This document shows, piece after piece, positions 1 through 64,000 of a stretch of 64,000 nt of DNA; position 1 is the stretch's first letter; each line of letters begins with the position of its first letter. The notes beneath the pieces are model-generated. The model was given only the letters and a program-made list of their open reading frames with translations, made no database searches and was not told the DNA's origin. The stretch spans positions 14,646,931-14,710,930 of the forward strand of contig CAIIXF020000003.1 of assembly GCA_903813345.2 (NCBI GenBank), read 5' to 3'. The stretch is from Owenia fusiformis. Taxonomy: Eukaryota > Annelida > Polychaeta > Sabellida > Oweniidae. The position numbers were made by a program, and so were the translations under genes.

Positions 1-2
1 TT

Positions 3-162
3 CAAAATGCAAATTAATCAGAACAGAAAAGAATTAAATGTGGATTAAACGAAACAGACATGAAGTCGATTTTTAAAATTTCATAAAAATGCAAGAAAAT
101 GAGTTACTTCTTTCAAATTTTATAGAGAAATTGAGCGAAATAAGCATGAGCAGACGGACACT
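3..162 (+). repeat. Family A dispersed repeat, near full-length copy
   Basis: First of about 25 copies of an unclassified repeat of roughly 190 bp. The shared consensus runs: a left part resembling GGTCATATTTTGAAATGCAA, then a GAGTGGAA block, AGCAAGGAATAAAGTAAACA, a block around AACACTCTAAATTGTATAG, AATGCAAGAAAATCAGACAC, CATTCAAATTTTAAAGAG, and a sharp right end ATAAGCATGAGCAGACGGA. This copy shows all blocks from AATGCAAATTA to GAGCAGACGGAC with scattered substitutions. No poly(A) tail, tRNA head or terminal inverted repeat is visible, so the class (SINE, MITE or other) is not resolved. Confidence 0.8.
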
Positions 163-2249
163 TTGCTCATATGAACTCTTCAGAAGTGAAGATCAAAGAA
201 TGATGCCCATCCATCATTCTCGTCTGAACCTCTCCAGAACCCCTCCATAGATGATGTATCACCTATTCCCTTTTCCAAAAGATATTTCTGCAATCTTGTT
301 GATTTTCACAATTTCTCAAAAAATATTGAATAAACTGTCTGAAATTTTGACATGCTCCTTAAGCTTGAAGTAGATATTATACATCTGTTTCGTGAATTTC
401 ATGATACTTCCCCGTTAACTTAGGATTTTGTGATCTAGATTATGACCATAATAGATTTTGGTGTGAAGGTCCTCAATACATATCAGGCCATGACCCTTTG
501 AGCAAATGAATGCTACAAATTCAATATTGGAACATTCAACAAATGTTATATTAGCACAATTCAAATTGATGATAAAACAAAGAAATATTATTATAGAATC
601 GCTAGGTGAGTTAGATTAAGATGAATTAGTGAAATAATCACAAAGTCTTCCTCTTCATTTGGCTGATATCAATCAAGCGTAGACATACAGGTTGTAACTT
701 TATATACATGTCATGTTTTGTTGTTCAATGTTTCGTTTGTTTGTGTGTTTTTTTTCTGATTGTATGTACCGATGCTATACCACAATGTACCTGGAAGCCC
801 AAAGGCTAGTCTCGCTTCATCCCCCCACTACTTCAACAACAACTTGGGGGTCCAGGGTCTTGAAGTAGGACTACTCAATGGCATGTTGCAACTGAAGTTC
901 TCTTGAAAAAATGAAATAATTTAAATCAAGCTAATGAAAAGAGTGGACAGCCAAAGTAAAGTTAAGCCAAATGAATATCCCATTATCTCCTGGAGGAGAA
1001 GTCTCCCTTGATCACTACCTAAAATCAAAATCACGTTTGCTTACATAACCTGGCTACTCAAACAGGACACGCATTGTACAAAATCTAAAAACAGATTGAC
1101 TTCATGTTTTGTAGTTGGAGTAGGGACTTTAAGACAGAAAATATGATGTTTTCATTATCTTGATGCTGTATGCATGGTGCTCGTTAGTCAGTAAGAGAGC
1201 CACTGTTATATTGATGTGTTGTGTTTTTGAAAGTGAACTCATAAACAGAATTACATTGATTAATGTAACTGTCAGTGGAGATAATAATGATGAATTACAC
1301 AGACACCTGTGGGTTAGTTTTAGTCATTATTATTTTCACGGGGAGTTGTCAGGTTTTGTCTTTGCTTCGATTGCTATTTGACATGATTAGAGTTGTGTTG
1401 CGATGTTATCTAAATCGTATTGACACTATCTACAAATTCGTTACGATCCCAATAGACATGTATCTGCATGGCTGATTGACCAGGTTCATAGATCTACAGT
1501 AGGTATGCACTTGTTCACAAACATATGTTTCCTAAACTGCTATGCTGGGCTAATTGAAAAATTGAAATATTAACCTATATCTGACTAATTAGTATTTAGA
1601 ATGAATACCTATCACTCACTAAGAGCATGTAGGATCATTTTTAGTGATCCAGCATGCGTTATACAAGATTTTGATCATTTGGGATCATTTCGATCGAATT
1701 TTGATCTCGGTAGTTCATCAGCTGTTTCTTCACATTTTGAGATTGAGTAATATGTGATAACATTATGTACAATTATCAATGAGTCATTTCAAAAATGAAC
1801 ATTTTGTATATCAATTCTTTGATTTCAAGAGAATCCCTGGGAATTCACCAGTATTCCTTGGTATTTTATATGAGATTAGATATCAATATACTGGCATTTA
1901 ATTAGACAGAAATTGCAATTATTCTGATGAAGTGTAATGAGTAGGATCAAAGTGCCTGAAATAATCATTATTTATCTGCGAGTGAAATAAAAATTATATC
2001 AAAATTGAACTATTGGTGTCATCTTACTTTCGAAATGAAATCAATTTTTTTTTATTTAATTGATGTCATATTAGGCTTTAAATGATGTCATATTTGAACT
2101 TTTGATGTCATCAGGGCATTACCTTTTTGGGGCCCCTCTCAAATCTTTTTCACCTAACCCTTTACAAAAGTTTGACTTTGCTTCTTAAAAGGGAGCTTCA
2201 TATACATTGATTACTTTGTTACTCGTGGTAATTTCCGGCTTATGCTTTA
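163..2249. other. Gene-free AT-rich stretch
   Basis: No coding region is supported. Short open frames at 1160-1475 have no recognisable domain. A compact hairpin lies at 1625-1657 (arms GCATGTAGGATCA and TGATCCAGCATGC, loop of about 7 nt). TGATGTCAT is repeated about three times around 2060-2112. Nothing else is recognised. Confidence 0.6.
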
Positions 2250-2335
2250 ATATGCAAATTAGAGTGGAAAAGAGAAAAATCGACTAAAAATAAAGTGAAC
2301 AGGCATGAAGGAGATATTCAAAATTATATTTGTGT
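2250..2335 (+). repeat. Family A, 5' part only
   Basis: ATGCAAATTAGAGTGGAAAA followed by a diverged AATAAAGTGAACAGGCATG match the left half of family A. The right half with the AGCAGACGGA end is missing. Confidence 0.6.
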
Positions 2336-3137
2336 AGTATTCATTGAGGGAGAATTTACATCTGACAAGTTGAGCAAATGAATATTTTAAATGACTTTTG
2401 ATGTCCTAGTTTATGTTGTTTTTATATATCGAATTGAATAAACTTGCATATAAAAATGATTAGATGTACCATATATCGTAAGTTCTTTAGTTGGCATTCA
2501 ATTAAATATTTAATTTTCCCCCAGGAAAAGTTTACATATGTCCTATATTCAGATTTTTGATTTGTTGTTTGGTTTTGTTATGATTGTTGCTTGTTTGGAT
2601 TGTTACTTGACTTGATGTAATGGGATTATTTGCGAGGGTTTAATTTTCAACTGCTCTTGGTGTTTAATAGCAAAAACAGGCTCACTCCAAGCATTATCAT
2701 GGGGCATAAATCATTAGCAGATAAAAAACCTGACATCAGTTGGATGAAATGATTGATTGAAGCTGTTTCTTTGATCATTAAACTTTAGTCTCCAACATAG
2801 TCTCTTGTGGGAATAACCAAAGGTGAACACTCACAGAACTCTACAACAGACCGCTACCAACTTATTGTTTTTTGCAAGGGAGGTACAATTTCGAAGGCAT
2901 TGTTTAAGGTCATGTGACATGATTTGGCCAATCATTTGAATTTAGGTGAAGATACTTATGGGATTGATGGATAAGTTGTTAGTTTCTGTATCAGAAGTTA
3001 TAGCTTCTGTAACATTATTATATTTTATTGGATTTCATATTTGTATTATTCAACTTCATGCTAGATATATTACCAACTAATGTGGTACACATGGATACAA
3101 AACTGAGAGAATATAAGTAAATCTTCAGATAGGTCAG

Positions 3138-3345
3138 GTTGACATATTTACCAATATCCGTCTGCTCATGCTTATTTCACCCATTTTCTTGTTAAAATTT
3201 GAATGAACCACTTTATTTTCTTTTATTTCTATATAATTTAGAGTATGTTCTGCATGTTTATTTATTTCATTCCTTGCTAATTCGTCTCTTTTCCACTCTA
3301 TTTCTAACTTTAAAATATCACCTTGGTGACATCTTATGTACGGGA
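3138..3345 (-). repeat. Family A, full-length copy
   Basis: On the minus strand the copy reads from GATGTCACCAAGGTGATATT through AGAGTGGAAAAGAG, the AGCAAGGAATGAAATAAA block and CATTCAAATTTTAA to ATGAGCAGACGGA. It is one of the best copies. It is open on both strands in overlapping frames (79 and 81 codons), so its openness is not evidence of coding. Confidence 0.82.
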
Positions 3346-4019
3346 TATCCAGTATTATGTCTTTCACTTCCATCTATCAATAACTTTATGAGCCATTGTG
3401 TTTGTGTCGGTTTGTTAAAATACATATGTGTACAAATGATTTAAAAACTGAAATAATGAATAAAAAACTCGTAATTTTCACTAAATTACAGTTAACATTT
3501 ACATAACATGTCTGACACATCGATAAATCCAGTTTTATGGAAGTTGTATGTAATTTATAAAATAAAATACTTTTGAAAGCCGGATCCTATTTTTCAATTT
3601 ATCTGGTCGCCAGAAAATGATTCCCATGATTCTCAAACCATATATCCAGAGACAGAGGAGGTGACATATTCCCATGAGTCAAACACGTTGGCAGGGGAGG
3701 TTGGACTGATGACTTTTCTGTCAATGCAGTTTCTTATATCAACAAAAGTACTTCTGAAAGCATTCACCTCTGCCTTAATTGTGATTCCTCTATGTTATTT
3801 GAAGGTAATATGTCAAATACAAGCACCGCAATTGATATTGATATAACCGCCTTATGCTCATCATCTTTGCCGGCTCAATTTTCATTCTGATCACCGGAAA
3901 GCAGAAGAGTGAGGATCTGTTATGCTCAAATATTAGGGTAGGTAACTGATTGAATGAGAAAGCAACAAATCAGAACAAAATAACCTAGATGCAAATTAAG
4001 CTCTTGACAGGTACTAGGT
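3346..4019. other. No recognised feature
   Basis: No gene or repeat is recognised. The open frame at 3661-3846 starts at a GTG and has no domain. Confidence 0.5.
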
Positions 4020-4223
4020 ACTGTACTTCTACTTCATTTGGCGCTACTTATTTTGGCGTATTTGCTGTTTTGAACAGTTGGTAGCTACTTAATTTGGCAG
4101 ACTTGCAGTGTACTTATGCTAATAATTTATATAGTGCTAAAATTACCTGGGAATTTGGCGGACTTTAACAATTTAGCGGATCTGCCAAATTAAAATGGCT
4201 GCCAAATTATATAGAACTACAGT
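4020..4223. mobile_element. MITE with imperfect ~40-bp terminal inverted repeats
   Basis: The left end reads ACTGTACTTCTACTTCATTT and the reverse complement of the right end reads ACTGTAGTTCTATATAATTT. Both continue into ATTTGGC-rich sequence, and several TTTGGC/GCCAAA motifs lie inside. Length is about 204 bp with no coding capacity. The superfamily is not assigned; a clean target duplication is not obvious. Confidence 0.6.
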
Positions 4224-4867
4224 TCATGACATAAGTCAAGCAAAAAGGGTGTGTCAACCTTTTCCGCTAGTCGATAGCAGGACATATCAGTTAGGGGACA
4301 TTCTAGTATGTTTCAGCATATCGTGAATTTAGCTTTTCATAATGGAAGCGAACCTCAAACTGGGGAAACTTTGAATGAGACTGGAATAATATATCAGAAT
4401 GATTAAGAAAGGTGATTGAACTGTTGGTGTAAATGGTGGCACAAGTGTTTCAATATCATGTGATGAGTATCTCTATCTTAATGAAAATATAAATGAAAAT
4501 GAAAATACAATTATGTTTTTATATGTTTTTTATAACATGTGTAATGGTTTTATTGGTTAATAAAACACAGTTGTATTACACTACATTTACCAAAAGGAAC
4601 ATCAAGTGGTAAAATCTGAAAATAATGTGCAAATATCCCATAGGTTAAAGGCATATACTGTTGAGCACATAGGCAACAATAGGGCACACCAAAAAACAAT
4701 TCAATGAATCATTATCTTCTCCCATTTATCATGCCAAGTCCAAGATGGAGAACTTCCATGCAATCATTTCTCAGTCTTCGTCACAGAGTTGAATGAAACT
4801 TGTATGCAGAATTTCAAAGGGGATAATGTAGTAGACTGGCATTGTTGCCAAGAGTGATGAGAACCCG

Positions 4868-5030
4868 TCTGCTAATGATGGACATCAATCACAGGCCTTG
4901 TCCAATAACTTGGCAGAAAACATCAATTGGGTCATGCTTATTTCATGGCATTTCTCTCTAAAATTTGAATAAAGTATTTGATTTTCTTGCATTTAGTTAC
5001 AATTCAGAGTGTCCCCTTTAACCCTATGTC
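4868..5030 (-). repeat. Family A, partial copy
   Basis: On the minus strand, ACTCTGAATTGTAACTAAAT, AATGCAAGAAAATCAAATAC and TTTATTCAAATTTTAGAGAG are recognisable, followed by AAATAAGCATGA. The AGCAGACGG end is displaced to near 4870 as AGCAGACGGG, and the sequence between is rearranged. Confidence 0.6.
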
Positions 5031-5871
5031 ATCAAATTCTTGTTTAGTTTGTTCTTTTTATCACAATTTAAGCAAATGAACCAAGACCATAGTTACACAC
5101 TATTGAAAGGATACTCAGCTTATAGACCGATTTATGATGACCAATATGGGAGGGGGTCAAGGATCTTTCCTGATATAAGTAGATATATGGGCACTATTTC
5201 CAATTTAGTTATTACTTGAGCATATGGCCACTTTTCCTGTGCAATTTTCTGTAGGTCTATAGTGATATTTATGAGTGTCCGGAAAATCTGTACTTAAACC
5301 ACAACGGAGCATTGTCCATTACAGCTACCAATCAAATAGCAGCCGAAATTGTGATTTTTCACATTTGATGGCTGAAGTCATCATTAATTGCAGCAATCCA
5401 TCATTCTATATTTTCTAAAGTGCATGCTATGTCTAAATCCAAAGTTAAAGAGGTAGTGAAATCAAGAGGTCTGCTAAAAACAACAGGCAATTGGTTATAC
5501 AACACTTGAAAAGGTAGATGGTGCATGTTCGTCAAAGTCATCTTTAAGGTATGTTAGAAAGAAGGACTTGTTTAATTAACATGGACTTGTAGTCTCAAAA
5601 TAATTTCCTTTGATTGCAAGTACAGCAGTGATTTCCCCAGCATTAAAGCAAGTGGGCACAGCACCCACCTGAGAATTTGAAAATAGGCTTGCACCCACTT
5701 GAAAATCCATTTGCACCCACTTGTAAATGAGAAAAATCAAGGGCATATTTTAACCAATTTTGGTCTGAATTGTGACTTGAGAAAAAATTATGTGGAGATC
5801 ACTGTACAGTAGATATCCACATACTGTAACCCCATTTTCTCCTAAACGATAAGAGGATTTATAAAGACAAC
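5031..5871. other. Intergenic, short CACCCACTTG motif repeats
   Basis: No gene is seen. Around 5650-5725 the motif GCACCCACTTG or GCACCCACCTG occurs three times within 70 bp, possibly a fragment of a transposon end. The rest has no recognised feature. Confidence 0.4.
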
Positions 5872-6225
5872 CCCATTCTCTCCTTCTCTTCTCTCCTACA
5901 CCCCTCCCTCTCACAGACGTTCATTCTGACTTGTCTCTTATTGTCTGACCACAGTGTTAGTGTTTGTAGCCGTAAAACCATAGTATCCAATGGACATTTT
6001 ACAAGACCATAGTATCCAATGAACATTTTATAAGACCATAATCCAATGAACTTGATGTTGAACATATGGATTTACAAAAACTATTTCCCCCCCCCCCCAC
6101 TCTTCCCTCCCTCTTGTATACAGTCATTCTGGCTCATCTCTCTCTAATCGACATCAACCACAATGTCATTATTTGTAGCCGTAAAACCATAGTATCCGCT
6201 GAACATGATGTTCAACATGTTTGTG
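5872..6225. repeat. Imperfect tandem duplication, ~200-bp unit
   Basis: Two related segments (about 5872-6065 and 6090-6225) share a CTCTCC/CCCTCCCTCT start, a TTCATTCTGACTTGTCTCT-like block and GTAGCCGTAAAACCATAGTA, ending near AACATGATGTT. The first unit also carries an inner duplication of ACCATAGTATCCAATG. A run of 12 C separates the units at 6087-6098. Confidence 0.65.
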
Positions 6226-8044
6226 GTTGGATTAATTTCAAAAAGTCAAAAATGAGTATCACTTTAACGGGACAGCACAAACAGTAACTTACCAAATACA
6301 ATAATGAACCCCTATAAACCACATCTAGTGAATAAACAATTGTTATTAGGGGAAATATCTTTGTGAAATAATGAGCGAAGTTTACAAAATATAGAAGAAA
6401 CAACAAAGACTTTCATGCGATATTTTTAGACTGATCAGTGCATGATATAACAACTTTCCTTATTTTGTGTTTGTCTATAAATATTTAGATGGACATTTGC
6501 ATGTTTCATTTTACTTTATTCCTTGCTATTTTTACTATTTTTCAAGCTTATTTGAATCATAAAATTGATTTTCTCATATTTTCCTCCATTCTTTTACATT
6601 TTAATGTGATTAAATTGACATTTGATAAACAGGACAGAAGTTCAAGAATTGTCTCTTTTTCTATTTATCTATTTCACAGTATAATCAACCTGCTTTTTGT
6701 ACGAGAATAAAATTCATAGCTGATTGACTTTAAACCTGAAATTCAGTGAAAGGGGGAGGAATTCATGAGAAATACTGTGACCACACATTGAAATCACACA
6801 TTTGATTATCTATAAATACACAAAAACGGTCAATCTATCCACATTTTTAAAGAGAAAATGCTGATGTTAGCGTAGAAGATAGATATTTTGCAGGTGTCTT
6901 GATAGATGATTTCTTTGAGATGTTAACACCTAACTGTTTTGCCGCATCAATTTAAATCATTTTGTAGAAGTCGTTTCATTTTTCATAATTCACAAAAGTG
7001 ACTTTAGAATTGTACCATTACTCGTGTTTTCTATATAATACAGTAATTGATGCGAATTAAAGGGATACAAAAATGATTTTTGTGAAATGTTATTGCTCCT
7101 TGGCAGGTATCAATTGAAACCTTGATCTTTATAAATTGAAAAGGCGTCTCACTATTTTAACTTTTGTAAGCAATCATGTACTTTAATGGCTAGCTTATCT
7201 TGCAGTGTCGTTTGGTAACTTTTTGAAATTCAGAAAGTGATTGTTCAAATGCTCATAGATTGGTTCATCAGTGACATCAGTGACATACTGTAATGGCAAA
7301 GATGACATCAGCTAATGCCATGGCAACAGCCAAAGACAACACAATAGCTAATACCATGACAACAGTGAATACCATGACAACAGATAATGTCAACAATAAT
7401 TGCAGACTTTTTCACTCCCTCGACTCACTCAAACAGAAAAAGAGAACATTTTCTTGTATATTCACACAGTTTAGGAAGACAATTACATGCCTGTTGGTAA
7501 TTATGTTATTTTATATCCCCTTGATTGTTTTATATTTTCCTGTATTTGTATTTTGCATTTAAAACATGTCAGCATGACACAAAACCTGACACAAAAGTCA
7601 ATGAAAATGATGTGAGATTGGTAATAATGATTTGAATAAATAATTTGTATTTAGTGTTCATTTGAAAAATCAGGCACCTGCCTATTGTGATCTAACCCAA
7701 ATGAAATCATCCGAAGTCCTAAAAATTTGAGTAAATCAGTGAATCATTTCAAGAAAACAGTTCAATATAAGAACGTTTAACACAGTTTTTCACAATGAAT
7801 TTCTAAATATTTTGTTTGTAATTTGATGATATGAAAACTTGGTGATGTTGCTGGAAAATAATGAAAAAGCATTTGTACAACAAACATTTAATTGTTTGCA
7901 TTATTCTGCTCCTAAGTTGTACTTGGAGATAAATTTCAACTAGATCATATTTTAAACTCAAAATTTCTTCATAATGAGTTGAATAAAAGAGGAATAGATT
8001 GAACACCATGAACCTGACACCCCAAAGTGTAAGTTGATTTTAGA
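6226..8044. other. Intergenic, degenerate family A fragment and short repeats
   Basis: No gene is supported. GCATGTTTCATTTTACTTTA and TTCCTTGCTATTTTTACT at 6500-6535 look like a worn minus-strand family A fragment. At 7293-7390 a short motif ACCATGACAACAG is repeated, giving an 89-codon open frame with no domain. Confidence 0.4.
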
Positions 8045-8112
8045 AAATCAGACACTTCATTCAAATTTTAAAGAGAAATCTCAAGAAATAAGCATTTGAG
8101 CAGACGGATATT
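8045..8112 (+). repeat. Family A, 3' half
   Basis: GAAAATCAGACACTTCATTC, AAATTTTAAAGAGAAAT and AAATAAGCATTTGAGCAGACGG, split here as quoted blocks, match the right half of the consensus closely. The left half is absent. Confidence 0.75.
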
Positions 8113-8689
8113 TTTAAAGCTCAAGGACACAATTGATCTCCTAGAAGTAGGTACAGTTGAGCAAATATCAATTAGAATGGAACGAAATAATTAAATAGCC
8201 AGACTTTTGAACAGTTTACTGACACAGCCGCTTCCACATTGGAATAAGCTAATGGGAAGCGTAATTCTAGTGAATAATACATCAATAAATAACAATAACC
8301 TATTTAATATAATACATATCCATTAATTGCTTTAGTTCAAAGCAAAGTTACTTTGACATGGCATCCAATGTGATACATAGAATGGAGTATGACAAACAAA
8401 AGGTTATATTTTGTGCTCTGCAAATTTTGCATACAGATGTGGGAGGGGGTATAATCAACGTTTATAAACTCTAATTAAATGAGGTTCCTCTTGAATGAGA
8501 TGGCGATTGGCAAGCTATTATGTATGAAAATATTTATATGATGAAATAAATTGTTAATCTATAAAAAAAATGAGACACTAGGAGATGTGAACTTGAAATT
8601 TACCAATAATACACATGGGCTAAAGAAGCAATATATTATCTCCATGAAATATTTAAAACCTGGTCTCTGGGGCAACCTGTAAAAACTAT

Positions 8690-8822
8690 CACAGGGAGCA
8701 TTTTTGAAATGAAAAATAGAGTGTGAAAGAGGAAAAGTAGCAAGGAATAAAGTAAAAAGGCAGGTAATGGAAACTCTTAAATGTATAGAAATGCTTAAAA
8801 TAAGCATTTGGTTCATTCAGAA
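8690..8822 (+). repeat. Family A, 5' and central part
   Basis: Begins TTTTTGAAATGAAAAATAGA, continues through AGCAAGGAATAAAGTAAAAA and a CTTAAATGTATAGAAATGC block, then deviates into AAAATAAGCATTTGGTTCAT. The AGCAGACGGA end is missing. Confidence 0.65.
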
Positions 8823-11214
8823 TTAAACAAGGAGGTTGTCAAATTAGCATTAATAGATGGATATTTATAGCGAAGGAGTAATAGGAAGACTTTGAAGTGC
8901 AAATGTCACACCGTGTCACATCTTATCACATCATGTCACACTTGTTGTCATACTTTTGTCTCACGTAGATTGTTTACCAAAATATATGACCACACGCACC
9001 ACACCATGCACCACACCCTCATATATGACTCCTAACAGTAAGGGCAGTTAAATAAAGTGGTCCCGACAATTTAGAATCATCAACGCAATTACATGCATCT
9101 GTGTAATCGTATTAATGTGCTCGTAAATAAGCTACAGAAGTGAATTATGTGACGTGAGATAGAAAGATAGAAATCGTGTTACCATAGCAATGGCGATATT
9201 TACACAAATTGCATGACAGGCCAAGCATAGTTGGGCCATTTGTCAGACGCTAGGAGCTATTCCACGTCAAGTAAATATCACCATACATCACACACAAAAC
9301 CAAATTGTTTCATGCTCTTGGCTCATTATTTGTATCACATTATGCCATACAGTACCTATACATTATACATAAATGTCTGACCTTTTATTTTTCAACGATT
9401 TACTGTCATTTTAGTTGTGTTTAATAGGTGGCACCGTAAAACAAACAATAAAAGAGTCGATGGGCCAGAACTGTCATTTTATGAACTGTTGGGTCATATT
9501 TAGTACAGTTCAACCATTATAGATGGAGTTGGTGATTAGTAACTTCCAAATAGGGGTTATGAATACACTTAACGGGTAGGGCAGGGGGTCTGATCTAATA
9601 TGTTTTCAAAAAATGAGATATTTAAACTTCTCCTTTGGGTGGTGATCAGATAGAATGCCTGCTTATGTGTTTGTTGCGTCATGCTGCCTTGCAAACATCA
9701 ACAATAGTCCTGCATGTGACCTCTCAAGACCCCCCCCCCACATGCAAGGGAGGGGGTTTCCAAGGGCTTTATGGAAGACTAAACAACAACAACAACAATA
9801 ACAACTATAGCAGTCAGTATTGTGTTTTATATTGAAATATATGCACCAGAAAATCAGATGTGAGACAATATGGGAGTGGGGGTCATAGTAACCAGTTGAA
9901 GTTTGATTTTTGCAAAAATCTTGTTTTTATGTTTATAAAGCTGTTAACATATTTACCATTTTGTCAGTGATGGATCAATCTCCCTGACATTTAATACTCA
10001 ACTTTCGATTAAAAAACAGATAAAAACAACAGACTTGCAGGTTTATTAAAGGATCCCATTCATCTTATAACAATTTTTGAAATCAGATCCTTGAACAGTT
10101 ATGCTTAAATGTCATCATATATATTGTCCATGATAGATCCTAGGAAACTGATCAGAATAAACGTCATAATTTGTTGACAGGGCTGAAATCATAGGTTCTT
10201 GTTTTGCTATAAATAGACAGTGGGGGTGGCACTAGCAGATCCAGGGGGCTCATGGGGCCTCTTCCTAGGATTGGCCCAGAAAATTTAGCTTTATTATAAG
10301 CTTCTGGATTACTTCATTGTAGCTTCTGGATCTGCCAGGGGGTGGGGTGGGGAATGGACTTGCTATACTTTGTAGGGGTCCGTTTGAGAGACTAGAGGGG
10401 GGGGCTTTGCATCACTAACAGGTTTTTGGGCAGACTGATTGTAAATTACTAAATAAGTCTCCTATTTGCCCTGACCTTAAAATGGCCTTGGAGTTTAAAA
10501 ATATATTGAACGTGACAAATGTCACAGTGGCTTCAGCTTCACTGAGTGAATCAGTTAAACAATTTATTTGGAATTATATAGATTAATCTAAACTGTTGAT
10601 ATTTACTGAGACATGGTGTTGTTTAGAAACCTGATCTGATATCTAAATTAAATTTTATCTGACTTAAAAATAAATATGTTTGTTTTTCAAATCGCACAAT
10701 TAAAGTATCTTTTACAAAATGGACTAACATATGTAGCATTAATTTTTTATCATATCAGGTTTTAAGGTTCTAATGTCATTCTAACTAAATGACTTGTTTT
10801 CTGTTATTTTTCAAGTTTTAACCACATATTAGTATACACATACTCTTATTCTTGGAATTTCAATTGTTTTTCTCAGGGTATTGTCTGCTTTTTAAAACAA
10901 GGTCACCGTGACATTTTATCAGGTCAGCTTCTTTGACGGATAGGTTGTTAGAATGAGATTGTTTACAAGTAGGAATTATATGAATGGACGGATTAAATTG
11001 AAATCGCTCAATTCCTATTACATAGTATAGAGAGGCATAGAGAGATCTGAGAATTTTATTTCCTCATTTCTAATTATATAGAATCAGATGAGTTCTTTGA
11101 AATGAGTAATAAAAATGTTTTATGATAGAGTCTGTTTCGTAATAAGCATAACACATCGCAAAGTAAAACATCAGAGGTTCATGGTTTCAGTTTCCGAAAC
11201 TGAAAATAAGAGTC
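8823..11214. other. Intergenic, no gene seen
   Basis: Contains a run of TCACAT/TGTCAC motifs (8900-8960), a C run near 9729 followed by (AAC)n at 9782-9800 that may be the worn tail of a retroposon, and an inverted pair GCAGATCCAG / CTGGATCTGC at about 10235 and 10325. None can be classified further. Confidence 0.45.
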
Positions 11215-11345
11215 GATTAAGAAAGGAATAAGGTTCATGAACATAAAGAAAATACAATAAGATTTCAAGAAATGCAAGAAAATTAAAATGTTCATTCAAA
11301 TTTTAAAGAGAAAAGTGAGAAATTAGCATGAGCAGACGGAAATTT
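11215..11345 (+). repeat. Family A, 3' two-thirds
   Basis: A worn centre is followed by AATGCAAGAAAATTAAAATG, CATTCAAATTTTAAAGAG and TTAGCATGAGCAGACGGA. Confidence 0.72.
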
Positions 11346-12172
11346 TATACATTGGAAGGCAGGTCTTGTAGCAGACAGCTAAATATTTACTTTTATTCTA
11401 TAATCGATGCTTTCTTTGACACATATTTGACACCAGCCCTCATCAATTTAGTTATGAAACAAGGTAATGTAATCCCATGATTCAATAAACTGTTGAATTA
11501 TGGGAAGATATTCCTCTTTAGAAGGGAAGCAAATTGGAAAATGTCTGCACTTTTCACATATGTTGATAAACAAAAATATTAAGGTTTGTATATATATATT
11601 TGTGGCGTCATGCTTAATATATGCATATTTTATGGTAAATTCCTCTCCATTTTGTGAAGGTTAATTTCACGAGTCTATTTGAAGTATCAAAAAGGGAAAT
11701 CGAAGCTTCTAATCCAATTAAGTGTTATTGAATATGATAACGATAAGAGCAGATTGTTTTCAACAAGATTGACAGATATGTCACTTCGAAACAATGAACT
11801 CTGTCAGATTCCCGTCGGATACTCGTCAAGTTTCACATTCAACAACTGGACTCCATATTTGGAGTGACGTGCTTACTGGCATATTGGCATTTTATTGAGT
11901 AGTGGAATAATTAAAATAATGCAGATTAGCTATCGTAATCTTTTTTCGAATTTTGATTGATTTCTCAATGTTAACAGTGTTATATTAATAAACTGCCATA
12001 GTGTCGATTTAAAATGCAAATTTTAATAAGAAATAGTGATTTTAGTCTATTGATATGAAGTAATTTATAATGACGTCTGCTGTATTGTAATATTCAAGAA
12101 TTGTTGCAGATTTTTTATGACACGTATGAGTACAATATGAAGATCCAGATTGGAGGTTCAATTGAATCTCAA
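11346..12172. other. No recognised feature
   Basis: AT-rich. A 62-codon open frame at 11679-11867 has no domain and no splice or transcript context. Confidence 0.5.
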
Positions 12173-12234
12173 TGTTTGTTTGTTTGTTTGTTTGTTTGTT
12201 TGTATATATTTGTTTGTTTGTTTGCTTACTTGGA
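12173..12234. repeat. (TTTG)n microsatellite
   Basis: TGTT/TTTG tetranucleotide run interrupted once by TATATA. Confidence 0.9.
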
Positions 12235-12639
12235 ATTTTTTGTTTGCATACTTTATTGCTTAGGGAGACTATGCTAATAAAGCAGCAATAAAGATGGCCA
12301 GATCAGCAGGCCCTAAGTCCCATTGAGACAGTTATATTTATTCTTGTTTTTATTTATAGATATTATGTAGAGTAGAGTGGCATGGACTAGTAAGATAGAC
12401 CAATGTATCATATCTGCCAAAATATTTGCAGATTCTGTCTAGCTTGTCTATTTCCCCAAACTATAAGACGTTGGAGCATAATCTTTGATTAGACATCCAT
12501 CTGTCAAAAACAGTCATTTTGTCAGAATTCCTTGTCATTTCCCAATGTTTCATGAAGTTTAATTGATCGGAACATGATCAATTTTAAGGATAGTGCAAGG
12601 TTGAGACAGAATCAACCTGCTTCAGAAAGTTCATTAGAT

Positions 12640-13190
12640 CATATTTTACCAACTCATTTCTCTCTAAAATTTGAATAGTGCCTATAGTCCATTTGTCACC
12701 CCTATACTTCCAATAGTGAACCTAGAAATTGTTAAAAGTACGATGTTTTATGGTTGATTTATGATAATAAGGGTTTTCTGAAGTGATTTAACTGGGTTGC
12801 CCAAAAAGTTTGTTTGGGGAAAAAATTATATAGGCTGATTAGGGAGGGGTGTAATCGCTTAACATGGCGTTGACTATTGACTTAGCGTTGGGATACCACC
12901 ATATACCTGGTATGTTACCATGGTAATAGATACAAAATTTTTCCCCAAAGTTATTTTTTTGGCAACCCAGCAAAATCACTCCATTAATCCCTAATGTTAG
13001 TATTTACACAGAAAAACATCATACTTTTAAATATTCATACGTTCAGAAAATGACAAATGGACTACTATTACTTTATGACATTTCTATGTAATTTGGAGTA
13101 TTCACTTTCTCCTTGTCCACTTGATTTTTGTCACTTTTTCTTTATTTCGCCCAATTTACATTTTAAAATGTGACCCTTTAGAAAATTCAC
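12640..13190 (-). repeat. Family A copy split by a foldback insertion
   Basis: On the minus strand the family A copy starts at about 13190 (AAAGGGTCACATTTTAAAAT) and runs to CCAAATTACATAGAAATGTC near 13075. It resumes at about 12683 with CTATTCAAATTTTAGAGAGA. The gap is exactly filled by the inverted-repeat element at 12684-13067, so the repeat was present before that element inserted. The usual AGCAGACGGA end is not preserved. Confidence 0.65.
12684..13067. mobile_element. Foldback/MITE with ~150-bp inverted arms
   Basis: The left arm begins near AGTCCATTTGTCA, and carries AAAAGTACGATGTTTT, GAAGTGATTT, CTGGGTTGCC and TTTGGGGAAAAA. The right arm is its reverse complement with matching blocks (AAAAGTATGATGTTTT, GGAGTGATTT, CTGGGTTGCC, TTTGGGGAAAAA) down to TGACAAATGGACT. 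The centre is about 80 bp, so the element could fold almost completely into a hairpin. No coding capacity. The inner CTGGGTTGCCCAAAAAG resembles termini seen in mariner-type elements, but this is only a resemblance. Confidence 0.75.
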
Positions 13191-13267
13191 TAAGGCAACA
13201 GGCACCATTCACAATACATCTTAATCTCCATGGTGCTATATAGCATTCAGACATCCCTGCTTTTTGA

Positions 13268-13610
13268 CATTGATTTGTAGACAGCATTTCTAATTGCTCA
13301 TTCTCTCTTGTTTCCAGTTGTAACCTTTGCACAGGCCCGTAGCCAGAATTTTCCAAGGGGGGTTCACTTTTCCAAAAAATTCTAGGGGGGAGTTCACTTT
13401 GGCAAATTTGGCCATTGATTTGTAGACACCATTTCTAATTGCTCATTCTCTCTTGTTTCCGAGATGTAACCTTTGCACAGGCCCGTAGCCAGAATTTTCC
13501 CAAAAATTCTAGGGGGGGATTTCACTTTGGCAAATTTGGCCATTGATTTGTAGACAGCATCTCTAATGGCTCATTTTCTCTTGTTTCTAAAATGTAACCT
13601 TTGCATGAAT
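13268..13610. repeat. Tandem repeat, ~125-146-bp unit, 2.5 copies
   Basis: CATTGATTTGTAGACA occurs at 13268, 13414 and 13539, each followed by TCTAATTGCTCATTCTCTC and then AACCTTTGCA. The first two copies continue into GGCCCGTAGCCAGAATTTTC and a G-rich AGGGGGG tract. Confidence 0.8.
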
Positions 13611-14039
13611 ATCTGGCAACTTGTGCATAGAGGCATTGATCTACCCATGTAAAGTTGAAAATTTGAAAAATATAACTTGTAGTATTGCATGAGTTGAAGT
13701 TGTGGGGGTCACAAGTTATAATTGAACAAACGGCATATTGATAGAAATGAATGTTTTATTTTGAATTGATTGCATTACTCCGGATATCTTTTTTGTTTTC
13801 AAATATTGTGTTTACTAGAATGTTCACATAAATTGTTAGATAGTGAACAACTTGAACTTTTGAATTCATTACAGTCTTAAAAAAATAAACATTTTAATCA
13901 TGACAGCTTATATCTATCATATATAATCACACTTAATTCTTAATGTTCAATGTCACTAGTAAATCATTAGAAAGATGAAAAGTTTTCACTGCACATGTCT
14001 TTCATCAGGAATCGCTTTATGGACCACATGACCAAATTA
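13611..14039. other. No recognised feature
   Basis: AT-rich sequence without a recognised gene or repeat. Confidence 0.5.
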
Positions 14040-14235
14040 GCCGTCTGCTTAAAAATACATTTAGGACATCCTTGTTTTATGTCATTTCTCACTAAAATTT
14101 GAATGAAGTGTCTGATTTTTTGGCACATATGTACAATTAAGAGTGTTAACTATATGCCCGTTTAGTTAACTCCTTGCAAATTGCTTCTTTTTTCACTCTA
14201 TTGTCCATTTTAAAAATTACCCCGTGGTATTATAT
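14040..14235 (-). repeat. Family A, full-length copy
   Basis: On the minus strand: CCACGGGGTAATTTTTAAAA, GACAATAGAGTG, GTTAACACTCTTAATTGTAC, AAAATCAGACACTTCATTC, AAATTTTAGTGAGAAATG and finally AAGCAGACGGC. Only about 110 bp separate it from the plus-strand copy at 14345. Confidence 0.78.
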
Positions 14236-14344
14236 CTAGCGGGATGCTCCTATTCATATTTCATTGTGGAAATTTATTGTGACTTACTCTTTGTCACTCA
14301 ATGTCATAAACATGTCATTTTTTGACTACGGATCTCCATGATGA

Positions 14345-14515
14345 AATGCCATGGGGGTCACATTTGAAATTGGAAATACAACAAATAAGAGAGGAATCAG
14401 CAAGGAATAAAGTAAACAGACATGTAGTTAACACTCCAGATTATGTGGAAATGCAAGAAAATCAATCATTTCATTCAAATTTTAAAGAGAAATGTCAACA
14501 AATAAGTGTGACCGG
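14345..14515 (+). repeat. Family A, full-length copy
   Basis: Starts GGGGGTCACATTTGAAAT and runs through AGCAAGGAATAAAGTAAACA, GACATGTAGTTAACACTC and CATTCAAATTTTAAAGAG. The right end is mutated (AAGTGTGACCGG). The copy is open over 85 codons in the frame shared with several other copies. Confidence 0.82.
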
Positions 14516-15283
14516 AATGAATTTTGAGGTGAGGATGTCTAAGCAAAATGGCAGTTGTATTCAAATGAACAAAATGTGAACTTTGATGAGTTTTGGGCAC
14601 ATGTGTCTCGTACAAAAATATATTAATCACTACATTTTGTGTTCAACAATACAAGATGTTTTCTAACCTATTTTATTTCATTCTAAATCAAAAGAGTGAC
14701 AATTAAATCGGGATGGATCATTCTGATTTTTCAGATCCCCTCTTTACCTAATGACGTTTGATCTCCGAGGGATAGGAAAGGCTGTAGATCCCACAATGGG
14801 GAATGATGGTTTGACATGACCTGGTTCAGTACAAACCCCTTTTAGAAATGGAAATGTTGAAAAAATTCCAGGGCTTCATTCATGCCTTTGCTTATCCAGA
14901 TGCTAAATCATCATAAACAGAATCACTGCTAGATTATGGTATCTTAATTTTTTAAATTATGAAAGGTGATAAGGTCTGATGCTTGTCATGATCCCTTATA
15001 GTCTCTCTGATTGCGTAATATGGTCGACAGAATTTACAGTTATAACCACGACCCGATCAGTTGAATGTTTAGCATGGATGGTGAACCTCATATTGAATTT
15101 ATAGCAGACAGACATCAGAAACTACAGTGAATTATTAAACACTTGTACAAATAATATTAAATAATATCATATTTTTTATCCTCAGGCGTCATTAATATCA
15201 GTATATGTTGTCATATACCAGAGATATTACCCACAATATAATGGTGGTGTTGTTATGAATATGTTTTTTATTTGTAATTTATG
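14516..15283. other. No recognised feature
   Basis: Gene-free sequence up to the left target duplication of the foldback element. Confidence 0.5.
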
Positions 15284-15292
15284 ACTCTATAT
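15284..15292. repeat. Target site duplication, left copy
   Basis: ACTCTATAT, repeated exactly at 17809-17817 on the far side of the foldback element. Confidence 0.75.
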
Positions 15293-17808
15293 TAGGGTGG
15301 TCCAAAATATGGCGAAAAACCAACTTTCTTTCGGATCATCTTCCTCATTTGACTTACTGTTGTCCATGACCTAAAACACCTGCACACCAAATTTTGAGAC
15401 CCAAATCCCATGGGAAATTTACCCACGCATCGACTGAAAAATTCGGTTATTTCATGATTTTTTGCTATTTTCGATAAATTGCCATCTCCTTTTTCCTGGT
15501 ATAAAATGTTTCTATTTTTTCATAATAAACATTTTTGTAGGACTCTTTATTACTTAACAATACTAGGAGCCCAAACACCAAATTTTGAGACCCAAATCCC
15601 ATGTGAAATTTACCCATGCTTTGACTGAAAAATTGTGATTTTCACAGTTTTGTCCGATTTTCAATAGATTACTGTCTCCATTTTCCTGGTATAATATGTT
15701 TCTATTTTTTCATAATAAATATTTTTGGATGACTCTTTATTACTTCATAATACTAGGAACCCATACACCAAATTTTGAGACCCAAATCCCATGGAAAATT
15801 TACCCATGGTTTGACTGAAAAATTGTGATTTTCACATTTTTTCCGATTTTCAATAAATTGCTGTCTCCATTTTCCTGGTACGATATGTTTTTATAATTTT
15901 TGAGGACTCTTTATTACTTCATAATACTAAAACCCATACACCAAATATCCACCAAATTTTGAGACCCAGATCCAATGAGAACATTACCCATGCTTTGACT
16001 GAAAACTGGTGCTTATGATAGCTTATGATGTCTGTTTTAGGGGCATAATATGTTAATAAACATTATGGTTATTCCTTCTTAATCCAAAGAAACACCTAAA
16101 TATCAAGACTTTAAGTCTTATTGAAAGGCGACAAATTCAGTAGTTTGGGGAAAATTTATGATCTTTTACTTGTACATTTATATACTGTGGTTAATATTAA
16201 GAAGTGATGACTCGACAGCAACTTAAATGCCTTCAAGATTTGGTTTGTTGGTTTCAGTAGGGATACATCACAGGACTTTGTTTGGATTTGTGTGAGATGT
16301 CATATTCTTTCTCACATCTTTGCAGGGTAAGGTCAAATATCAAATCTGATTTTCTTTGGAGAAATGATTTTTGATTGATCATTGTATCAATGGCATGGTC
16401 TCTGTTGTAACCAGTAAGCCTGTACCAAATCTTCAAGGGATTCGAGCTTCCACTGAGCTTTAAGTCATTTCTCTGAAAATGTTCATGCCCTGAAAGTACA
16501 CAATGTAGAAGATAGGAAGAGCAATGAGAAACACTTAAGGTAATTCTGTATGTTCAGAAATTTTAAGTGGAGTCCAATGTTATTTCTGGAACTCATTCCA
16601 TACTTGGTCAGCTCTTTCAATTTTACACTGAGTTCAAATATGTATTTAGATTATTAGTTGATGGTTAGTAATTTTCTATAATGTACTATGTGCTATGTTT
16701 ATACACTGTTTGTGCATCTGAATGGAATGAGTAACACGGGGCTCCAATTAGGAAGCCATTAAAACTGAAAATAAGGAATTACCTTAAAGTACTATATAAC
16801 CATCTTTCACGATGTAACGTATGTAAGGCCAAACAGGATAATTAAGACAACGTGTAATACAATTTATTACAAATTGCACATCACACAACAATGATATGGT
16901 GCTCTAAACAACAAAAATCAAAAGTATTATGATCAAAGCAAACGTGAATTTCCCATGGGGTTCAGGTCTAAACATTTGGTACATATTAAATGTATGGGTT
17001 CCTAGTATTAAGAACGTATTAATGTCCTCCTAAAATGTTTAAAAACTAAATATAAGATTAATGTTAATCTATTGAAAATAGGAGAAAATTCGCAGAAAAT
17101 CACAAATTTTTGATTGAAGCATGAATTAATTTCTCATGGGGCCAGGATCTCAAAATTTGGTGCATATTTGGGGTATGGGTTCCTCGTATTATGAAGTAAT
17201 AAAGAGTCCTCCAAAAATATTTCTTATAAAAAATAGAAACATATAATACCAGGAAAATAGAGATGTATTGTACCCAATTTTTCAGTCGAAGCGTGGGTAA
17301 ATTTCCCATGGGATTTGGGTCTCAAAATTTGATGTATGGGTTCCTAAGTATTATAAAGTAATAAAGAGTCATCCAAAAATATTTATTATGAAAAGACATC
17401 TACCATTTTATACCAGGAAAATGGAGATGGCAATTTATCGAAAATAGCAAAAAATCATGAAATAACCGAATTTTTCAGTCGAAGCGTGGGTAAATTTCCC
17501 ATGGGATTTGGGTCTCAACATTAGGTATATGGGTTCCTAGTATTATGAAGTAATAAAGAGTCCTACAAAAATGTTTATTATGAAAAAATAGAAACATATT
17601 ATACCAGGAAAAGGGAGATGACAATTTATCGAAAATAGCAAAAGATCATGAAATAACCGAATTTTCAGTCGAAGCGTGGGTAAATTTCCCATGTGATTTG
17701 GGTCTTAAAATTTGGTGTGCAGGTGTTTTAGGTCATGGACAACAGTAAGTCAAATGAGGAAGATGATCTGAAACAAAGTTGGTTTTTCGCCATATTTTGG
17801 ACCACCCT
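15293..17808. mobile_element. 2.5-kb foldback transposon with tandemly repeated arms
   Basis: Both ends carry AGGGTGGTCCAAAATATGG as a perfect inverted repeat, and the inversion continues for about 700-850 bp. Each arm is built of about 190-bp direct units. In the left arm ACCAAATTTTGAGACCCA recurs from 15385, 15576, 15766 and 15950; in the right arm the inverted motif recurs near 16965, 17148, 17320, 17512 and 17703, so the arms have different unit numbers. A 9-bp duplication ACTCTATAT flanks the element. No transposase is visible, so it is non-autonomous. Long inverted repeats with inner tandem units and a 9-bp duplication fit Foldback or Mutator-like (MULE) elements; which one is inference. 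Confidence 0.85.
16535..16787. mobile_element. TTAA-flanked MITE nested inside the foldback element
   Basis: TTAA at 16535-16538 is followed by GGTAATTCTGTATGTTCAG. The right end, read in reverse, is TTAA then GGTAATTCCTTATTTTCAG, with TTAA at 16784-16787. The inverted similarity continues for about 70 bp, including ACTCATTCCAT. TTAA duplication is the hallmark of piggyBac-type transposition, so this is a candidate piggyBac-derived MITE. Confidence 0.72.
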
Positions 17809-17817
17809 ACTCTATAT
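17809..17817. repeat. Target site duplication, right copy
   Basis: ACTCTATAT directly after the terminal ACCACCCT; identical to 15284-15292. Confidence 0.75.
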
Positions 17818-18717
17818 ATGTTTCTGCCATAACTGATAATGGATCCCAGCACAAAATAGAAAATGTCAAATTCCTTAATCCCAACTGCTCCGATTTGATT
17901 TAAGGTTAATCTTTCGATTTTTAAGATTACCTGGCAATAATTAAGAAAAAGAAGATGTCTTTTAGATATTTCTTGTAAAGAAATACCAGATACAAATATT
18001 AAATCATTTCAAACTATATCTTTGATACATTAAACAGTGGGGCACATCAGATATGATTAACCATATAGATATTCTGTCGACATATATTTTTTTAGTGCTT
18101 TCTTTTATATTAATTTTGCAAGGGACAATAACCAATATTGAATGAAAAAAATTGCAAGGGTTGACTTAAAATAATGCTCGATTGATACCTAAATGGGGGA
18201 ACTTAGGATATTGGTTAATAAATTAACGTCGCAGCGACAGGACAAACTCACAAAACTATATTTGTTTTCGAGAGTTGATGGATGAATGATACACCAAGCA
18301 TAACTATCGGCACACACAGGTGGAGTTGTAACGTCGTAAATCTGCCAAACTCCGCCATTCATCCAAATAATGTCCCAACTTCTCCCAAATACCAATTATT
18401 TTGAGCCATTAAATAAATCAGGGATGGCATATAGTATTGTTCATAAAGGGTATTACCCATAAATCTACGCCATGACTTGTCATTGTAAACATCAGTCGTT
18501 TTAATTTCGCTTTAATATCAGTTTCTCAGATTCAATAACTATCCGTTAAACATCAAAAGGAAAATCTTCCTGATGTAAATGATTAAAAATTTTAAAATCA
18601 AAAGTTCATGATGTGCCATCACCATTTACTAAGTTATGGTATGCATCAAGTCCCGTTGTATCAGACCCTCCGCCTCAGACTTGGTCACCGAGGAGTAACT
18701 ATGTTAATCTTATATTT
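17818..18717. other. No recognised feature
   Basis: AT-rich; a 68-codon open frame at 18189-18395 on the minus strand shows no domain. Confidence 0.5.
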
Positions 18718-19010
18718 CAATGGCGTAGCGTCATATACGCATAAAACGCCATGGCGTACTCTCAAAATTTAGAAAACAGTTGATTTTTTATATTAATTTG
18801 CCCCACACTTCAAAAATGGCTAATAATTTACATTCTTTTTGTCCATAATAGTCGGAATTTCGTATTTCAAACGCCCCAGAATGCTTCAAATGCAATCTCA
18901 TTTTCATGGGGGGACCTCACCAAACCCCCCCCCCCCCCCCCCCCCCCTACAGCACGTCTATTTCGCTTACTCGCGGCGTACACTCACAAAATACACACGC
19001 TACGCCACTG
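18718..19010. mobile_element. MITE with GGCGTAGCG ends
   Basis: The left end is CAATGGCGTAGCGTCATA; the right end read in reverse is CAGTGGCGTAGCGTGTGT. Both arms hold further GGCGTA motifs. TATTT lies immediately outside both ends, a possible 5-bp target duplication. A 23-nt C run sits inside at 18925-18947. Length about 293 bp with no coding capacity. Confidence 0.6.
18925..18947. repeat. Poly(C) run, 23 nt
   Basis: An uninterrupted run of 23 C. The minus strand is poly(G), so it could form a G-quadruplex, and its length in the assembly is likely uncertain. Confidence 0.85.
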
Positions 19011-20841
19011 TATTTAGATTAAGATTCTCATTCATACAAAAATTAGATATTTGAAAAAGTGCAGTCAAACCAGAAAACTCAAATTCATTGCAAATGTACA
19101 GATGCACTTCTCATATTTTTACTTACTGAAGTGAAAGTAAATGACAAATGTGACAGATATGAGACTACAAAAAAGTACAAAATATGTATAACATTTGGTT
19201 TATTCAATATATAAAAAAGTCAATGTCGCAAAAGTCAGAACCAACTAACCTTTATCGTTATTTATGTGTTAGATACATACTTGAATTATTCCATATATGT
19301 TTTCAACAATACTAATAAATAAATATAACATACATATGTGGGATATTTATATATTTATCAAATATAACGATCAGCAAGATTTATTTCAGTTAATGTTTAC
19401 TAGAATGGGCAAACAGATAGCGCACGTTCAAAATATCCATCTGTTTATACTGATTAACATGTTTCTATCTGAAGTTTAAAGAACTGCTTGATTTCTTGAC
19501 ATTCCTAAACAATTGAAATTATTTAGAATGTGCCTGAACATTTTATTCCCTCCTGAGTTCTGTCTTTATTGCTCTGTTTTTCATTTTAAAACATAGACAC
19601 CATTACATTTCATTTACAGGAGTTGTCTTAAATAATAGGTAATTTCATGGAGTGTTGTAAATGATTTTTATTGTGATTTTGCAAATCATTTTCGATTAAT
19701 CCAGTTCAGTTTTTCAGGATCATTTATTATGATCCCGGATCCATTCAAACTTGAAAACTATCTATTTGGATTTCATATACGTATATATAGTTTCATATAG
19801 TTCTGTGTGTTTCCCCACTTCATCTATGTAAAATTATGTGTGCGTAAGTGCCAACTGGAAAGTATCAAAATGGTTTAAGAACACAGCAAGAATACACCAG
19901 TCTTAAAAGAAAACAAACCCCAACTATCCCAACCGAATCATAATTCAATGTTAAAATAAACTGTGTCTAATGGTGTCCCCCTACCATCCATTCAAGTGCC
20001 AATACCACAAACACAACAACAAGGGACATTTGGTAAGATTTTTATGTATATTTAATAAAGAAAAGAACATTGTAGAAAAATTTTATGATGAGTAGCATTT
20101 TCAGTGCCCTCTTTTGCTTGATGCAGGTATTCTATAGTATAGGTGGCAGTAGTGTATGGGGTATCGTATCAAGATCTCCAACCAACTTATCTCAGCATTG
20201 ACCCCATAAGGTGAATAGAGCTATAATACAGACTTAGCTAGTATATACTGGAGTTAGGAGACAGGATGTCAGGCATAAATAACATGTTTAGTATTATTTA
20301 TTGGCCTCCCCTTCCGAAAGCTATCTTAATGGGTCATTGGAATTTCGGGACTATTCTCGGTTTGATTTCTAAATATTTTGCACGATTTCCATTTAGAGAT
20401 TGGGGGAGGGTGCACCATGTGTCGTCCCATCTCGATTCATTCTGATTTCACTCCTTTGTGAGAATCTTAATATAGAAATGTATTCTTATTGAGTCTTTCT
20501 TAAAGGTCAGATATCTGAAGAGACTTGAGTGATGTTTCCCAAGGCTTGATGAAGAGTGCTTGCCCAGAATTTATGAGGCAATTTTGAGGCTTAAAACGTG
20601 GATTTGATGTGGTAAATATATATAGTATATTGAACCAAATGACGCAGTAGCCATATTTTTCATGTCACGGTGGTCCAGTTTGGTTGCAGAATGTGTCATA
20701 TATAAAATACAGAAATCTGTAAACTTTTATAGAATATAGAAGTAGAGCATATTTACCTCCCCTGGGCTTCTCTTGTAATAGATCATGGTTGGTGAGGCTA
20801 CATTTTCAGCCTCACCTAACAATGAGGCAAAACAATCAGGA
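19011..20841. other. No recognised feature
   Basis: No gene, inverted-repeat element or array is recognised. Confidence 0.45.
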
Positions 20842-20999
20842 TAACAAAGTTGTCAAAGTGAGCACCTGTGTAAGTGAACACCACTTCAATACACATTCTA
20901 CATTGACTCCTGTATAAAATTTGTAGTGAACACCTACCTATAGTGAACACTTTTCTGTGGCTCCATAGGAAGAGTTCACTATATGCAGGTTTTACTGTA
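20842..20999. mobile_element. Diverged family B (TA-flanked) MITE
   Basis: The right end GTTCACTATATGCAGGTTTT then ACTGTA is typical of family B (described at 25231). Repeated AGTGAACACC motifs lie inside. The left end near TAACAAAG is poorly preserved. Confidence 0.5.
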
Positions 21000-21318
21000 T
21001 AAAATCTATAGGATTCATATATTAAGAAAACTGGCTAGAGTTAAAGAATTTAAAAAAAACAGCCCTAAAATGAATGACATGGTATTGTTTGTACAAATAG
21101 ATGTGAAGGACCTCATCAAAAGCTTCAAGTTAACAAATGGTTTTGTACCAAAAACATCACTTTTGTTGCATGTTTCGACAGGAGTACTTAGCGTATTTTG
21201 AAGATATCTTTGTGATGTAGTCCCCTTGAAAATGTCTGTCTACCCAAAATTATTCCACTCATTTCTCTAAAAGTATGAGCTCTGACAAAGTGTCTTTCAC
21301 CTTGCTTATTCTGTTTTG

Positions 21319-21702
21319 CATTTTAGAACATGACAATTGTGCCATTTTAGAACATGACCATTGTGCCATTTTAGAACATGACCATTGTGCCATTTTAGAA
21401 CATGACCATTGTGCCATTTTAGAACATGACCATTGTGCCATTTTAGAACATGACCATTGTGCCATTTTAGAACATGACCATTGTGCCATTTTAGAACATG
21501 ACCATTGTGCCATTTGAGAACATGACCATTGTGCCATTTTAGAACATGACCATTGTGCCATTTTAGAACATGACCATTGTGCCATTTTAGAACATGACCA
21601 TTGTGCCATTTTAGAACATGACCATTGTGCCATTTTAGAACATGACCATTGTGCCATTTTAGAACATGACCATTGTGCCATTTTAGAACATGACCATTAT
21701 GA
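21319..21702. repeat. 24-bp minisatellite, 16 units
   Basis: Sixteen units containing TTTTAGAACATGACCATTGT, almost identical. The period is a multiple of three, so both strands stay open (up to 140 codons on the minus strand, repeating MAQWSCSK). These frames are by-products of the array. Confidence 0.95.
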
Positions 21703-21785
21703 TATTTGATTCAGATTCAGGCTTTGTCTAGATGCTATTGTTTAAGACTACAAAGCAGGTGTTACGTGAAGAACATGGCATGAGA

Positions 21786-22010
21786 GACAAATGGTAGAGG
21801 TTGGGGCTAGAGAGAAGAAGAATGGCATGGGGGAAGAGGAATCACTCGCATTGGGGAAGAAGAATGACATGGGGGATGAGGAATGGCATGGGGGGACAAG
21901 GAATGGCATTGGGGGAAGAGGAATGGCATGGGGGAAGAGGAATAGCATAGGGGAAGAAGAATTGCATTGGGAAGAGGAATGACACGGGGGAAGAGGAATG
22001 GAATGGAGAT
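21786..22010. repeat. Purine-rich minisatellite, ~20-24-bp unit
   Basis: Repeats of GGGGGAAGAGGAATGGCATG with small length changes. One strand is almost pure purine, which can favour triplex or slipped structures. Open frames on both strands are artefacts of composition. Confidence 0.85.
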
Positions 22011-22324
22011 AGCATCTGACATAAAGGCTTATTCTCCCTCCTTTCTGTGATAGAATCATAGTCATTTGCTAAATCATATTGGTGTTGGTTCTAGTCTGAT
22101 AAACAGAATCATCATTAATTAATCTTGTAGAATATAGGTTAATGGTTTTAAGATTCATTTTTAATGTTAATTAATGGGGTTTTTCTTTGGCCAGCATTGT
22201 GTACCACAATATCATGAAAATGTGTGTAATTTAATTGTACAATATATGTATCAGTATACCATAATAATTTGTACATCAGTCAACATGGACATTGAATTCC
22301 AGGCTAAACAGATAGCTTCTCTGG

Positions 22325-22505
22325 AGCAAACGTCACAGTGATTGTTTTTAATTTCATGAAATTGAGTAGAAAATGTATGAATTAGCAAGAAATAACACAG
22401 AGAAAGATGTAGATGTAACACTAAATTGTTGGGAAATGCCAAAAAATCTGGAAGTTCATTCAAATTTTGGTGAGAATATGCGGAATAAGATTGAGCAGAC
22501 ATGGA
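22325..22505 (+). repeat. Family A, nearly full-length copy
   Basis: GTCACAGTGATTGTTTTTAA, GAATTAGCAAGAAATAA, CACTAAATTGTTGGGAAATG, GTTCATTCAAATTTTGGTGA and TTGAGCAGACATGG follow in consensus order, with a worn left part. Confidence 0.7.
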
Positions 22506-23164
22506 TTTTATTTATGTTGTCTATATATCTGATTACGTTCCTAATGGAAATTATAGCCTGAAGTTTCTCTTATAAAATACATCACATCAGTCGCTAGTAT
22601 TTCTTTACAAATTAAATTAATTGAATTGTACATGTTTTTGTACCCATTAGTTGGGTTGTTTCTCAAGTTCATTGGCTTTTACATGGCGATTCCATGCATT
22701 CTCAGGTTGCTTAATTAAAAAGAGTGTTTGGTTTGTTTCGTTAATGTAAGAGTCAGATATGATATGAAGCATATGAGTGAGACCTGTCGACCTAGAGCAT
22801 ATATCAATGTCACGTCATAATGAGCCTCGCATATAAGCGTCTCCTCACGGTTTGTATCACCTTTGTCTCAGAGGAGGCCATCAATACCAGAATCCTTTGC
22901 AAACATCATGTATGTGCAGTTCCGGTTGGTTTGGGAGCATCTAAAGTATGGGATCGATCAACATGGGGTGGTTCACGAACTTCCATCCTTTAGGGCTTAA
23001 AACCACAATGGTTCATGGTAGTTGAGATGTCATTAATTATTTTTGGTAATGGGCGATCAGCTCGGAACTTTGATGTCAATCCATCACCTGCACATAGTTA
23101 ATCACTGCCTAGCAACAAAGGATGGCCTGTCGTTAAGCAACTCCATCAATCAAAAATCCACGCT
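22506..23164. other. No recognised feature
   Basis: No gene or repeat recognised. Confidence 0.45.
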
Positions 23165-23345
23165 GAAAATGTCCGTCTGCTAACATTAAATTCATGTTTT
23201 CTCTCCAAAATTTCAATGAACTGTTTGATTTTGTTGCATCATTATACAATTTAGAGTGCCTACTTCATGTATTGTTCTTTATTCTTGGATTGCTCATCTA
23301 TTTCATGTTATTTTCAATTTTTTAAAATATTACTTCTGTGATTTT
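23165..23345 (-). repeat. Family A, full-length copy
   Basis: On the minus strand: ATCACAGAAGTAATATTTTA, a worn centre, GGCACTCTAAATTGTATAAT, TTCATTGAAATTTTGGAGAG and TTAGCAGACGGACATTT. Confidence 0.75.
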
Positions 23346-25230
23346 TTCATTGACCGGCAATCACCATCTTCTGAGGCTGATCTGATGGACCCAATGTTAC
23401 ACATTCCATAAATCTTGACTGAACTGTCAAAAGTACCTTGTGTTTCAAAATGTCAGCCATTGTTCTCCTGATATATGAACTCATTATGGAGTTTTCAAAA
23501 TGATTCACGGATAACGATTATTCCCCAATTTCAAAATAATATGTAGCCAAGGGTCGTAAATCAGCTTAAGCTTCTAATTAAAACGTGTATGCATTCTAAG
23601 GTGCGATAAACAGGCTATTAGCTGGTTCAAAAAGTCATACATCAATATTTTTTCTCGGTTATATTTCAAGTTTTTTTAGGTAGTTCTTGATTGGTGGTTG
23701 TAACAATCATTTTCATGTTTTGATTCATGTTTAACGAACTAGGATTATATTCCACCTAGGATTATATTGCACTGAAAAAATGTATCCATTGTTAATCTTT
23801 TTTGTCTGATTGTTTATTTTTTGATGACAAAAGAGAAAAAACATTCTAAAGTATATGTGGTTTGCACTAAGTAATGATAATACATGTATGTAAGTAATGA
23901 GGAGCCCATAACATTATAACAAATACTGTTTAGACTGACTTTAAAAATATCATCTACAAGTTCTCAGAAGTTCAAATCTGACTTAAGATTTAATATTTGA
24001 CCTTCAATGACCTTCTCAAGGTAAAGAAGGTCAAAAAGGTCTTTTTTCAACTTGCCCCAAATTGTCTAGTTTTTCTTTTCAAAATCATCTACAAGTTCTC
24101 AGAAGTTCAAATCTGACTTAACATTGAACTAATTATATTGTGAGCAACTACATGTTGACATGTTGTCATGTTAATGCCTTGTTTAGAAGACGTTGAAGTA
24201 ATAGAATTAAAACATTACAGTACAGACCTTTCTAGATAGATAAACATTTCTCTGAATAGGCTTACAGTCAATAGCAATTATCACATATTAATTAAATTAT
24301 TTATCATTAGATCAAAATTAGATCACCCATTGTAATTTTACTAACTATTTTCTTCATCTCATTATATATATTTTTATCTTATTTAAAGGATAAGAAGGAT
24401 GGAAGGGGAAAGAGGACCGTTTTGTACCTAGACAAGACATATTGATTGTTGTAGTAAGAATTCTTAATTTTTGTATATGTATATCAAATAAATAGATACC
24501 AGTGATAGCATATTAGTAATAACATGTTGTATTTCTTTTTTCTTCAGATTCAAGTCTTGTACCACTCTGATAAATCAAAATGGCGTTTGATTGAAACTCA
24601 ACCCATTGACATCTTGCCGTCGTAAATAATAATTATATGAAAATTAATAAGAACATCTCCGCAATATTTATGCATTTTTAACCTCTTCTGTTTTGTTTAT
24701 TGCTTTTGTTTGATCTGAGATGGCTTATAATTATAGCAAAATATATCAACATTGGATGATGCTTAGATATTAGATCAAAAATAATTACAGTATAAAAACT
24801 GTTTTGTGTTTTAATCATAAACTTTCGTCAAAATGTCTCGTTTGTTTTCGATTTGTCTTCATTTTTAAAAATTTGAGAACTATAATCAGGATTTTTATAT
24901 ATTGATATTTTGATTTAGGTGACTTTTAATCTTGGTTAGAATTGTATCAAGCTGGGTCGTAATGATAGACATATTGGATTTCCTTAAATAATTTAGAATT
25001 ATGGCCAATTTCAAAGTTTCACTCCATTTTCTTCATTTCTTTTGTTAAATTTCAATAAAATACCCATTCTTATAGATATTATATGAATACCATTTTATGG
25101 TACAAATATGTATATATAAAGTGTAAAAAGAATATTAATTTCATAAGATATTTTTGTGCTGGTACAAGTCTAATATTATACAATTGTTTATGATTATGTG
25201 CATTTTTCATTCTGACATAAAAGTATGAAC
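23346..25230. other. Gene-free stretch with a 37-bp direct repeat
   Basis: A perfect 37-bp direct repeat (core CAAGTTCTCAGAAGTTCAAA) occurs at 23949-23985 and 24084-24120, 98 bp apart. AGGATTATATT is duplicated near 23745. No gene is recognised. This region lies in, or upstream of, the intron preceding the teashirt exon, so it may hold regulatory DNA that cannot be recognised by eye. Confidence 0.5.
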
Positions 25231-25489
25231 TACAATTAAACCTGTCCAATCCTAACACTTCTGGGACAAAAGTGTTCGGAACAGCAGGTGTTCATATTTC
25301 AAGGTTTTATAATCATGCAAGTAGATGGATGATAACAAATACACAAATAAAATACATTTATCTATATCTCTTCTATCTAATTTGCATATTCTGTGCTGGC
25401 TTACATAGCCCATATGCCATTTTTGAAAAGTGTTCCCATTAAGAGATGTTTGGATTTGAAAGGCGTTCATATATACAGGTTTCACTGTA
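25231..25489. mobile_element. Family B TA-flanked MITE
   Basis: The ends are TACAATTAAACCTGT at the left and ACAGGTTTCACTGTA at the right, each carrying a terminal TA that fits a TA target duplication as in Tc1/mariner elements. AAGTGTTC and GTGTTCATA motifs lie inside, as in the other family B copies. About 259 bp, no coding capacity. Confidence 0.65.
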
Positions 25490-25559
25490 TACAGTCAGTG
25501 ATGGATGTAGTCAAGGTCATGAACACATACCAGACACCAATGTTAAAAAATAAAATGGA

Positions 25560-25690
25560 CCCTCAAATAGCAGAATTGAGATGGGATTAATTCAACCGGC
25601 ATAAAGTTAACACTATATAGAAAATTCAACATTTTATTCAAATAAAGCTTTAATGAGACACAAATGAGTGAAATCGAGTGAAATTAGGAT
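25560..25690 (+). repeat. Family A, degenerate copy
   Basis: GGCATAAAGTTAACACTATATAG and TTATTCAAATAAAGC, quoted as separate short blocks, recall the centre and right half of family A; the right end is lost. Confidence 0.45.
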
Positions 25691-26279
25691 GAAGAGAGAG
25701 AATGCGAAGAAAGGGGAACTAAGCCAACAAATATGACTTGACAAGGTCGTTATAACATATTGTTTGCAAAGTATCCAACAAGTATATCCTGACCCCATAA
25801 ATTCTTATGACATGTATGCACTGCCTTATGTCAGTATGAAAGAAAGTATTTAATAATTCATGAAAGTATGATGGTTTTAAAGAATTATGGGTTTTAATGG
25901 GTGTACGTGTAAGTTGGCACGCAGCATGAATATTATGTGTCGTAACTGCCAAGAAATAAACATTAATAAAACCTTTCTACATCTGAGCAAAACGATAAAT
26001 TACATGGCAGATATAGAATGAATTAATATGAAATTGAAATGATAATAAGTCTAAAAAAATAAGTTCAAGGTTTTGTCAGTGTCGTAGTATATGAATGTTG
26101 TTTTTGTAATTCATGTGTATTTTGAAAATTCACATTTTTTCTGCCTATTTAATCACAATTTGAAAAAAAGTTTCTTTTCAGATGCTGTTACTATTTTATG
26201 CTTCTTCAGCTTCTTAATCAAAAAAAAGAAATATATGACAAATCAAAAGAAACACATAATAATGAGTTGTCCTTTATGT

Positions 26280-26289
26280 ATACTTGCAG
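26280..26289 (+). promoter_or_regulatory. 3' splice acceptor of the teashirt exon
   Basis: TTGTCCTTTATGTATACTTGCAG gives a pyrimidine-rich tract and CAG directly before GTCTTGAAGACGG. The open frame runs through this point back to 26091, but that upstream stretch is hydrophobic and of low complexity, unlike a Tsh N-terminus, and is read as intron. Confidence 0.7.
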
Positions 26290-29200
26290 GTCTTGAAGAC
26301 GGCAGTGAAGGAAAAGATGACAATATCGTCAATACTGACAACCCCGATGCAATGTCAGATGGCTCCGGGAGTAGCTCAGAGGCATCCTCCAGTGACGAAG
26401 ACACAAATATAGATGATGCAGAAGAAATCCTAAAGAGCCCAGAATCTGATCACACTAGTTTAGCATCAATTGGTGATGAGAGCAGTCTCGAAGTGAATAA
26501 AACATCAGGACTGAATAATAATATAGAGGAGAAAAGCATGGTTGATGAATCAAAAATGGACGTTAAATCTCCCAGTGCTTTATCCGATTCAAAGGACAAT
26601 GACATCACTCAAAATGAGGATACAGAGTCTAAATCAAAAATAGAGAATACAAAGGAGAATGTTCCACATGATGCCATGGATGATGAAAATGAACAATTGG
26701 AAAAGACATTGAAAAGGAAATCTAACTCACCGCCCGAGTTTAATAGAGATGACAATGCATCTCCTCGTAGTCCCAGAATGCACGTAGACAAAAAGGACAT
26801 GGGGTCACCTTCAGCCCCCACTCTTCCTCTCCCTGATTCTGAGTCGTACCTAGCCGTTCTATCAAAATTTGCCAAATACTCAAACTTTTTACCAAATGAA
26901 AAAGAATCTAGTCCCTCTAAAAATCTAAAAGATCTCCACAGTAAATATATCGATGATTATACCCCAATTGATGAAGACCAACCCTTGGATTTATCAAAAC
27001 CAAAGTCCAACAGTGACATTCCAACAAAGAAAATAGTCCCAAATCACAGTAAACCAACCACCAATACTGGATCCTCTCTTGCTACCCTCGAGAAAAAGTT
27101 TGGGGGTAATTTTGAGATTGAAGGTTTGACTCCAAGGGCGTCACGATATGGATCTGATCCATCAAGGAGGTATTATGATCTCTCATCAACAAATCTGCCA
27201 TCGTATGACTTCTCTAAACAGTTCCTAACAGCCATGTCATACCAACCACGTAAGCCTAGTAATCATAGCAACCACACCTCCACTCCTGTGCCCCCCAGTA
27301 AAATTGTCCCCCATAGCAAGGTGACCCCCTATAAGAATGGATTGGACCATAAAACAAGCCATCACCTTGCTTCGAGCCAGATAGATGAGAAAATGTTGCA
27401 GAAATCCTTCAAGCCAAAATTGCCGTCAACTACTGGACCCCATAATCACAATGGGAAACCCAATATGCGGGACATTGATATGGAGAAACGTCCCGGAGAC
27501 CCTGCTAAATATACAGACTTTATATGTAGTTGTATGAAAAAGTTTCATTCTTTATATGGACTTACAATGCACATGCAGGACACAGGGCACGCCCCCAGTT
27601 CTTCTAAAAACACCGCATATCTCGAATACCCGAAACTTGTGCGTGGACAGGATATGTGGTTAAATCATGGATCTGAACAAACTCGGCAAATTCTACGCTG
27701 TATGAAATGTGGTGAATCGTTCAAATCTCTCCCAGAATTAACAGTTCATATGATGCAGACAGGGCACTATGCGAATATTGTTAGCACGGAAGGGAAAAAA
27801 GTGCATAAATGCTCGACGTATTGCGAACGCTGCGAAGACAGTGAATGTGTATTCAAATGTAAAGTCTGTCAGGAGGTATATAGTGATATGGAGGGATTGG
27901 CAAACCATATGGTCATATCAGGACACCATAAAAAACAGGTACTGAAATCGAACAGTGTTAACATTTCAGAACAGACATTGAAATCCAAACATATATCAAC
28001 GTTGTCAAAAATTGATCTGTTGAAATCGGAGACAATGTCCAAATTTGAGGCAATGTCGTCTCGTTATGACCCATTACTCAGGCGTTCATCAAGTTCCAGG
28101 GCTGAGTTGCCCCGAAGGTCAACGACGCCCCCTTCCTTGGATAGTATTCCTCCACGCAAGTACAACCCAGAGGATAGAAAACCCTACCCCCATAAGTATG
28201 CTGAAGACAGGAGGGCATCATATCCGAGAAATCACGAAGAGCGATCACGAAATGAACCAATGAGATTGTCACAATCCCCAGGTAATGAAGGACGGTATGA
28301 ACGAGAAAGAGAGTCCCCTCCCAGAGTGTCATCATCACGGGGTCAAGAATTGATTGCCGACCGCCGATCTCGACACTCAGTGGATGATATAAAGCGTGAA
28401 AAGTTAATCGGGGAACCCCAGGTTCTGTATAATAACGATAAAGAGGACTCTACACTCTCATCTCTATTGAAATACAAAAAACTTTTGGTGAAAGAGGAGA
28501 GAGAGCGGCTAGAAAATTCAGCTGAAAAAGACCCAGATAATTCTGAAAAGGATGACGATATCAAAGTCACATGTGAAAGTTGTGGTGATAAAATTGATAC
28601 TTCAGTATTTGTAGAGCATGTACGCCTATGTGTTAAAACTAAATCGAAAGTGATTGATGCTCTCCGGGCCCGTTTGAAATCCATAGAAAGTAACTGTACC
28701 AGTCCAACGGGGAGTTCAGCTAATGACACAATTAAATCTCCGTGCTCAACACCTGAGCTAGCCTCTGATTCTAAAGCCTCAATTGAATCTCATTCGGAGA
28801 ATAATCGTAAGCGTTCGGCATCGGAGTATGACAGTCGTAGCACCCCGTCTCCATTACTGGACCATAAGAAAACCATGAATAAGAAATTCAAATACCTCAC
28901 CCCAAATGAGAAAGATCGAACGTCGCCTAAATCCTCCAAGGGGCCTTCAGCTCTAGCTGCAATGGAGAGTTTTATCGAGAAAAGCTTTATGGAACCCCCA
29001 AAGAAAATGGGGAAATATTATGTGGACCCTAGTGAGAAGTACCGCAATGCCTTTAGTATGTTTCCCCTCGGGTCGCTGTACCCCCGGGATAAAGATATGG
29101 ACATTCCACGCCATAGCAACCGTGGTAGCGTCATATACAAAGAGGAACGAGGTACAGTTCAAGCTATGAAACCAAAGATTCACATCAAATCGGAACATAG

Positions 29201-29927
29201 CGAGAGAAGCATGTCCTCTATGAATGGTATCGAAGATGGCGACAAACCCCTCAATCTTGCAGATGGTGTGAAACATGAGAATGATACAAGTAATGACTCT
29301 GACAATTCAAAAATTGAAAAACTCGAGGATAAATACCTACGAGATGATGATGATTTTAAATCCTCGAAGGCAGAAGATCAAAAAGAGAAATATTTGAATT
29401 CACCGGGAAGTGGGTCTAATGGCGATGGCTCAGCTTTGGAATCACTAAAGGGACTTGTATATGGACAACACCTAAATACAGAGCACCCCCTAGATAGTCT
29501 ACAAAGGTTGATCACTCACCCAGATCAGCTTAAATCTGGGGGAGTTCACCCTGGGGATCAAGCCGTCATGCTCATGAATCCCAGCATGCTTCATTCCCCA
29601 CACTCCAATACGAGTCACGATGGAAAATCTCCGTCACCACTTGACGATGATAGAGGACCTCCAGAGTCCCCATCTGGTGAGAAAAATCAATCTGATAGTG
29701 ATTCAGACACACATGGTGATTTTCGATGTCAGGCATGTAGTCGTCAGTTTGCGTCAAAGGGATCATATAGGTACCATTTAAGCCGTTGTCACCTGACTAG
29801 TGTGAAAAAATATGGGATCAAAGAGGCGTTCAATATGAGCCCATACATCTATCTCCCATTGGACCATAATGCTAAATTCTCCAAGTATTATAAGATGGCA
29901 AAGGAGTTAACCAGTAAAGCTAAATAA
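26290..29927 (+). CDS. tsh: Teashirt/Tiptop-family zinc-finger transcription factor, large 3' coding exon
   Basis: Encodes at least 1211 residues; the 5' coding exon is not in view. Numbering counts from an ATG at 26091 that probably lies in intron. The N-terminal part is Asp/Glu/Ser-rich. PLDLS (residues 298-302, 26982-26996) is a CtBP-binding type motif, and a PLNLA variant lies at 29247-29261. Three spaced fingers follow: C479/C481/H494/H500 (only one residue between the cysteines), C537/C540/H553/H559 (HMMQTGHY) and C590/C593/H606/H612. A C2HC finger is at C828/C831/H843/C847 and a C-terminal C2H2 finger at C1213/C1216/H1229/H1234. The spaced H-x5-H fingers plus PLDLS identify the Teashirt family, nuclear DNA-binding repressors that act with Hox and Wnt patterning in studied animals. 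No homeodomain, unlike vertebrate TSHZ. Arg/Ser-rich linkers separate the fingers. It is longer than the roughly 950-1080 residues of fly and vertebrate members. Confidence 0.88.
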
Positions 29928-30579
29928 CAATACAGAAATCAGGGGAACGTTTCACAATAGAAAATGTAAAAAATTGGTTTCTGGGGCCCAGCGTGAAAAA
30001 TGTGATGCTGCAAGGTGATAGCTGTATTACTGTGTTACTTTATTTGTGAAACGGCACCCTGTATTAAATTATTATCCACTACAAATAATAACAGTACATT
30101 TGAAAATATATCATATTAAATGTTTGTATACATATCTGGTTATTTATTTCAAAACGTTTATGAGCAAAATGGTGTCTGAGGAGTGAGAATTTTAGCTCAT
30201 TTTATTTCACCAAAAGATATTTAATGGAGGGTTGATTGAATACGTTGATTGGTTGCTTGTTGATAACTATAAGTTGTTTGTTGATATAATGGCCTATTGT
30301 ATTAGATTTCTTGATATTGTGAATAAGCGCAATTTTCTTTGTATACAGATTCTGATTTATCGACACTTCTTATTGAATATTTTTGCATGTGCAATATGAC
30401 TATATTCTTAAACTAAATATATGTATATTAGGGGAATATACTGTAATTATTATACGTAAATAATTATAATGTGACAGTGCTTTTATATATCTGTATATAT
30501 ACTGTAGTTACCAGGATGTAAATTATTCTAAAGAAAATATTACAATGTGATTCTATATGCCAATGTATTATTGATAAAA
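29928..30579 (+). other. Probable teashirt 3' UTR and flank
   Basis: Starts after the TAA at 29925-29927. No AATAAA is seen, but the weaker polyadenylation variant ATTAAA occurs at 30063-30068 and 30115-30120. The transcript end cannot be fixed from sequence alone. Confidence 0.5.
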
Positions 30580-30760
30580 TGTCGCGATGGTCATGTTTTG
30601 AAATGCAAAATTAAGCATTTAAGAGTGGAATCAGCAAGGAATAAAGTTAACAGACTTGTAGTTTACACTCTAAATTGTATAGAAATGACAGAAAATCAGA
30701 CACTTTATTCAAATTATGGAGAGAAATGCAAGGAATAAACATGAGCAGACAGACATTTGA
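30580..30760 (+). repeat. Family A, full-length copy
   Basis: GTCGCGATGGTCATGTTTTG, AAATGCAAAATTAAG, AGCAAGGAATAAAGTTAACA, CACTCTAAATTGTATAGAAA, GAAAATCAGACACTTTATTC and AACATGAGCAGACAGAC. One of the best-preserved copies, about 650 bp downstream of the teashirt stop. Confidence 0.85.
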
Positions 30761-32105
30761 AGTTTGGTTGGAATTTTTCCCTCAATTGACTCCACAAATG
30801 AATGTCATCCATTTATTTTTGAATCATTTATATTAACTGTACATAATTGTGTGGGAAGGACCATGCTCCAATTTGATAAAAAGATATGATTGCATAAAAA
30901 ATTGAACACCATAAGAAAATATGAATCTACAAAATAGAAGTCTTCTGTTGAAAATTGAGGTATTGGGAATATTGTTGAATCACCAGTTGATTTCCACCAT
31001 TGTCAGTCACTTACAGAACCATGGTCTTATATGGGGTGTTTACTCATCTATAGGACCACCTGGTCTAATAGCTGGATAGTCTTAAAGCCTGTTATTTCTA
31101 GTTGGTACTTAAAGCAATCTCCACATATATATTATATTCAGTTCCCATATTCAACTGGTTGTGAATTTTATATACGAGCAATGAGAAATTGTGATAGAAA
31201 ATATTGTGGCAAAACGAGGAGATAGAATTATGGAAAGAATCGTGGTCCTATGAACATATAAACCACTTCTTTTCTCCACATATGAAAAAATGAGAAATAA
31301 TTGCATGTGTGTGTTCAATCTTTTTACATTTTTGAGACAACTTGTATGATTTTACTGAGCAATTAATGTGCGTATATTGTGATAGCTGCTTATATATAGG
31401 ATTTTGAAAAATGTTTTGTGAAAAAGTTTTGTGAATACTATTTAGTTTCTTACTATTTTAGAAAGATTTCTTCGCATTGAACATATAATTCCTGGCTCAC
31501 TTTTTCCATGTTTTTATGAGAAAATATGAGAGAAAACATGATAAGAGTGATGCATTTTTTTCTTTTTGGGCATGTAGGCAATTTTATGTAGTACTCTCCC
31601 CAAAAAAAACATTTGCAAACCATGCAGTCAATATAGATTAGAGTTTCTACATTCCTGATGTATGTATGGTTGTGTGTCGAGAAATACACCCCCCACAAAA
31701 AACTCCACAATAATCAGTTGGAAAACTGATTTTTTAAATTATTTTGGCGGGTGTTTATAGTAATACATATTGTATATTTAAATGTACATACTCTATTATG
31801 GTACATAATGTGCAATGCAATATGATATAAGAACTGATTAAAAATGGTGCTCATATAGGAATCATGTTCATTACCATTGATCACATGTGTTCAATGGGAT
31901 ATTTGTTAAATTGTACAAATAGCAATTATTCACTTACCGTATGTACATTATCACAATTTTAGTTTTTTCCATGGTAGCAAATATAATCAGGGCTATTTTC
32001 CAAACTTTTTTTATCAGAATTCTGAAGTTTTTTACGTTCAAAATCAGTTCAAAAATATTAGAAATATCCCTCAGTTGTGTTTTGATATTTGAGGCCTACT
32101 ATTAA
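30761..32105. other. No recognised feature
   Basis: AT-rich, with only short open frames. Confidence 0.45.
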
Positions 32106-32192
32106 ATGTCAAAGTACAATTGAAAGGTATAATAGATGTCAAAGTACAATTGAAAGGTATAACGGATGTCAAAGTACAATTGAAATTGAAAT
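32106..32192. repeat. 30-bp tandem repeat, three units
   Basis: ATGTCAAAGTACAATTGAAA starts at 32106, 32136 and 32166, followed by GGTATAA in the first two units. Confidence 0.9.
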
Positions 32193-32289
32193 ATGTTTAG
32201 TTTAGTGTACAAGTATAATTTAAAAATCTAAATGTACATTATCGATGAAATATAACATACTTTATATGTATTTATTTTTTTGCAATGCT

Positions 32290-32585
32290 TTCTGACTGTA
32301 TTATACTCACTGGGAATCATGAGAATACATTGACTGCTGTTACCGTATTTTTCAAAATGGCCGATAAGAATAGATGATTTTGAAACGTCTTCCTTTCCAT
32401 CATATAAAACCAACTTTCATAGAGAATTATGGCAATATCAAGATGATATATTATCTGGTATGTAAATACCATAATCATACCAAAATGAAGAAGTTCAAAA
32501 TAATTGATTTTTGTCCACCATTTTGAAAGACACAGTAACGGTAGTCAACGTATCCTGACACTGACCAGTGATAATGTGTATCTGG
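32290..32585. mobile_element. Inverted-repeat element with ~100-bp arms
   Basis: The right arm holds CCATTTTGAAAGACACAGTA, ACGGTAGTCAACGTATCCTG and CCAGTGATAATG. The left arm read in reverse holds CCATTTTGAAAAATACGGTA, ACAGCAGTCAATGTATTCTC and CCAGTGAGTATAAT. The spacer is about 90 bp of AT-rich sequence. Probably a worn MITE; ends and target duplication are not resolved. Confidence 0.6.
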
Positions 32586-34729
32586 TTATAACCCAAACTG
32601 TTCAATGTGCTGTGCATTCTAAGCTTAAGGCTGTTAATAAATATAAAAATATGGATGCTAAAATATATAAATCTCTCCTGTGTACTGTATGTATTAGTAC
32701 CCTTTGCCCTTAATCTACATACCAATCTCTTACTATTGCAAATTACAGTTTGATGCTCATATGATCTTAATGTGTCAACTAAAGTACATTAGTCTTTTAA
32801 GACAAGACTCTTTAAAAATCTTATATTGCTCATGAACTTCCTTTGGTTATTTTGTAAATAGTCTTTATTTCTTGCTAATCCAATATTTCATCATTTAATT
32901 CACATTTTAAACCTGGCACTCAGAGTATACATTCTTTTTCACTCATTGATATACCCCAAAGTCGAATTGATGTCACATTTTATTGTCAACCTGTATTAAA
33001 GAGATGGTGACCAATTTTATCAACAGTTGTGGGAAAGCAAAGTTCATTTCATTACGTTGACCCCCCCCCCCTCCCCTCATATACAAACTTTTAAAATGTT
33101 GGTTAGTCTCACCTGAATATACAAAAATCAACACTAATTCACTAACCAAAATCATCATTTAACTTAGTTCTCCCACAACTATTGATAATCTGATAACATT
33201 CCTAAAATTAAATGAACTGAAAATTTTAAAAAAACTTTTGATTAGATACCAACTAGATTTCAACTAGGATGCTATTTTCAATAAATTAATTACATTTTCA
33301 TAGTAAATATCACATCAAAGACATTCATAATTGATGTGTTTCCATATCATAAGGTATATCTGGGTCAACTGCCCACGAACCTGACGAAGTCGATGTTTTG
33401 AAACAAAGGACCAAAAAGTGGTGTAAGCAAGAAATAATTGCAGAAAGCTCTTTCCAATTTAAGAGCTTATGGGAATTGTTTTTTTAACAGCATAACCTAA
33501 ACATCGCTAAATATCTAAAATCTATCTGAAAGCCCAGGAAAACTTTTGAAGATCTTCAATAGTAATGATATGTCATAAAGAGAAAGCAAAATGACAATCC
33601 TTAATTAGAAATCTACTGTACTTCATTGTATTTCTCTGAACAGACCATGCAGGCCTATGTGCATATACTGAATTAATGCAGTTCATCTCATTCAAAATTT
33701 TGAAAAAATCTGTGTATTACATCAGCTATACTAAAGTTTAGACAAAATATCTGTTAATTATTTGATTGATGTTCATTTCGATATTTAAATAACAGTGAAA
33801 GTCAATTAAATGGTGTCAAAGGATAAAAGGCTATTTGATTATATGTTTTATAACCCTCACATAAAATCCCTAATGGGTACTTAATTAATATAAAACATGA
33901 ATGAAACTTTAGTTAAATATCGAGAAATTACGACAATTCTATGGGGATTCAAATTGTGTAATCTTAAGAGTTTGAACCACAAAAGATTTTTGTGAGTAGA
34001 GATTTTAAAATTGATTTGAGTGGATACGGATTTTTTGTTTTTTAAACGAGTAAATTTGATTAGTTGATCAGGCAGTTGTCAATACCAACTGGCCTGAATA
34101 TGAATTAACATTGATATTCATGTCATTTCGCAAGATTGATCACGCTTGCATCAACCACATTTGATCTTTATTAATCTAGGAGTTGATTGGCCTGGTTACC
34201 TGAGAGGAGTTTCTCCATAAGGAATCAGTCAGGCTGCTCCTTCGGGAGCTAAAGACATATGGTATGTGTTTTAACTGAACAAGTGGTTGTCTCTAGACCC
34301 CTGCCCCTACCCACAATGATACACCATGACATCTCAATCCTCCTCAGCCACGAGATGTTTAAAGTGAAATAGAAAGATGAAATGTGAATCAGAATGACCC
34401 CTGCCCCACACCCACAAAAACTTCTTCATGGAAGAGGAGAAATGTAGGTGGGTGGGCACAACGGCTTGAAACAAGACTAGGCATTATTGCTGTAAGCAAT
34501 TAATGATCATGATTTTTTTATGTTTGAAAGTTGTTACACTGTGATAGATGTCCCGTTTCAATGGTTTTATCACAATTGTCCCATAATTATGAGCTTATTA
34601 TCCTTTTGCAGATTATTGACATCGGCAATTGACAATTGAAAAAAGAAGAACCATAATCAGAGCAAGTTGCCAATGAAACAGAAAAATGAAATGGGAAAAA
34701 GTATCAGGATGCCAGAGTAAAAATCCCAA
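32586..34729. other. Intergenic, no gene seen
   Basis: A C run at 33061-33070 and a worn family A-like minus-strand fragment (CTTTATTTCTTGCTAATCC near 32865). Otherwise nothing recognised. Confidence 0.4.
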
Positions 34730-34876
34730 CAATACAATACAGCACAATACAATACGATACAAAACAAAACAATACAATACAAAGCAATACAAAACAATAC
34801 AGTACAATACAATGCAATACAATACAATAGAATACAAAACAATACAATACAATACAATACAATACAATACAATACA
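34730..34876. repeat. (AATAC)n pentanucleotide array
   Basis: About 29 units of AATAC with AAAAC, AAAGC and AGTAC variants. Cys/Ile/Val/Leu-rich open frames on the opposite strand are artefacts. Confidence 0.95.
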
Positions 34877-35606
34877 CTTGAGAGGTGATCTACTTTCAGA
34901 TGTTCATTTGCACTTAGGGCTAGGTAATGGGATTTTGAAAAGTTAACTTATGGGGGAATAACATACATGGATGTATTCTACTTTACAGGTATCACTGTAT
35001 CAAATTGCAGAATCCATTGAAATAAAAGTGAGGATTGATGTATCGTTGATGGAAATGCAAGTAAATAAAAGTTGTTTTTCTATGTTCTTGGAAATGTAGG
35101 TGTATGATAGATCATAGGTAGACCTATCTTAATAATAATATAGTTAATAACCAAATATTGTATATGCGGTAATTTTGCCGAGATCATAATTTTCCCTATT
35201 TTCTCATATTTTAAACTAATTGGACATGTTTTGCCTTAATCGTTGAACTAACCCATCATTCAAAACAAGAACAGCCATTTTGCTCATACATGTTTTAACA
35301 CTTGTCAGAATCATAGGTAAAAAGGTAAATTTAATCCAAGGTAAAACAAGTTCTTGTACAGTATTAATCTATCATAGCGAATTAGAGGTTGTTATATCTT
35401 CTTGATGTCTATTAGGCCATTTCTATTATTTGTTTGCTGTAATCTTCATCAAAATACAAATTAATCTTAAGTAACTCGAGAATAATTGAAGGTAATATGA
35501 AAGATTTAAGTGTAATATTTTAGCGTTTACCATAACTCAGGGAATAATTTTCCCTTTCCATTACCCTTTTTAATATCTCAGTTTTACTTCTTTAGAAGAG
35601 AACTGC
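34877..35606. other. Intergenic, one family B-like end
   Basis: TCTACTTTACAGGTATCACTGTA at 34977-34999 (read as short blocks CTTTACAGG and ATCACTGTA) resembles the right end of family B without a left partner. No gene. Confidence 0.4.
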
Positions 35607-36936
35607 GACTCCTAATGTAGGCTTTGACCCTCGGGTAACACTTGCTAAGTCCGATGTAGGCTTTGACCCTCGTGGTAACACTTGTTACGTCCAATGTAGG
35701 CTTTGACCCGCGTGGTAACACTTGCTAAGTCCAATGTAGGCTTTGACCCTCGTGGTAACACTTGCTAAGTCCAATGTAGGCTTTGACCCTCGTGGTAACA
35801 CTTGCTAAGTCCAATGTAGGATTTGACCCTCGTGGTAACACTTGCTAAGTCCAATGTAGGCTTTGACCCTCGTGGTAACACTTGCTTAGTCCAATGTAGG
35901 ATTTGACCCTCGTGGTAACACTTGCTAAGTCCAATGTAGGCTTTGACCCTCGTGGTAACACTTGCTTAGTCCAATGTAGGCTTTGACCCTCGTGGTAACA
36001 CTTGCTAAGCCCAATGTAGACTTTGACCCTCGGGGTAACACTTGCTTAGTCCAATGTAGGCGTTGACCCTCGTGGTAACACTTGCTAAGTCCAATGTAGG
36101 CTTTGACCCTCGTGGTAACACTTGCTAAGTCCAATGTAGGCTTTGACCATCGGGGTAAAACTTGCTAAGTCCAATGTAGGCTTTGACCCTCGTGGTAACA
36201 CTTGCTAAGTCCAATGTAGGCTTTGGCCCTCGTGGTAACACTTGCTTAGTCCAATGTAGGCTTTGACCCTCGTGGTAACACTTGCTAAGTCCAATGTAGG
36301 CTTTGGCCCTCGTGGTAACACTTGCTAAGTCCAGTGTAGGCTTTGACCATCGGGAGACACTTGATATATGCAGTGTAGTCTTTGACCCTCGTGGTAACAC
36401 TTGCTAAGTCCAATGTAGGCTTTGACCCTCGTGGTAACACTTGCTAAGTCCAATGTAGGCTTTGACCATCGGGGTAAAACTTGCTAAGTCCAATGTAGGC
36501 TTTGACCCTCGTGGTAACACTTGGTAAGTCCAATGTAGGCTTTGGCCCTCGTGGTAACACTTGCTAAGTCCAATGTAGGCTTTGACCCTCGTGGTAACAC
36601 TTGCTAAGTCCAATGTAGGCTTTGGCCCTCGTGGTAACACTTGCTAAGTCCAGTGTAGTCTTTGACCCTCGGGGTGACACTTGCTAAGTCCAATGTAGGC
36701 TTTGACCCATGGGGTAGTTCTTGCTAAGTCCAGTGTAGGGTTTGACCCTCGGGGTGACACTTATTAAGTCCATTGTAACCGTTGACCCTCGGGTGACACA
36801 TGCTAAGTCCATTGTAACCCTTGACCCTCGGGATGACACTTGCTTAGTCCAGTGTAAGCTTCGATCCTCGGTGCAACACTAAGTTCAGTGTACGTTTTGA
36901 CCCTCGGGGGTAACATTGTGACTTTATTAGTCCAGT
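35607..36936. repeat. 40-bp satellite array, ~33 units
   Basis: Each unit contains GGCTTTGACCCTCGTGGTAA followed by CACTTGCTAAGTCCAATGTA. Central units are nearly identical; both ends degrade, the right end most (GTAACC and GGGTGACAC variants). Diagnostic variants (ACCATCGGGGTAAAAC, TTGGCCCTC, CCAGTGTAG) recur together at 36141-36343 and 36460-36655, an offset of about 319 bp, so part of the array has an eight-unit higher-order period. Open frames of 69-91 codons arise because three units span 120 bp and return to the same frame. Confidence 0.97.
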
Positions 36937-37019
36937 ATGGAGGAGAAAATAACCATAGATATAAGTTACGGCGTACACTTGGCAATGGTGTGATTTCATT
37001 TTTAAAAGATAGCTTCATC

Positions 37020-37196
37020 TGTAGCTATGCCTCAGTCACATTTCATCTACGGCGATCGTACGGCAGCCGTAGCTTCCCAAAATCGAGAGAAATCAGCAGC
37101 ATAAAAAATAGGGATGAGGAATACGATGTAGATTTTCTTAACCGAATTTGCAAACCTACGGCCGCCGTCGTAAGCAAATGTGACTGGGGCTTTTAC
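37020..37196. mobile_element. Short inverted-repeat element (candidate MITE)
   Basis: The left arm contains GCCTCAGTCACATTT and CGTACGGCAGCCGTAG. The right arm inverted contains GCCCCAGTCACATTTG and CGACGGCGGCCGTAGG. The arms are about 50-70 bp with a spacer of about 75 bp, directly beside the 40-bp satellite. A 105-codon open frame (36888-37205) spans array end and element and is not taken as a gene. Confidence 0.5.
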
Positions 37197-38429
37197 ATAA
37201 TATGATCATATGATCTAGTCTTCTCAATCAGAGTTGGCTCGTCCAAAACTTAGCGACACATTTTTATGCCTTGAAAAGTGACAAGACTCGCCCAATAAAG
37301 CCATGGAATAAAGGGACAGCAAGGATAGAGACTTTTGAGTAACCGTCTGAAGACTGCAACAATATAGGTTAGAGCATCCTTTTGACGCCTATTTTCTAAA
37401 AGCATCTTGCCTTTGTATTTTCGTTAAAATGCTTTAATTCTAAGGTATTAGCTACTTAATCGAAAGAGCAAGGCACAAGTTGACAAAACTTAAAACCGTG
37501 ATTAAAATAAAAATGCACGGTTAGCAAAGCATGGACATCTAACCTTATCGAAGGTAGGCTTTACTTCAAACTACAAGAACTAACAAACCCAGTGACCTTG
37601 CTCATCCCATTGATGAATGCCCGTGATAGATATGATGATTTGTGATCAACGAAGGTGTCCCGGGATCAGTTAATTTTATAAGTATAGCTTCTAGCTCTCA
37701 TTGTCATCGGCATTTGATATATTTTCCATTAAAAGAACTTATGCATCATTTTCTAGACTCTTAAAGGCTCATTGAATATTTAATCGTATTTAAAGGCTTG
37801 TTGGATTGATGTTGCATCACATCAGTCAGTAACATTTGGTTATGATTGGCATACTCCCTGACACTGCATGGGAGCTCGTACCTTGGAGTCCCTCTTAGAT
37901 AAAGAGAGACTTTGATAAGATAAAAATGTGTTTAGCAAGGAAGGTAGGGAGGTGAAAATAACAAAATCATAACTTGACCTTTTCACGGTGCTTTTTGATG
38001 AAGACAACGCTGAAGCAGCCGACGTACATGTAGTTTTAAGTATGAGAACCCATCGCTTTTCCATTGTCATTTGAATGCATTACAATTACATATATGGGTG
38101 CTCGAAACTTTTGGTTGTTTACCTAAATCATAGAAGGGAGGTGATGCAAAACAAATATTAAACTTTGAATAGCCTCATACGAAACCTCATAAATATTTGT
38201 GATACCGTTAGGCAAAAGGATTAATGAAGAACCATTGACTTGAACAACAAGCCATAACATGACAAAATGTCACCACCGGTTATCAGAAGTTGTAAGAATT
38301 TGTTTAAACCCTGAACCCCGACCGTGGAACACCGTTCACAAAAATGATTGTCATCATTGGTAATGGTAATTTGAGCAATGATTGAATTTGAGTGATTTGA
38401 GATGTAATGGTAAGATAACTCAAAATAGA
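37197..38429. other. No recognised feature
   Basis: No gene, array or inverted-repeat element recognised. Confidence 0.45.
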
Positions 38430-38560
38430 AAGGTGTTCATATTCTGGAATGAACAATTGAGTGAAATAAACAAGGAAATTAACAGAAATACAATTAACAT
38501 TCCAAATTGTATAAAAATGCAAGAAACCAACTTAATGTAGTTCAAAGATTTGACAAGAAA
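38430..38560 (+). repeat. Family A, degenerate copy
   Basis: ATTAACATTCCAAATTGTAT and AAAATGCAAGAAACCAAC match the centre of family A; the flanking parts are worn and the right end is lost. Confidence 0.5.
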
Positions 38561-39227
38561 AAAGTACAGAACGTGTCGGCCATCTTGAATTGGGTGTGTT
38601 GGCATTTACTCAACATTAGATCAAAGCGATAATATACACAAATGGAAAATTGTCATATTTCCTTCAATCCTACATGAAACGATATGGAGAGATTTACGAC
38701 TGAGACGAAGCAGCTGAATCTCAGTAACATTCTATTTTTGACACGGTATAGATTAGAAATAAATTTATGAAGGGCTTAGTTTTGTGCGGCGTTGCATTTG
38801 GAATTAAATTCTCGCTTTGATAGCATAAGCGAAGTGATTGATGCTTGAGTATTCGCTGAAATATGGCCATAAATTGTACGTAAATTGTCTTTTTTCTACT
38901 TATAAAGCTCCATCGTAGATAATGATGGCTGATTTATGTGCCTATATATTTGCGAACCTGACAGCCTGCGTCTAAATGAAATTTGTTCCTCAATTGCCTG
39001 TTGCGAAACTACATTTGTTCTCTGTGCATTTATAACACATGCAGGTAGCATCTCTGTAAAAGTAAACATTTTGATAGCTGATGATCTCGGACATGAATCA
39101 ATGTGATGTTTGAAACAAACAACTGCAAGAAATGTAATTTGTAGTTATGCTGCTATAGGCCTATCACATTGTGATTGATACTGAATTGTCATACCGTATC
39201 TTATCATACCTAACTATAAGAACCTAC
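38561..39227. other. No recognised feature
   Basis: No gene or repeat recognised. Confidence 0.45.
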
Positions 39228-39440
39228 TCTACCACACCACATCACACCACATCACACCACACCATACCACACCATACCATACCATATCATACCAAACCAT
39301 ACCAAACTATACCATACCATACCACAATATACCATATCATACCACAATTAATCATACCATAACGTACCATAATTTACTGTACCACTCCATACAATATCAA
39401 ACCATGTCATATTAAACCACGATGAACCATACCATTTACC
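39228..39440. repeat. (ACCAC/ACCAT)n pentanucleotide array
   Basis: ACCAC and ATCAC units dominate at the left and ACCAT units at the right, decaying towards 39440. The His/Thr-rich open frame at 39171-39362 is an artefact. Confidence 0.92.
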
Positions 39441-42400
39441 ATTTCATTTCATATCCTACCATTCATAATGCCCCCGCCGCCATATTGTCTCTTACGATCG
39501 CACCATAACATATTGGACTATACACCTAACACACACTACTATTGAAATAATCATTATTACTATCAGAATAAATAACATGACCATACTACAAAAACAAATC
39601 ATGGTTGTGTCAGCGATTTATCATTGCTTTACTTCTACCAATTTGGATGTCAATGTGAAAGTTCATTGCCATGAATATACTGTTGCTCAGAATAATGGAA
39701 TATCAATTTAGCAGCAGTATTTAATTCTGTTGGCAATTACACCTTGATTGTATACTTAAATGGCCAAAAGCTATTATTCTAATTCTGAATTGAATTCCAA
39801 ATTGAAAGAAAAATACGTTTGCTTTTTCAAATGTTTCACTTTTAAAGCTACAATAATGACAGAAAATAAGATTTATTTCAAATCTATTGATTTGTGTAAT
39901 TTGTGAAAGTAATTTTTGAAAGTAATTACATTCCATCATAAGTTGAAAATATTTAGGATTATTTAGAACAAGAATAAGGGTCATTAGCCTTTGAAACTTT
40001 TCTGGATGTTTTGTTCACTGAAATATATCTGAATTCTTTTTTTAGAAACTACATTGGGGATGATGTTGACAAAGCGGTCTAGCGCATAAAAACATGGAAA
40101 ATGATGTAAATGATTAAAGAATGGCATTTATTAGGATTATCTCTCAGATCAGTGATTTTAAGACTGACACAAAATGAATGCGGAAAAACAACAAAAACGT
40201 TATTCAAGCGATTGATATTCTGGGGTAGTCGAGCTACAAGCCATACCCAAAACTTCCCTTCCCAAAACTACAGTTGTGTTGTGCTGGTGAAGTAGACAAG
40301 GGTCACTGGCGGATCCAGGGGTGGGGGGCATGGCATGCCCCAGTATTACTTGGCCTTTTGGAGGGCTTTTTAGGCCAAATTATCAAAAAATGTGCCTTGA
40401 ATTTTCAAATTAGGACCCAATTTTGGAATTAAGTGGCCAATATTTTTTTCACTTACGGCACTGCTTTGTATTATAAAGGGGTATAAATAAGCCAACGACC
40501 TTCCTACTTTACTCGTCTTAAAACAAACGATTTAAAATACCGTTCCTCACTACAATGTCGAATACAAAACGTTCTACACATTGTTTGTGTTGACCATATA
40601 CTTGTTTATGCAAATTCAAAAAGACTTCTTTCACACTCTAATTGTGAGCTAGAAATGGTCCACGTGAGATTTTATGGACCATAGGCAATATATCGACGTC
40701 CGAGGATCTGGCATGACAGAACCCACAAGTCATTCTTTTAACGTCCTAAGTATCTACTTCCTTAACCGTTTAGTGACTTAAGTCAGTTTAATTGGTTTTC
40801 AATGGCTTACAAAAGAGATAATGATACCCATTGAAATAAAAATATTGTTTTTGTTGTCTTTCAATCTGGGCCCATTAAGGTAATATTTCACTTGCTGTCG
40901 CTTAAACGTCTTTTCTCATCGGGTCGTGGGTCTGTAATTGGGAGTGAGATCAAAGTATATGTGGCTTTGTTATAACTATCCACGACTTTGATAAACGTTT
41001 TTACTCACTAGCACGTAAGCCTAATACGGCATACATCATTCACGTTCGCAGATAGGTTTGAAAAAGTGTTACATTTCACACTATCGTCAGACTAGATTAA
41101 TGAAAACGTCGTTTGATTTTACAAAACAAGATAAAGTTACGTGTTTAGGTGAATTAATCTGTCGAGTTGGTTAATAGCGATTTATTTGATGCCAGCTTTA
41201 ACATTAAGGTTCTGTAATTGGGGTTGCCGCATGAGTGGTAATATTTCATATTTTTTCCAAATCATATTTCATGTTATTGCCCTCCAGTCCTCGTATTTCA
41301 TATCCTATGTGTTATTCACCTGAGGTTGGAATTAGATGACGAGATATAGAATTAAGGAGGTCATGCCAAAAATCTTTTTGAAGAAAGTATTTTGATGGAG
41401 GATAAGACCCTCTCCCATTATACGATCAACCTTCTCGAACATTGAAAAAATATTAACGTCCTCGATGTTTTTTTCATAATGAAAATTGACTTTAGGAGTA
41501 GCGGTCTAAACAAGAGATAGCCTTAATTACTGATTAATTAGATTTATAATTCTGATGACATTTCGAAATCAGGAAAGGTGAAATTTTCAACCCTCCTAGT
41601 ACACAACGAAAAATGGGATATGCCAAAACTTTTAAAAAACAGTTTCAATCATTAGAAAATCTTTGATGTTTTGACAGTTTGGAAGGTTGTTTGTGTAATG
41701 AAAATTGAAAAACTGAATTTCAAAGGTCAAACAATCATTAGTGAAGCTTTGATTAAAGTAATTAATTCACAGAAAACATAGCATGATTAACAACTGATCA
41801 CATTGGAATAACGCCCATTGCTATATAACATCTTTGTACTCCACTCTCCATCCCTTTTATAGTTTAATTTTGGTTCTTTCAAAGGGAGCTTCACAGTTAT
41901 TACTGCTCGGCTTTTTGGGCTTCGTGGTATCAAGTCTTTTGTCCCTTAACACTTTGTATTTCCTTTGCCATTGCATACTACCTTTTGCATTCGTTTGACT
42001 CCACTTCTTTTAGAGAGAGCTTCGTCTATGTGCGTTAATTTGTAACTCATCTCTGCGCCCAGGGTAGGGGCATACCGAGCCTCCTTTAGCAAGACACATA
42101 GGGCAAGTTAAGATACAATAATCTAGGTATCGGTATTCACCATCAAGGTAGCAGGGAGGGATAAACAAAGACTGTCTGTAGGTTATGAGACATGAAATAC
42201 ACAATCAAAGCCCAAACACCAATACTCACAAAGGCACCATAGTTGAAGTTGTATCAGCCTCAAGGACTGTAAATGAGAAAACGTTTTTCGGATTATCCCT
42301 GGCTGAAGTATAGGCCTACAAGAGATAAACCAGAAAATAACAGAAATGAGACCAACACTTAAAATGGCGTTGAAATGCCAAATGTCCAAGCAGCCGTTTA

Positions 42401-42644
42401 TAGCTTCAAGAGAATGAGATTGAATGAGCACAATCAAATGACATTTTTGGCAGATGTAACATGATGAACACACTGGTGATGCAACAGAAATTGCAATCAC
42501 TATTATGTTCAACTATGCAATACAATATGAGATGACATGACATTTAGACATCGTCTGCTTTTGCATTTCATGGTGTTAAAATCATAGTGATACTGATAAA
42601 TAAAACATAAAATCAAAATGACACTTGATTCTAACAGCCCATCT
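39441..42644. other. Gene-free 3.2-kb stretch
   Basis: A motif GGCGGATCCAGGGGTGGGGG at 40310-40329 resembles transposon ends common in marine invertebrate genomes, but no partner end is found. Two minus-strand open frames (42010-42204 and 42183-42512) show no domain. Nothing else recognised. Confidence 0.4.
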
Positions 42645-42810
42645 GAGAAAAGCTTACGGTTATGATTTGAAATGCAAAATAGAGTGGAAACGTGTTGAAA
42701 TAAAAAGGAATAAAAATAACGAGCTTGAAGAACACATTCTAATTTGTATAGAAAGGATAGAAAATCAGACACTTCATTCAAATTTTAGAGAAAAAAGGAA
42801 AAAGTGTGAC
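42645..42810 (+). repeat. Family A, full-length copy
   Basis: TTACGGTTATGATTTGAAAT, GCAAAATAGAGTGGAAA, ACACATTCTAATTTGTATAG and GAAAATCAGACACTTCATTC are clear; the right end after TTTTAGAGAAAAAAGG is altered. Confidence 0.78.
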
Positions 42811-43499
42811 ATATGACTGTGACAGTGTGACAATTCCTATGAAAGGCTGAGTCTTGTCACAATATCAATATATCTGTTATTTCAGTCAATATCATATTGT
42901 CCCTCGGAATAAAACCCATATTCAATCCCTCCCAGTAAATAACCTATATTTATAACTAAATGGTTCGAAGTGAAATATTCCATGAAGTAATTTATATTTT
43001 TTATATTTATTCGCATACTATAATTACAAGTAAAACAACAGAGTAGGCACATGTCGCAGAGCGTATACTGACACCATTTCTAATTTTTTACATTGTAGTA
43101 TCTACCTAGTTGTAGCATGATATTGATAATCAAGGATCTAATGATGTATAATGTAATTAGGTGTCGCTATAACCAACGATTGATATATTAATATTTGGAT
43201 AATAGTTGTTGATTAAGGGCTACCTAAAAGATTTGACACAGAGACCGTTCGTTGTGCTGTTAGGCAATTTGTTAAAATAGGAAGGTCCTATGAATTTGAA
43301 GTTGACTCAGTCAGCTTCGGAATGGAACTTGGGATGAGGAAAGTTGCTCCTCGTTCTCGTTTTTTGTTGTTGAGTAAAGTGGGTGCTTATACGTATTATA
43401 ATTTTTCAAAAATTAAAAGTTGATTTTCAAATTTTGTTTACACATTATCTTGAGATGACATTATATTGTTATGACAACATAACCAATTATGATGTCATA
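42811..43499. other. No recognised feature
   Basis: AT-rich; nothing recognised before the 65-bp array. Confidence 0.45.
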
Positions 43500-44062
43500 T
43501 CTGATTTGATATGAAAACTATCTAAATATTTTGTTGATCAAAGTGCTATTTATTTTGTCAATGTGCTGGTTTGATATGAAGACTATCTAAATGTTTTGTT
43601 GACCAAAGTGCTATTTATTTTGTCAATGTGCTGGTTTGATATGGAAGCTATCTCAATGTTTTGTTGATCAATGTGCTTTTTATTTCATCAATGAGCTGAT
43701 TTGATATGAAAACTATCTAAATGTTTTGTTGATCAATGTGCTTTTTATTTTATCAATGTGCTAGTTTGATATGAAAACTATCTGAATGTTTTGTTGATCC
43801 AAGATGCTACTATCTTATCAATGTGCTGGTTTGATATGAAGACTATCTAAATGTTTTGTTGACCAAAGTGCTTTTTATTTTGTCAATGTGCTGGTTTGAT
43901 ATGAAAACTATCTCAATGTTTTGTTGATCAATGTGCTTTTTATTTTATCAATGTGCTGGTTTGATATGAAGACTATCTAAATGTTTTGTTGATCAATGTG
44001 CTTTTTATTTTATCAATGTGCTAGTTTGATATGAAAACTATCTAAATGTTTTAGTGATCAAT
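43500..44062. repeat. 65-bp tandem repeat, ~8.5 units
   Basis: GATATGAAAACTATCTAAAT recurs about every 65 bp from 43508. Each unit also holds two copies of TCAATGTGCT, so there is an inner sub-repeat. Units alternate between AAAACTATC and AAGACTATC variants. Confidence 0.93.
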
Positions 44063-45802
44063 GTCAGTCCTAGATTTCTTAGATATCAATATGTTAGTTT
44101 ATTAAAAGGAATTGTCAAGTTCATTTAGTTATTTGATAATGTGTTGTCATGGTAAATAAGACATATCAGCAGGTTTGTTATCACGTTCTCAAATTACACC
44201 CGTTACTGTTAACGCATAATACTATAATTGTCTATCAGAATCAGAATCTCCGATGTCACTTTTATCAAAATTAGCAATAACAGTGATAATGATTAAAGCG
44301 ATAACATTTTTAAAAAGTGAAAATAAGAGATTTCGCAATCGCACTTATAGCTAGTTATTACTATCTAATCCATCTCATAGACAAGGAATTTGGAGGAAAA
44401 AATACCTCATTCCATGTGAAAAGTACATCTTTTTGCGAAACGTCACATTTCAATTCACTTATACTTATTGTATAGCTATATACGCATAAGTTGTGCTTTC
44501 ACTTATGAGCGAAACCTCTCTTTAAAATATCAATATTACCAATAATACCAATATAACTTGACAATGCTAATCCCTCAAGGAATTAGCAGAAAATATCACT
44601 CTTAGAAAATTGACATAAATTTGGTAAAAATGGTAATATTAACTAAACATTTTTTATTCTTGCATATTTTATTTTTGCATTTCTGAACAGGACACCCTGT
44701 ATACTTCCTCAATACAAAGTGCATCAATATCTCTCTGTAATTTTCCATTCAGACTGCTTGGTATAAAAACACCCGCCAAATGTCAAAAGTTGGAAAAAAT
44801 CGCGAAATTAAATAGCGTCAAAATAACTCAAATTACAGTATAACACCGAACGCTGCTGTATAACAAATGTTCATCCTGAGAAGTTATGGAATAGTTCTTC
44901 TTTTTCTAGAAACAATACATTTCAAGAGGTGATCATCAACGGTTATTGCAACTGTAAATCATCACTTCTGTCAATTCTATCTCGCATAAAAAACATCACA
45001 ACATTGAATTTTCTAAAGAAATACCACGAAAATACATTAAAAACATACATAATGTAAAGCAAAGGCTAGACTATATAAATAGTGAATTTTGTATTATCAT
45101 AATGAATTGCTATTTGAAGTAGAGTGGGATTTCTCGCTATCGGTAATAGATTAAACCGTAAGGGTGTTTCTAACTTCTGAGTTGATATATGCCCGATGAA
45201 TTGTGCTGAGAAAGCTTTGTCAGTGTGATTCCACAAATAGCCAACACATTTAAAAAATCTCATTTGAAAGACGTCTGTAATGTGTGATGCACAATCTATC
45301 ATTAGAAAGCTAATTTTAAATCAAGTTGTCGAATGTACGATGTAAATATTTTACAGGTATTCCCATTCTCCGAACGCAGGGCAACATAAGTCATTCACTC
45401 TGCACCGTTCTCCTTCCCAAAGGAACAGAGTGAATGATGTCTAGAGCCCCGTTATGGAGGATGATGTTTCCCCTATAGGCTATAGGATATGTCATCCTAG
45501 ATATTTTTCAAGGATATTTAGGAAGGTTCAAATGTGGAATCATTAGTATCATCTCGTATAATCATGATAATTACACGTAAAAAGGAGATTTCTTCCTTTT
45601 TAAAGAAACCCTACCTGCCCACAATGCCTTCAGATCGTTTTTCAGGTCTGATACTGATACTATCTTAACAATCTCAAATGAAGCCTTTATGTATGTTTTA
45701 ATATGGAATCAGTGTTTGTTGCTATTTATGGGTAGAAGATGCTGCAAGCCGAAACCAAATACTTGAATCAATGCAATACAAATGTGATTGTATGTACATA
45801 TA
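44063..45802. other. Gene-free stretch with one hairpin
   Basis: TCATTCACTCTG and CAGAGTGAATGA form a perfect 12-bp inverted pair around 45393-45438 with a 26-nt loop. No gene recognised. Confidence 0.45.
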
Positions 45803-46070
45803 CACAAGTGGCAACATATTGTTATGGTGTCCAACTTTTTTGTGGACTGTGTTCGGCGTCTGTAGCAAATGGCAGGTAGTGATATTTTGCATATTAATGC
45901 CTTGTTTATTTATGTTGTAAATGATGTAAATAACAAGGGATTAACAAGCAAAATGTCACCACCTGCCATTTGTTACAGATGCCAACCTCCAAACATCATT
46001 TTTTACAGACTCCAACAGCCAAATACCAAACAAAATTCACAAAAATGGAGACTATAAAAATATGTCAACT
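45803..46070. mobile_element. Family C foldback MITE, complete copy
   Basis: The two halves are inverted copies of each other. Left: GTGGCAACATATTGTTATGG, GTCTGTAGCAAATGGCAGG, ATATTTTGCATATTAATGCC. Right, read in reverse: GTTGACATATTTTTATAG, ATCTGTAACAAATGGCAGG, ACATTTTGCTTGTTAATCCC. The spacer is short. Half copies occur at 60505-60655 and 62268-62400. Confidence 0.75.
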
Positions 46071-46489
46071 CTTCTGTTGGTGACAAAAATGATTTCAAGG
46101 TCATTCACACATGCAGGAAGTTGTCGTTATTTCAAATATATCATAGTCAAGTAAAATCCTCTCTATGGACAAGAAGTTATGTTTAATTCAGAATTCTGGG
46201 AGTTATTACCTCCTGTCATCGAATTTATGAGGAGTCTGGGAATTAATACCTCCTGTTTGAGAAACATGGCAATTATCCAAGTCCGCTGACAACTAAACCA
46301 AGGAACACATATACCCATTAATTTTCATTAGTACGCTTTTGTTTTGCTACTTTTCATAAATTTTGAGATGTCATATTATTTATCACTGTCAAAAGTTTCA
46401 AGTTAATGCTCTTTAAATGTATATAAATGACTGTGGAACATTGTGTTGTTGTTCAACAGCAGAGGACGTTTTTGACATCCTTCAAATAT
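46071..46489. other. No recognised feature
   Basis: Only a short duplicated TTACCTCCTGT / TACCTCCTGTTTGAG motif near 46207 and 46247. Confidence 0.4.
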
Positions 46490-46650
46490 CGTCTGCTTGT
46501 GCGTATTCAACTTTATTCTCTCTAAAATTTGAATAAAGTGTCTCATTTTCTTGCATTTCTATACAATCGAGAGTGTTAACTCCATGTATGTCAGCTTTAT
46601 TTCTTGCTAATTTCACCCTTTTCACTCTAATTTGCACTAGAAAAGTTGGA
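46490..46650 (-). repeat. Family A, full-length copy
   Basis: On the minus strand: AGTGCAAATTAGAGTGAAAA, TTAGCAAGAAATAAAGCTGA, AACACTCTCGATTGTATAG, AATGCAAGAAAATGAGACAC, TTCAAATTTTAGAGAGAATA and CAAGCAGACGAT. Confidence 0.82.
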
Positions 46651-46796
46651 CACCTAACATTTTTCTTATGGGCTATTTGACTGCTTTATACAATTGAAAA
46701 GGCATCCATCAATCATAGGGTACTCCATTTTGAGAAATGACCTTTTAAATATCATTGTACAATATGGACAATATACAGTGGAATCTGTGTTCGTTG

Positions 46797-46880
46797 AGAC
46801 ATCTAAAGTTAGCATCTGTGTATGTTGCCACATCTAATGTTAACATCTGTGTATGTTGCCACATATAATGTTAACATATG
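46797..46880. repeat. 31-bp minisatellite, left part
   Basis: Units of TGTTGCCACATCTAATG plus TTAACATCTGTGTA. The array is broken at 46881 by the mariner element and resumes at 47931. Confidence 0.92.
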
Positions 46881-46882
46881 TA

Positions 46883-47928
46883 CAGGGTGATCAATAAATA
46901 AGGTAAAAGTATCTGGCATTTCTTCAAATTTTACCCAATCCTCATAAAATTTGCACAGAATAATGTTCAAACATTATTGAATTGATATATCAAGTTACAG
47001 ATCAAAGTGATGTGATTGGTTGAAGTTATAGTTGCCATAGCAACAGAAATCATGAAGACCCGGGGCAACTTTCAAAAAACTAAATTTTCAGTCGAAACAC
47101 TTTTAATAATATATTTCAAATCACAATTAAAATGTCATATCATATTCTTATTTCATACTTCATAACTGCTACTTAATGTCCTTTGTTTTTAACATATAGT
47201 ACATGTCTTCTACTCCAGTCTTTGTTTTAAACCCATTTTCCCATAGCCTGCAAATTTTCAAGACAACTGGCTTCAAGTCATCCCATGAAAAACTCTCTCA
47301 ACTTTCTCTTCAGCTCACCATGACGGTAAAATAATAAAGGGACAAGTCAGGAGAGTATAGTACATGACCTAACAGTGGGAAATCCAGTGTTTTAATGGTT
47401 TGTACCTTGAGAATAGCATTGTGAGACGGAGCATTATCCCAGTGCAATATGAAATATTTTGCAGGCCTCTTAGTCTTAGCTTCTTCCTCTTTTCTCTCAT
47501 CAAATCTCTTCTGTGGGTATTGTTTTTCATCATTGACCTGTGTCATAGACTTGCTATGGTCACATCAGTTTTCATTATATATTAATCTTTTCCATGACAT
47601 CAAACATCAAATTTGCAAGAAAATATGTAACAATGTAAACAAAGTATTGAAACAATTAATGCTGGCACCCACGTTTATTTCTTTTCAGTTTGAAAAAGAT
47701 GTGCTTTTTATAATTTTTTGTTCAAATTGGACGCAATGAAATTGCCCCGGGTACCCCCGACTCTAGTTACCATAGTAACTATAATATTAACCAATCAGAT
47801 GGCAGAAGTTATATATTTATATGTTTCAATTTAGAAATGTACAAGGTATATTCTGACCAGATTTCAGGATGTTTGGACCAATATTTACAAAATGCCAGGT
47901 ACTTTTACCTTATTTATTGATCACCCTG
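46883..47928 (-). mobile_element. Mariner-family transposon remnant
   Basis: The left end reads CAGGGTGATCAATAAATAAG and the right end is its exact reverse complement, with TA at 46881-46882 and 47929-47930 as target duplication. Inverted similarity extends, imperfectly, for about 190 bp per side (for example ATTGGTTGAAGTTATAGTTG, and CCCGGGGCAA in both arms). The element is 1046 bp, shorter than the roughly 1.3 kb of intact mariners, and carries a decayed transposase on the minus strand. It sits inside a 31-bp minisatellite. Confidence 0.9.
47310..47546 (-). pseudogene. Mariner transposase catalytic-domain fragment
   Basis: An open frame of 78 codons contains HWDNAPSHNA and YSPDLSLYYF. These match the catalytic core of mariner DD34D transposases: the second aspartate in WDN, and the SPDL segment that normally precedes a third aspartate 34 residues after the second. 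Counting 34 residues from the WDN aspartate puts a tyrosine at that third position, so the active site is broken. The N-terminal DNA-binding domain and first aspartate are not found in frame, and a stop follows soon after YYF. In intact mariners this enzyme binds the terminal inverted repeats and moves the element by cut and paste into TA sites. This copy must be inactive. Confidence 0.9.
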
Positions 47929-47930
47929 TA

Positions 47931-48313
47931 TATGTCTGTATGTTGCCACGTCTAATGTTAACATATGTGTATATAGTCACATCCAATGTTAACATCTGTG
48001 TATGTTGCCACATGTAATGTTAACATCTGTGTATGTTGCCACATCTAATTTTAACATCTATGTATGTTGCCACATCAATGTTAACATATGTGAATGTTGA
48101 CACATCTAATGTTAACATCTGTATGTTGCCACATCCAATGTTAACATCTATGTATGTTTCCACATCTAATGTTAACATATGTGAATGTTGCCACATCTAA
48201 TGTTAACATATGTACATGTCTGTATGTTGCCACGTCTAATGTTAACATATGTGTATGTTGCCACATCTAATGTTAACATATGTGAATGTTGCCACATCTA
48301 ATGTTAACATCTA
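47931..48313. repeat. 31-bp minisatellite, right part
   Basis: About 12 units of the TGTTGCCACATCTAATG type, with ATCTGTGTA and ATATGTGAA variants. At 48205-48230 one unit junction reads AACATATGTACATGTCTGTA, a paralogue of the uninterrupted mariner target. Confidence 0.94.
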
Positions 48314-49484
48314 GAACAAATGAACATTGAAGATTCCTCCCTTACCTACTAAGCCCCATGTGTATTAATTAAGTTGTATGTGGGGGGGGGCAAGGGCTTT
48401 AAGCAAGAGTATCTTATATTATTAGGCCTTTTCTAAGAAATTGTCAACCACTTCAATTCGCTTCAATTCAATTTATTAAATAAATTTCTAAATAACATAT
48501 ACTATAATATCAAGCCCCCTGATGACCCGTGGAATATGTTGCGATGACTACATCTAGATTTTACCCAATATTTGTGTAAAATTATGAAATCTTAAAATTC
48601 TATCTCAAGAGAAAGTGTATAGGATAAACATACAAGCTTTGAACAATGAGAGCCAATTTTTATATACTCCCAGTCAATGGTCAAAGTGTCACTTGACGCC
48701 ATCTTTATTTTATAATTGAAACTAAGGTGATTCATGATGAACAGAGTACAAGGGGGATAATGATGAGCTTTTATAAATATGGATGAAAAATATGGACTAC
48801 AATTTAAAATACAAAATAGAGAAATATAGAGTGGTATTTAAGGAAATTAAAGAAATAGGCACTTTATGACATTTCAAATTGTGTAAAATTGAAAATGAAA
48901 GAATTGAGTGACCTCAGGAGTGATATGAAACACAAATGTACTTTACACATGTAGCTTTCCTTAGTATAACATTAAAAAACTAATAGGCCCATAAATATAG
49001 TCATACTTTTCATAAAGTATGTTTCAATATAAAATACATAATGTGAGAATGAGTTATGGCCAGAAATAAATACTTAAATGTAATAATGTATGATATATTA
49101 CCACTTAACACCTTGCCGTCACGAAGAAATGAAAACAAATTGAATCTCCCTTTAAAAATAATTTGAAAATTAGAAATTTTAGCTAAGAAGGTGTGGCTTA
49201 AATATGATCCAAAAGCAATAGGGATTTCACCAGGTAATATTATTGGGCCAATAAATGAACAATATGGGTTTAATTACGGGTCAAGTTTAATAGTTGAATG
49301 GGCAGGAATATGATAGATGTTTTCTTGTTGTCATTATGAGGTTTAAAAATAAATATGCTGTTCAAAGAGTGGGATTATTTGAATTCTTATTTATTCATAA
49401 CTCATTCTCTCTTCAGACTCATCACTCATATCATATATCCTTGAATCTAATCGGAAGAGTTATTTCTGACGGACATCTTTAAGA
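48314..49484. other. No recognised feature
   Basis: A G run of 9 at about 48382. AAATACAAAATAGAGAAATA near 48810 may be a trace of family A. No gene. Confidence 0.4.
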
Positions 49485-49600
49485 CCTGTAGCATGAAAAG
49501 AATGGATTAGCAATGAATACAGTGAATAGGCATGTAGTCAACACTTTAAGTTGAAAAGAAATTCTTCCAAAATTCTGCCATTTCATTAAAATAAGGGAGA
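49485..49600 (+). repeat. Family A, degenerate copy
   Basis: GGATTAGCAATGAATACAGT, GAATAGGCATGTAGTCAACA and a CCATTTCATTAAAATAAGGG block follow consensus order. Confidence 0.55.
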
Positions 49601-50439
49601 ATGATAAAAAGAAAGACATTGAAAATACTAATATAAAAGCTTGTATCGGAGTTAAAGGGGCTGATAAAATTACAAGCATTTACAATCTTCCAATAAATAT
49701 TTCCTTTATTTCATAATATCTGAAAATATGTGATATCTCATCAAATGATGAAGTTATAAGAATTAAGTTCAAATGAGAATGTGCACATTCAAGTGATTCT
49801 CTATAGCAATCTGGCCAAAATATATACATGCTTGTAAATTTTGTTGCCAGGGGCTTATTGGGGTAAGGTAATATGCTGATTGTGCACAATTTTCAATTAT
49901 TACTTTATCAATTCAAAAGTACAATTGTGATTTTAATTTTTTGGCACAATAGACAGAATCAATATTTCAAATGTGCGAAGTAAGTAAAAATTATCATCTG
50001 ATCCGTCCAAAAATATTTTACTTTTCTTGGTTTTGTAGATTTCAAAGTTGACAAACAGTTTTAACGTCATATTTAATTGTGCGTGTGGCATTGCATTTAA
50101 AAACTTAATCATGAAAATCAAAACTATTTCTCTGCTGATAAACAACAAAAGCAATATTTCTTGAAGATTATTTCACTCTTGCGATTGAAAAATCAATTGT
50201 TCGCTGTTTTGAAAATGATTCTAATAATTTGAAAAATGAGACTTTGAGAAGGAAGAATCTCTCACATGAGTTAGATTGATAAATAAAATCCACTTTAAAT
50301 ATCTATAATTTTTTACACTTAGTGAATCAGATTTTAAAACAGATCCTTTATGAAGTCATTTTTCAATCAGAAGTTAAAAATGTCTGTAAACTACCATTGG
50401 GTCTAATTTAACAAGGTCGAGTTCTTAAAAGTAAATATT
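49601..50439. other. No recognised feature
   Basis: AT-rich, short domainless open frames on the minus strand only. Confidence 0.45.
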
Positions 50440-50590
50440 TAGAATTAAAAAGATGAATAAGAGAAGAACAAAGTAATCAGGGGCCAACTAAACACTCCAG
50501 ATTATACTAAAATGGCAGAAAATTGGACACTTTATTCAAATTTTAGAGAGAAAACACATGGAATAAGCATGAGCAGACGGACTTTTTTAA
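50440..50590 (+). repeat. Family A, nearly full-length copy
   Basis: GAACAAAGTAATCAGGGGCC, AACACTCCAGATTATACTA, GACACTTTATTCAAATTTTA and AATAAGCATGAGCAGACGGA. Confidence 0.75.
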
Positions 50591-51171
50591 ACATGGGTGA
50601 TGAGAAATGCCGTAGATCTGTCAAACAGAGTGTGAAATTATGCAGCAGATGCAATGGAGCATGACCTTTTACATGACTCTTTTATTTATCTGTCAAGTGT
50701 TTATCAGCGTAATTCAATTAATACAAATAGATTTATGCAACACCTATAACATATCAATCGTATAAATCAACCATAATATTCCTTGCTTGGTAAACTTGCT
50801 AAACTATTTAACCATAAAATGTCAAATAACAAATTGCAATGTCGGGAAATAGTGGGGAAAATAGACAAATAACAAGATGTATTGAAATAAGAAATGATAA
50901 ATGCTTCATAAAAAACTGAAGAAATACAAATAAATCAATTGAAAACATTTAAAAAAACACTTTGAATGATCCAAGAGAGGGGGGACATATTTTATCTATG
51001 CAAGACATACAATGTCATATCCACAGGTATATTCCCAAATATATTAGCACAAACATGCGTCACAACTTTAAACATGATTCGCATATCTCTCAAGAGTTAT
51101 GTATAGATCAGAATCATAAAAACATATGTTGCAGCAAGACTGAACAGCCATGAATGCACCCATTCGAAAAT
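50591..51171. other. No recognised feature
   Basis: No gene or repeat recognised. Confidence 0.45.
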
Positions 51172-51345
51172 ATCCGTCTGCTTATATTCATTTTACATAA
51201 TTTCTCAAAAAAATTTGAATGAAGTAATTGGTTTTCTTGCGATTCTATACAATTTAGTATGTCAACTACATGCCTATATCATTTATTTCTTGCTAACTCC
51301 ACTGTTTTTTCTCTCTTTTGAAATTTAAAAAATGACCCGGTAATA
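51172..51345 (-). repeat. Family A, full-length copy
   Basis: On the minus strand: ATTACCGGGTCATTTTTTAA, GGAGTTAGCAAGAAATAAAT, AGGCATGTAGTTGACATACT, TTACTTCATTCAAATTTTTT and AAGCAGACGGATATTTT. Confidence 0.82.
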
Positions 51346-51669
51346 TTTTAGCCTCTGGGAGTCAAGTATTGCACTATAGTCATCATCGTTATCTACATGA
51401 TTTATGGCTTTATATTCAGAACAACTAACGGACAATCAATCAAAGTTTATGGCAGACGTACAGTGATCCATCAATCATTTTATGCCATGTAAAATCTTTC
51501 AAAATTATTTTCCCGTTAATTCAAGACTTTTTTTCAGGAAAATTGAACGAGTCTTTGACGATGTGACATATTTGTTCTGATAAGGACATAATCTTGATTG
51601 GTATTCATGCATTGAAATTATTGAATAAATAGATTTTTGTTTTTCCCTGATGGGAAAAATCTCATGCAG

Positions 51670-51842
51670 TCATATTTCAAAAGCAAAATATGGTGGAAAG
51701 GAGTAGAATTAGTAAGGAATAAAGTAAACAGACATGTAGTCAACACTCTGAAATTGTATGAAAATGTTAGAAAATCGTATAGTTCAATCAAATTTTAGAA
51801 AGAAATAACATGGATCAAGTATATAGCAGACGTATTTTTAGG
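51670..51842 (+). repeat. Family A, full-length copy
   Basis: GTCATATTTCAAAAGCAAAA, TTAGTAAGGAATAAAGTAAA, CAGACATGTAGTCAACACTC and ATCAAATTTTAGAAAGAAAT, ending TATAGCAGACGTATTTTT. Confidence 0.8.
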
Positions 51843-52149
51843 CAGAGATTTTGCAGCTACAAGGGTTTGGTATAATGCCATATATCTCATCAACTTCAAT
51901 TATTTCTTCATTTGTCAGCCGACACTTTGGTCAAGGTCAGTTCTATCATTCTAAACCCATTTGTAAAATATTACATTTACCAATCTTTTATCCAGTTGAA
52001 AGCAAGAACAACACGAACAGCCAAACGCCATACACAAACAAGCGAGTGCTGGTGGTGACATTAAAAAATCAATCAGAGGAGGTAGGGTCTGCTGATGTAA
52101 TGTACAAGGGTCCCAAATACTCTAGGATATAAAATCCCACAAAACATGG

Positions 52150-52447
52150 TAAAGTAAAACATGTACAAGTGAAACACCTTTGGTACCTCAAAATAGTGTT
52201 CCCCATTGAAGGTGTTCAACCTATAGAGGTGACTTTGGCAATTGTTTAGTTTGTCAACTTGTATTTTATGGAATAACACCTTTAGAGGTTCACTTATATT
52301 GAATTAGTGGTAACCTGACTGTTCCACTTATGAAGGGGTTCCACTGACAGAGGTGTTCCACTGACAGATGTGTTCCACTGACAGATGTGTTCCACTGACA
52401 GATGTGTTCCACTTACAGAGGTGCTCCACTCTAGAGGTTTTACTGTA
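52150..52447. mobile_element. Family B TA-flanked MITE with inner 20-bp repeats
   Basis: The left end TAAAGTAAAACATGTACAAG and the reversed right end TACAGTAAAACCTCTAGAGT are similar and both start with TA. Inside, GTTCCACTGACAGATGT-like units of 20 bp are repeated about five times (52340-52430). Confidence 0.68.
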
Positions 52448-52617
52448 TATGGTTTAGTATATTCCATACCCAAAAAATCAAAAGTGAGAAATAAACAATG
52501 AGGTATAAGGGAGGCACTGACTTCAAATACATCACCATAGGAAATATGCATGTAGCTCATGTTATCAATTGGAGAGAGAAATCCATGGCCTTAAAGGGAG
52601 GTAAAGACCAAATGGTC

Positions 52618-52790
52618 AATAGAGAGATATCGCAACTCACTTATAGCATGTTTATTATTCCTGAACAATATATAACTTATGGATGTATAGAGCTGTGCAA
52701 TTAATGACGACGTAATCAAACGCTTCATACGTTATACGCTATATTGGAATAATAAACATGCTATAAGTGAGTTGCGAAATCTCTCCATTG
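52618..52790. mobile_element. Short MITE or perfect hairpin with 44-bp arms
   Basis: The left arm (52618-52661) reads ...AGAGATATCGCAACTCAC then TTATAGCATGTTTATTATTC. The right arm (52746-52790) is its reverse complement with one mismatch in the central 40 bp. The spacer is 84 bp. Arm identity suggests recent origin or structural constraint. Confidence 0.8.
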
Positions 52791-53367
52791 TCTGGTAAAA
52801 ATCATTAACAATCCCAAATCACCCAAAAACACAAATAAGTCATAAATTAATTTCCACGAAATATCTATGATATAATATATTGTCATAATCCATAAATACA
52901 AAATAATAGTCATAAATTATATAGAACGCTTTGAACAATAAGATAATTTACATTATATACAATTACATTTTTATAAGGTTTGTTCTTCCTGATATGAACA
53001 ACAGTTAAAGGATGTAAGAGGGATAGAGAGTGTAAGCATTCAAGCATTCTTTTCAAAAACCATGAAAATCCAAATTTTCTTTTCTAAAGAAGAATCGAGA
53101 TATCTTATTAAATTGTGACAATTGTTTTTGAAAATTACTCTAAACTAATCTCTTTCCCATTTAGTCCCTTTAAACTCACTCTAAATCCTCTTCATTGAGT
53201 TGACATTTTGGATTGAGCCCCATGCATCACCCCATATAATGGGAAAAGGTGGCTATGGGCCGACTCTGAAGGGTTTAAAATGTCACAAAATCAGGATGAA
53301 CCAACCAATTTAACAGTCTAATAATATCTATTTGATGAACATGTTTAGAAATGTACATTCTATCCTG
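52791..53367. other. No recognised feature
   Basis: No gene or repeat recognised. Confidence 0.45.
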
Positions 53368-53369
53368 TA

Positions 53370-53724
53370 CAGGGTGACCCGACAATTGCAACCATGTAAT
53401 TTTGAAATAACTGTCTTAATTATACTTTTCTTTTGTACACTGTACAGGGTGTTCAATTGAGCAAACAGTGGTATACATACTTATATCACATCTATAATTA
53501 AAAGAAATCAAGTTTTCTGTCTAGGTATGCCCTTATGTTAGATCTTCCAAATCTGTCCAAAAATTCAATTTTCTAAAATTGTGATTTCTGTCTTTGCCAT
53601 TATTTGAGTTTTTTTGGTTATTCTCATACAAATTATCAATGATGTTATAATTTTTTTTGAAGTTGTAGATGTAAGTACACCACTGTTTTCTCCAGTAAAG
53701 ATTGCCTTTTTCGGGGTCACCCTG
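53370..53724. mobile_element. Mariner-like MITE, TA-flanked
   Basis: The left end is CAGGGTGACCCGACAATTGC and the reversed right end CAGGGTGACCCCGAAAAAGG, with TA just outside both. A second ACAGGGTGTTCAA start-like motif lies at 53443, so it may be a composite. Open frames on the minus strand show no transposase motif. Confidence 0.7.
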
Positions 53725-53726
53725 TA

Positions 53727-54684
53727 TTTGGATTTCACCCTCTTCACATAAGTAAACAAATAATAGTTCAGTAGACATTCAATGAAATACAATTTGCAGT
53801 TTCTTGCTCAAAATGCATCAACATTTCATGAATTTACATGGATGGCTTTTCCTATCCTAAACTATAATAAATATTAAACTGAAAATATAGTTTAACACTA
53901 TAGTGCTTTAGCCTATGTAAAGAACTAAGTTTGGAATTCAAATGACTAAAAATATTCCTCAGATTTACATAAGAGGAGGGAAGACCCCAGAGCTTCAGTG
54001 ATGACAGACATAATTCTCTTGCTTACCACCTCGTTATTCTGAATTTTCACCTGCTATTTTCAGAATACCACAAGTCGATGTGATTTTTCAATTGATGTTA
54101 GCATATTCCTTACATCTTTCTTAATCTGGATGTAAAATAACAAGCTATGATATTGGTTAACACGAAAGAAATTAACATAACATCATTCGAAGCGTATTTC
54201 AAAAATTTTGAGGCCGCCATTTTGTTTGTCAATTTTGACCAATCAGGATGATACGTCATTTCAATACAGATTAACATTATAGACATATGTCATCCTTGAA
54301 CACTGCCCCCCCCCTTGACCTACATTATAGTGGCTTTGAGAAAATATATGGTATTTTCACAGAGGTGTCTATAGGATTGTCTATACATTCACATACATTC
54401 ATTGTGATGGACGATCACAATTGGGAAATTAATCAAAGAGAACAATAAGGACTATCATCTCTTAAAGTATACATAAATAATGAAGAACTATTTGACAGTT
54501 ACAAAGTGCATGTAAATATTGTAATGAACATGATATACTGACAGTAAACATTGTAATGATGACAATCATGTGTAACAAATGACACTGACCCGAATATCAG
54601 ATATACTTTTCAATGTCAATTTTATGTCACAATTATATGTCATGGTACATGTTGTACTAAAAATGTCACTGTCAGTCTGCTCAA
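53727..54684. other. No recognised feature
   Basis: A C run near 54305; no gene or repeat recognised. Confidence 0.45.
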
Positions 54685-54845
54685 ATGCCCATGGGCATTT
54701 CCTGCCATATTTCTCTCAAAAATTTGGAAGAAGTGTCTAATTTTCCAGCAGTTCTGCATAATATTGAGTTTGGACCTCATCTCTGTATATTCCATTTTTA
54801 ACATTTTCTATATTTTTCTACTGGATATCACATTTTAAAATACGT
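54685..54845 (-). repeat. Family A, diverged copy
   Basis: On the minus strand: ATTTTAAAATGTGATATCC, CAAACTCAATATTATGCAG, AAAATTAGACACTTCTTCCA, TTTTTGAGAGAAATATGGCA and TTGAGCAGACTGACA. Confidence 0.68.
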
Positions 54846-55849
54846 ACAGCCAACTTTACATTCAACATATTCATTAGTATAGGATTGTTGGGCATGAACT
54901 TTATGTGTTGTTACTAAAGCTATGTACAATTTATGTGAAATATACATCAATGGAACTTTTATACAATATACTGGTACTTGTACATGGATATCTAGTTCAA
55001 TTCTTAATTACAAGAAAAGCCTCCGTTAATCTTAAATGGGAGAGCTCTGCCAATAGATGGCATCACTGACAATAAGATTTTGACGTTTCCAATATTTCCC
55101 AAAAAATTATTTTGGATAATATTCAAGAGTTTGATGCCGAATATCTAGTCAAACACAATAATGCATTGAAAATTATTTTTGGTTTAGTTATCATAATGCA
55201 ATTTCAGTGAAATAATATGTTATCCAATACAACAAGAAATAGCAAATGACCCAACTGTGAGTGCCATCTATAGGAGTCAACAACTACATTGGCCATATTT
55301 TCTTTGGGCAGCATGCTTGACTGATGACTATATCTTAATTCACAAACTAATTCATGTAGAACTTCCTGTATTCCAAATGAACTATAAAATCTAATTTGAT
55401 TTCATTTAACATTATGTACAATTTCTGCAGATGGCAATTCAAGAGGAATGACTCTACTGATATTAAATTTCTATTTCCACACTTTTCTGACTCTACATAA
55501 TGTCCTTCTTCCTTGAACATGTCAAAAGTCTAATCCTTGCCAAATAATACCAAAGGTTTAAGATGGAATTCAATATTGAACAAGGATTTATGATAACATA
55601 TCAAATATGAATTACTAGTTAAAGATGCAAAAACTGTACTAAAATTGAAAATTTGGATGGTGACTTCAACTTTCAGAATTACTACCATAAATCCCCTTTA
55701 AATTGAGACATTGTCAGATATAAAGTCAGAACCAAATCTGACTTTTTTAATAGAACTGGTAAAGCAAATGTAATAAGTATAAATAAAAATATAAAAAATG
55801 TGATAATTATTCAAAAACCCTCTACTTTTCCCAATCCTGCATTGCCTCT
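54846..55849. other. No gene; possible very worn inverted pair
   Basis: AATAGATGGCATCACTGAC near 55053 and, inverted, CTATAGATGGCACTCACAG near 55258 could be ends of an old MITE of about 220 bp. Weak. Confidence 0.35.
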
Positions 55850-56146
55850 TTAACCTCTTGAATCCCAGGCTCTAAAATAAGTTGAAACCAGAGAATATTT
55901 CATTTTGCCACCTTTTGACATTTTACAACATACCTATACAACCTTAGATGCTCAACTTAGTAAAATTAGACGGCAGAGATCATTTCTACATATTTTAAAA
56001 CAATCGTTTTGTAAATTGGATATAATTGTTCAAATAAGAGCAATTTTAGTGAAAATTTTGGTGACGGATTTTCTCGTCACTCTGGGTTTCAAGGTCATTT
56101 TTGACGTGACGAGAAATTTTGCCACTCCTGGTAGTCAAGAGGTTAA
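55850..56146. mobile_element. TTAA-flanked MITE (piggyBac-like)
   Basis: TTAA at 55850-55853 is followed by CCTCTTGAATCCCAGG; the reversed right end is TTAA (56143-56146) then CCTCTTGACTACCAGG. About 290 bp with no coding capacity. TTAA target sites and short CC-starting inverted repeats fit piggyBac-derived MITEs. The 93-codon open frame at 55905-56186 crosses the boundary and is spurious. Confidence 0.75.
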
Positions 56147-56231
56147 AGAATATCTATACTGCTACTCAACACATATTTCTGTCTGAAACTCAATATCTAC
56201 ATGAGCTATGGATTTGAGAAGCAAATGACAG

Positions 56232-56292
56232 ATCACGATACAGGCTGTCAGGAATTCAAGTAACAGGTGCGCTTACTTGACAGCATTGTGAT
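56232..56292. repeat. Imperfect hairpin beside the SINE tail
   Basis: ATCACGATACAGGCTGTCA, then AAGTAA, then after a short loop TTACTTGACAGCATTGTGAT. The left arm has an extra GGAATTC. Confidence 0.5.
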
Positions 56293-56606
56293 TATTATTA
56301 TAATATCTTGGTTACCGCCATATTTGGCGAGCAATACCTCATTGGTATATTCCGTATTTTACGTATTTTACACTCGAAGATAGAGCCAGAAACCCCTCCT
56401 TGGAGGAGCCCTGTTTTCTTTTATGTGCACAGGTACACAGGCATACATGTACACACCACAGCCTTTTATACGAGTCGTGAACCACTCAGTCAAACACCCA
56501 GAATTACATAACGCACAAACAAACTTGTCTGAACCGGGAATCGAACCCCGGGGCCAAGCGATATTGGTAACCTTGACTCTCTCTGCCACTGAGCCATAGC
56601 GGGTGG
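56291..56606 (-). mobile_element. tRNA-headed SINE
   Basis: On the minus strand a tRNA-like head carries a perfect RNA polymerase III A box TGGCTCAGTGG (56586-56596) and B box GGTTCGATTCC (56537-56547). The acceptor stem does not pair, so it is not a functional tRNA. A body of about 230 bp follows, containing TGTGCACATAAAAGAAAACA, then a microsatellite-like tail (GATATTATAATAATAAT). This is the layout of a SINE mobilised by a LINE. The SINE family is not assigned. Confidence 0.82.
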
Positions 56607-57279
56607 ATATTGACATTAGTAACATAAATGCATTACTTTTATCTGAATATGTAGCCTTCTATATGTAGGTCTATTATACAAAACAGTGAATAGTACGTTA
56701 AAAACGTATAGCTGGAATTCTCAGGCTAAATGATCCCAAAAATATTTGTCATTCATAATGATATGTATTGTAACTTATTAGAAATGTGCTCAGCTTGAAC
56801 TTATCAGACTGCTTACTAAGTGAGGAATTGTTTCAACATTTGGTATTTTCAGAAAAGAAGGTTTATCTCCGTGTCTATTAATTGGATAAGTTACAATTAT
56901 CATTGTGAATTGAACATATTATAGGGTTGTTTATGATGATGAGATATACAACCTTTAATAAATGCCTAAACTTGGACCTGTTCTTTGAATTCAAATTAAA
57001 GTCTAAATGGTATAATTATCCCCTATTTATACATATTCATCCCAGAATATGTCCAAAGGATGAGACGTATGTTTTAATAAATGCCATAAATCCATGAGCA
57101 AGCGAAGAGAAAACCTAATTTAAATGCAATTAAAAGTATGAAATACTTTGTAATATTCTTAGAAAATCTACAATACAATTTATATACACTTGTTTAATTA
57201 ATGAAAAAAACACTTTAAACTGCCTCCCATCCAATGGGTGATATAAGAACTGACACAGAGGCCAGTTGTTATTTCAACA
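56607..57279. other. No recognised feature
   Basis: No gene or repeat recognised. Confidence 0.45.
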
Positions 57280-57466
57280 TACAGTGAAATATGTTTAAGT
57301 GGAAAACATTTGGTATGTCTACAAAGTGTTCCAGTTCAGAGGTGTTCCACTTATAGAGGTTTGTTTAAAGTAAGTCATTTGGTCATGGCACTCGTACTCA
57401 TAAAGGTGTTTGACTTATGGAGGTGTTTCACTTTCAGAGGTGTTCTACTTTACAGGTCTCACCGTA
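57280..57466. mobile_element. Family B TA-flanked MITE
   Basis: The left end TACAGTGAAATATGTTTAAG and reversed right end TACGGTGAGACCTGTAAAGT, with AGAGGTGTTCCACTT motifs inside. It lies about 30 bp beyond the zinc-finger gene polyadenylation signal. Confidence 0.65.
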
Positions 57467-57494
57467 TATAGGACAATAACATGAGAACTATTTC

Positions 57495-57500
57495 TTTATT
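57495..57500 (-). terminator. AATAAA polyadenylation signal of the C2H2 gene
   Basis: Canonical AATAAA on the minus strand about 40 nt after the stop codon at 57540-57542, implying a very short 3' UTR. Confidence 0.65.
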
Positions 57501-57539
57501 TAACATGCACCCTGCTCTTACATCTACTGATATCTACAT

Positions 57540-57865
57540 CTACTCATATTCTCTCCCTTGAGGAAATAGTTCCGTAATGACATTATCTACGTCGATATCG
57601 GACGTCCCCTGAACGATATTGTGAACGATCATTGGATTCTGGCCGCCAGTTCTTGAAGCATCACGCTGAATGTTCATACTCTCAACCATATCAGAATGAT
57701 GAACACGTTTTATATGCGTCTTAAGATTGCCTTTCTGCGTAAACCGGCTTTCGCAGTATGTGCATTGATAGTCCTTCTGGCCTGTATGATTTCGCATGTG
57801 GATCATTAAGGCATTCTTTTGGTTGAAGCGTTTTGCGCACACTTTACATTGGAATGGTCGCTCAC
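57540..57865 (-). CDS. C2H2 zinc-finger protein, last coding exon (fingers 3 and 4)
   Basis: On the minus strand the acceptor TTTTTTCAG precedes GTGAGCGACC. The first two bases complete a glycine codon whose first base ends the previous exon, restoring a standard HTGERPF inter-finger linker. Finger 3 is FQCKVC...HMRNH and finger 4 is YQCTYC...HIKRVH, joined by a TGQKDY linker. A 54-residue acidic tail without a known domain ends at a stop at 57540. Fingers of this type bind DNA in the major groove, so a nuclear DNA-binding protein is expected. The upstream in-frame ATG (57884) lies in intron and is not a real start. Orthologue not identified. Confidence 0.88.
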
Positions 57866-58013
57866 CTGAAAAAATATTTTTCATTTTTATATTTTCTTTT
57901 TTAGGTTCAATGTTTTTATTTGGAAAATAAATTATAATTCTTTTACATGATTGTGGAGCTCCGATGTTATTAGCATTATTTGCCCCCTTTTAGATTTTCT
58001 TATTTTTCCTAAT

Positions 58014-58265
58014 TTAAGGATGCAGTACTGGGTCGGTTTTCACGTCTGTTTGCGCAGGTTTGACTTCCGGTTTGAGAAAGCTAGCTCCCAAGAACGTCAT
58101 TTTGGGTGGGTAAAATATATTTTTTTATTTTGTAATTACCAGACGGTCAATCCTCTTCATATTGCACTTGGATGATGATAACATCATAGTGATACATTGT
58201 AAAAAATATGAGCAAAATCTAATGTCTGGAACTTTTTCTACGCTGACCTGGTACTGCATCCTTAA
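58014..58265. mobile_element. TTAA-flanked MITE in a zinc-finger gene intron
   Basis: TTAA (58014-58017) then GGATGCAGTACTGGGTCGG; the reversed right end is TTAA (58262-58265) then GGATGCAGTACCAGGTCAG. 252 bp, no coding capacity. Third TTAA-flanked MITE of the window, with termini unlike the other two. Confidence 0.78.
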
Positions 58266-58759
58266 TAAATAGTATTGTGTGCATGTGTGTACGAATATGT
58301 AGCTTATTGTATGTACACCTTATCAACCATTGTAATAAAAATGTTTGAACATTTTATAATATGAAAAGGAAGAAGATAATTTTAAGCTCCACTTAAACAT
58401 GTGCCATGCAAAATTTAATCACATTAACAACTTAAATACAGTATTTGAGTTGAGTTCCTTTTATAACGTCATTATGTATGGCATTCACAAAGTCTCCAAA
58501 AGCAATTTTCTAATCATTATTTCTGTCATTCCATTCATTTGATATTTCTGTAACAGCAAGAACATTGTAATAAGTCAAAGACAAACAAAAACATACAAAT
58601 ACAATAATTCATCACAATGCTTAACAAAGTAAATATGAATACAATTGTAAAAGAATAAGAAGATTAATGTTATATACAGTACATTGAACCTATTATAAAG
58701 ATATTTCTGGTTAGACTATGACCATATGGACTTTCATATCAGACCAGGTTCTCTCTGGA

Positions 58760-59182
58760 AAGTACAATAACGCCATAGTACAATGATTCCAAAGTACAAT
58801 AACTCCATAGTACAATGATTCCAAAGTACAATAACTCCATAGCACAATGATTCCAAAGTACAATAACTCCATAGTACAATGATTCCAAAATACAATAACT
58901 CCATAGCACAATGATTCCAAAGTACAATAACTTCATAGTACAATGATTCCAAAGTACAATAACTCCATAGCACAATGATTCCAAAGTACAATAGCTTCAT
59001 AGTGCAATGATTCCAAAGTACAATAACCCCATAGTACAATGATTCCAAAGTACAATAATTTCATAGTGCAATGATTCCAAAGTACAATAACTCCACAGTA
59101 CAATGATTCCAAAGTACAATAACGCCATAGTACAATGATTGCATAGTGCACATGACTCCATAGTGCAATGATTCCAAAGTAC
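58760..59182. repeat. 32-bp intronic minisatellite, ~13 units
   Basis: Units contain ATGATTCCAAAGTACAATAA and CTCCATAGTACA, with an inner AGTACAAT sub-repeat. Long minus-strand open frames (up to 104 codons of LYFGIIVLWSYC type) come from the array: three units (96 bp) return to the same frame. Confidence 0.95.
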
Positions 59183-59489
59183 ATAGTAGGATATGAGTTC
59201 TGTGTTTTTCAAAAAATACCTTTGTCAATTCAAATCCAAAGAAAATCCTGAAAACTACAAGTTAGGCCTATGACAGTCAAGTTATTTGGGTCATATGAAC
59301 ATTAAATCCAATTTTTCCTTTATTGTGTTGTTTGATCTCGCTATGAACTTCCATGGGGCATTTTTTTGATCTCCCCTGTAATATCCCTGATCTCTCCCAT
59401 GATTTCACTTACAACATCCTATATGATATCTTGTATAATCTCCCATACATACAATGATCTTGCATGATCCGCAGTGTCTGATTACTTAC

Positions 59490-59658
59490 CGGTATGTATT
59501 CTTATATGTCTCTCCAGTTGACTTGGCTTGTTGAATGCCTTGCCACAATGTTGGCATTTTTGCGTCATCACCTTGCGTTTAGGGTTGGCTAAATTAGGGT
59601 CATGTACACCCATATGTTCCTTGAGGTGACCCAATCGTTTGAAGGTTTTCTTGCAAAT
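59490..59658 (-). CDS. C2H2 zinc-finger protein, exon with fingers 1 (part) and 2
   Basis: On the minus strand the acceptor TTTTTATTTAG precedes ATTTGCAAG, and the donor is ACCG|GTAAGT. The preceding exon ends in HTCG; joined to ICKKTF it completes finger 1, so the intron falls inside the C-x2-C zinc knuckle: CGIC...HMGVH, with 12 residues between the second Cys and the first His. Finger 2 is QKCQHC...HIRIHTG, after a 15-residue spacer rich in Asn/Lys/Arg. The frame continues into the next exon as TGERPF. A short finger exon with phase-1 donor is typical of poly-C2H2 genes. Confidence 0.9.
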
Positions 59659-59892
59659 CTAAATAAAAAGAGAATCAATTAAGATTAAATTTCATGAGGT
59701 ATTTCACAAAGTTACCTTGCAATGACCAGTAGACTAGCTATTAAAGATTTATCAAAGATATTATACCTCATATTTTTTGAGATCCTTAAAAAATCCTTTA
59801 TGGCCTATTGTAACTTTCAGGGCCCTTATACCTTAACTCAAAGGAACCTCCTCCCCTTCATAATACATCAAGCTTAAATAACAGATACTTAC
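59659..59892 (-). other. Intron of the C2H2 gene
   Basis: GT-AG intron of 234 bp, donor GGG|GTAAGTATC, acceptor ending TTTAG. No repeat recognised. Confidence 0.88.
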
Positions 59893-60141
59893 CCCACACG
59901 TATGAGGTCTGTCGGGTGTATTGTCTGGATGAGCAAAATCTGGATCTGGTGGCACAATTGTCACAGAGTGAGTTTGTTCAACATTAATCTTGTTAATATC
60001 ACTTGAGTTCAGGGTGACCAATTGGACCTCATCTTGTTGGAGTTTCTCTTGGTTCTGATTGTCGTTGTTGATCTCTAATACAGTTAGTTCCTCAACAGCT
60101 TTGCTAGATTCATCTTCTTGTAGTGTGTCAACTTCTTGGTC
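59893..60141 (-). CDS. C2H2 zinc-finger protein, upstream acidic exon
   Basis: On the minus strand, acceptor CTGTTTTAG then GACCAAGAAG, donor CGTGTGGG|GTAAGTATC. The 249 bases make 83 codons in phase 0 at both ends. The product is Glu/Asp/Gln/Asn-rich (DQEVDTLQEDE start, then EKLQQDEVQLVTLNSSD) and ends RPHTCG, which begins finger 1 completed by the next exon. The acidic, low-complexity stretch before the fingers may be a regulatory or activation region; this is inference. Further 5' exons must exist, because there is no plausible start codon here, and they are not recognised in the remaining 3.9 kb. Confidence 0.85.
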
Positions 60142-61104
60142 CTAAAACAGAAAATTATAAAACATATGATCAAATATTACCCTTTACAACAGCCTACTCC
60201 TATACTCTTTAATTATCCTCTGATCAGTCTGTGTTAGAGCCTAAGTCACATTTGCTTTATGGAGGGCCTGCTTCTCAAAATCGATATAGGAAATCTACAT
60301 CGTACTACTTATCCCTATATTTTATGCTGCATGTTTTGGAAAACTATGGGCACTGGTACTAATTTAGAATCATCATTACTAAATAAGCTTGACATCTTCA
60401 AGAGATTTTATAACAGTCAGAGGCGAGTGTGATGAGGTGGTTGGTGCAGGGTAGACAAAAATTGGGAAGAATAACAAATGGTGGAAATGTGCTCTAAAAC
60501 ATATAGAAACATGGCATTAATATGCAAACTGTCACCAAGTGCCAATTGTTACAGATGCTGAATGCCCACAGCTGAACACTAACTGCCGAACACAGTCAAC
60601 AAAAAGCTTGGAGACCATAACAGTATGTTACCACTTGTGGTGGTAACATAAAAATCATGATCTATTTGACAAAAATGAATGTCACAGGAAAATCTTACAA
60701 AACAGGACATGATAATATAAATGATTAAACATTACAATAAATCATATTTTATATTGTTTAATTTGCTTTGCTAATCGTCAAATCCTGGTTACTACCATAG
60801 AAAACAATAAAATGGGATAATCATTTTAGTGAAAAGGCCATATTAGCTATACAAACACAAAAAAAAGTTGACTGACTCACTTGACTATATTTATATTGAG
60901 AATAAACTAACTTATTTTGCATTTCATTCTCTAAAATTAGAATTTAATTGATGGCTGTTTGTTAATTTACTGCATGTGATTAATTAACACAAATTAATGA
61001 TAAATTGGTCGTTTAGTTTATTTATTGACATTCATCAAGACATAGTGTTGCCGTGACAATGACCTTATCCTGTGTCAACAAATTAATATTGTGTGAAAAT
61101 GTGA
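60142..61104 (-). other. Upstream intron or flank of the C2H2 gene
   Basis: Apart from the family C half copy, no exon or repeat is recognised. Length and end of this intron are unknown. Confidence 0.45.
60505..60655. mobile_element. Family C MITE, half copy
   Basis: GGCATTAATATGCAAACTGT, GCCAATTGTTACAGATGCTG and ACCATAACAGTATGTTACC then ACTTGTG match, inverted, the left half of the complete copy at 45803-46070. Confidence 0.65.
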
Positions 61105-61180
61105 GTAATTATCAAGGAATAACATAAACTGCCGAAAGTCAACACTCTGAATTATATAGAAATGACAAAATCAGTACCCT
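61105..61180 (+). repeat. Family A, central fragment
   Basis: TCAAGGAATAACATAAAC, AGTCAACACTCTGAATTATA and TAGAAATGACAAAATCAG. Followed by a short duplicated CCCTTTTCAATCATATCA at 61178 and 61205. Confidence 0.6.
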
Positions 61181-61334
61181 TTTCAATCATATCAATTTAT
61201 CCAACCCTTTTCAATCATATCATATAAGGCGTATCAAAATCCAGCTTCTCTTTCAGAATTGATGTCACTGAGTTTTATGCCATCAAAAGAAGCTGATCTT
61301 ATCAGAATTGAAGCTGTAAAATCTTCTCTTTTTG

Positions 61335-61665
61335 TCAGAGCATAATGATTATTACTACTGGTCTATGGTTTACAGGGTAGAAAATCAGACATTCCATTCA
61401 AATCTAGTAGAGAAATCAGAGATATATTTCTATGAGCAGACGACACTCAGCTAGATCAGAAGATGCACTATTTGCTGGCATCTAAAAATTGTAACTCTTA
61501 ATGATCTTAGTCAGAGCATAATGATTATTACTTCTGGTCTATGGTTTACAGGGTAGAAAATCAGACATTTAATCAAATTTAAGAGAGAAATCAAGTGAAT
61601 TGTTTCCTTGAGCAGACGACACTCAGCTAGAGCAGAAGATGAAAATATGCTGGCATCCCAAAACA
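61335..61665. repeat. Tandem duplication of a ~155-bp segment carrying a family A 3' half
   Basis: Segments 61335-61490 and 61511-61665 share GTCAGAGCATAATGATTATT, GGTCTATGGTTTACAGGG, GTAGAAAATCAGACATT, GAGCAGACGACACTCAGCT and GCTGGCATC. The family A right halves are at 61378-61445 and 61555-61622. An insertion of about 20 bp separates the segments. Confidence 0.85.
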
Positions 61666-62267
61666 CATTAACAACATTTAACTATGTAAAAACTGAACAA
61701 TGAAAGCAGATGAAGGCACATATGTTGCAGTATAACAGTATAAAAATGCCCTCATAAATAAATACTGGGTGACAATATTGCGACATAAATTGCAGATGAG
61801 GGAGATAAATCGTCGTGAAATTGATGGAACAATGGGCGTTAATCCTAATGTATTTGCTACGACTGAGCCCAGGCTTCCTAACAGCGAACTAACACCCATA
61901 ACTTTAAATACTAAACTCATTGGGAAACAATTACCGTGATTTATGTAATTAACTCAAACAAATGCTGGCATTTCTTATGATATTACATTGACGAATGGGA
62001 CGTTGGGCCTAATCAAATGCGCGTTTTATGTGTGACTCGTATGTTATTGTTCGTCTCAGTGAACATGCAAACAGAGACTTCACTGTTATTAAAGCCCCCT
62101 TTATGTCCCAATAACAGAGGATTTATGCATTGTTTCTAACTCCGATTGACATATACCATTAAACACTTCATGTATATTCTTTCATTTATATTTCATTGCC
62201 TTGTAATGCTAGCTTTGTTCATATAGCTCTCAGTAGGTCTAAATTGTATATTCTGAATGCTGAAACA
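61666..62267. other. No recognised feature
   Basis: An 80-codon minus-strand open frame (61678-61920) shows no domain. Confidence 0.45.
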
Positions 62268-62400
62268 TTATAACACAAGGCATTAACATGCCAAATGTCA
62301 CCACCTGCCATTTGTTACAGACACAGACCACCAAACACCAACCACTGAATGCCAAACACCAACTGCTGAACACCTAAGCTTCTCACAGCTGGGGACCCAA
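62268..62400. mobile_element. Family C MITE, half copy
   Basis: GGCATTAACATGCCAAATGT, CACCACCTGCCATTTGTTAC and repeated CCAAACACCAACTGCTG-like motifs match the right half of the complete copy. Confidence 0.65.
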
Positions 62401-63049
62401 ACATCGCCAAAAGGAAGGACTCTGCATAACAGAATAATGTACCAACAGAAAGGAATTTTTGTTTTACTTTGTATGGAACAAGTTTGAAGAAAATGGTGCA
62501 GTATGAGACTCACAATCCTTGATTTTCAATTGTCTGGTTGGCCTGAAATTCAAATTAACGTTCTTTGTGTATAGCTGGACCCTGTTTATACATGTTGCTG
62601 GCAATTTTGTCACTCCCAATAGATCTGATTCTGCCTTTAACTGTATGGATCTTTTGAGAATAGCTCCTGACATAAGAAATTTTCCAAACTTAAAATATAG
62701 CGATTGGCATCTGGGTGCAAAACTGTGAATTAATTTTCAGCTCAGTGCAAGGTAATTTTTGAATGTCTAAGATTAAACACATTTTGTTCCACCTATTGGA
62801 ACGAGAAAGTACTAAATTTCATTACATCTGCCTGTCTAAATCTAGTGATATATGGATATTGATATGCTCTATTACGATGATTTAACAAAAGCTTGGTATT
62901 ACATTAAGCCTTTATATTGATGAATGAGATATGAGTTGCAATTGAAAAGTCTGCCATATAATAAAACAGTGAGAATCAACAATCTAGAAATCTCTAGTCC
63001 CCATGAAATCGTCTTGCAGGTTTTTTAAAATAAACTTGCAAAAGTTTCT
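62401..63049. other. No recognised feature
   Basis: No gene or repeat recognised before the 24-bp array. Confidence 0.45.
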
Positions 63050-63535
63050 TCAAGTACTGTAGACTTGCATAGGTTTCTTTCAATAGATTTGCATAGGATT
63101 CTTCAAATAGACTTGCAAAAGTTTCTTCAAATAGACTTACAAACGTTTCTTCAAATAGACTTGCAACCGTTTCTTCAAATAGACTTGCATAGATTTTTTC
63201 AAATAGACTTGCAAAAGTTTCTTCAAATACTAGATTTGCAAAAGTTTCTTCAAATAGACTTGCATAGGTTTCTTCAAATAGACTTGCAAAAGTTTCTTCA
63301 AATAGACTTACAAACGTTTCTTCAAATAGACTTGCAACCGTTTCTTCAAATAGACTTGCATAGATTTTTTCAAATAGACTTGCAAAAGTTTCTTCAAATA
63401 GACTTGCAAAAGTTTCTTCAAATAGACTTGCAAAAGTTTCTTCAAATAGACTTGCAAAAGTTTCTTCAAATAGACTTGCAAAAGTTTTTTCAAATAGACT
63501 TGCAAAAGTTTCTTCAAATAGATTTGCAAAGGCAT
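63050..63535. repeat. 24-bp minisatellite, ~20 units
   Basis: Units of AGACTTGCAAAAGTTTCTTC plus AAAT. Within the array a block of about six units (variants ACGTTT, ACCGTTT, ATAGATTTTT) is duplicated at about 63118-63215 and 63298-63390, so a higher-order copy event has happened. Both strands are open throughout (199 codons minus with SLFEETFA octapeptides, 171 codons plus), and both frames begin at TTG, not ATG. Confidence 0.95.
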
Positions 63536-64000
63536 CTTCCAAAAAGTCTGGCAAAGAAATATTCAAATTATTTTGTGTAAAATAGTCTTTCAAAGTTTTG
63601 AATTGAGTTTCCTTACATTCAAAAGAATCTCACCTTTTGCATTAAATCAACTGACAAAATATTTTGAATCTTCAAAATCCAGAAAAACAACCTAGAAACA
63701 TGAGGTAAAAATACAAACATAAAACCTTGACGCAAACAATGAAAAAGCAATCAAAAATCAAATCAAAAGAAGCGGGTACTTTGATCCTCTTAATTGTTTA
63801 CAGTATTGTTTTTGCTAAAACCATGCAATTATATTGATGCGTATTTATAATTAATCAAAGCTGAGAGGCATTGTTCTCAAATAGGGCACAATGTGAGCCA
63901 TGGCAATGGAACCATAAAATGAACAACCCACGTCAAGCTGCAAGAATACTAATATACTGTTGTAACGGGCCAGTAACCAGGGGGTTCAGGGGTACAAGCG
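63536..64000. other. No recognised feature
   Basis: Unique-looking AT-rich sequence to the window end. A possible GTGAG donor on the minus strand near 63631 has too little support to be called an exon boundary. Confidence 0.4.

Follow-up and report, generated by a model that had tools for sequence, protein, structure and literature searches.

A probable foldback-type transposon with mirrored arrays of ~190-bp units in the annelid Owenia fusiformis

Does a 2.5-kb segment of the O. fusiformis genome, whose two arms carry tandem units in opposite orientation, represent a foldback transposon, and if so, what kind of transposase may have moved it? The segment lies on contig CAIIXF020000003.1, within a stretch of 64,000 nucleotides that was analysed as a whole and is referred to here as the window; all positions are given in its coordinates. 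Judging from its borders and arms, we consider it very probable that the segment is a foldback-type DNA transposon. The original prediction had arrived at the same reading, which is still the best one and gains support from the target-site duplication, whereas two of its particulars, a 9-bp duplication and an unequal number of units per arm, do not hold.

Borders and architecture of the element

The putative transposon comprises 2,517 bp (15293..17809, without assigned strand; TAGGGTGGTCC...GGACCACCCTA) and is flanked by two copies of the 8-bp sequence CTCTATAT at 15285..15292 and 17810..17817 (both +), with the element and its duplications together occupying positions 15285-17817. Its outer inverted repeats, predicted to be perfect, are indeed identical over 35 bp without a single mismatch and symmetric in their arrangement (TAGGG.../...CCCTA), and TAGGGTGGTCCAAAATATGGC forms both element ends, in inverted orientation, inside this perfect run. 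When up to three mismatches were allowed, the terminal 21-mer was found at two sites in the whole window, which are the two ends (shuffle mean 0.01, n=100). CTCTATAT is flush with the symmetric ends on both sides. On the plus strand of the window, it occurs at the two flanking sites only, with its reverse complement at 26521 and 48824, and when 200,000 pairs of 8-mers were drawn at random from the window, 0.008% were identical, which sets the chance level for such a repeat. The direct repeat that had been proposed is thus present, but symmetric ends give it a length of 8 bp rather than 9 bp. Base A at 15284, the ninth, matches only through the final A of the element's right end, and counting it in would leave an unpaired T at the left element end. 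Searches with the flank and the terminal 21-mer found no second copy of the element in the 64-kb window.

Both arms follow the same plan, in opposite orientation, with a 92-bp end domain followed by tandem units of ~190 bp. In the left arm (+), the end domain (15293..15384), whose initial 35 bp are perfectly inverted at the opposite end, is followed by units L1 (15385..15575), L2 (15576..15765), L3 (15766..15949), which carries an internal deletion, and the decayed L4 (15950..16098; profile match 15950-16092, E 3.6e-17). The right arm (-) leads inwards from its own 92-bp end domain (17718..17809), defined by the inverted-end and arm alignments, through R1 (17528..17717), R2 (17335..17527), R3 (17163..17334), again with an internal deletion, and the decayed R4 (16982..17162; E 6.5e-17) to a partial R5 (16913..16981; profile match 16980-16914, 67 bp, E 4.6e-07). 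L1, L2 and R1 were delimited by unit comparison and a unit profile, L3 by both of these and by informative columns, and R2 and R3 by the profile and informative columns.

The profile, built from the six outer units and run over the window, gave nine matches at E <=4.6e-07, all of them inside the two arms and in the expected orientation, with unit starts at 15385, 15576, 15766 and 15950 on the left and at 17717, 17526, 17334, 17162 and 16980 on the right (minus strand); six of the nine are strong by construction because the same six units built the model. Six weaker matches (E 0.46 to 9.8) were taken as noise; three of them lie outside the element and the other three within it, on the strand not expected for a unit. 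The predicted ~190-bp tandem units in both arms, opposite in orientation, were seen by repeat and profile searches alike. Contrary to the earlier claim, unit numbers are nearly equal between the arms, with four units detected by the profile on the left and four plus the 67-bp partial fifth on the right.

Further units in the inner parts of the arms were considered and are not claimed. A candidate fifth left unit at 16031-16300 scored 30.5 against the unit, next to a top score of 30.0 among 200 shuffles, and over the wider stretch 16025-16536 the score was equalled in 9/200 shuffles. Similarity to the unit was at chance level in the inner right stretch 16790-16904 (143/200 shuffles as good), as was the similarity between the inner left and inner right segments in direct comparisons (250/300 and 161/300 shuffles).

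The arms can pair with each other over most of their length. Inverted stretches of 153 nt and 197 nt are complementary at 95% and 93%, respectively, and identity per 100 bp runs from tip to centre as 98, 94, 92, 85, 92, 86, 85 and 68%, an uneven slope, with most gaps of the arm alignment in the inner half. A single strand of the element is predicted to fold mainly arm to arm: of its first 800 bases, 641 are paired with bases among the last 900, at an energy of -686 compared with a mean of -224 (sd 7) in eight mononucleotide shuffles. Long pairing arms, mirrored tandem repeats and a flanking duplication, the structural criteria for a foldback element, are thus found together in this one copy.

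Relatives of the element were also sought in other sequence sets. For the 19-base end pattern, the viral_contigs and genome_contigs sets each yielded a single match (L001 and L002, respectively). Neither was accompanied by an inverted end copy or a unit, according to BLAST of the element, a repeat search (L001 2800-4300, L002 6000-8000) and reading (L001 3000-4000, L002 6700-7100), and both were therefore rejected as relatives and attributed to chance. Separately, 16 bases of L001 match part of the end domain (E 0.024), with no element end adjoining them. The 27-base unit pattern had zero matches in viral_contigs, and a comparison of the element with phages and plasmids gave no match at E 1e-5.

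Relationships among the repeat units

The six outer units share pairwise identities of 80-93%. Over their whole length, the mutual best matches among them are L1-R1 and, within one arm, L2-L3, and whole-unit identity places R2 nearest to L1 and R3 nearest to R1. These units have 15 informative columns; L1 matches R1 at 14 of them, and L2 matches L3 at 13. R2 has the L1/R1 state at 10/10 informative columns from 42 to 99 and the L2 state at columns 145, 153 and 155 taken together, the state at column 155 being confined to L2 and R2 and those at 145 and 153 being also common to L3 and R3. R2 is therefore a mosaic of two unit types. Reasoning from a single copy, we infer that the units were once positional partners across the arms and that the L1/R1 type afterwards replaced the tip-side half of R2, by gene conversion or unequal exchange. 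Similar short additional stretches (CAAATAT) close L3 and R3. Positional pairing of the units across the arms has a slender footing, and its strict form is weakened because L1-R1 is the only mutual best pair between the arms.

It is conceivable that the units might multiply the binding sites of a transposase. Galileo repeats hold extra transposase sites, and a similar scenario has been suggested for Tetris, according to the accessible part of the Tetris report (PMC4079207). Within the units studied here, no conserved core was apparent, with values of 0.825 for the first 57 columns and 0.804 for the rest (a difference at least as large in 1,429/5,000 permutations), and a comparison of the end domain with the unit on two strands revealed no shared stretch above chance level (scores reached in 73/500 and 112/500 shuffles). 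As both tests were negative, they lend no support to a repeated binding site, and this role of the units stays unproved.

Coding content and genomic surroundings

The middle segment (16099..16912, without assigned strand) contains neither a profile-detected unit nor a recognised protein. Pfam searches (E up to 10) covered 49/49 open stretches of at least 30 aa that touch the element and recognised no protein among them, in particular no hAT, P or Mutator transposase, in agreement with the original prediction that nothing visible is encoded. Five weak matches (AGS_C, E 0.0047; PaRep2a, 0.014; COPI_assoc, 0.03; MmeI_hel, 0.073; GspD N0, 0.19) all miss their own cut-offs, and none is a transposase. 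Without a recognised transposase of its own, the element would rely on an enzyme supplied from elsewhere. Outside the element, the Pfam searches covered 13 selected open stretches, out of 1,119 of at least 30 aa in the whole window, and an autonomous relic may lie elsewhere in it. Rfam (at the gathering threshold) and ARAGORN gave zero matches in the window.

Within the middle segment, the stretch 16535-16787 is delimited by TTAAGGTAATTC and its exact reverse complement, whose outer edges are 253 bp apart; with one mismatch allowed, 18/100 window shuffles had at least two matches to this sequence. The pair could mark, as a weak lead, a small nested TTAA-duplicating element of the Kolobok- or piggyBac-like kind.

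The window has a G+C content of ~33% over most of its length. An open frame at 26088-29927 (+; 1,279 aa) matches the PDB chain of Teashirt homolog 3 (2dmi, E 5.8e-12) and is, on this match, a predicted Teashirt-type zinc-finger gene; the foldback element lies ~8 kb upstream of it. Such a gene indicates an animal host. Another zinc-finger gene is probably represented by an exon at 57540-57989 (-), an open frame with C2H2 zinc fingers (zf-H2C2_2, E 1.4e-14). At 47313-47564 (-), an open stretch without a Pfam match at E 1 contains HWDNAPSH and YSPDL, which are reminiscent of mariner/Tc1 transposases and may be regarded as a weak lead.

Tandem arrays account for 37 rows in the window, including those at 35614-36870 (period 40, 31.5 copies), 21319-21698 (period 24, 15.8 copies), 58759-59183 (period 32, 13.2 copies) and 63020-63530 (period 24, 21 copies). 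In addition, a ~165-bp repeat is dispersed on both strands (30592-30757, 14362-14523, 3318-3153 (-), 46647-46488 (-), 51334-51169 (-) and others). An iterated profile gave 33 matches to it at E 1e-3, with E below 1e-20 for 18 of these; iteration inflates the weak ones. This is dense for one 64-kb window, and SINEs and MITEs are the candidate kinds. Profile matches to one end of the ~165-bp repeat coincide in part with the 24-bp array at 21319, which may therefore derive from the repeat.

Candidate transposases and comparison with known systems

What kind of transposase could have moved the element? Elements of the hAT superfamily carry a short terminal motif, (C/T)AGNG, with which the TAGGG at both ends agrees, and TAGGG itself is a hAT-like terminus, as in maize Ac. 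The 8-bp duplication CTCTATAT fits the pattern nTnnnnAn, which is weak evidence for hAT because 10.9% of the 8-mers in the window fit it too. Taken together, the TAGGG end and the nTnnnnAn fit modestly favour hAT, while a single 8-bp duplication fits hAT, P and Mutator alike and cannot tell them apart. On balance, we lean, with some reserve, towards hAT as the source of the transposase that moved this foldback element.

The alternatives differ in how much of this evidence they accommodate. The comparisons with published elements draw on the accessible portions of five papers (PMC4079207, PMC5225508, PMC4168063, PMC10368747 and PMC7492417) and hold for those portions. One alternative dispenses with a transposon altogether and sees the segment as a short satellite array that underwent inverted segmental duplication, or as a fold-back artefact of the assembly or of a read. 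The single copy seen and the abundance of tandem arrays in the window (37 rows) are in keeping with it. However, neither of these variants would be expected to yield a flush 8-bp duplication together with symmetric perfect ends, and an artefact within one read would not produce arms that differ by 2-32% per 100 bp, which makes this explanation very improbable. We give still less credence, to the point of near dismissal, to a Helentron-type (HINE, Pearl-like) element with a satellite-like array, as known from bivalves. In the bivalve type, as far as the accessible text describes it, a central array is enclosed by two modules; the present element instead has an array in each arm, the two being opposite in orientation. 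Moreover, a target duplication is present here, and Helentrons and Pearl-like elements are not known to make one.

Transposases of other cut-and-paste families would explain the same architecture. A Mutator-like (MULE) enzyme is a possible but rather unlikely source: the TAGGG end and the nTnnnnAn site point instead, weakly, to hAT, and Pfam found no MULE transposase among the 49/49 open stretches touching the element. Such an enzyme has, however, been suggested for Tetris by its authors; MULEs typically have terminal inverted repeats (TIRs) over 100 bp and duplications of 8-10 bp (PMC5225508), in line with the inverted ends of >100 bp and the 8-bp duplication of the present element, and its long arms likewise favour Mutator (PMC5225508, PMC4079207). 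An origin through a P-superfamily transposase, like that of Galileo, appears improbable. GGTGGTCC is present also within the P-element end and sits there at a different distance from the end. P elements do generate 8-bp duplications, and Galileo has foldback-like TIRs, with ~140-bp tandem repeats in one D. willistoni copy (PMC4168063). However, the motif ANAGT...ACTNT, to which P and 1360 target sites tend, is not matched by the present site, with TGACTCTATATATG agreeing at 3/8 fixed bases where ~2 are expected (by eye, at one site, and in a register taken from the 14-bp palindrome, centred on the duplication, of PMC4168063).

Returning to the hAT-mobilised foldback element, we infer the following course for its mobility in trans, the spread of its units and their role. 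The element would be a foldback-type DNA transposon that moves by cut-and-paste but is non-autonomous; its 92-bp end domains, perhaps together with sites inside the units, would be recognised by a transposase encoded elsewhere in the genome, most likely of the hAT superfamily. It would have inserted across a staggered cut of 8 bp, with gap filling leaving CTCTATAT at both flanks. The arms may then have grown by tandem duplication of a ~190-bp stretch lying just inside the ends, and exchange or gene conversion between and along the arms would have maintained similarity among the outer units, with decay of the inner ones. It is a tentative proposal that the locus combines all of this: a hAT foldback element in a non-insect animal, with 190-bp units resembling a satellite in both arms and with the arms kept alike by exchange, between and along them, from the tip inwards. 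In the literature searched, and with the wording used, no paper combined foldback elements with the hAT superfamily and terminal inverted repeats, and none turned up for TU elements; papers matching TAGGGTGGTCC were, judged by title, not on transposons.

The plan is ordinary for a foldback copy, and the superfamily is possibly unusual for this plan. If the hAT reading is true, the plan seen in Tetris and Galileo would have had an independent origin in one more lineage of transposases. As another foldback example with a trace of unit exchange, the element raises the question of whether this build re-evolves across transposase families, a matter on which one copy, viewed apart from its genome, can decide little. 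Galileo and DAIBAM copies have been found to underlie chromosome inversions, and satellite arrays have been seeded by Tetris units (PMC4079207). The initial view that such elements are rarely described beyond flies, plants and a few other groups is somewhat overstated, given that the paper describing Tetris also names rye, Arabidopsis, sea urchin and Chironomus as hosts besides Drosophila (PMC4079207). The build is thus already known from flies, and the present element is probably a further example of it.

Among known systems, Hermes (hAT) shares the 8-bp duplications and a site fitting the nTnnnnAn preference, but it has imperfect TIRs of 17 bp and dissimilar ends, and the accessible text makes no mention of long tandem units; its BED domains bind short subterminal repeats, and such sites have been reported for other hAT elements as well (PMC10368747). 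Muta1 of Aedes aegypti, a type 2 foldback element, resembles the present one in having tandem repeats in its inverted ends and duplications of 8 or 9 bp, compared with 8 bp here, but differs in its 12-bp repeats, its 145-bp TIRs and in coding for its own transposase (PMC5225508). Copy 112 of Galileo (P superfamily) from D. willistoni, like the present element, combines foldback-like TIRs and tandem repeats in both arms with the lack of a transposase-coding segment. However, its ~140-bp repeats lie ~1.7 kb from the ends and are clearly unequal in number between the arms, whereas those described here measure ~190 bp and are near-equal, and Galileo duplications are mostly 7 bp long, with a preference for palindromic sites, rather than 8 bp (PMC4168063).

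On the best reading, the element is closest in build to Tetris of D. virilis and D. americana, which is also non-autonomous and consists of an end domain, tandem units within the TIRs and an apparently non-coding middle (PMC4079207). Compared by description, the Tetris units are ~220 bp rather than ~190 bp long and, within complete elements, 87% alike on average, next to pairwise values of 80-93% for the six outer units here. The Tetris end domain reaches up to 866 bp, as opposed to 92 bp, and has 37 bp in common with the unit, where none were found in the present element. Its duplications measure 8-9 bp in three complete copies and 9-10 bp in four rearranged ones, compared with 8 bp here. Finally, Tetris was placed in Mutator by its authors (PMC4079207), whereas the element of O. 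fusiformis is more likely to belong to hAT.
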